Part shown: positions 1-33,866 of the stretch, piece after piece
How the letters are laid out: every line of letters begins with the position of its first letter
How positions within the stretch are numbered: the first letter of the stretch is position 1
Source: Bacteroidota bacterium
Lineage (GTDB): Bacteria > Bacteroidota > Ignavibacteria > Kapaibacteriales > UBA2268
Length of the DNA stretch: 33,866 bases
Assembly (NCBI GenBank): GCA_024278075.1
Contig: JAJRTW010000227.1
Location: 1 to 33,866 of the forward strand
Reading direction: 5' to 3'
Notes under the pieces: generated by a model
Told to the model about the DNA's origin: nothing
What the model saw: the letters and a program-made list of their open reading frames with translations, nothing else
Databases searched by the model: none
Made by a program: the position numbers and the translations under genes

Positions 1-273
1 GCTTATAATTTCCAAAAGCTGATGCGTGAGCTGGCTTTTTATTTGCAAAAATTATTTACCGCATTACGGCGATTTATCGTAAATCGGGACAAAATATCTG
101 TAATGTTTTCTTAAATGACTTTTTCAGGCTCGATTAAATATGATGGCAATATTGATATTAGTTAATTCTAATATTGCATTTAGAGCAGCACACCAACAGG
201 GCATATTGCAGAGTATAACAACAATTCGCAAGTATTAGACTGCATTTTTAACCGGACACTTGTGGTGCGAATT
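1..273. other. Non-coding left flank
   Basis: I see no credible gene here. The stretch lies downstream of the minus-strand lipoprotein gene. It holds an 8-bp inverted repeat (AATTCGCA near 221 and TGCGAATT ending at 273) and a 22-bp sequence at 243-264 that recurs in inverted orientation at 33698-33719. No U-rich tract follows the inverted repeat, so I do not call it a terminator. Confidence 0.5.
243..264. repeat. 22-bp dispersed repeat, left copy (inverted mate near window end)
   Basis: The 22 bases from CATTTTTAACC through GGACACTTGTG are exactly the reverse complement of 33698-33719. A shorter related string, TTACCGGACACT, occurs near 25037. The orientation resembles terminal inverted repeats, but no transposase lies between the copies that would make this a transposon, so a dispersed short repeat is the safer reading. 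Confidence 0.6.
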
Positions 274-924
274 CTATAATTTCCTATTTTCATTCCTCTT
301 TTTCAAAACCGGAAATTCGATGAAACTGCGTGGCCAAAATTCCGGCTTGAAAATCATATCTTTTGCTAATCCTGCCGCTTCTAAATAAGACTTATCACCG
401 TAAGGTAAAATAGCTTCTGTTACTACTTTATTGAAAGGCTGGCCGGAAATATTAAAAACTTTTGCATACTCAACAAGGCCATAGTGCTGGGTTGACCATA
501 GCATACTATTATCCTTAGTATCAATAAGTGCGGCATTTGGCAAATACAAAAATCCTTTGTGAACATCATATATCACTGATTTGCTATGACGATATCTTCC
601 GTCTCCAGCATAATATGGGGTATATGTTGTAGTGCTGTATGAAGTCCACTTATCCAAACCAGAATAATAAACAATAAATGCAGCATCAAATCCATTCTGC
701 CTGGCATTGCTTATGATATCCTTAATACTTATTCGGGTGTCATGCCCAAGATCATTTACTGCATTAGCAGAATAGCCCTTCGATACAAGTTCTCTTTTGA
801 TGTTCAAAGCTAATTCAAAGCTGGGGCCGGCAGAACTCTTAGCTGGTTCGAAAACGGACTCCTGAGTAATTCTTTCCGGGAAGAACGCTTTACTTAGGCC
901 TGCACTTTCCTTGTCTTTTGACAT
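274..924 (-). CDS. C-terminal part of a frameshifted lipoprotein (hypothetical)
   Basis: This 216-residue frame has no signal peptide of its own, although its content (repeated ELALNIKRELVSKGY-like alpha/beta segments) looks like a secreted or periplasmic domain. Upstream of its first ATG the frame stays open and reads sensibly (GLVLFYTPIFFPGV). It overlaps the lipoprotein N-terminal frame at 894-1169 and lies in the -1 register to it. Joining the two with a -1 shift gives one gene of 299 codons over 274-1169. The ATG at 924 has GGAG only two bases upstream, a poor spacing for independent initiation. I did not recognise the family. Most likely it is the body of the lipoprotein begun at 1169, not a separate gene. 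Confidence 0.6.
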   Translation of the reverse strand: MSKDKESAGLSKAFFPERITQESVFEPAKSSAGPSFELALNIKRELVSKGYSANAVNDLGHDTRISIKDIISNARQNGFDAAFIVYYSGLDKWTSYSTTTYTPYYAGDGRYRHSKSVIYDVHKGFLYLPNAALIDTKDNSMLWSTQHYGLVEYAKVFNISGQPFNKVVTEAILPYGDKSYLEAAGLAKDMIFKPEFWPRSFIEFPVLKKRNENRKL

Positions 925-1169
925 AACTCCGGGAAAGAATATGGGAGTATAAAAAAGAACCAGCCCATTGAACTGTGAAGATGGGTCGGACCGTCAATAG
1001 TTGCACCTTTCGAAAAAACATATACACCTATCTTTTTTATCTTCCTTTCAAAGAAATCCTCAGACAGCTCGCTTTGAAAATACTTGCCCTTGTCTCCTAA
1101 TCTAAAGCCATGAATACCACAGGAGGATAATGACATTAATAATATAAGAATCAATAATTTAGCTTTCAT
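894..1169 (-). CDS. N-terminal part of a frameshifted lipoprotein (hypothetical)
   Basis: The frame begins with a lipoprotein signal peptide: Lys near the N-terminus, a hydrophobic stretch ILILLMSL, then the lipobox LSSC with Cys17 followed by Gly. After about 70 residues (through KIGVYVFSKGATIDGPTHLHSS) the frame runs out in an unlikely tail ending KTRKVQA. The frame at 274-924 continues the protein in the -1 register. A run of six A on the plus strand at 951-956 (TTTTTT in the coding strand) lies where the two frames would join, so a one-base loss or slippage there is the likely cause. It lies 20 bp downstream of the barrel gene at 1189-1926 on the same strand, so the two were probably co-transcribed. 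No named family recognised. Confidence 0.6.
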   Translation of the reverse strand: MKAKLLILILLMSLSSCGIHGFRLGDKGKYFQSELSEDFFERKIKKIGVYVFSKGATIDGPTHLHSSMGWFFFILPYSFPELCQKTRKVQA

Positions 1170-1188
1170 GATATTTCCGGTTTGTTAA

Positions 1189-1926
1189 TCACATGTTAAA
1201 ATTTATTGCATACGATACTTTCAATCCTATACTATAGAGAATACCCACAAAATCCGTCTCTATTTCAGCATTTGGCGATTGAAAATAACGCTCGTCTTGG
1301 GGATTAAAATTCAGTCTGAGAATCAGATGAACGTATGCAGCAGTAGAGCTGATGGGTATTCTATAACCTCCGCCTAATAATACGTTTATGTATAAATATG
1401 ATAAGTCATCCACTATAAACACACCGCTGGAAACATCCCAGATCGAAGACAATTTTGCATCTGGGCCATATCCGAGCTGCCCTGCATTGCCAATACCATA
1501 AATCATTCCACTCTCAATCCTGCCATCAGTTCTTGGCAAATCAAAAGATTGCCCAAATTCGAAATACAACCCTGAATAGGCGTCCCTGCCAAGAAATCTT
1601 GCTGTGATATTAAATAAATTCCCATATTCCTTGTTCGAATAACCAACTTGCCATGTGTCATAGTAAAATTGAATGCCATATCGTAAAACAACGAATTCAT
1701 CCTGATATTCATCTATCAGTTCATATACCTCAAGTGTTAACGGGTATGAAGCATCAATCATCATACCTCCAAGTGCGGGCATTTGGGCAGATTCCATCTC
1801 CTTATAATTCTCAAGAACCGGATCCTGTGCGGTATTCGGTTCTTGCGAATATAGCTGGCCGGATAAACTTAAGGATAGTAAGAAAAGAAGAGAGAAGAAA
1901 ATTTTCGGAATTAATAAATTAATCAT
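1189..1926 (-). CDS. Outer-membrane beta-barrel-like protein (hypothetical)
   Basis: The frame is open to 1971, but I place the start at the ATG at 1926. It is preceded by AAGG at suitable spacing and opens a normal signal peptide (MINLLIPKIFF, a Leu/Ser-rich core, cleavage near LYSQ). The mature protein of about 220 residues has many alternating aromatic/hydrophobic strands (VVLRYGIQFYYDTWQVGY, GLYFEFGQSF, YLYINVLLGGGYRI, VGILYSIGLKVSYAI) separated by Gly/Asp/Asn turns, typical of an 8-10-stranded outer-membrane barrel. The C-terminus ends close to an aromatic strand, as such barrels do. It is followed after 20 bp by the broken lipoprotein gene. No ligand or named family can be assigned. Confidence 0.75.
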   Translation of the reverse strand: MINLLIPKIFFSLLFLLSLSLSGQLYSQEPNTAQDPVLENYKEMESAQMPALGGMMIDASYPLTLEVYELIDEYQDEFVVLRYGIQFYYDTWQVGYSNKEYGNLFNITARFLGRDAYSGLYFEFGQSFDLPRTDGRIESGMIYGIGNAGQLGYGPDAKLSSIWDVSSGVFIVDDLSYLYINVLLGGGYRIPISSTAAYVHLILRLNFNPQDERYFQSPNAEIETDFVGILYSIGLKVSYAINFNM

Positions 1927-2078
1927 AGATGCCTTATTTGATGATTGATATTCAACATATTCGCAGAACATACAATAAACAGATATAAAACTAAAGTTGA
2001 AAAATTTTCCTTCATGCTGTGGTATGTATCTTGCTCGGAGCTTTTTTATTTACCAAAAAATATACCAAAATGAATGCC

Positions 2079-3848
2079 TTATCTCTTCAGCAAATCCAGG
2101 CCAAGTTCTTTCAACTGCTCAATATCCACTTCGGAGGGCGATCCGTCCATAAGCGACAACCCGCTTGTAGTCTTCGGGAAAGCTATGACGTCGCGTATGT
2201 TGGCAGTGCCGGCAAGTGTCATTACAATCCTGTCTAAGCCAAGGGCAATTCCGCCATGCGGCGGGGCGCCATACTTCAATGCCTCGAGCAGGAAGCCAAA
2301 TTTGGCGTCTGCCTCTTCCGCACTCATGCCTAACAATTCAAACATCTTCCGCTGAATATTACTGTCGTGAATTCTAATGCTCCCACCGCCCAGTTCCGCA
2401 CCGTTTACCACAAGGTCGTAAGCCCTTGCATACGCCTTGTCAGGGGCCGTATCGAGCTTGTCAATATCCTCGTCATTCGGCGTAGTGAACGGGTGGTGCA
2501 TGGCATTAAATTCGCCCGTTTCCTCATCTTTCTCAAATAATGGAAAATCCACTACCCAGTGGAAAGAGAACTGGCCTTTCACCCGATCCATAATCCCTGT
2601 TTGCCTTGCAATCTCCAGCCTTAAAGCACCTAATATCGTATAACATCTCATCCATTTGTCAGAGGAGATTAAGATTAAATCACCTTCTTTAGCATTAGTC
2701 GCGTCAATAATGCTATCTAACTCATCTTCTGACAAGAACTTCGCAATCGGCGACTGAATTCCATCGGCCTTAACCTTGATCCATGCCAGGCCTTTGGCGC
2801 CATATTTCTTTGCAAATTCAGTCAAATTGTCAATCTGCTTGCGCGAATAATCCGCACATCCCTTTGCGTTCAAAGCCGCTACCTCTCCCCCACTTTTGAC
2901 CACCGCCGAAAACACCTTGAACTCAGTGTCAGCAACAATATCGGACAAAGAGGCAAGCTCCAATCCAAATCTTAAATCCGGCTTGTCGCTGCCGTATCTT
3001 GTCATCGCATCCCGGAAGCTCATCCTCGCAAACGGTGTCTCTATCTCCACTCCCAATACGTCTTTCCACAGCTGCTTCATCAAGCCTTCGGCCATCGAAA
3101 GAACATCTTTTCTCTCAACAAATGACATTTCAATATCTATTTGTGTGAATTCCGGCTGCCGGTCGCTGCGCAAATCTTCGTCACGGAAACATTTTACTAT
3201 CTGTACGTATTTCTCAAATCCGGCTATCATCAAAATCTGCTTGAAAATCTGCGGCGACTGGGGCAGGGCATAGAACTTGCCTTTGTTAATCCTGCTTGGC
3301 ACAAGGAAATCCCTTGCTCCTTCGGGCGTCGATTTCATCAGAACCGGGGTTTCAATCTCTAAGAAATCATTGTCGGCAAAATATTTGTGTACCGTTTGAC
3401 AGGCCTGGTTTCTAATAATAAAATTCTTCTGAAGCGAATGCCGCCTAAGGTCGAGGAACCTGTGTGTCAGCTTTATTTCTTCGCTCGTATCGATATTGTC
3501 TGCAATATCAAACGGTGGGAGTTTCGCTTTGTTTATAACCCCGAATTCGCCAACGGCAATTTCAATTAATCCTGTGGGTATATTCGGGTTCGGATTCTCG
3601 CGAAGCCGGACTGTGCCTTCAATCCACAGCACAAATTCCGAACGCAGACTTTTCGCTTTTTCGGCAAGTGCTGCATTTATTTCCGGCTCGAATACGATTT
3701 GTGTGATGCCCCAACGGTCGCGAATGTCAAAGAATATCATGCCGCCCAGGTCGCGGCGGGAATGTATCCAGCCATTCAGTATAACAAGTTTCCCGTCATT
3801 TCCCGGGCGAAGTTCGCCGCAGTTGACTGTCCTCTGTTTCCATTTCAT
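2079..3848 (-). CDS. aspS: Aspartyl-tRNA synthetase
   Basis: This 589-residue protein charges tRNA-Asp (possibly also tRNA-Asn) in the cytoplasm. It has the layout of bacterial class II AspRS: an N-terminal OB-fold anticodon-binding domain (HSRRDLGGMIFFDIRDRWG), the catalytic core with motif 2 (FRDEDLRSDRQPEFTQIDIE), a bacterial GAD-type insertion in the middle (about residues 290-410), and motif 3 near the C-terminus (GIALGLDRIVM). The signature MHHPFTTP and the flipping-loop region before residue 200 are present. The length is normal for the bacterial enzyme. No strong Shine-Dalgarno is seen; the upstream region is a very AT-rich short tandem repeat. Whether it is discriminating cannot be decided here, because asparagine synthetase and GatCAB genes are not in the window. 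Confidence 0.97.
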   Translation of the reverse strand: MKWKQRTVNCGELRPGNDGKLVILNGWIHSRRDLGGMIFFDIRDRWGITQIVFEPEINAALAEKAKSLRSEFVLWIEGTVRLRENPNPNIPTGLIEIAVGEFGVINKAKLPPFDIADNIDTSEEIKLTHRFLDLRRHSLQKNFIIRNQACQTVHKYFADNDFLEIETPVLMKSTPEGARDFLVPSRINKGKFYALPQSPQIFKQILMIAGFEKYVQIVKCFRDEDLRSDRQPEFTQIDIEMSFVERKDVLSMAEGLMKQLWKDVLGVEIETPFARMSFRDAMTRYGSDKPDLRFGLELASLSDIVADTEFKVFSAVVKSGGEVAALNAKGCADYSRKQIDNLTEFAKKYGAKGLAWIKVKADGIQSPIAKFLSEDELDSIIDATNAKEGDLILISSDKWMRCYTILGALRLEIARQTGIMDRVKGQFSFHWVVDFPLFEKDEETGEFNAMHHPFTTPNDEDIDKLDTAPDKAYARAYDLVVNGAELGGGSIRIHDSNIQRKMFELLGMSAEEADAKFGFLLEALKYGAPPHGGIALGLDRIVMTLAGTANIRDVIAFPKTTSGLSLMDGSPSEVDIEQLKELGLDLLKR

Positions 3849-4280
3849 AATTATTCTATCGTTATAGTATTATAGTATTAAATTATTAAATTATTAAATT
3901 ATTAAATTATAAATTAAGATGTTTGCGAATCTAATATCTGATTAATTGCAAAATTATGAAGATATAATTAGAATATGATACTTAAAATTATTTAATATTT
4001 CATATTTTTAGTATTGGCCGGAAGCTGATAATTGAATATAATCTTTTTTATTAATTCCGAAACAGTGGTATATTATGGCTTAGTGTTCAAAAGCATGGCT
4101 TAGCCCGCATATTGCGGGACTTTTACTCAAGAGCTTCGTACCTCTAAGGAAGTATGCGAGTTAGGCTGATTCCACGGTGATTATGTTTGGCTTATTATAT
4201 TGAGTTATCTTAAATATCTATTATCCATTGCCTGTCAGGTGTTTTGAAGATTTTATGAATAATGCGGCTTAACACTAATT
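3849..4280. other. AT-rich intergenic region between divergent genes
   Basis: No gene is visible. It separates aspS (minus) from the small membrane protein and ppx (plus), so it should hold promoters in both directions, but no unambiguous promoter can be picked in such AT-rich DNA. It contains an 8-bp tandem repeat at about 3878-3916 and a small perfect hairpin, CCCGCA-TAT-TGCGGG, at 4104-4118 followed by ACTTTT, which could be a weak terminator-like or repeat palindrome. No tRNA fold found. Confidence 0.5.
3878..3916. repeat. 8-bp AT-rich tandem repeat upstream of aspS
   Basis: About four and a half copies of the unit TAAATTAT follow one another about 30-65 bp upstream of the aspS start codon. 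The tract could change length by slippage and would lie in or near the aspS promoter or leader. Confidence 0.75.
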
Positions 4281-4340
4281 ATGACGAAATTAATATTATG
4301 ACGAAATTAATATTATGACGAAATTAATATTATGACGAAA
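4281..4340 (+). repeat. 17-bp tandem repeat carrying four ATG start sites and three coupled mini-ORFs
   Basis: The unit ATGACGAAATTAATATT is repeated with ATGs at 4281, 4298, 4315 and 4332; the fourth is the start of the small membrane protein gene. Because 17 is not a multiple of three, each of the first three ATGs opens a six-codon frame, M-T-K-L-I-L, whose TGA overlaps the next ATG as ATGA. ATGA overlaps are a classic arrangement for termination-reinitiation. No Shine-Dalgarno precedes the first copy. Confidence 0.85.
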
Positions 4341-4559
4341 TTATTAATAATATTGCTCCTTATAATCGGCGGCACGCTGATAGTACTTAATTATGTCTCT
4401 AAGAAATTCAAGTCATTTCTTGAAAGTATAATCCCCACGGGGAAAATGAACAGCCGTAATAAATCCAAAAAAGAAGATGAAATTCTCTACCAAAAGGACG
4501 ATATCGTAATTCTTCGTGGCGAAGCCGACGACAAGCCCGATAACGAAACTAATAAGTAA
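4332..4559 (+). CDS. Small single-pass membrane protein
   Basis: This 75-residue protein begins with a hydrophobic helix (about residues 4-21, LLIILLLIIGGTLIVLNY). A basic stretch (SKKFKSF, later SRNKSKKED) follows, and then a short acidic tail with DDIVILRGEADDKPD. It resembles the small N-terminally anchored proteins of Bacteroidota annotated as DUF4834, but I hold that family name only loosely. The start codon is the last of four ATGs in a 17-bp tandem repeat, so its translation may depend on ribosomes reinitiating from the upstream mini-ORFs. The stop is 15 bp before the ppx start, so the two are very likely in one operon. Confidence 0.75.
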   Translation: MTKLLIILLLIIGGTLIVLNYVSKKFKSFLESIIPTGKMNSRNKSKKEDEILYQKDDIVILRGEADDKPDNETNK

Positions 4560-4574
4560 AATACTCTACAAAAC

Positions 4575-5507
4575 ATGGACAAGCCACCGGTAATAGCAGC
4601 AATTGATGTTGGCACTAATTCATTCCACATGGCTATCGCAACTGTTAATAGCAGAGGAATGATGAATGTATTGAACCGCGAGAAGGAAATTGTCCGCCTG
4701 GGTTCGGGCGGCGGCGATATGAAAATACTTACAGCCGAAGCAATCGACAGGGGTGTCACCACGCTCAGGCATTATTCCGAGATTGCAAAAACAGAGAATG
4801 CTGAAATTTATGCCGTTGCAACGAGCGCTGTCCGCGAGGCAGATAATAAAGATGAATTCTTGAATAAAGTAAAATCGGAAACCGGCATTGCAGTTCAAGT
4901 AGTATCGGGACTTGAAGAAGGCCGGCTGATATATCTTGGCGCATTGCACGCACTCCCTATATATAATAAACGCATATTATTGATTGACATTGGCGGCGGC
5001 AGCACGGAAACCGTCATCGGCTACAAAGGCAAAACAGAATATGTCAATAGTGAAAAAATAGGCAGCATAAGAATTACAAAGCGATTTTTTGACGGCGACC
5101 ATGAAACCGCCAAAGAATCGGTAGAGTCATGCAGGGAATTCATAAAGGGAGAATGGTCGCCAATATTGCACCGCATCTCCGAAACCGATTATGACACCGT
5201 CGTCGCAACTTCAGGAACTCTACAGACATTAGCGGTTATGACTCTGGCGGCCAAAGGCAGTGCAATACCTGATATAATCAACGGCCTTACGGTATCGGCA
5301 AAAAATGTCTTAAAGGTAATCGGCAAAATAATATCGGCCGGGACCAGGAAAAAAAGGGCAGCCCTGCCGGGAATGGACCAAAGCCGTGCCGACATTATCC
5401 TCGGCGGCGGTTTGATTATCGAACGGGCAATAAAAACTCTCAAAATTAAGAAGTTCACCATATCTTCATTTGCGCTACGTGAAGGAATAATTTTCGATAT
5501 AGCCTAA
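4575..5507 (+). CDS. ppx: Exopolyphosphatase / pppGpp phosphatase (Ppx/GppA), catalytic part
   Basis: This frame encodes the two-lobed ASKHA-fold catalytic portion of Ppx/GppA, which hydrolyses terminal phosphates from polyphosphate or pppGpp in the cytoplasm. Visible motifs are the phosphate-1 loop (AAIDVGTNSFHM, residues 8-19), VATSAVREADN, the catalytic-Glu region SGLEEGRLIYLG, the phosphate-2 loop LLIDIGGGSTE, and the C-terminal lobe ILGGGLIIERAI with LREGIIFD. The frame ends at TAA 5505-5507 at 310 residues. The same reading frame then continues without another stop through 6122, with the linker helix and HD domain normally fused to long Ppx proteins. The gene is therefore split by a single in-frame stop. 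The truncated form corresponds to the short Ppx variants and might still be active. Confidence 0.9.
   Translation: MDKPPVIAAIDVGTNSFHMAIATVNSRGMMNVLNREKEIVRLGSGGGDMKILTAEAIDRGVTTLRHYSEIAKTENAEIYAVATSAVREADNKDEFLNKVKSETGIAVQVVSGLEEGRLIYLGALHALPIYNKRILLIDIGGGSTETVIGYKGKTEYVNSEKIGSIRITKRFFDGDHETAKESVESCREFIKGEWSPILHRISETDYDTVVATSGTLQTLAVMTLAAKGSAIPDIINGLTVSAKNVLKVIGKIISAGTRKKRAALPGMDQSRADIILGGGLIIERAIKTLKIKKFTISSFALREGIIFDIA
5505..5507 (+). other. In-frame TAA interrupting ppx
   Basis: The TAA follows GCC in the frame of the Ppx catalytic domain. The 29 codons after it encode a helix, RYETIYNLCRRYKVEMKHAEY, that matches the expected start of the Ppx C-terminal region and runs directly into the HD domain. 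One base change would restore an uninterrupted frame of about 515 codons. Confidence 0.85.
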
Positions 5508-5594
5508 AAGCAGAAGAACATAAGTGAATCCCTGCACCTTAGCCACCTGAGATACGAGACTATTTATAATCTGTGCCGGCGCTATAAAGTTGAA

Positions 5595-6122
5595 ATGAAA
5601 CATGCTGAATATGTCAAGAGTATTGCACTTTCGATATTTGACGGACTTGGGCAGCTTCATGCTATGGGTGTTAATGAAAGAGAACTTCTCGAATCGGCAT
5701 CGTTGCTGCATGATGTTGGCTATCTGATCTCCCACGACCTGCACCATAAGCACAGCTATTATATAATCATGCACTCTATGATGCCCGGCTTCACAAACAA
5801 CGAGGCCGAATTAATTGCCAATATCGCACGGTACCACCGGAAAAGCCACCCAAAGAGAAAGCATGATAATTTTGCTCATCTCAGCGACCGGAAGAAAAAT
5901 ATTATACGCACTCTTGCGGGAATTTTGAGAATAGCCGAAGGCATGGACAGAAGGCAGCTTCAGGTAATAGAAAATATTCGAATCGAAATATTGTCAAACA
6001 GCGTCAATGTTGTGATTGAACCTGTTGCGGGCTCGAATCCCGACATTGAGCTGTGGGGAGCCGCAAGAAGAAAATTTCTGCTGGAAGAAATAATAAAAAG
6101 AAAACTTTATTTTAAAATGTGA
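5595..6122 (+). CDS. HD-domain C-terminal part of split exopolyphosphatase
   Basis: The 175-residue frame contains the HD-type helical domain of Ppx/GppA: LLHDVGYLISHDLHHKHSYYII with the His-Asp pair, then IANIARYHRKSHP, and the LAGILRIAEGMDRR helix seen in Ppx C-terminal regions. It is in the same reading frame as the catalytic part and separated from it only by the TAA at 5505-5507 and 28 further intervening codons. The first ATG at 5595 has no Shine-Dalgarno and falls inside the linker helix, so independent translation would give a protein lacking part of that helix. In the family this domain contributes to polyphosphate binding and dimerisation. It is either a broken remnant, a separately made subunit, or the product of stop-codon readthrough. 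Confidence 0.75.
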   Translation: MKHAEYVKSIALSIFDGLGQLHAMGVNERELLESASLLHDVGYLISHDLHHKHSYYIIMHSMMPGFTNNEAELIANIARYHRKSHPKRKHDNFAHLSDRKKNIIRTLAGILRIAEGMDRRQLQVIENIRIEILSNSVNVVIEPVAGSNPDIELWGAARRKFLLEEIIKRKLYFKM

Positions 6123-6167
6123 CAATCCGGTAATTCATTTGTTATTAACTATTGAAAGGGCAATCAA

Positions 6168-6193
6168 TAGGCAACAGAAATAGGCAACAGAAT
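6168..6193. repeat. 13-bp tandem duplication
   Basis: ATAGGCAACAGAA occurs twice back to back in the 211-bp gap between the split ppx and the large T9SS cargo gene. No function is evident. The rest of that gap is AT-rich and presumably holds the promoter of the cargo gene. Confidence 0.6.
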
Positions 6194-6333
6194 AATTCGC
6201 CGCCCAAAACTGTAAAAATTTACAATAGATTTCATTTTTATAATTAAAATATATTCGTTATTATATAATAATATGAGAACCAATAATCTGATACGAAATT
6301 AAACAGCTATTTTTTTATTATCTATGGGAGTAT

Positions 6334-9300
6334 ATGATGAGATTAAAGACTACCTACCTTATTTCGATCTTGTTCGCAATTATCCTTTTGCTGCCCACAC
6401 AAACTAAAGCAGAAGGAATGAGCGATGAAGAGATTAAAGCGAAGTTGCCGCAGCTTCTCGGCCAAAGTAATGTCGGCAGGGAATTCTGGGTTACTATCCC
6501 TCCTTGCTATGAGGATGAATCCGGCGGCGCAGACAATTTCATTAAAATTTTCGTTACATCCCCGGTGAAAACTCTTGTAACATGCGAAGTGCCGGGTAGC
6601 GGATATTACAGAGCGCAGAATACTGTTCCGAATGATGTAATTGGTTTCGACATTGCACCCGCCTGGGGGCAGCCGTTCCTGTTCAGCGGACGAAGAGACA
6701 ATCCCAGGCCTGAGCAAATATACAGAAAGCGTGGAATTCATATTTATGCAAAGGACCCAATTGTAGTATATGTTGTCGTTAGATACAGGTATACAAGTGA
6801 TGGGTTCCTGGCTATACCTGTTTCCGGCCTTGGCAAGGAATATATAGTTGCTTCAATGGCGGATATGGTTTCTATGTATCCATGGGCCAAGACTTTCCCA
6901 AGTATAACCGGTATCGTTGGCGCCTATGATAATACTAAAGTCAGGTTTACAACCGGTGGAAATATCTTTACCGAAACTGCCGGCGGCCTTTGGACAGGCG
7001 AATCGAAAACATGGAGGCTTGACGAAGGCGATGTCCTGATGTTTATGTCTAATGGGTTTGAGCAGGACTTGACGGGAAGTAAAATTGTTGCAACCAAACC
7101 GGTAGCCGTAGTTTCCGGCAACCACTGCACCAATATCCCATCAATGAACCGGTGGTGCGACTATACAGTCGAAATGGACTTGCCGATGATGACTTGGGGT
7201 AGGCATATTCCGGTTGGCAAAGTTCCGAACCGAAGTTATAGCGGCATTGTCCGTATATTTTCAAAAGAAAGAAATAATAAAATATACAGAGATGGCAGGC
7301 ATATATTAAATATACCAAAAGTCGGCGGTATAGTCGGCGAGGGATGGCAGGAGATGCGGATTTATCCCGGGCAAGGGTCCAGATCGGCCATGTTCTCTGC
7401 TGAAAAACCGTTTAGTGTTACGTTCTACAATCCGGGTGTTGAAGAAGATAATCCCCGCCCAAACAGCGATCCGTTCGTTATGGCCATGACACCGGTCGAG
7501 CAGTTCCAGAAGCAGATTACATTCTGTACGCCTGCTATTGCCGGCGGGCTTAACTTCCCGGAAAATTATCTGAATCTGGTTTATCAGATTGATGAAAACG
7601 GATTCGTTCCGGAAGATATGATGTTTGCCGAGGTAAGGCAGGGCCAATTCAATTGGACACCCATACGGTCGAAATTCCCCGGACTTGACGATCCTTTTGC
7701 TGGCAAAGTCGATGGCAAAGAATATGCTTTGAAGACTATTCTGCTGCCTCGCGACGGCGTGTATATGATCAAAGCCGACAGGCCATTTGCTTGCTATTCA
7801 TTCGGATATTCATCTTATGATTCTTACGGATACCCAACAAGTGCTGCCCTGGCCGACCTTTCTAAGCCCGATACAGTTGCACCGGATCCTTTGTGGGAAC
7901 AGGAATGCGATGGTACTATCAAAGGTGCTGTTGTAACAGACAGGCCCGATGATACTCAAATCCGTTCGAACCTTGCCGATATTATCTATCAAAAAGCCCT
8001 TAGCTTTAATTATGATTTTGAATTCGAGGATATTATCCCGGGCGAAACCATTTCCACTACATGGAAATTAACTGTAAAAGACAAAACAGACGACGCAAGG
8101 GCTGTCATCACTTTTATGGACAGGGCCGGCAACGACTCAACTATAATTATAAATTATTTTGCCAACAAAGTGGCTATATTTGAAAGCTATGACTATGGTA
8201 ATCTTGAAACCGATAAGGTTTATACTCATGAATTTAGAATTGTGAATCTATCCGAAAAAAGCAGTGTTACCATTCCAGCTCCTATTGACGATTTCCTGAA
8301 ACTAAAGGACGGCAACAAGAACTTTACTATTAAGCATAGTCTTCCTTCGCCGCTCACTCTGCAGCCACTGGAAGAAATGTTCTTCACTATTGATTTCAGT
8401 TCTGCCACATCCGGCTCGTTTTTGGATTCAGTTGGTATCGGCGATGATTGCGTGTATGCCTACAGGTTCGAAATAAAAGCAAACGTAGGGATGCCTTTAA
8501 TTGATGTTGCCGATTTTACGTTTGATAAATTGAAAGTCGGAGAAACAGCACCCCCAACTGAAATCCAAATTAGAAATGACGGTTCATCAGAACTGATAAT
8601 AACAGGCTATGAAATGATACCTCCAATGACTGTTTATAGTCATGACATCGATGATTTCATGTCACCTGATATTACCATACCAGCCGGCGAGTCGATGCAA
8701 TTCCAAGTTAGTTTCACCCCGGATGCCGTGAGCGAATTCCCGACAGCTATATATTTCACCAGCAACGCTACCGGAACAGACAGCATCTGCGTGCTTAACG
8801 GCGCAGGTATTTCGCCTGGCTTATCGGCTTCGAATATATTATGGCCTCCGGTTCGTATTCACCGCACTACTCCTGATTTCCCGCGCGAGCCGTACCCAGG
8901 CCCCACTTCCGTGGAAATCAGAAACGACAGCACGATGGCAACGACTATTACTAACTATAGAATTCTTTCAGGCGACGAGGATTTATATGCATTTAATTTT
9001 GATATGAAGGACTTCGAACGAACTGTGGAACCGTATGGTGGTAATTTTCAAGTGCAATTTACATTCCAGCCAACACGTATCGGGCCTCATTTTGTTGAGA
9101 TACAATTATTAGATAATCAAGGAATAAACCCTACTTTTACTTTGGAAGGATCGGGTAAATTAGGAAGAATCACCATTACCCCTTCACTCGTCGATTTCGG
9201 TTCTATGGTTGTAGGTAATGTTAGTGACGAAAAAACACAAACGATGACTATTACTAATGTTGACTACGGGCCTTACTCCGATAGAGTAACAATTTGGGAT

Positions 9301-10680
9301 ATTAAATCCAGCCCGGGAATCAGCACAGACATGAATGCTTATGGGACAGAAGGGTTTAAATACGACAAGGCCAATACCGTTAGTTTAACACAACCGATAG
9401 TTCTAACACCCGGCCAATCGGCTACAATTGATATTGATGCTTACTTTGTTGCCCAAAAGTTAGGCCTGGCTGAAGGCACGATTACAATTCCAGTCGAGCC
9501 TGCTGTGTGCGATGCAGAATCATTAGTAGAAAACTCCTGGGTAGGCTTTGGCACTGATGAGACCTGGACCGTTGGTAGCGATGAAACGCTTATATGCCGT
9601 GGACAATCACAAATATTGCGTATCCCCATAACAAATACAAGCGATTCTAATGGTATTTATGTTGAGAGTGTGGAACTCTCGCCGGCAAACCCGGAAATTA
9701 CCTTTGATGGCTCCGGCTTTACGCTTGAAATAGATGGAAGCAGAACTATTGAATTTGTTTTCTTGCCAACAACTGTTTATTCAAGCGTGCACGAAGTTAT
9801 AGTCAATGTAAGAAGAGCCGATAGTAGTATTGATAATTCCGAAAGGGGTACTCTAACCGTAGAGTCGCAATTCTTCCAAAGGTCTACTACAGCAAGCGTC
9901 GCACCTCGAAGCGTTGTTCCGTTGGCCAATACTCCAGTAGAGTATGCCGTCAGCCTAAACCCGGGGGATGAAATGGTTGATGCCGGTATCACGGAAATTG
10001 AATTCACTGTTTCTTATAAGAAGGATTTCTTAGCTTTTAATGACCTGATGAATCCTAATGCACTGCAAGTTGGTGCAGCGTACAGAGATAACTTTGTTAT
10101 CAGCTCATTTAACAAAGCTCCCGTTACAGCGGATAATATCGAAGAAATTACATTTTCACTTGTCAGCAATGATAATATTACTCCAATTAATAACCCGGGC
10201 GAGATGTTCACTATGGAATTCCGTGGATATTTCCCGTCTTATACAAAGGGCGATGATCTAACCATTGAAAAGGATAAAGTAGCAAACATCGAATGCGTTG
10301 CTGTATTTGCAGGCAATGGCACCATGTGCGCCAATGTCTTCTCACCGGAGATACAGACGGTTGCTCTCGAGGATGTATGCGCCGACTCTCTTCGCCAATT
10401 GTTTTTCTCGAAGGACGAATATAACCTGGGCGAGGTGAATCCGAACCCGATTGGCTCGAGCGGTGCCGACATTGAATTTGGTGTTGGCCTCAACGGTTTC
10501 ACCGAAATCAAGATATTCAATGCTAATTCTGAAGTTGTGGCCGTTCCGGTATCTGCCAATTTAAAATCCGGAAATTACAGTTTCCAAATTCCGGTTGATA
10601 AATTAGGCTCGGGTGTTTATTTCTATGAAATGAAGTCAGGGCCATTTATGAAGACGCGCAAGCTGGTAATTGCGAAATAG
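6334..10680 (+). CDS. Large T9SS-secreted protein with IgGFc-binding-like N-terminal domain
   Basis: The protein has 1448 residues and starts with a signal peptide (about 1-26, cleavage after TQTKA). Residues about 45-530 resemble the IgGFc-binding N-terminal domain, with GREFWVTIPP near the start and the Cys-containing block SGNHCTNIP...WCDYTVEMDLPMMTWG. Several HYDIN/ASH-like beta-sandwich modules follow (about 600-1060), recognisable by LKVGETAPPTEIQIRNDG, FQVSFTPDAV and VDFGSMVVGNVSDEKTQTM. Next comes a cohesin-like segment (about 1180-1340). The end is a T9SS type A sorting domain of about 80 residues (NPNPIG...GVYFYEMKSGPFMKTRKLVIAK), removed as the protein is anchored or released at the surface. 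GGGAG lies 3 bp before ATG 6334 and 6 bp before ATG 6337, so 6337 may be the true start. Transcription ends at the hairpin at 10736. It is probably a surface adhesin or scaffold; the ligand is unknown. Confidence 0.85.
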   Translation: MMRLKTTYLISILFAIILLLPTQTKAEGMSDEEIKAKLPQLLGQSNVGREFWVTIPPCYEDESGGADNFIKIFVTSPVKTLVTCEVPGSGYYRAQNTVPNDVIGFDIAPAWGQPFLFSGRRDNPRPEQIYRKRGIHIYAKDPIVVYVVVRYRYTSDGFLAIPVSGLGKEYIVASMADMVSMYPWAKTFPSITGIVGAYDNTKVRFTTGGNIFTETAGGLWTGESKTWRLDEGDVLMFMSNGFEQDLTGSKIVATKPVAVVSGNHCTNIPSMNRWCDYTVEMDLPMMTWGRHIPVGKVPNRSYSGIVRIFSKERNNKIYRDGRHILNIPKVGGIVGEGWQEMRIYPGQGSRSAMFSAEKPFSVTFYNPGVEEDNPRPNSDPFVMAMTPVEQFQKQITFCTPAIAGGLNFPENYLNLVYQIDENGFVPEDMMFAEVRQGQFNWTPIRSKFPGLDDPFAGKVDGKEYALKTILLPRDGVYMIKADRPFACYSFGYSSYDSYGYPTSAALADLSKPDTVAPDPLWEQECDGTIKGAVVTDRPDDTQIRSNLADIIYQKALSFNYDFEFEDIIPGETISTTWKLTVKDKTDDARAVITFMDRAGNDSTIIINYFANKVAIFESYDYGNLETDKVYTHEFRIVNLSEKSSVTIPAPIDDFLKLKDGNKNFTIKHSLPSPLTLQPLEEMFFTIDFSSATSGSFLDSVGIGDDCVYAYRFEIKANVGMPLIDVADFTFDKLKVGETAPPTEIQIRNDGSSELIITGYEMIPPMTVYSHDIDDFMSPDITIPAGESMQFQVSFTPDAVSEFPTAIYFTSNATGTDSICVLNGAGISPGLSASNILWPPVRIHRTTPDFPREPYPGPTSVEIRNDSTMATTITNYRILSGDEDLYAFNFDMKDFERTVEPYGGNFQVQFTFQPTRIGPHFVEIQLLDNQGINPTFTLEGSGKLGRITITPSLVDFGSMVVGNVSDEKTQTMTITNVDYGPYSDRVTIWDIKSSPGISTDMNAYGTEGFKYDKANTVSLTQPIVLTPGQSATIDIDAYFVAQKLGLAEGTITIPVEPAVCDAESLVENSWVGFGTDETWTVGSDETLICRGQSQILRIPITNTSDSNGIYVESVELSPANPEITFDGSGFTLEIDGSRTIEFVFLPTTVYSSVHEVIVNVRRADSSIDNSERGTLTVESQFFQRSTTASVAPRSVVPLANTPVEYAVSLNPGDEMVDAGITEIEFTVSYKKDFLAFNDLMNPNALQVGAAYRDNFVISSFNKAPVTADNIEEITFSLVSNDNITPINNPGEMFTMEFRGYFPSYTKGDDLTIEKDKVANIECVAVFAGNGTMCANVFSPEIQTVALEDVCADSLRQLFFSKDEYNLGEVNPNPIGSSGADIEFGVGLNGFTEIKIFNANSEVVAVPVSANLKSGNYSFQIPVDKLGSGVYFYEMKSGPFMKTRKLVIAK

Positions 10681-10735
10681 GGCTATAACGCCACGGGATG
10701 AATCCCGAAAGCAAATAACAACATGGAACTAATCT

Positions 10736-10768
10736 AAGGGGTAATATCGCATTACCCCTTTTGTTTTT
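10736..10768 (+). terminator. Rho-independent terminator after the large T9SS cargo gene
   Basis: A perfect 10-bp stem, AAGGGGTAAT (10736-10745) with ATTACCCCTT (10751-10760), closes a 5-base loop and is followed by TTGTTTTT. It lies 55 bp downstream of the stop codon and is the clearest terminator in the window. Confidence 0.9.
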
Positions 10769-10789
10769 ATACTAATAAAGACTGTCTCT

Positions 10790-10842
10790 CGTCAGGACTT
10801 CCTATCGTGGCGTCAGGACTTCCTATCGTGGCGTCAGGACTT
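10790..10842. repeat. 21-bp direct repeat (two full copies and a partial third)
   Basis: CGTCAGGACTTCC followed by TATCGTGG is present at 10790-10810 and 10811-10831, with the first 11 bases again at 10832-10842. The 21-bp period would encode a 7-residue peptide repeat, but no supported gene covers it. Confidence 0.85.
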
Positions 10843-10951
10843 ATCGCACTGATGCCCTCTAATACAAATACATCCTCACCCAGCCGCCAACAACGAAGCC
10901 GTATTTACTCATTCCCAAATTCCGAGACTGAGCGAAAAATGTCCGGGAGCT

Positions 10952-11037
10952 GTCATTCTGAACTTGTTTCAGAATCTATATGCGGCGGATTAGATGTTGG
11001 CTATTTTTCCACAGCCTGTTGCAAAGAAATGACAGTA
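10952..11037. repeat. Short repeat element with TGTCATT / AATGACA ends
   Basis: The segment starts CTGTCATTC and ends GAAATGACAG, so its ends are inverted copies of each other. The inside begins TGAACTTGTTTCAGAATC, a string I recognise as a common intergenic repeat of Bacteroidota genomes. Elements with the same termini occur at 24854-24991 and 30572-30612. No coding content. Confidence 0.55.
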
Positions 11038-11070
11038 AGAATTGAATTTTTCAGAAGTCGCTGAAGATTA

Positions 11071-11360
11071 ATTAGGGTTCACTCAAAAAGTCGACTAAGA
11101 TAAAATTTTGAGTACATTTGCAATAATAAGGAAGAAAACAACCCCCTAAATCCCACTTTATCAAGGGGGAAATAGTTGAAATTACAATAACTTAGCTTCC
11201 CCCTTAAAAAAGGGGGAAGTGAGCCAGGCGAGCAGGGGGTTGTCATACTTTCTGCAAGGTTTTCGAGCATAATAAATTATATTCCTTGCACTTTGTTGTT
11301 GGATATCTTTTATAACTATCTTAAATATGATTAGTTGATACTTTTTGAGTTTAACCTAAT
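11071..11360. mobile_element. MITE-like element with imperfect terminal inverted repeats
   Basis: The ends of this 290-bp segment are imperfect inverted repeats. The left end (11071-11098) reads ATTAGGGTTC then ACTCAAAAAGT, and the reverse complement of the right end (11331-11360) reads ATTAGGTTAA then ACTCAAAAAGT; both continue with a similar ACTAA. Inside is a second palindrome, ACAACCCCCT near 11138 pairing with AGGGGGTTGT near 11233, plus a CCCCCTT/AAGGGGG hairpin. There is no transposase, so it fits a non-autonomous miniature element or the fused ends of a decayed IS. I could not find a clear target duplication. Confidence 0.55.
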
Positions 11361-11554
11361 TATTAATACACATTTCGCATTTTTTTAATTTAATAGCTCT
11401 AACATTTATGTCGGGGACAATTATTACCATGAAACAATGGGTTTTAGCCCCAATAAACTTACATACATGGTTAGAGTCAATCGCCTTTGTGTAAATCATC
11501 CCTCGGCCTATAAAGGCCGGAGTTAGTAAATATCATCTTGCGTAGCATGGACTA
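11361..11554. other. Intergenic palindromic repeats
   Basis: No gene is seen. The stretch has short palindromes of the type common between Bacteroidota genes: GGGTTTTAGCCCC near 11440-11455 and the hairpin CGGCCT-ATAA-AGGCCG at 11504-11519. The latter lies about 35 bp beyond the stop of the minus-strand barrel gene, but lacks a U-tract in that direction. Confidence 0.45.
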
Positions 11555-12175
11555 TTAATACAGCCGAATCCTTACTCCACCGCCAAGAACCGGGCCGGCC
11601 AGTTCGCTATTGGTAATATTATAAAAATCGGCGTCTGCCGAAAGCCTGAAAGCCGCATTTAAATTTAAATAATACCTGCCGTAAATCTTAATGCCCAGGC
11701 TTGCTCCGGGCTCTGCCATATAAAACCAGTCCCTGTCAACAATATTAGCTGCCACCACGCTGGCGCTATAGTTATAGCTGAGTATGCCCAATCCGAACAA
11801 TGTGGAAATATTCAGATGCAGATAGTCATTAACAGGCACATAATATCCAATACTAAACCCGCCGTATGAGTACATTAGAAAAGGACTATCACCCGGAAAT
11901 GACGGCGAATCCAGCTTGACATCTGTGGTTACTTTGGTGTACATCGCAATGCCCAATGCTATGTTGCTATTATTAATGAATTCTATATTTCCACCCAAGT
12001 CCAAAGGCCAGGCCTTAGCTATCTCGGACGACCTTAGGCTAATACTCATAAAAGCAGCAGAGCGACCGTCTTTATCCTTTTTCTTTTCGAAGTCTTCCAC
12101 CTGCCCGCCGGGAAGGAGCTGTCCGGTTGCCGAACAAAAACACATTAATAAAATTATCGGAACAAGTTTTATCAT
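11555..12175 (-). CDS. Outer-membrane beta-barrel-like protein (hypothetical)
   Basis: This 206-residue protein starts with a signal peptide (MIKLVPIILLMCFCSATGQ, cleavage near residue 19). The mature chain consists of alternating hydrophobic strands and Gly/Asn/Asp turns (IALGIAMYTKVT, YGGFSIGYYVPV, YLHLNISTLFGLGILSYNYS, YYLNLNAAFRLSADA) and ends GGGVRIRLY, a terminal aromatic strand as in outer-membrane barrels. The small size suggests an 8-stranded barrel of the OmpW/OmpX size class, without evidence for either family. It stands alone on the minus strand, diverging from the DUF5686 gene with about 200 bp of shared upstream DNA. No function can be assigned. Confidence 0.75.
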   Translation of the reverse strand: MIKLVPIILLMCFCSATGQLLPGGQVEDFEKKKDKDGRSAAFMSISLRSSEIAKAWPLDLGGNIEFINNSNIALGIAMYTKVTTDVKLDSPSFPGDSPFLMYSYGGFSIGYYVPVNDYLHLNISTLFGLGILSYNYSASVVAANIVDRDWFYMAEPGASLGIKIYGRYYLNLNAAFRLSADADFYNITNSELAGPVLGGGVRIRLY

Positions 12176-12374
12176 AATACATACTCTAAATACAGAATTG
12201 AAATTTAACGAACACTATAATATAATAAATTATTGTAATTTATAGCAGTGGATTCAAATTACCCCAAACAATTCGGCCTTTTGCATCTTCATAGCAAAAC
12301 CCCAGCTTAGATATACTTTATATTTATCGAATCTTTTCATATCTTTAGTAATCCTAAATAAATAAATAAAAATA

Positions 12375-14759
12375 ATGAACCTGCAAAAGCCCCTGCTCCA
12401 AATATTACTACTTCTTCTTGCCATTTGTGATTCAACCGCACAAAGCCAATTTCTGCTTAAGGGAAAAATCATCGACTCAAAATCCAAATCCGGCATACCC
12501 GGAGCTACTATTCGAGTATTAAATTCGAAAAAGGGAACCTACGCTAATTCCAAGGGCGAGTTCAGGCTGCCCTTGCATCACGGCTATAATCAAATAAAAA
12601 TTTCATCAATGGGCTATCGGAGCAAAACGATGGCAATCGATGATAATTCCGGCAAGGTCACAATTGAGCTGCTGCCCTCGCCGGTCAATCTTGAAAATGT
12701 GCCTGTTATTGCAGCTATAGACGCCTTGAATGTGATTAAACGTGCAATTGCCCGCAAGAAAGAAAATGTAGATAAAATTAAAACATTTTCCGGCCATTTA
12801 TATACTAAATTCATAGCTGAAATAGGCGGCTCCGTGTTTGAAAGCGACGATAAAGATATTGTCGAAGAGCTCGGCCCCGAGCGGGCAGGCAAAGAATATA
12901 AAATGTGGGTAACAGAAACTTTTTCGCAAGTATTTAATGATTATGAAAAAAAGAAGTATCACACCGAAATCCTCCAGCGCCGCCAAACCGCTAATATGGA
13001 AGCGGAGAATAACCTGATAGCTTTAGGCACATTTATTAATTTCTATGCAGAAGAATTTACTTTCATGAATACCACATTCATAACGCCACTGAGCGAGGAT
13101 GCGCCGGACTTCTACGATTTCGAGCTATCCGGCAAAACGGTATACGACAATAAATATATCTACGACATCAATGTAACGCCGAAATCGGATGTTTTCCCCG
13201 GTTTTGTTGGGCAGATAAAAATTCTCGAAGGTGATTACAACCTGATAGAAGTTGACCTTAGGCCAAGCGATAAAACCTCAATAGCGTTCGTTGACGGCCT
13301 TGAATTCATCCAGAGGTTTGCAGAAATTACCGACGGCATATGGTATCCGGAATTTTTGGAGACCAAAGCCAAAGGCAGGATTGATATAATCAAAGGATTG
13401 ATAACGATTGAAGCTGACTTCAGTATTACAAGCATTTTCAATGAAATTGAAATTAACGGGCCGCTTCCAGATTCGATTTATAAGGAAAAGAATTACAACT
13501 TATCGGTCAACGAAAAAGCCGATTCGACTGAAATTGAGTTTTGGGAAGATAATGCCCTTAGGGAGATAACGCCACGCGAAAAAGAAATATACAACGAGGT
13601 TGATTCACTGGTAGCCATTAAGGATTCACTAAAAAAAGAAGAATCGACCCAGAATTTCGGTATTGCCCCTTATGTGGATTTCAACCGCGTTGGCTCGGTT
13701 ATGCTCGGCGCATCGCCAAGCTTTTCGATTTATAAAGGGCAAATCGATACTGATGTATTTTACAGCTTCGGGTTGCAGGATATTCTGCTTTCGATGGAAG
13801 TTGAGAGTGATTTATCGGAATTAATCGGCCATCGGTTTGATGTTAGCTTCTCATTGTTTGACGACATAGAACAGATGTCATTTTCAAGGAAATATCCGAG
13901 ATTTATTAATATGCTAACCTCAGCTCTATTCCATGACGATTACTATAATTATTACAAAAATACGGGGGTAAGAGCCGGCATCAGCACAAAACTCTTCGGC
14001 ATTACATTAGGCGGCTACGCCGAATATTCAGAGCAATCTTCTCTCAATAAAACCACGAATAACAGCATCTTTTCGAGTCGGCCATGGAGAGCGAATCCAT
14101 CGATTGATGAAGGAGCATTCAGGACAGCAGCGGTGGAAATCGGCGCTGAAAACACCATTACTATTTCATCTAATGCTGGCACAAGTTATAATTATTTCCT
14201 GCGTGGTTTTTACGGTGATAATCTTACCAGCGGAGCATCATTTCGGTTGCTGCAAGGGAAAATCGGCATGAGCCTTCCAACTTTCTCTACGGGTTATTCG
14301 CCTATGATTCTCGACGTAAGTGTTGAAGGCGGCAGGGCGAATACAGATCTGCCTGTCCAATATCAATTTGTCATGCAGTCCGGCTTGGGAATATTCGGGG
14401 GGTTTGGTTCATTCCTATCTGCTGGGCCTTCCATTTATGGCGGCACAGAGTTTTACGCCGTGCATGCAAAATATAATTTGACCGATTTATGGTGGCGGGC
14501 AATCGGGCTGCCGCTGTTCCCCGAAGGCCGTGGCCTTGAGCTGACGATAGGCGGTTCGGCGGGCAGATATTTCGCTCCTGGCGATTCACCTTACATGTCC
14601 ACAGGGAATGGTTTTTACTCCGAAGTTGGATTTGAATTTGGTAAAATACCAACATTTATCAGTAATGTAATATATTTATCTTTTGATGCCAAATGGGGCA
14701 TTGGCGCGGTTGCGTCCGGGAATTTTGGCTGGGCGGTTTCTCTTTCTTCGCCATTTTAG
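12375..14759 (+). CDS. DUF5686 / carboxypeptidase-regulatory-like-domain outer-membrane protein
   Basis: This 794-residue protein has a signal peptide (about 1-23, ending STAQS). A CarboxypepD_reg-like (TonB-box-partner type) beta-sandwich follows at about 26-110, with LKGKIIDSKSKSGIPGATI, GTYANSKGEFRL and IKISSMGYRSK. The remainder matches the long DUF5686 region common in Bacteroidota: helices around NVIKRAIARKKEN, then beta-rich segments and a C-terminal barrel (about 440-794) ending WGIGAVASGNFGWAVSLSSPF. The C-terminal Phe fits an outer-membrane barrel. Length and layout are typical of DUF5686 proteins, whose role is not established; they resemble TonB-dependent receptors in having a regulatory domain plus barrel but lack an obvious plug. 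It diverges from the barrel gene at 11555-12175. Confidence 0.85.
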   Translation: MNLQKPLLQILLLLLAICDSTAQSQFLLKGKIIDSKSKSGIPGATIRVLNSKKGTYANSKGEFRLPLHHGYNQIKISSMGYRSKTMAIDDNSGKVTIELLPSPVNLENVPVIAAIDALNVIKRAIARKKENVDKIKTFSGHLYTKFIAEIGGSVFESDDKDIVEELGPERAGKEYKMWVTETFSQVFNDYEKKKYHTEILQRRQTANMEAENNLIALGTFINFYAEEFTFMNTTFITPLSEDAPDFYDFELSGKTVYDNKYIYDINVTPKSDVFPGFVGQIKILEGDYNLIEVDLRPSDKTSIAFVDGLEFIQRFAEITDGIWYPEFLETKAKGRIDIIKGLITIEADFSITSIFNEIEINGPLPDSIYKEKNYNLSVNEKADSTEIEFWEDNALREITPREKEIYNEVDSLVAIKDSLKKEESTQNFGIAPYVDFNRVGSVMLGASPSFSIYKGQIDTDVFYSFGLQDILLSMEVESDLSELIGHRFDVSFSLFDDIEQMSFSRKYPRFINMLTSALFHDDYYNYYKNTGVRAGISTKLFGITLGGYAEYSEQSSLNKTTNNSIFSSRPWRANPSIDEGAFRTAAVEIGAENTITISSNAGTSYNYFLRGFYGDNLTSGASFRLLQGKIGMSLPTFSTGYSPMILDVSVEGGRANTDLPVQYQFVMQSGLGIFGGFGSFLSAGPSIYGGTEFYAVHAKYNLTDLWWRAIGLPLFPEGRGLELTIGGSAGRYFAPGDSPYMSTGNGFYSEVGFEFGKIPTFISNVIYLSFDAKWGIGAVASGNFGWAVSLSSPF

Positions 14760-14825
14760 GCCGAATTATTGGGGCATTATTTCACGGGGCTATAACTTGG
14801 AATTGCTTTTCCGGAGGAGCATCTT

Positions 14826-15728
14826 ATGAGTAAAAAAATAATTATCTCGGGCGGAACCGGCATGATTGGCTCGCATTTGGCCAGCACTCTGGCCGGACTG
14901 GATTATGAAGTAATTATTCTATCGAGGTCATCTGCCGGCAGATCGAATAAAAACATATCTTATGTAAAATGGAATATCGAAGATAGCGGCTGGAAAGAGC
15001 ATATCGATAATTCTTTTGCCGTAATCAATTTCTCCGGTGCGTCAATCGGCGCGGGACGCTGGACCGAGGCGTATAAGAAAGTTTTGATTGGCAGCAGGTT
15101 GGAAACGACGGGAAGACTCGTTGAGGCAATTAATGAAGCAGCAAGCCCGCCCGAAGCATTTATATCAGCATCGGCGGTGGGCTATTACGGCAATATGGGC
15201 GATAAAGAACTGGACGAGGATTCGCCACCGGCGGATGATTTTCTCGCCCGGCTTTGCGTGGGCTGGGAATCCGAGGCGCGAAGGGCAGAGGCGGTATGCC
15301 GGGTGGTAATGCCGCGGCTTGGCGTTGTGCTATCTTCAAAAGGTGGCGCATTGGACAGGATGCTGCTGCCATTTCGGCTTGGTCTCGGCGGCCCGATTGG
15401 CAGCGGGAAGCAATGGCTCCCCTGGATTCATATCGGCGATGTGGTGAAGCTGCATGTATGGCTGCTGGAAAATGCTGCTGCCACCGGAGCGGTGAACGCT
15501 GTGTCTCCGGGCATCATCCGGCAGAGGGAGTTTGCAAAAATATTGGGGAAAGTACTCAGACGTCCGGCTTTATTGCCCTTGCCCGAGATAGCACTCAAGG
15601 CAATAATGGGCGAAGCGGCTATCCTTGCAACCGGCGGGCAGAAGGCAGTGCCAAAAAAGCTTATTGATTCCAGGTTTAATTTTGCGTTTCCTGATTTGCT
15701 CGATGCGCTGAGGGATTTGTTGAAGTAG
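14826..15728 (+). CDS. TIGR01777-family NAD(P)-dependent epimerase/oxidoreductase (YfcH/SDR39U1-like)
   Basis: This 300-residue extended short-chain dehydrogenase has the N-terminal Rossmann motif GGTGMIGSHL (residues 9-18), the family block VINFSGASIGAGRWTEAYKK, the active-site segment SASAVGYYGNMGD with YYG, RLGVVLSSKGGALDRMLLPFRLGLGGPIGSG, the WIHIGDVV motif, and a C-terminal DUF1731-type tail (LPEIALKAIMGE...ILATGGQKAVPKKL). These are hallmarks of TIGR01777 proteins, found in most bacteria and in eukaryotes, with no firmly established substrate. The start is secure: a strong GGAGGAG precedes the ATG by about 6-8 bases. It follows the DUF5686 gene by 66 bp on the same strand and may share its transcript. 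Confidence 0.92.
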   Translation: MSKKIIISGGTGMIGSHLASTLAGLDYEVIILSRSSAGRSNKNISYVKWNIEDSGWKEHIDNSFAVINFSGASIGAGRWTEAYKKVLIGSRLETTGRLVEAINEAASPPEAFISASAVGYYGNMGDKELDEDSPPADDFLARLCVGWESEARRAEAVCRVVMPRLGVVLSSKGGALDRMLLPFRLGLGGPIGSGKQWLPWIHIGDVVKLHVWLLENAAATGAVNAVSPGIIRQREFAKILGKVLRRPALLPLPEIALKAIMGEAAILATGGQKAVPKKLIDSRFNFAFPDLLDALRDLLK

Positions 15729-15940
15729 TGGTTATGATCTGTGCAACAATAATCTGTAATTAAAATTGATATGGGCAAATAAAATTGATGACTATGAAAT
15801 CAAACGATACCTTTTCGATCAGCTTTCAAGCTGGCAGAAGGACTTATACAAAACTGCTACCAACATGTATGCGAGCAAGAGGTTGCAACCACTTGTTCAT
15901 GGAACTTTATTAACTATCTTGTTAGCGGTTTCGTATGCCC

Positions 15941-16330
15941 TCACACATAGACCCCGCTCCGCCTGACTTCAGCGTTCCTTAATATCCTCTGGTCGTAGAG
16001 CCTGCGGTTGCCGATGGAAGCCGTGATGAAGTGCTTCTCGACCCGGCCGTTAATTTCGTAATAATTATAGCCGACTATCCCTTTCTTCAGGAGTTTTACC
16101 AGTATTTTCAGGAACTGTTCCTTTTCAGATTCCGATAAATCCTTCATGCCAATATTGAATGTACTGCCCAGGTCAAGGAAGCGGTCGATCTTATTAAATA
16201 CCTTATTACTATAAGATATAGTACCATTACTCCTCTCGGATTTCATAAAGTCGAATACAGTTGTTTTCAACTGATTGGCCGAATCATTTCCGCGTACGAA
16301 CAGGGAATTATTATTTATTGCGCCGAGCAT
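15941..16330 (-). CDS. Hypothetical protein
   Basis: The protein has 129 residues, is soluble and has no signal peptide. I start it at the ATG at 16330, preceded by AAGG with five-base spacing; the frame is open to a GTG at 16345. The sequence is mostly helical with a basic C-terminus. The central part KDLSESEKEQFLKILVKLLKKGIVGYNYYEINGRVEKHFI and the end NRRLYDQRILRN look like a conserved small protein rather than noise, and codon use fits its neighbours. No family recognised. It is convergent with the TIGR01777 gene and isolated from aconitase by a repeat-rich gap. Confidence 0.55.
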   Translation of the reverse strand: MLGAINNNSLFVRGNDSANQLKTTVFDFMKSERSNGTISYSNKVFNKIDRFLDLGSTFNIGMKDLSESEKEQFLKILVKLLKKGIVGYNYYEINGRVEKHFITASIGNRRLYDQRILRNAEVRRSGVYV

Positions 16331-16803
16331 TATTACCTTATGCACTAATTCAACTTTATGCTATGGTAAATATATCGGCAGGTGTGGGGATTTCTTGATA
16401 GCTGTGTCGGGTGTGAAGGCCTAATTTGGGGGCATTCGGTGGGGGCGAACAGCCGCTCGCCCCAATACGAGAATTAAATACTAATAACACTACTGTACTA
16501 ATAACTAACCACTGTTGGAAACTAGTGCCATGTCAAGCATACTTTGACGATGCAATCATAAAGTCAGCACTTTGTCAGTCATGATGAGCCCTTCGGCAGT
16601 CTCTATCCTAAGCGAAGTCGAAGGACTCAGGATAAACTTGTCGAACCATTATAACACTTCAACTCCGCTCAGTGTGATTCGATACGCTAAAAGGCCATGA
16701 ATACCGGATTCCCGGTAGCGGGATTTCACTTGACTCAACAAGTCCGGAATGACATAGTACAGTTGATACGACAAACCACTGTTAGACACTAACGAAGTTA
16801 GGG
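16331..16803. other. Repeat-rich intergenic region downstream of aconitase
   Basis: No gene is visible in these 473 bp. The right half is made of dispersed repeats: a segment at about 16590-16660 containing CGAAGTCGAAGGACTCAGG, whose reverse strand is a repeat type (TCCTGAGTCCTTCGACTTC) familiar from many bacterial genomes, and the 76-bp repeat at 16697-16772. No terminator with a U-tract was found for the aconitase gene. Confidence 0.5.
16697..16772 (-). repeat. 76-bp dispersed repeat, copy A (inverted relative to copy B)
   Basis: The reverse complement of this segment matches 24836-24911 at 72 of 76 positions by my hand alignment. Both contain TGTCATTCCGGACTTGTTGA and GTGAAATCCCGCTA. It lies just past the 3' end of the aconitase gene. 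Confidence 0.85.
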
Positions 16804-19071
16804 TCAACCGGCATTTTGCTTTCTGATTAGGTTAAGTGCCGAACCGTTCTTGAACCACTCGATCTGTGCCTTGTTGTAAGTATGGTTCAAGGCGATTTCA
16901 TCCTTACTGCCATCGGCGTGGCGGGCAACGAGTGGTAATTGTTTGCCCGGGGCAAATTCGGCCAGGCCGAGAATGTCGAAAGTATCATCTTCCAGAATTT
17001 TATCATAATCAGATTTGTCGGCAAAAGTTAGTCCCAGCATACCCTGCTTTTTGAGATTCGTTTCGTGAATTCTCGCAAACGAGCGAACGATAACGGCACG
17101 AACGCCAAGATGGCGCGGCTCCATTGCAGCATGCTCCCGCGAAGAGCCTTCGCCGTAATTCTCATCGCCAACAACTATTGTTGCAATCCCATTCTTCTTA
17201 TAGGCCCTCTGCACATCCGGCACGCCGCCATAAACACCGCTAATCTGGTTTTTAACCTTATTGGCCTCGCCGTTATAATAATTAACTGCACCTGTGAGCA
17301 TATTATCAGATATATTGTCGAGATGCCCGCGAAACCGCAGCCATGGCCCTGCCATAGAGATATGGTCTGTAGTGCATTTGCCTTTGGCTTTGATTAATAA
17401 TTTCAGTCCGAGCAGGTCATTGCCATCCCACGGCTCAAAAGGCGTAAGCAATTGCAGCCTCTTGGATTCGGGATTGACCTTAATTTCCACCCCACTGCCG
17501 TCATCGGTCGGTGCGGCATATCCGGGGTCTTTCACGTCAAATCCCTTGGCCGGAAGCTCATCGCCGGCCGGCTCGCTGAGCATTACTTCTTCGCCGTTGT
17601 CATTGACAAGCTTATCTGTCAGCGGATTGAAAAGCATACTGCCCGAGATAGCCATAGCAGTTACAATTTCCGGCGATGCAACGAAGCCGTGCGTGTTAGG
17701 GTTGCCGTCATTTCTCTTCGCAAAATTCCTATTGAAGGATGTAATAATCGAATTTTTCTCCTGATTCTCCGCTCCATCTCTTGCCCATTGCCCGATACAC
17801 GGGCCGCAGGCATTGGCCAGCACAACTCCGCCAATATTCGTAAAAATCTCTACGAATCCGTCCCTTTCAATCGTATATCGCACCTGCTCGGAGCCGGGAG
17901 AAATCAGGAATCCGGCTTTTGCCTTTAGGCCCTTGTCCGCCGCCTGTTTTGCAAGCGAAGCCGATCGTGATATATCCTCATAGGATGAATTAGTGCATGA
18001 CCCGATTAACCCTACTTCCAATTTCTCAGGCCAGTTGTTTTCGACTACTGTTTTGGCAAATTGTGAAATAGGAGTTGCAAGGTCGGGAGTGAACGGGCCA
18101 TTAATATGCGGTTCAAGTTCCGACAGGTTTATCTCGATTACTTCATCGAAATATTTCTCAGGAGTATCGTATACTTCGGCATCGCCCGTCAGATGTGGGG
18201 CAATGCTTTGAGCCAGGCCAGCCACCTCTTTTCTGCCGGTAGCCGCAAGGTAGTCATACATCTTTTTGTCATAGCCGAAAAGCGAAGTGGTAGCACCGAT
18301 TTCCGCACCCATATTACAGATTGTGCCTTTGCCCGTGCAGGAAACAGAATCCGCACCCGGGCCGAAGTATTCTACGATAGCGCCGGTTCCGCCCTTAACG
18401 GTTAGGATGCCGGCTACTTTAAGGATAACATCTTTGGCAGAAGTCCAGCCGCTCATTTTTCCGGTTAATTTAATCCCAATAAGTTTCGGGAATTTCAATT
18501 CCCATGGCATACCGGCCATAACGTCGACGGCGTCGGCACCGCCAACACCAACCGCCACCATTCCCAATCCGCCGGCGTTCACCGTGTGCGAATCCGTCCC
18601 GATCATCATTCCGCCCGGGAAAGCGTAATTCTCGAGTACTACCTGGTGAATAATCCCAGCCCCCGGCTTCCAAAATCCGATACCGTATTTATTCGAGACC
18701 GAAGCCAGGAAATCGTATACTTCGCTGTTCATGTCTTTGGCAGCGGGCAGGTCTTTCGCCGCTCCGGTTTTCGCTACAATCAGGTGGTCGCAATGCACAG
18801 TTGACGGCACAGCTGCCTTTGGCTTGCCGGCCATCATAAATTGCAAGAGTGCCATCTGGGCGGTTGCATCCTGCATAGCAACACGGTCGGGTGCGAAATC
18901 AACGTAATCCTCTCCACGCCCGAAGCATCTTAAATCCCCGGAATCAAACAAATGCGAGTAGAGAATCTTTTCGGCAAATGTGAGAGGCCGGCCAATCGCT
19001 TTGCGGGCTTTTTCCACTTTTGCCTGCAATCCGCCATAATGCTTTCTTATCATTTCAATATCAAAAATCAT
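16804..19071 (-). CDS. acn: Aconitate hydratase (mitochondrial type)
   Basis: The 755-residue enzyme interconverts citrate and isocitrate through cis-aconitate in the TCA cycle. The three [4Fe-4S] ligands are Cys359 ([11 protein letters not shown]) and Cys422/Cys425 ([11 protein letters not shown]), matching mitochondrial aconitase almost position for position. Also present are the substrate-binding [13 protein letters not shown] (158-170), the C-terminal swivel-domain motif [15 protein letters not shown], and [18 protein letters not shown]. Length and sequence style match the mitochondrial-type enzyme common in Bacteroidota and Chlorobiota rather than the longer AcnA or AcnB. It diverges from sat across a 458-bp intergenic region. 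No sign of truncation. Confidence 0.96.
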
Positions 19072-19529
19072 AATGCTATCCTTTAATAATATCGTTGTAA
19101 ATAGGAATTCAAAGTTAAGAAACTAATCTGCTAAAGGCAATTAATTTTGCATGAATTACTTGTGAATTTGAACACTGCTGCGAATACGAAAACCAGCTTA
19201 TCTTTACACCAATAGCATATTAATGTGAATAAATAATAAATTGTAAATTGATAGGTGCTGATTCCGAATTTAGTGAGTATCAAAATTTAATTCGATTATC
19301 ATTGTTCCATGATATGATTACCGCCATGCAGGAATCATCATAAATATATCCAAACAAGTCACTTATATTGAATCCCGCAAAAATTAGATTGCCCTAAACA
19401 ATTAATTATTAAATAGTTGCCACAAACCGGATACACAAAAATATTTTCAATTGATTCGGGATTTTCGGGTCTTTATATTGCATAATATTTTGTTTTTCTG
19501 AAATAATGAAGAGTAATTCGGAGCAAATA
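19072..19529. promoter_or_regulatory. Divergent intergenic region between aconitase and sat
   Basis: No gene is seen in 458 bp of AT-rich DNA between the divergent aconitase and sat genes, so both promoters should lie here. The stretch TTTATATTGCATAATATTTTG at about 19471-19491 is a plausible AT-rich promoter core for sat, but I cannot name a sigma factor or operator. GGAG at 19520-19523 is the sat ribosome binding site. Confidence 0.4.
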
Positions 19530-20759
19530 ATGGCATTGACCAAATTGATAAGCCCACACGGAAGTCAGGATTTAATTGAATTGATTCTTAAAGGAAAGCA
19601 GCTTGATGAAGAAAGGAAAAAAGCCGAAGGCCTTAAGAAAATATATATTTCAAGCCGCGAATCCGGCGACCTGATAATGCTCGGCATCGGCGGTTTTACA
19701 CCTCTTACCGGGTTCATGGGATATGAGGACTGGAAAAGTGTTTGCAGCGATATGAAGCTTTCATCGTTGAAAGGCCTGTTCTGGCCGATTCCGATTACTC
19801 TTTCAACGGATAGGGAATCGGCGGATTCGATAGCAATCGGCGAGGAAGTTGCTTTGTATTCTAATGAATATGGCGAAATTATTGCCACAATGAAGGTGGG
19901 GGAAAAATATAGAATCGATAAGGAATTCGAATGCAATAATGTATTCTTAACCGCCTATATGGAGCATCCGGGCGTCAGAATGGTGATGGAGCAGAAAGAA
20001 ATTAACCTGGCCGGGCCTGTCAAGGTGTTGTCGGAAGGGCCGTTCCCCACTGAATTTGCAAATATTTATCAGCGCCCGTCCGAGTCCCGCAAAATATTTT
20101 TGGATAGGAGCTGGAAAACTATTGCCGCCCTGCAGCTGCGGAACCCAATGCACCGCAGCCATGAGTATCTGTCAAAAATCGCTCTCGAGGTCTCCGACGG
20201 CCTCTACATACATCAGTTAATTGGCAGGCTTAAACCGGGTGATATTCCGGCGGATGTCCGTGTGGATTGTATAAATGCCCTTGTTGACAACTATTTCGTC
20301 AAAGGTTCGGTGATCACTGGCGGATACCCTCTGGATATGCGTTATGCCGGGCCGCGAGAGGGCCTGCTGCATGCTCTGTTTCGCCAGAATTATGGTTGCT
20401 CCCATATTATTATAGGCCGCGACCATGCCGGGGTTGGCAATTACTATGGCCCGTTCGACGCCCAGGATATTTTCGACGAATTATGGGATGGGGCAATTTT
20501 GTGCCGGCCCCTTAGAATCGACTGGACGTTCTATTGCAGGAAATGCGAAGGCATGGCTTCGATGAAAACCTGCCCTCATACTAAGGAAAGCAGATTGTTG
20601 CTAAGCGGCACTATGCTAAGAAAATCCCTAACCGAAGGCAATGAGATTCCACCGGAATTCAGCCGCCCCGAAGTCTTGGAGATTCTAAGTAAATATTATT
20701 CCGGTTTGACCGACAAAACGGAAATTAAACTGAATAGGGCTGCTATCGGATTGTTGTAA
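19530..20759 (+). CDS. sat: Sulfate adenylyltransferase (ATP sulfurylase), dissimilatory type
   Basis: The enzyme interconverts sulfate plus ATP with APS plus pyrophosphate. I start it at the ATG at 19530, six bases after GGAG, giving 409 residues; an upstream ATG at 19506 would add eight unlikely residues. The active-site motifs are [10 protein letters not shown] (202-211), which carries the Q-x-R-N and H-x-x-H residues, and GRDHAGVG (296-303). A zinc-binding motif, C336-x2-C339-x8-C348-x-H350 ([15 protein letters not shown]), is typical of the homo-oligomeric Sat of sulfate reducers and sulfur oxidisers. There is no APS-kinase domain. It is followed by dsrC on the same strand, which places it in dissimilatory rather than assimilatory metabolism. 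Direction (sulfate reduction or sulfur oxidation) cannot be told from this gene. Confidence 0.96.
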
Positions 20760-20888
20760 TATTATTTTACTCTTTATTTTTCGACTAATTGATTGCACCC
20801 GCGCTGGAAGATAGCAAAGCGGACCGCTTGCAGTCAACAAATAACTCTTCTATAACTATACTTTAAAATATATTATTTGAGAATATAC

Positions 20889-21206
20889 ATGCCGTTTTTT
20901 AAATACGAAAATGTTAAAGTCGAAGTAGATGAAGATGGTTTTTTGGACAACCCGGAAGAATGGGATGAAGATATCGCTAAGGCTCTTGCCGCTTCCGAAG
21001 ATATTTACGAATTATCCGAAGGCCATTGGAATCTTATTTATTACTTAAGGGAATACTATAATAAATATGGCATAGCCCCAATGATCCGCAAACTTTGCAA
21101 AGAAACCGGCTTTACTCTGAAGAATATTTATGAGCTATTCCCGTCCGGCCCGGCCAAGGGAGCTTGCAAGGTTGCCGGCTTGCCAAAGCCTACGGGTTGT
21201 GTATGA
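20889..21206 (+). CDS. dsrC: DsrC sulfur-carrier protein
   Basis: The protein has 105 residues from the ATG at 20889 (the frame extends to a TTG at 20877). DsrC carries sulfur as a trisulfide between dissimilatory sulfite reductase DsrAB and the DsrMKJOP membrane complex. The C-terminal arm KGACKVAGLPKPTGCV has both conserved cysteines, ten residues apart, with the last Cys penultimate. This distinguishes true DsrC from TusE or single-Cys homologues. The core WNLIYYLREYYNKYGIAPMIRKLCKETG and NIYELFPSGPAKG are canonical. It lies 129 bp after sat, likely in the same transcript. dsrAB is not in the window. No obvious terminator follows. Confidence 0.95.
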   Translation: MPFFKYENVKVEVDEDGFLDNPEEWDEDIAKALAASEDIYELSEGHWNLIYYLREYYNKYGIAPMIRKLCKETGFTLKNIYELFPSGPAKGACKVAGLPKPTGCV

Positions 21207-21427
21207 TGCCGGCAGCTGTACGTGGTTATCGCTGGTCTCGGGAGTTGGCCCTACGGTACTACCCCTTCATTTTTACTTACTTTTGGCCCGGGAGACAGCT
21301 GCTGAGGAATCAATCGCTCGATATTTATTGTCGATGTTAACATTATTACCGACGCAAGCATTACTAGATGACATCCTGCATATATGTTCATACGCAGCAG
21401 CATTGAATTTGCTCTGCTATAGTAAAA

Positions 21428-21802
21428 TTAATTTATTATCGTAAAACGGATTCTTATCGTATCAATTTGTGTACAGATTATCCCCACACCGCCCCGGCAA
21501 GTTTCAATCTCAACATAATCAACACCAGTATAGCCACTGTTTGGTTTGCATCTGTAAACGATGGTCATACCTCTATTTTCATCCCTGAACAATTCACTTA
21601 TCTCCATATTCTGAGCTTGTTTAATGATTGATGCCCCTTCCTCATCTCCGCTAAATTCCAAATCATATAAAAATATTTCTGAGTTACTTATTGTGAAATC
21701 AATAATATTTTGCGATTCACTGCTTGTTGTATTGTCATTGCCACAACTTGCAAAGATAAGAGCAAATATAATTACACAGCTTGGTTTAATAATAGCATCC
21801 AT
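21428..21802 (-). CDS. Small lipoprotein (hypothetical)
   Basis: The protein has 124 residues with a type II signal peptide: MDAIIKPSCVIIFALIFASC, the lipobox FASC with Cys20 followed by Gly-Asn-Asp. The Ser/Thr/Asn-rich linker after the Cys is usual for a surface lipoprotein. The rest looks like one beta-sandwich; YRCKPNSGYTGVDYVEIETC resembles the Y-x-P-x-x-G-Y-x-G-x-D strand of cadherin-like or Ig-like bacterial modules. It contains three cysteines in the C-terminal half that could form a disulfide. It is the last of four minus-strand envelope genes (24663 down to 21428), 110 bp from the preceding barrel gene. No specific function. Confidence 0.7.
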   Translation of the reverse strand: MDAIIKPSCVIIFALIFASCGNDNTTSSESQNIIDFTISNSEIFLYDLEFSGDEEGASIIKQAQNMEISELFRDENRGMTIVYRCKPNSGYTGVDYVEIETCRGGVGIICTQIDTIRIRFTIIN

Positions 21803-21912
21803 GATTATAAGACATCCATGATTCTGATTTATTGTTGAAAACGATGGCTTGTATTTCGTGACGGATCATGTTTTAGATTATTTATATTCATCCCCTACAA
21901 TAAAACTTCGAA

Positions 21913-22668
21913 TCACCAAGTAAAGACATTATATTTCAGAGAAATCTGGGGAGATATAAGATATTCCTGTCTTTCGGAAATGCTGTAATATTTCAAATTT
22001 GCACCTACCGAGAAGGGCCCATCGAAAGGATATGTATAGCCTATGGAAAGCAAAAAGCCCATATCCCATTCGCCGCTTTGCTGAACCGAGTTGATTAACT
22101 TAGCATCGAAAGTAGCATATAAATAATAGACGCCCAGGCCGGTGGATATGTCAAAATTCCACTTGTTCATCGAAAATATTAATAGTATCGGGACAGCATT
22201 CAGGGATGCCTTTGCATTCGTTGTTCCATATTTGGTTTCAATTCCTTGCTTCTCGAAAGAGGAAAGCTTCAGATATGCACTCTCTATCCCTACTCTGAGC
22301 AAATTGTCGGGCTCCCACATTATCCTCAAGCCAACCGGCAGCCCGCTCCTGGAATAACTTGGCTCGCCGGCCAATTCCGAATTCAGCTTGTATGACCAGC
22401 CGGCAAAAATTTCAGTTGATAAGGTGTAATCCGAATCCTTATCAAGGCATAGTAAATACAAAGGATTGCTTATGATAAGTATCAAGAGAAGAAAATATTT
22501 GTTGTGACGAGTCAACCATTGTTTTTCATTACAAGAAAACATACGTCGAGGAAAGCGATTCATCGGAGTTTGGCCTGCGGAGCAAGCATTCCCAAATCTG
22601 AATTTGGGAATGAGGATAAAGAGAAGTAAATATTTGTATATTTTATTGATCTTTAATGTAATATTCAT
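21913..22668 (-). CDS. Outer-membrane beta-barrel-like protein with an in-frame repeat insertion at the N-terminus
   Basis: I start at the ATG at 22668 (the frame extends to a TTG at 22677), giving 251 residues. The mature part, from about LCLDKDSDYTL on, is barrel-like (LSTEIFAGWSYKL, LRVGIESAYLKLSSF, NFDISTGLGVYYLYATF, FSVGANLKYYSI) and ends LKYNVFTW with a C-terminal aromatic. The N-terminus is odd: two similar hydrophobic segments, KYLLLFILI and KYFLLLILI, flank about 35 residues read from an intergenic repeat (IPKFRFGNACSAGQTP). Restarting at the internal Met46 codon (22542) would give a normal signal peptide, so translation may now begin there. It overlaps the end of the glycerophosphodiesterase gene by 26 bp, so it is in the same operon. 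No ligand known. Confidence 0.7.
   Translation of the reverse strand: MNITLKINKIYKYLLLFILIPKFRFGNACSAGQTPMNRFPRRMFSCNEKQWLTRHNKYFLLLILIISNPLYLLCLDKDSDYTLSTEIFAGWSYKLNSELAGEPSYSRSGLPVGLRIMWEPDNLLRVGIESAYLKLSSFEKQGIETKYGTTNAKASLNAVPILLIFSMNKWNFDISTGLGVYYLYATFDAKLINSVQQSGEWDMGFLLSIGYTYPFDGPFSVGANLKYYSISERQEYLISPQISLKYNVFTW
22484..22637. repeat. 19-bp direct repeats flanking a 116-bp inserted repeat element
   Basis: AAGAGAAG-N-AAATATTTGT occurs at 22484-22502 and 22619-22637 with one mismatch. The 116 bp between them includes the hairpin TTCCCAAAT-CTGA-ATTTGGGAA (about 22589-22610) and a string (TTTGGCCTGCGGAGCAAGC) that is not like the neighbouring coding sequence. Related pieces of the hairpin are near 26208 and 10912. 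The duplication-plus-insert is 135 bp, exactly 45 codons, so the barrel frame survives. Confidence 0.75.
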
Positions 22669-23911
22669 AAGCAACAAGAGTTGGGTAATTTGTCAATATT
22701 CCGTCAAATTTACTTTCATTAATGAATTTGCGTATGAAACCCGGTTCGTCCAAAGTCCATACCACCGTCTTTCGGCCTTCGCTTTGCATTGCCTCTACTT
22801 GATTAGTCAGATAGCCCAGTGTCCACCGAGGTGCCCAAACTTTTGAGTTGGATTTCCGGACGTCGTCTATGCTTAATTCACATAATTTTAATGCTGTTTC
22901 ATATTCGCTGCCGGACACAATGAAATCAAATATTTCCCGAGTTGGCATCCCCACCAGTATCACAAGGTCCCTTCCCCGCTGATTGGCCATCTTCATGTAG
23001 TTGTTCATAACAGGGATGGATATCCTTGCTGCCTCAACTGACTTAATATCAAGCCATACGAATTTAATATTTGTCTTTTTAATCACTACCTCCAGGGCTT
23101 CGCTTAAAGTCGGGATTATTTCGCCTTTTTTAAGTGTGCAAAAATTCTTCACCTGATACAGATAATAATTTTCGACCGGCCCGACCATATATTCTCCTTT
23201 GATGAGCCTTGTATTAAAGTTATCATCATGATAGAGAATCGGCTCTTTATCTTTGGTCAGTCTAATATCAATTTCGATGGCATTGGCACCTAGAATTTCA
23301 GCATATTGGATAATTTCCAGGCTGTTTTCGGAATATGGCAGCAGGTCGGAATTTCTGCCGCCTCCCCTGTGGGCCACAATATAAAAGCCATCGTTAACTT
23401 TTAACGGCTTAATATATTCTAATGAAATGCTGCTTCTTGATGTCCCATCTTCGTTGGCAAAGCCGCTCAGAATGACTTTGCCGGGTGGCAATTCCTGCAA
23501 TAACTCTTTGGCACCTTCCATATATGCTATATGCAGGCGGATATTCCCGCTTCTGTCGGATTGGGCAAATCGCCAATAGCCCTCGAACACCAAAGATGAA
23601 TCGAGGCTTCCGCCCTTCAATACCATATACGCTTCGTTTCGGCGGGCAAATACGGACATAGTGGTGCCGGACCATTTGACAACTACTGTGTCGCCAAACA
23701 TTTTCTTTCCGGTACGAACTTTGTATAACCCGCTAATCTTTTTCTTGATGAATCCATTTAAAGATGTGGTATTCTTTAGTTGGCTATCGGCAAATCCGGT
23801 GATATTCACACTATAATCGCCTTTGCACGAAGATAATATAATCGAAGAAAACAGAATTGATGATAAAACTATTAAGGACAGAAACAGGATATTTAAATTT
23901 GACATTTTCAC
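22643..23911 (-). CDS. Glycerophosphodiester phosphodiesterase-family lipoprotein
   Basis: The protein has 422 residues. A lipoprotein signal peptide ends in LSSC with Cys29. Residues about 30-170 form an extra N-terminal beta-rich region without a family I know. Residues about 175-420 are a GDPD TIM barrel: AHRGGG (His181, Arg182), SENSLE (Glu195, Asn196), AIEIDIRLTKD (Glu213, Asp215), PILYHDD (His228), and later WLDIKS, VWTLDEPGFI and DGILTNYP. The catalytic His and metal-binding acidic residues are present, so hydrolysis of glycerophosphodiesters (or a related phosphodiester) in the periplasm or at the surface is likely. Its ATG overlaps the TGA of the upstream barrel gene as ATGA, which points to translational coupling, and its end overlaps the next barrel gene. 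Confidence 0.88.
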   Translation of the reverse strand: MKMSNLNILFLSLIVLSSILFSSIILSSCKGDYSVNITGFADSQLKNTTSLNGFIKKKISGLYKVRTGKKMFGDTVVVKWSGTTMSVFARRNEAYMVLKGGSLDSSLVFEGYWRFAQSDRSGNIRLHIAYMEGAKELLQELPPGKVILSGFANEDGTSRSSISLEYIKPLKVNDGFYIVAHRGGGRNSDLLPYSENSLEIIQYAEILGANAIEIDIRLTKDKEPILYHDDNFNTRLIKGEYMVGPVENYYLYQVKNFCTLKKGEIIPTLSEALEVVIKKTNIKFVWLDIKSVEAARISIPVMNNYMKMANQRGRDLVILVGMPTREIFDFIVSGSEYETALKLCELSIDDVRKSNSKVWAPRWTLGYLTNQVEAMQSEGRKTVVWTLDEPGFIRKFINESKFDGILTNYPTLVAYEYYIKDQ

Positions 23912-24663
23912 AGTATAAAACCAATAATGAATTCGGGAAACATCCTCTTGTTATCAGAAGTTGAAACGGCCAGCCACGACTGGTACATGAAAGTTGCATA
24001 GTTTAGCCTGACTGCCAACAGGAAATCATTGTCTTTCCAAAAAGGTTGTTCAATTGCAAACGATACGGCATATCCTGCCATTTTATTTCTTTGGTTATAT
24101 AGGCTGGTTTCGCCCACTGAAGTGTTCTGGTTTGTTATTATAAGCATCTCGGCTTTGATGGTCAGATACACCTCTTCCAGGTCTGCTCCTATCGAAATAA
24201 AAGGATAGTTCATCCATCCGGTTGCCACTATATCGAATCCATCAATATCGGCAAAACCGTACCAATAAGCAGTGTTGTCGCCAATTGAAAAGGAGAAATC
24301 ATCATAGGAATAAGACCATTGCAAGCCGATGGATGCCTGATTGGCTATGTAAACCGCACTTACCCTGGTATTAATTGAAAAATTATAAGGCAAGCCCAAT
24401 CTTAGTTGATAGTCAAGCACCGGCACTTGCCGAATTTCCTCTTCCACAATCGCCCGTGGGAGAATAGCTAATGAAATGCCTGCCGTATGGCTAATATCCC
24501 AGGCTGGTATTGCTTTGGGAAAATAAACGAATTCACGCTGTGCAGATAGATTCTGCATAAGCAAAGAAAGGGGCAGTATCAATAACGCTATATATTTTAT
24601 AAACTTATTCAATAGTATATTTTCATTTATCTTAATAGGCTCAATTTTGAATAGAGATACCAT
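23908..24663 (-). CDS. Outer-membrane beta-barrel-like protein (hypothetical)
   Basis: This 251-residue protein is first in a minus-strand envelope operon. The N-terminus has a long basic n-region (MVSLFKIEPIKINENILLNKFIKY) and then a hydrophobic core IALLILPLSLLM and cleavage near LSAQ. The mature part is barrel-like with many aromatic strands (LRLGLPYNFSINTRVSAVYI, IGLQWSYSYDDFSFSI, VYLTIKAEMLII, FLLAVRLNYATFMYQSWLAV) and ends EFIIGFIL. Its stop codon overlaps the start of the glycerophosphodiesterase-like lipoprotein by four bases (ATGA), so the two are probably made in linked amounts and may act together. No named family recognised. Confidence 0.72.
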   Translation of the reverse strand: MVSLFKIEPIKINENILLNKFIKYIALLILPLSLLMQNLSAQREFVYFPKAIPAWDISHTAGISLAILPRAIVEEEIRQVPVLDYQLRLGLPYNFSINTRVSAVYIANQASIGLQWSYSYDDFSFSIGDNTAYWYGFADIDGFDIVATGWMNYPFISIGADLEEVYLTIKAEMLIITNQNTSVGETSLYNQRNKMAGYAVSFAIEQPFWKDNDFLLAVRLNYATFMYQSWLAVSTSDNKRMFPEFIIGFIL

Positions 24664-24835
24664 ATCTTATGGTTGAATAGCATCCAAGTACTAAATATCG
24701 CAGTAAGATGCTACATTTTGGGCTAAATTGCACTATCTTAGATGCCTTTTCGGAAGCAGCGAAATATATAGCTAAAACTAACATTACACCGTCTCATCCC
24801 AAATCCTTTCGGCTTGGCTCGTGACAGGCCCTACT

Positions 24836-24911
24836 GTCGTGTCAACTGTACTATGTCATTCCGGACTTGTTGAGTCAAGTGAAATCCCGCTATCGGGAAT
24901 CCGGAATCCAT
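24836..24911 (+). repeat. 76-bp dispersed repeat, copy B
   Basis: This matches the reverse complement of 16697-16772 at 72 of 76 positions by eye. The two copies are in inverted orientation and bracket aconitase, sat, dsrC and the envelope operon. Confidence 0.85.
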
Positions 24912-24991
24912 TTTGATACATCCAAATAGCCCGTGAATACTGGATTAGCTTCGCTGCTACTTCGTGGTCTGAAACGAGTTCTGCAATGACA
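24854..24991. repeat. Repeat element with TGTCATT / AATGACA ends
   Basis: It starts TGTCATTCCGGACTTG and ends GTTCTGCAATGACA, so the outer seven bases are inverted copies. The left half is shared with the 76-bp repeat. It belongs to the same structural class as 10952-11037 and 30572-30612. Confidence 0.5.
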
Positions 24992-25135
24992 AGTCATAAT
25001 AATCAGGTACATATTCTGAGTGTTTCTCTTTTATTACCGGACACTACTGTCATTCCCATTTAATCGTTGATTGTTCCATTCCCATTTCTTGCAGCGGGTA
25101 ATATAAATAATAATCCCGGGCAGATACCAATATCC

Positions 25136-26095
25136 CTATAAATGCTTCTCGTTCAAATACTTCATCGTAACCGCATTTACAAGGTTAGTGAATGTTAGGT
25201 TCAACGGCGTTTGAATATAATGCTTTCTGCCGTATTCAACAATTTTGCCACAGAAATAATCAATTTCCGTTTCTCTGTTGTTCTGAATATCAACTGCCAG
25301 GGTTGGTGTATGATCACCGGCATTCTTTAGTTCTCTCATGCACATCTTCACAAAATTCGGTTCGAATTTAATGCCCTCGGCATTGGCCACCTCGACGGAT
25401 TCGAGTATTGACTGTTCGATAATTTCAACGGTATCGGAATTGGACATTGCTTCTTTAATTGTCAGGTTCGACAGCCCGCAAATGGAGCTGACAGCAGAAA
25501 TCAGAATTGCTTTTCGCCAGATTTGACTTGCTATTGTAAACGAATCCATGCTCTCGGTTTGCAGGCCGGTTGCGGTGAACAGCGATGCTATCTCGGTGGA
25601 AACGTTGGTGTTGGTATCATCCAGCGAGGCAATGTAGTTCGGCGGGGTGAAAAATGAAACGTTGATTACGTTGGGCGCCTGCATAACACCGGCAAAATTC
25701 GGTACTAAACGCAGTATCTGAGATTCGTTGAAATGGCTGGTATATTTAAAACTTATGTCGATCCCGTCTTGGGCGCACACAAGAAAAATATCCTTATGCT
25801 TGTATTTTTCAACCAAATCAAGCATGTTATCAGCGTCGTAGGACTTTACACTTGCAATCAGAATATTAATGTCGTGGTCTAAAAGCTCAACAATCGACGA
25901 ATAGTTATAACTGAAAAACTCCGATTTGTTGATAAAGCCGTTAAGCTCGATACCACTATTCCTGATCAGGTTCATTTTGCTTTTATTATGATCGCATATA
26001 GCAACTTCACAGCCATAGCTCTTTAAATGCACCGCAAGAATCATCCCGACCGGGCCAAGGCCCACAATGCCAATTTTATGTTTGTTATTCTCCAT
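25136..26095 (-). CDS. 2-dehydropantoate 2-reductase family protein (ketopantoate reductase-like)
   Basis: From the ATG at 26095 the protein has 319 residues; the frame extends upstream to a GTG at 26134, but the ATG places the NADP-binding motif at the usual distance from the N-terminus. The Rossmann motif GIVGLGPVGMILAVHL has its glycines at about 12-17. The C-terminal helical domain carries the probable catalytic Lys195 (IWRKAILISAVSSICGL) and the DIQNNRETEIDYFCGKIVEYGR block with the conserved acidic residue near 277. These are the landmarks of PanE/ApbA enzymes, which reduce ketopantoate to pantoate for CoA synthesis. Paralogues act on other 2-oxo acids, and no pan genes are nearby, so the symbol panE is not certain. 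Confidence 0.85.
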   Translation of the reverse strand: MENNKHKIGIVGLGPVGMILAVHLKSYGCEVAICDHNKSKMNLIRNSGIELNGFINKSEFFSYNYSSIVELLDHDINILIASVKSYDADNMLDLVEKYKHKDIFLVCAQDGIDISFKYTSHFNESQILRLVPNFAGVMQAPNVINVSFFTPPNYIASLDDTNTNVSTEIASLFTATGLQTESMDSFTIASQIWRKAILISAVSSICGLSNLTIKEAMSNSDTVEIIEQSILESVEVANAEGIKFEPNFVKMCMRELKNAGDHTPTLAVDIQNNRETEIDYFCGKIVEYGRKHYIQTPLNLTFTNLVNAVTMKYLNEKHL

Positions 26096-26266
26096 TTTTT
26101 TGTCCCAATCAAATTTGGTAATATATTTAGTCACTAATGTTTCGCAAAATGATATTTACTAGCCCCCGCCTTTAGGCCAGGTGATTTACTTATCTTCTAA
26201 TCTTCCTTCCCAAATCTGAATTCGGGTTGGAGGAGGAATTGCTTGAAGAGCCAGCCTATGGAAACT

Positions 26267-26446
26267 CTATAAATCAGTAATGATTCTTCCTATCTTTTCC
26301 AAATTAACATATTGAATTTTCTTACTGGTTTGAATTTTGATCCAGGATTCTCCGATGTCAAGGACTCTGCCTTTAAGCCTGTCTGAAAAGCCAGTTGCAG
26401 TACCCAGTTGAATTGTTACTTCCTTGCCTTTTAATTCTTCTAACAT
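26267..26446 (-). CDS. Small Sm-like/SH3-like beta-barrel protein (hypothetical)
   Basis: The protein has 59 residues from the ATG at 26446, which has GGAGA six bases upstream; the frame is open ten codons further but that start lacks a ribosome binding site. The pattern LKGKEVTIQLG, RLKGRVLDIGESWIKIQT, and IQYVNLEKIGRIITDL alternates strands as in small Sm-like barrels, where a hydrophilic loop separates beta strands. Proteins of this size and pattern are widespread and uncharacterised. It lies between the acyl-CoA synthetase and the ketopantoate-reductase-like gene on the same strand, about 124 bp from the former. Confidence 0.65.
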   Translation of the reverse strand: MLEELKGKEVTIQLGTATGFSDRLKGRVLDIGESWIKIQTSKKIQYVNLEKIGRIITDL

Positions 26447-26570
26447 ATTGATTCTCCATAAGTTTTCATTTCGCATACCGGGTTTGATTGCCCGTTGCCT
26501 GCGGTGTGATATTTTATATATTTAAGCAATAAGAGAAAACGAATTTACGTAATAAAATGTAAACCATTGA

Positions 26571-28649
26571 CTAAATTTTAATCCTTGCATCAACAACGAA
26601 AACTTCATTTTCGAAGGCCATTATCGGGTTCAAGTCCATTTCGCCGATTTCCGGCAGATCCGTTACTAATTGCGATACCCTCTGCAATATCTCCGTCAGC
26701 TTTGCTTTATCGGCTCCCTTCTCGCCCCGAAAGCCCTCAATGAGCGGATATGTCTTGATTGATTCGATCATGTGATTGGCCTCGAATTCAGTAATAGGAG
26801 TAATATCGAAAGCCACATCTTTGAGAAGTTCGACGAAAATACCGCCCAGGCCAAACATGATGAGATGCCCAAGCCCGGGTTCCTTATTCGCACCTATGAT
26901 TATCTCCTTGCCACCTGGCATGAACTTCTGCACGAAATACCTTAGCCCGCTCTTGCCGAATTTCTCATCCATTTCAATAGCCGCAGCAAGAACTTCACCG
27001 CTGTCTTTTAGGTTAACTTTCACACCACCCACATCGCTTTTATGAATTATCTGCTCCGAATCGGCTTTAAGCACCACCGGGTATCCAATTGTCATGGCCG
27101 CACTTGCAGCTTCTTCCGGCGAGCCGGCTATTTCCCATTCGGCAACGGGGATTCCATAGCAGGCCAAGATTTCATATACTTCATCGGCAAGCAGGATTTC
27201 CCTTTTTTGTTTTATTGCACTGTTGATTACTCCCTTAGCTTTGCTTTTATCCACATCATCAAAAGTGATTACCGAGCCAATTTCACGAGACCGGAGTTCA
27301 TTATATCTCGTCATGGCAATCAAGGCTTTCGCTGCCATTTCGGGGAAATCATAGCAAGGCACATTGCCATCTTTCATAATAGCCGTAGTGCCGGTCCATT
27401 GCGGTTTATCGGTCATATAATTGCAAACCAACGTTTTTTGCCTCATCTTGCTTACCTCGGCCATCTCTTTGGCCACCGCCTCGCAATCAACAAATGGCGG
27501 AGTGACGAAATTAATATAGATGCTGTCAATTTGATCTTCATTCAGCAGGGCGTCCAGGGCCGAGCGGTAGTGCCGGGCATTGGCTGTGGCAAGTACGTCG
27601 ATAGGGTTGCTGATTGTTGCTTCGGGATAAAGCCTGTCGGCCAGGTATTCTTTGGCTTTATCGGTCAGCGGCGGAATCTTCAGGCCTCCGTCGATAAGTT
27701 CGTCGGTGGCAATAATTGCGGGGCCTCCGGTGTCGGTAATCATGCCAACACGATTTCCCGATGGTACAGGCTGATTGGCAAAAGCGACGGCTGATTGGCA
27801 CATTTCAGCTTCGTCGCGGAAGGTAAGGATTCCTGTTTTATAGAATATTAATTCTGTTGATATACCGGCACCGGCCAGGCCTCCGGTATGGGAAGTAGCG
27901 GCTTTGGCGCCCTCTTCTGTCCGGCCTGCCCTCATTGCAAGGATCGGCTTTTTGGCGGCTACTTCTTTGGCTGCCTCCATGAATTCATGCGGGTCGGCAA
28001 AGCCCTCCACGTAGAGGATTATTACTTTTGTCTTTTCGTCTTCGCCATAGTATTTAATAATTTCCGGTATTGAAATATCGGCTGCATTGCCGTTCGAGGC
28101 ATAGTGCCTCATGCCCACGCCGAGGTCGTGGATATTCTGCATTATCACGGCTCCGACGCCGCCGCTTTGGGCCACAATTGATATATGCCCCGGATCGGGG
28201 TAGGTGAATGTGAAGTCGCAGTAGGCCCTTACATCTGGGTCGGAGTTAATTATCCCCTGGCAATTCGGGCCGAATATTCTCATGCCATAGCTGTGGGCTA
28301 TCCTTACAACTTCCTTCTCTATAGCCTCGCCTTCGGGGCCAACTTCCTTATAGCCGGCACTGTTGATAATTATGAACTTAACGCCTTTTTTGCCGCATTC
28401 ATCCACGGCCTGCGGTGAAAATTTAGCAGGGATACTGATATGGGCCAAGTCAATATCACCCGGGACATCAGTGATTGACGGATACGCTTTCACGCCCCGC
28501 ACTTCCGGTGCCTTTGGGTTAATTGGATAGATCGGGCCTTTGAAATTATATTTTAGCAGATTCTTGGTAATTACATTGCCAATCGAAAGTTCTTTGGCAG
28601 AGGCTCCGATTATGGCAACTGATTTCGGATTGAACAACGTATGCAGCAT
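26571..28649 (-). CDS. ADP-forming acyl-CoA synthetase (fused alpha/beta subunits)
   Basis: The protein has 692 residues. It has the layout of NDP-forming acetyl/acyl-CoA synthetases: an N-terminal CoA-binding Rossmann domain (PKSVAIIGAS, about 1-135), a succinyl-CoA-ligase-like domain with GPNCQGIIN, IVAQSGGVG and the phosphohistidine-type loop ATSHTGGLAG (near residue 253), a second ligase domain (about 290-450), and a C-terminal ATP-grasp domain (about 470-692) with GYPVVLKADSEQIIHKSDVGGV and MFGLGGIFVELLKDVAF. These enzymes form ATP from an acyl-CoA, ADP and phosphate, or run backward to activate an acid. The acyl group cannot be predicted. AGGAG lies nine bases before the start. Its upstream region holds a large repeat array. 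The dehydratase/reductase-type genes further upstream could supply or use its CoA ester. Confidence 0.9.
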   Translation of the reverse strand: MLHTLFNPKSVAIIGASAKELSIGNVITKNLLKYNFKGPIYPINPKAPEVRGVKAYPSITDVPGDIDLAHISIPAKFSPQAVDECGKKGVKFIIINSAGYKEVGPEGEAIEKEVVRIAHSYGMRIFGPNCQGIINSDPDVRAYCDFTFTYPDPGHISIVAQSGGVGAVIMQNIHDLGVGMRHYASNGNAADISIPEIIKYYGEDEKTKVIILYVEGFADPHEFMEAAKEVAAKKPILAMRAGRTEEGAKAATSHTGGLAGAGISTELIFYKTGILTFRDEAEMCQSAVAFANQPVPSGNRVGMITDTGGPAIIATDELIDGGLKIPPLTDKAKEYLADRLYPEATISNPIDVLATANARHYRSALDALLNEDQIDSIYINFVTPPFVDCEAVAKEMAEVSKMRQKTLVCNYMTDKPQWTGTTAIMKDGNVPCYDFPEMAAKALIAMTRYNELRSREIGSVITFDDVDKSKAKGVINSAIKQKREILLADEVYEILACYGIPVAEWEIAGSPEEAASAAMTIGYPVVLKADSEQIIHKSDVGGVKVNLKDSGEVLAAAIEMDEKFGKSGLRYFVQKFMPGGKEIIIGANKEPGLGHLIMFGLGGIFVELLKDVAFDITPITEFEANHMIESIKTYPLIEGFRGEKGADKAKLTEILQRVSQLVTDLPEIGEMDLNPIMAFENEVFVVDARIKI

Positions 28650-28705
28650 TTACAAATTCTCCTGTTTTTGTTGATTTTAAGTTAATTTTATGGCTGACCT
28701 GGTTA

Positions 28706-28780
28706 CGTAGGGGCAGGTTCAAAACCTGCCCTTAAGTCCCTATATGTCATTTCCCGGGACGGTTTTGAACCGTCCCCTAC
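28706..28780. repeat. Pair of facing palindromic repeats with compensatory differences
   Basis: Two 21-base hairpins lie 24 bp apart in opposite orientation. Hairpin 1 (28711-28731) is GGGCAGGTT-CAA-AACCTGCCC and hairpin 2 (28756-28776) is GGGACGGTT-TTG-AACCGTCCC, each with GTAG (or its complement CTAC) outside. CA/TG in one is AC/GT in the other, so both arms changed together and pairing is kept. The first type recurs at 33801 and 33843. Confidence 0.85.
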
Positions 28781-28815
28781 TTATTGTCATGACGTAATGA
28801 CAGTCAAAATCCTGG

Positions 28816-29240
28816 TAGCTGAGAGCTTACATTCGTAATTGTAAAGGTCATCCCCCTTCTAAGGGGGAAATCCAATTCGCTGATACCTGATACCTGATAG
28901 CTGACAGCTTAATTCGTAATTCGTAATTGTAATTGTAAAGGTCATCCCCCTTAATCCCCCTTCTAAGGGGGAAATCCAATTCGCTGATACCTGATAGCTG
29001 ACAGCTTAATTTGTAATTCGTAATTGTAATTGTAATTGTAATTGTAAAGGTCATCCCCCTTAATCCCCCTTCTAAGGGGGAAATCCAATTCGCTGATACC
29101 TGATAGCTGACACCTGACAGCGTAATTCATAATTCGTAATTGTAAAGGTTATCCCCCTTAATCCCCCTTCTAAGGGGGAAATCCAATTCGCTGACACCTG
29201 ATAGCTGACAGCTTAATTCGTAATTCGTAATTCGTAATTG
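28816..29240. repeat. Tandem array of ~100-bp units with nested short repeats
   Basis: Four copies of a unit with CCCCCTT...AAGGGGGAAATCCAATT then CGCTGATACCTGATAGCTGACAG and then variable runs of TAATTCG/TAATTG. The AAGGGGG anchors begin at 28861, 28965, 29074 and 29172, so spacing is 104, 109 and 98 bp; a partial unit precedes the first. Units differ mainly in the number of TAATTG-type and CTGATACCTGATAGCTGACA-type subrepeats. Each can fold into a C5/G5 hairpin. The array fills the gap between the iron-sulfur enzyme gene and the acyl-CoA synthetase gene. It is not a CRISPR: the units are long, and there are no unique spacers. Confidence 0.9.
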
Positions 29241-29241
29241 A

Positions 29242-30486
29242 TTACCTATTCTCTTCAATCTGTTCTATAAAGGCTTCTATATTGGTTTTATTCTGTTCAT
29301 CGGAAATCATCCTAAGGTCATTCAGGTCGCCATTGATAGTAATGCTTGGCACACCGGTTTCAGTTTCTATCCGGCGCGGCATCCCATATCTGCAATTGGA
29401 ATTATTCGGACAGGTTTTAGCGTCGTGATAAATTATCCCGTCGATGGAAAACGCCTTAATCATTTTCTTAATATACTCTTCCTTAGCCGCATCGGAACGG
29501 ACAATGAATAATTCGGTATAAGCCTTCGCCATGCTGGTGAACGGATCGCTTTCGTCGAAATCCGAAAATATCCAGCTGTTGCAATACGTCGAAGCCAACA
29601 CGCAGGCATTCAGCCCGGCAAACAAATCCGAATGCTGCCGAAGCCGGCCCCATATCGGCATGCCCTCCCAGTATATCCGATACTTTTCGTCCTCTATCGC
29701 ACCGACCTTATTTGCCACCCTCTCCTTCAATTCGGTAAGCAATACCTCATAATAATCCACCGCATGCTGAGTGCCTCTAAGCACAACCGCCGGCCCCATG
29801 TGAATAGTGCCGTCGAAGAAAGAAATTGGCGATGGCTTTGTAGCTGCTAGGCTCAGAACTTCTTTCCAAAGCTCAGTGCATTCCTTTGATAATGCCATTA
29901 CCGCCTTCAGCTTATTCGGATCGAACTTATTGCCCGATATTTCCTCTAACTCGACCGCCATGCCCTCAATCTGCTTTGCCACCGATTCGATTATAACGTC
30001 ATTTACCTCCGTTGGAGTCCGCGGCGTGTTAACCCCAATCAACGGAACTTTAAACTCATAGGCATACCATGCCATCCAGTCCTGCACATCGCGGCATTGA
30101 TTCGTATTAAACACCAGTACATCCGGCTTCGGAACGCTTTTGATGCCATATGCCTTCGTCAGAGGGGTATTATTGGTCAGATAAGAGCCAATGTCGGACG
30201 TTAAATACGAACAAATGTCCGGCGAATAGCCAATGGCATTCGCATAGGGAATCAAATCGGTTGCTATCCTCGTTGCACCGAGCATCGCACCGTGATTCTC
30301 CGGATAATAGACCAGAAAACCGAATGAATGAAGCAGCTCCGCCGGCCCTACGCTCGTACACCAGGCTATTTTCCTGTCCCTGGATTTCGAGGCATCGTCG
30401 AGTTCATGGAAATACTCAGCCATGTATTTATTCATCAGGCCGGTGGCCTCTATTTTCTTTCTGATTGGCTTTATTTCTTGTGTCAT
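29242..30486 (-). CDS. Benzoyl-CoA reductase / 2-hydroxyacyl-CoA dehydratase family iron-sulfur protein
   Basis: The protein has 414 residues and belongs to the BcrB/HgdB family, whose members bind an iron-sulfur cluster and receive low-potential electrons from an ATP-hydrolysing activator. Typical blocks are WCTSVGPAELLHSFGF (Cys43), YPENHGAMLGATR, YSPDICSYLTSDIG (Cys92), NTNQCRDVQDW (Cys131), IYWEGMPIWGRLR, STYCNSWIF (Cys302) and IIYHDAKTCPNNSNCRYGMPRR (Cys359, Cys365). A strong GAGGAAG precedes the start. The activator gene is 264 bp upstream on the same strand, but no second catalytic subunit (BcrC/HgdA type) is in the window. It may pair with one elsewhere, or act as a homodimer like the double-cubane cluster proteins and E. 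coli YjiM. The substrate is unknown. Confidence 0.85.
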   Translation of the reverse strand: MTQEIKPIRKKIEATGLMNKYMAEYFHELDDASKSRDRKIAWCTSVGPAELLHSFGFLVYYPENHGAMLGATRIATDLIPYANAIGYSPDICSYLTSDIGSYLTNNTPLTKAYGIKSVPKPDVLVFNTNQCRDVQDWMAWYAYEFKVPLIGVNTPRTPTEVNDVIIESVAKQIEGMAVELEEISGNKFDPNKLKAVMALSKECTELWKEVLSLAATKPSPISFFDGTIHMGPAVVLRGTQHAVDYYEVLLTELKERVANKVGAIEDEKYRIYWEGMPIWGRLRQHSDLFAGLNACVLASTYCNSWIFSDFDESDPFTSMAKAYTELFIVRSDAAKEEYIKKMIKAFSIDGIIYHDAKTCPNNSNCRYGMPRRIETETGVPSITINGDLNDLRMISDEQNKTNIEAFIEQIEENR

Positions 30487-30750
30487 TTAGTTCTTCCTCA
30501 TAAAAATGTAATGATTGCCTGTGTTAATCTTTTGTTTTTAATCTTTTGTTATTATTAATTGTTAGTTTTATTGTCATCCCCCTTTATCCCCCTTCAAAGG
30601 GGGAAAATGACATATTCTCCATTCACTTACTTTATTACTCATAAATGAGCCTTCATTACTCATAAATGAGCCTTTCCCGTTCGTAATATTACCTTGACAA
30701 GAAATCATCTTCCCATTCCCCTTAGTCAAGATTCGCAAAAGGATTATTAA
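30487..30750. promoter_or_regulatory. Spacer between activator and iron-sulfur enzyme genes, with tandem palindromes
   Basis: The 264-bp gap holds the element at 30572-30612 and two copies of a 19-base sequence, ATTACTCATAAATGAGCCT, at 30634-30652 and 30655-30673. Each contains the palindrome CTCAT-AA-ATGAG, and the copies are 21 bp apart, about two helical turns. Such spacing suits a pair of dimeric-regulator operators for the downstream gene, but nothing identifies the regulator. Confidence 0.45.
30572..30612. repeat. Hairpin element with TGTCAT / ATGACA ends
   Basis: TGTCAT and ATGACA enclose CCCCCTTTATCCCCCTT and AAGGGGGAAA, a single copy of the hairpin core repeated in the array at 28816-29240. 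It lies upstream of the iron-sulfur enzyme gene. Confidence 0.65.
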
Positions 30751-31548
30751 TCATTGCTGTCTGCTCTCCAATGCAAAAAGGGCAGCGCCCAACGCCCCGG
30801 TCAGTTGTGGCAATTTCGGCACCAATATCTCACTTTGGATAAGTTCTTCCGTCATTTTCACAAGATACGGATTATATGCAACAACGCCGCCAGTCATCAG
30901 CACTTTATCAGTCAATGAATCCATTTCGAGCACCCTTTTGATTACCGAATAGAAGATGCCTTTCATCAAATCGGCCAATGGTTTGCCATTCCGAATGTTT
31001 TCAAGGACTTCGGTTGCAGAGAAAACCGTGCAGTAGCTGCCGAGTTTTATGATACCCTCCGCATCGGCTGCAAGGCCGTTCATATCTTCGAGCCCGACAT
31101 CAAGCCGCAGGCACATCTCTTCCAAGAACGCCCCCGTGCCGGCAGCACATTTCCTGTTCATCTTGAAATTCGTACGTTTGCCATTCTCATCTACCTTTAT
31201 AATCTTATTATCCTGCCCTCCGATGTCGATAATCGTCATTGCGATGGGGAAATAATGATAGCAGCCCTTTGCATGGCAGCCAATTTCGGTACGGCTGCCG
31301 GCTGCGAATGTAACATTCTTTCTTCCGTAGCCGGTTGAGTAGGCAATCCGAATCTCGCTTTTGTCTGCATGTGCCATGGATAGGGCTTCTGCAAGGCAAA
31401 GGTTGGAGCTGAGGGTGAAATTCGTTCCTGATTTCCGCACATTCCAGCCGAGGATGTTCTTATCGCTATCTATAATAGCCGCTTTGGTTCTTGAGGCCCC
31501 CACATCTACGCCTGCAAATATAATTCTTTCGGCCAACTTATTCCTCAT
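30751..31548 (-). CDS. ATP-dependent activator of 2-hydroxyacyl-CoA dehydratase / BCR-type enzyme (BadF/HgdC family)
   Basis: This 265-residue ASKHA-fold ATPase uses ATP hydrolysis to push an electron from its bridging [4Fe-4S] cluster onto the partner enzyme. The phosphate-1 loop is GVDVGASRTKAAI (13-25), phosphate-2 is IDIGGQDNK (107-115), and the adenosine-side motif is VLMTGGVVAYNPYLV. The cluster ligands are Cys134 (NRKCAAGTGAFLEEM) and Cys173 (GSYCTVFSATEVL), 39 residues apart as in HgdC-type activators. The length is normal for the single-subunit activator (homodimer). It precedes the partner gene on the same strand. The family match is secure; which exact dehydratase or reductase it serves is inferred from position. 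Confidence 0.92.
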   Translation of the reverse strand: MRNKLAERIIFAGVDVGASRTKAAIIDSDKNILGWNVRKSGTNFTLSSNLCLAEALSMAHADKSEIRIAYSTGYGRKNVTFAAGSRTEIGCHAKGCYHYFPIAMTIIDIGGQDNKIIKVDENGKRTNFKMNRKCAAGTGAFLEEMCLRLDVGLEDMNGLAADAEGIIKLGSYCTVFSATEVLENIRNGKPLADLMKGIFYSVIKRVLEMDSLTDKVLMTGGVVAYNPYLVKMTEELIQSEILVPKLPQLTGALGAALFALESRQQ

Positions 31549-31847
31549 TTATTCTAATTTAAACTATCTTGGAGCTTTCTGTGCTTTCCGATAAGCAGGA
31601 ATTGCATTCTTTCTTGGTTACGAAGCTCGGGACGGAATATTTTTTGCGAAGCATCAAGTATAAATTCATTTTAATTCCCGTTTACAACTTCAAAATCTAT
31701 TTAGTTTGCTCTTCCGTTGAATCTTTTAGAAGGCAAAGCAATGCAATAATTCAGCCGGGGCTGGTTACAAAAGCGAACTGCGTACTGGTAAATGGAATAT
31801 AACGTTTACTGGGATGCCACCTCGCCTAAGGAAATAAGGTTTGTGAT
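31549..31847. other. Intergenic region, probable degenerate repeat
   Basis: No supported gene. The stretch containing TTTCTTGGTTACGAAGCTC near 31609 and GGGGCTGGTTACAAAAGCG near 31757 looks like a decayed dispersed repeat with related ends (GGTTAC...). The open frame across it on the plus strand has no start signal or family resemblance. The activator promoter should be at its left end. Confidence 0.35.
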
Positions 31848-33611
31848 CTATTTTGCAACTACCATTGTTTGGGTAAGTACCGCAGTAGGAGTTTCCAGTA
31901 CATAAAAATATATGCCATTGGCCAAATCCGTTAGGTTGATACTAAAAGCATACTCACCGGGCTGATCAAAGCCTGATAATATGTCAATTATTCTTTCGCC
32001 AAGCGAGTTCATCAAATATAAATTAGATGGAGCCTCTTCAATAATTCCAAATTCAATATTCGAAATGTCCGCAGCGGGATTGGGATAGCCTGAATTAAGA
32101 AACAATCTGCCGTTATCGGAAAACAGCCGGATGCCAGCACTCTTGCATATATCCACAAGGCAGAACCTGCCCGTTTCCGTAGCAATCGTAGTGCCAGGGC
32201 AATCCCAATCAAATTCATCAATAACTATATCGGTGCATTCGGCATTGCCAAATGTTGTAATAAACTTCAGTTCCGTCAGTAAATTATCCAGAGAATTGCC
32301 CTCAATATCTATTGTTAGGAAATCACCATTGATAACGCCATCGTATGTTAGGCCCGTTGGAGTTAATAAAGATTTATTAAACGTAATTTTAGCCTTATAA
32401 CCACCCAATTCGCAATCTCCGGGATTAATTTGCGAAATAATTTCGATCGGCACTCGTATAGTGTCGCCGGTTTCTCCGGCGGAATTCGAAATACTTAGCA
32501 TCGTTTCGGCTTCATAGTAATCAATTCGGATTTCACTATAGCCGGGGCATTCGATATTGTTATAAATAGAAACGGAATATTTCCCCGAATCACTAACTAC
32601 TATCGTTCGACTTGTTGAGCCGTCCGACCAAAGGTATTCATATCCGTGAGGTGCTGTTAGCGTAATATCTTCACAAGGGCAAACCGTTGTTCCCCGGTCG
32701 CTGACAATCTCAAATTCGGGCACATCAATCGTGGTAATATTCAAAGTATCATATATTTCGCACCCGTATCCATCGGCCACTTTCACGGTATAAGTTATAT
32801 CCGAAGTAACGGTAGCAACCGGAGCGGGTGAATAGTAATCGCTTAGCCCCGTTTTGGGGAACCATTCGTAACTATACGGCAGCACACCATTAATAGCACC
32901 AATGCTAAGAATAGTATCGGTATTGAAACAGACAGTCATATCCGGCAACGGTGTTAAGCCTAAGCTGCATTCGCCATATAATGCAAAATCATCGAGGGCG
33001 AAATCATTACCAAAGGCCTCGGTCTCATAATCAACAATTGTAATTTTAAGAGAACTATTTTCTCCCGAATCCCATACGAAAGTAAATTCATCCCATTCGC
33101 AAACTCTTTTGTCCAGTACAATTGTATCGGATATTTCCTTGTTATTAAATAGGACAGCCAGCATAGCCGGATTATCAATGAATGTTTTAACGAACCAGAA
33201 AGAGAAAGAATAAAGAGTATTTGGCCTGATATTGCGAATTGTTTGCGACCAAATATAAAATTCATAAATGTCAGAGGAATCATTTGGATTAATAATCATT
33301 TGCAGCCCGGAACCGGTTGTATGGTCTGCGCAGCTGGGTTGAACATTATGCACTTCATTCGGAGTAGTGCTAATTGAATACCGCCCAATACTATAGAGTT
33401 CATTTTGCTGGCCAATAATATCTGGAACGTATATTAGGCCGGAAGTAAAATCGACATTGCCTTGTTCGAAATCGCCATTGTCAATCAAATTAAGCAGGCC
33501 GAATTTATCCTGGCAATTAAGTTCAACGGGGGAAAAAGCGGAATTTGCTAAAATGATTATTACAATTATTTCCGCAAGTCTATGAAAATGATAGATTCGT
33601 TTCGATAGCAT
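31848..33611 (-). CDS. T9SS-secreted multidomain protein
   Basis: From the ATG at 33611 (AGGTG nine bases upstream; a GTG at 33623 is also in frame) the protein has 587 residues. It has a signal peptide (hydrophobic LAEIIVIIILANSAF, cleavage before the mature NCQDKFG). Residues about 35-210 form a carbohydrate-binding-like jelly roll (NLIDNGDFEQGNVDF... near the start, LDDFALYGEC at the end). PKD/Ig-like repeats follow (about 215-370, with YSYEWFPKTGLSDYYSPAP and YLWSDGSTSRTIVVSDSGKYSV). A cohesin-like domain (about 370-490) then leads into the T9SS sorting domain (GYPNPAADISNIEFGI...GIYFYVLETPTAVLTQTMVVAK). It is probably surface-attached, possibly binding a glycan. The cohesin-like plus sorting-domain tail resembles that of the 1448-residue cargo at 6334-10680. 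Confidence 0.85.
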   Translation of the reverse strand: MLSKRIYHFHRLAEIIVIIILANSAFSPVELNCQDKFGLLNLIDNGDFEQGNVDFTSGLIYVPDIIGQQNELYSIGRYSISTTPNEVHNVQPSCADHTTGSGLQMIINPNDSSDIYEFYIWSQTIRNIRPNTLYSFSFWFVKTFIDNPAMLAVLFNNKEISDTIVLDKRVCEWDEFTFVWDSGENSSLKITIVDYETEAFGNDFALDDFALYGECSLGLTPLPDMTVCFNTDTILSIGAINGVLPYSYEWFPKTGLSDYYSPAPVATVTSDITYTVKVADGYGCEIYDTLNITTIDVPEFEIVSDRGTTVCPCEDITLTAPHGYEYLWSDGSTSRTIVVSDSGKYSVSIYNNIECPGYSEIRIDYYEAETMLSISNSAGETGDTIRVPIEIISQINPGDCELGGYKAKITFNKSLLTPTGLTYDGVINGDFLTIDIEGNSLDNLLTELKFITTFGNAECTDIVIDEFDWDCPGTTIATETGRFCLVDICKSAGIRLFSDNGRLFLNSGYPNPAADISNIEFGIIEEAPSNLYLMNSLGERIIDILSGFDQPGEYAFSINLTDLANGIYFYVLETPTAVLTQTMVVAK

Positions 33612-33697
33612 ATTAAATATCACCTGTTTTTATTTTAACTAAACACAGTTTACTAAATTACACCGTAATATACAAAAAGTTATATATGTTTTCATAT

Positions 33698-33719
33698 CAC
33701 AAGTGTCCGGTTAAAAATG
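33698..33719. repeat. 22-bp dispersed repeat, right copy
   Basis: The sequence from CACAAGTGTCC to GGTTAAAAATG is the exact reverse complement of 243-264. It lies upstream of the second T9SS cargo gene. Confidence 0.6.
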
Positions 33720-33785
33720 AGAGCAGTTCCTAATTTATACTCGAAAACAACGTTATGTTATCCGATATGTTGCCAACGACAAATA

Positions 33786-33866
33786 CTATTAAAACCGTAG
33801 GGGCAGGTTCTAAACCTGCCCTAATAGCTATTAAAACCGTAGGGGCAGGTTCTAAACCTGCCCTAA
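33786..33866. repeat. 42-bp tandem palindromic repeat reaching the window end
   Basis: The unit begins CTATTAAAACCGTAGGG and carries the hairpin GGGCAGGTT-CTA-AACCTGCCC. Copies start at 33786 and 33828, and the second runs to the last base of the window, so the array may continue beyond it. The hairpin is the same type as 28711-28731. Confidence 0.85.

Follow-up and report, generated by a model that had tools for sequence, protein, structure and literature searches.

A small membrane-protein gene upstream of ppx has its start codon at the end of an exact 17-bp tandem array, in which the same codon is found three further times. This arrangement was identified in a 33,866-nucleotide stretch of DNA, referred to here as the window, and was compared with a large sample of the host genome and with the genomes of relatives. 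The array is probably a young, nearly neutral minisatellite, tolerated as its overlapping stop and start codons keep the gene translatable. Although the array itself is far beyond chance, the chain of mini-ORFs within it is no separate coincidence, because it results from a period of 2 modulo 3 together with a gene start that reads ATGA. The genome is unusually rich in repeats and contains well over a hundred arrays of this sort, and their overall excess is a more unusual fact than the mini-ORF chain. The chain can be accounted for without any dedicated regulatory role.

The array at the start of the membrane-protein gene

The features considered here are listed in Table 1. TRF reported the array with 100% matches and a score of 132. 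Direct reading places ATG codons within it at 4281, 4298, 4315 and 4332. Each of the first three opens the frame ATG ACG AAA TTA ATA TTA TGA (M-T-K-L-I-L-stop), and in each case the TGA sits within the next ATGA, at 4298, 4315 and 4332, giving an overlap of -4. In these respects the sequence and the TRF result agree with the original prediction, which had described the four ATGs, the three identical peptides and the stop/start overlaps at the correct coordinates. Its argument that further copies would create more coupled mini-ORFs and leave the gene unbroken is also supported.

Table 1. Features of the window and loci with in-frame stops elsewhere in the genome
Feature	Location	Strand	Basis
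MITE-like interspersed element, ends CCCGCAT/ATGCGG[C], about 44 genome copies	4104..4268	+	genome searches
17-bp tandem array, unit ATTATGACGAAATTAAT, 3.9 exact copies	4278..4343	+	TRF and sequence
Mini-ORF 1, MTKLIL-stop, TGA overlapping next ATG	4281..4301	+	direct reading
Mini-ORF 2, MTKLIL-stop	4298..4318	+	direct reading
Mini-ORF 3, MTKLIL-stop, TGA overlapping ATG of membrane-protein gene	4315..4335	+	direct reading
75-aa single-span membrane protein gene, family conserved upstream of ppx	4332..4559	+	ORF, Pfam, orthologues
ppx/gppA N-terminal part, ended by in-frame TAA 5505-5507	4575..5507	+	
ppx same-frame continuation, domain III/HD, first ATG 5595	5508..6122	+	
rpoB with in-frame TAA, codon 948	L172 6884-10783		
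mutS with in-frame TAG, codon 235	L124 7739-10519		
rpoN with single in-frame stop	L072 10533-12269		
hemH with single in-frame stop	L097 6700-7662		
Further locus with single in-frame stop	L069 3452-6001		
Further locus with single in-frame stop	L094 5215-6369		
Further locus with single in-frame stop	L160 3982-6261		

The ORF that begins at 4332 encodes a protein of 75 amino acids, starting MTKLLIILLLIIGG..., in which a single hydrophobic span at the N terminus is followed by a charged tail. A Pfam search with this protein matched no family (best E = 0.65). Orthologues were sought in whole genomes from the same family and order and in a Candidatus Kapaibacterium chromosome (L227), and 16 were located upstream of ppx. 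All 16 start at the residue equivalent to the ATG at 4332, which bears out the earlier assignment of the fourth ATG as the real start of the gene, and their C-terminal tails have in common a motif resembling YxKDDxxVxKGE. None of them carries a tandem repeat in the region from 100 bp upstream to 40 bp downstream of the start. The start at 4332 is thus ancestral and the array private to this lineage. The original prediction had itself named close relatives with no repeat and the same expression as a point against its reading, and at the family level the lack of a repeat is what the 16 orthologues present. The gene ends 15 bp ahead of the ppx ATG, as had been described. It should be noted that single-span membrane proteins of about 70 amino acids located just 5' to ppx make up an unnamed protein group that is conserved across the taxonomic family (orthologues L037-L062 and L227). 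By ppx identity, the host is probably a member of the Kapaibacteria group.

A MITE-like element stops 9 bp short of the array and has thereby displaced the native leader of the gene; promoter-like matches for the gene are weak. The element is flanked by TTAG (4100-4103) and TTAA (4269-4272). Copies of the element, in the window and elsewhere (L002-L034), are 165-173 bp long; their ends are inverted repeats (CCCGCAT/ATGCGGG), and they are flanked by 4-bp repeats of the TTAN type. At several copies the flanking direct repeats are TTAG/TTAG, TTAT/TTAT or TTCA/TTCA, and TTAA is also found. The element thus has the terminal inverted repeats, the flanking direct repeats and the high copy number of a MITE. 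Among the other family genomes (54 searched) it was absent, save for one 24-bp weak match. It was also considered as a known RNA, and this was rejected, as the window has no Rfam match and the fold of the element is no better than that of shuffled sequences. Tandem partial copies of the element, at 108-bp spacing, are found in L109 (C123 about 8491-8979).

Tandem arrays and start duplications across the genome

The frequency of such arrays was determined in a sample of 1.55 Mb (1.553 Mb; L065-L184), or about 42% of the 3.74-Mb genome, in which gene starts were called by a simple in-house codon-usage caller. In all, 252 exact tandem arrays with periods between 5 and 60 were counted in the sample. 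Those with at least three copies and a period of at least 8 number 76 in 1.553 Mb, or 4.9 per 100 kb. No such array was found in 259 kb from relatives (110 kb from the family and order and 149 kb from near named relatives), where about 12.7 would be expected at the density of the host genome, although the comparison is rough because the relatives' sequence consists of ppx neighbourhoods only. In coding regions, all 50 of 50 arrays have a period divisible by 3. The non-coding arrays show no preference (44/38/47 by period modulo 3), and they are not enriched at gene starts, with 20 observed nearby against 27.7 +/- 5.0 expected from random non-coding placement. Thus, arrays form at any position and those that disrupt a frame are lost to selection, with nothing to indicate a preference for starts; targeting of start codons by the arrays was rejected on this basis. 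Elsewhere in the window, at 28850-29240 and 33782-33866, there are tandem repeats of greater length (109/207 bp and 42 bp), with the motifs CCCCCTT... and AGGGGCAGGTT....

Chains of the same kind precede other genes, which from their translations alone we take to be secA, tsaD and an epimerase-like gene. The secA leader (L161 11174-11317) contains a 17-bp array of 7.1 copies with six ATGA-coupled mini-ORFs, each MIFLPL-stop; the last frame of this array, MIFLPINKENKKLC followed by a stop, runs into the start of secA, with which it overlaps at ATGTTAA. At a junction of two sugar genes, an 18/17-bp array duplicates the start of the second, epimerase-like gene and ends in MKKAGK-stop with an ATGA overlap. 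At tsaD, a 14-bp duplication gives MKIL-stop with a TAATG overlap. Two other genes have in-frame N-terminal repeats (MRFPNRII and MNIEYL). Two further period-17 arrays contain ATGA: one (C30/C241) is intergenic, behind a biotin-carrier gene, and leads into no gene, and another (C111) is at a contig end. Over-representation of ATGA in period-17 arrays was rejected, since four such arrays were found against about four expected and the reversed control gave one; the expected figure is a rough hand estimate from about 22 period-17 arrays in the genome and the 17% of random 17-mers that contain ATGA on either strand. A fourfold period-17 ATGA pattern was found in 1 of 54 family genomes, the host genome only, and in 7 of 395 genomes of a phylum sample.

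Duplications of period 8-24 were then simulated across 784 real starts of the host genome. Among genes with an ATG start, 53% begin ATGA. When an ATG followed by A is duplicated at a period of 2 modulo 3, the frame of the extra ATG runs into a TGA that begins at the second base of the next ATG. Of the simulated duplications with periods of this class, 41% gave an ATGA chain and a further 11% a TAATG/TGATG chain; of those with periods divisible by 3, 84% gave an in-frame extension. The observed ATGA chain is therefore an ordinary outcome of start duplication. An out-of-frame overlap resulted in 38% of simulated cases and in none of the six start-spanning duplications found in the sample, which comprise two in-frame extensions, two ATGA chains, one TAATG chain and one earlier stop. 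This fits a filter against such overlaps, but is no proof of one, as the number is too small (0.62^6 is about 0.06).

In-frame stops in ppx and other genes

The ppx gene behind the array is split by a single TAA at codon 311, whereas in relatives it is one frame of about 520 amino acids in which the aligned residue is mostly Gln and sometimes Glu. Single in-frame stops were found in several other genes of this genome (Table 1), including a phosphorylase and a Cys/Met PLP enzyme. They are mostly TAA, and the genes concerned are essential or core ones, interrupted within conserved domains. In relatives, Glu is invariant at the position of the rpoB stop and nearly invariant at that of mutS; elsewhere the aligned residue is Asn (rpoN), Leu (phosphorylase) or Lys/Glu/Arg (Cys/Met PLP enzyme). 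A reassigned stop codon is disfavoured, since the aligned residues vary among genes and ARAGORN detected no suppressor tRNA in the genome sample. A pattern search for a tRNA-Glu with a stop anticodon matched only one with CTC, a weak negative in that the expected tRNA-Glu(TTC) escaped the pattern as well. The in-frame stops would then be nonsense changes, natural splits or consensus errors, with recoding less likely; the rpoB stop is the most puzzling case. A damaged mutS might be accompanied by a raised mutation rate. As for mutS as a source of the 17-bp duplications, the loops handled by mismatch repair are mainly only a few bases long.

Origin of the array and its possible effects

We propose that the start-codon stretch of the small membrane-protein gene was duplicated and then re-duplicated to give the array now observed, as one of the many short exact tandem duplications that this lineage produces and retains. 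A ribosome starting at any copy would terminate with the next start under it and could restart there, and every copy would repeat the local initiation context. Both routes would lead to 4332, so that the true start would stay accessible; the duplication would thus be close to neutral and would survive. The same tolerance would extend to in-frame duplications at the starts of other genes. The arrangement resembles translational coupling, or termination-reinitiation at ATGA, in that a stop overlaps the next start, as in many operons. However, the upstream frames here have only six codons and are near-copies of the start region of the gene, and the coupling is putative.

The original prediction had interpreted the repeat as a possible means of tuning expression. 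In this form, copy number would vary in the population by slippage, and the mini-ORFs would raise or lower initiation at 4332 and, via coupling, expression of ppx. The exact units of a 66-bp array are of a slippage-prone sequence type, the coupled geometry is real, and similar chains precede secA and tsaD. On the other hand, starts are not enriched for arrays, no relative carries this one, and the geometry arises by default, so that we regard such a switch as unlikely. The short exact arrays in a repeat-rich genome are like VNTRs, minisatellites and contingency loci, and an exact tandem array well beyond chance is what a minisatellite or VNTR presents; unlike in contingency loci, a change of copy number here would add mini-ORFs and not shift the frame of the gene. 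A modest copy-number-dependent effect on the membrane-protein gene and ppx is possible. The coupled chains at secA, tsaD and the epimerase-like gene leave room for a functional reading. In its broadest form, start-codon minisatellites at these three genes and at the membrane-protein/ppx locus would be a recurrent regulatory device, with copy number setting expression and with the chains arising again and again through unusually frequent short tandem duplication; we consider this unlikely.

The units of MIRUs (mycobacterial interspersed repetitive units) are longer than 17 bp, and MIRUs form one dispersed, apparently mobile family. According to a review of translational coupling (PMC12548453), MIRUs insert at start codons in such a way that an ORF inside the unit is coupled at -4 nt to the gene behind, which probably keeps the disturbance of that gene small. 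The logic is shared with the present array, and the likeness is one of geometry: a start-codon repeat with a short ORF and an ATGA-type overlap of -4 nt. That the 17-bp unit, or the MITE-like element just upstream, which has many copies in the genome, is a mobile repeat inserting at start codons with a coupled ORF is very improbable. The array is a locus-unique copy of the start of its own gene (MTKL), as expected of local duplication, and the units of the other chains are unrelated to it (MIFLPL, MKKAGK, MRISSR, MKSHEA). A search with the whole region matched MITE copies elsewhere in the genome and nothing for the array, so that no dispersed homologous family was seen; with unit sequences that differ among loci, a MIRU-like mobile unit was rejected.

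An artefact or collapse of the assembly, with a wrong copy number in the consensus, would be a comparably slim prospect. Assembly does stop at long arrays: of 210 contig ends, 16 fall within an array, these arrays being 79-155 bp long, and long arrays thus fragment the assembly. But these longer arrays only end contigs and create no repeats, and the 66-bp array, which should fit within one short read if short reads were used, was assembled through. Transcription might also start inside or after the array, leaving some mini-ORFs outside the mRNA, and weak sigma-70-like matches (9 of 12) are present at 4269-4297 and 4324-4351; but the region is AT-rich, with 10 matches against 4.9 +/- 2.0 in shuffles, and the sigma-70 consensus may not be that of the host, which makes this reading a faint one.

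Of the earlier interpretation, then, the geometry stands, and the special status given to it is not supported, given the abundance of arrays, the default outcome of start duplication, the recurrences in the genome and the MIRU precedent. The original prediction knew of no described case with this exact geometry; the geometry is found at least twice more in this genome, MIRUs are described ORF-bearing repeats coupled at -4 nt to the gene behind them, and in the limited literature covered we found nothing closer than MIRUs as a precedent for tandem duplication of a start codon.

Our preferred account, a nearly neutral start-codon minisatellite, carries a simple rule: an ATGA start duplicated at a period of 2 modulo 3 yields coupled mini-ORFs, and the gene need not break. 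A genome with several natural start duplications offers a test set for restart on identical tandem starts and for tolerance of leader changes. The excess of arrays in this genome itself merits explanation.
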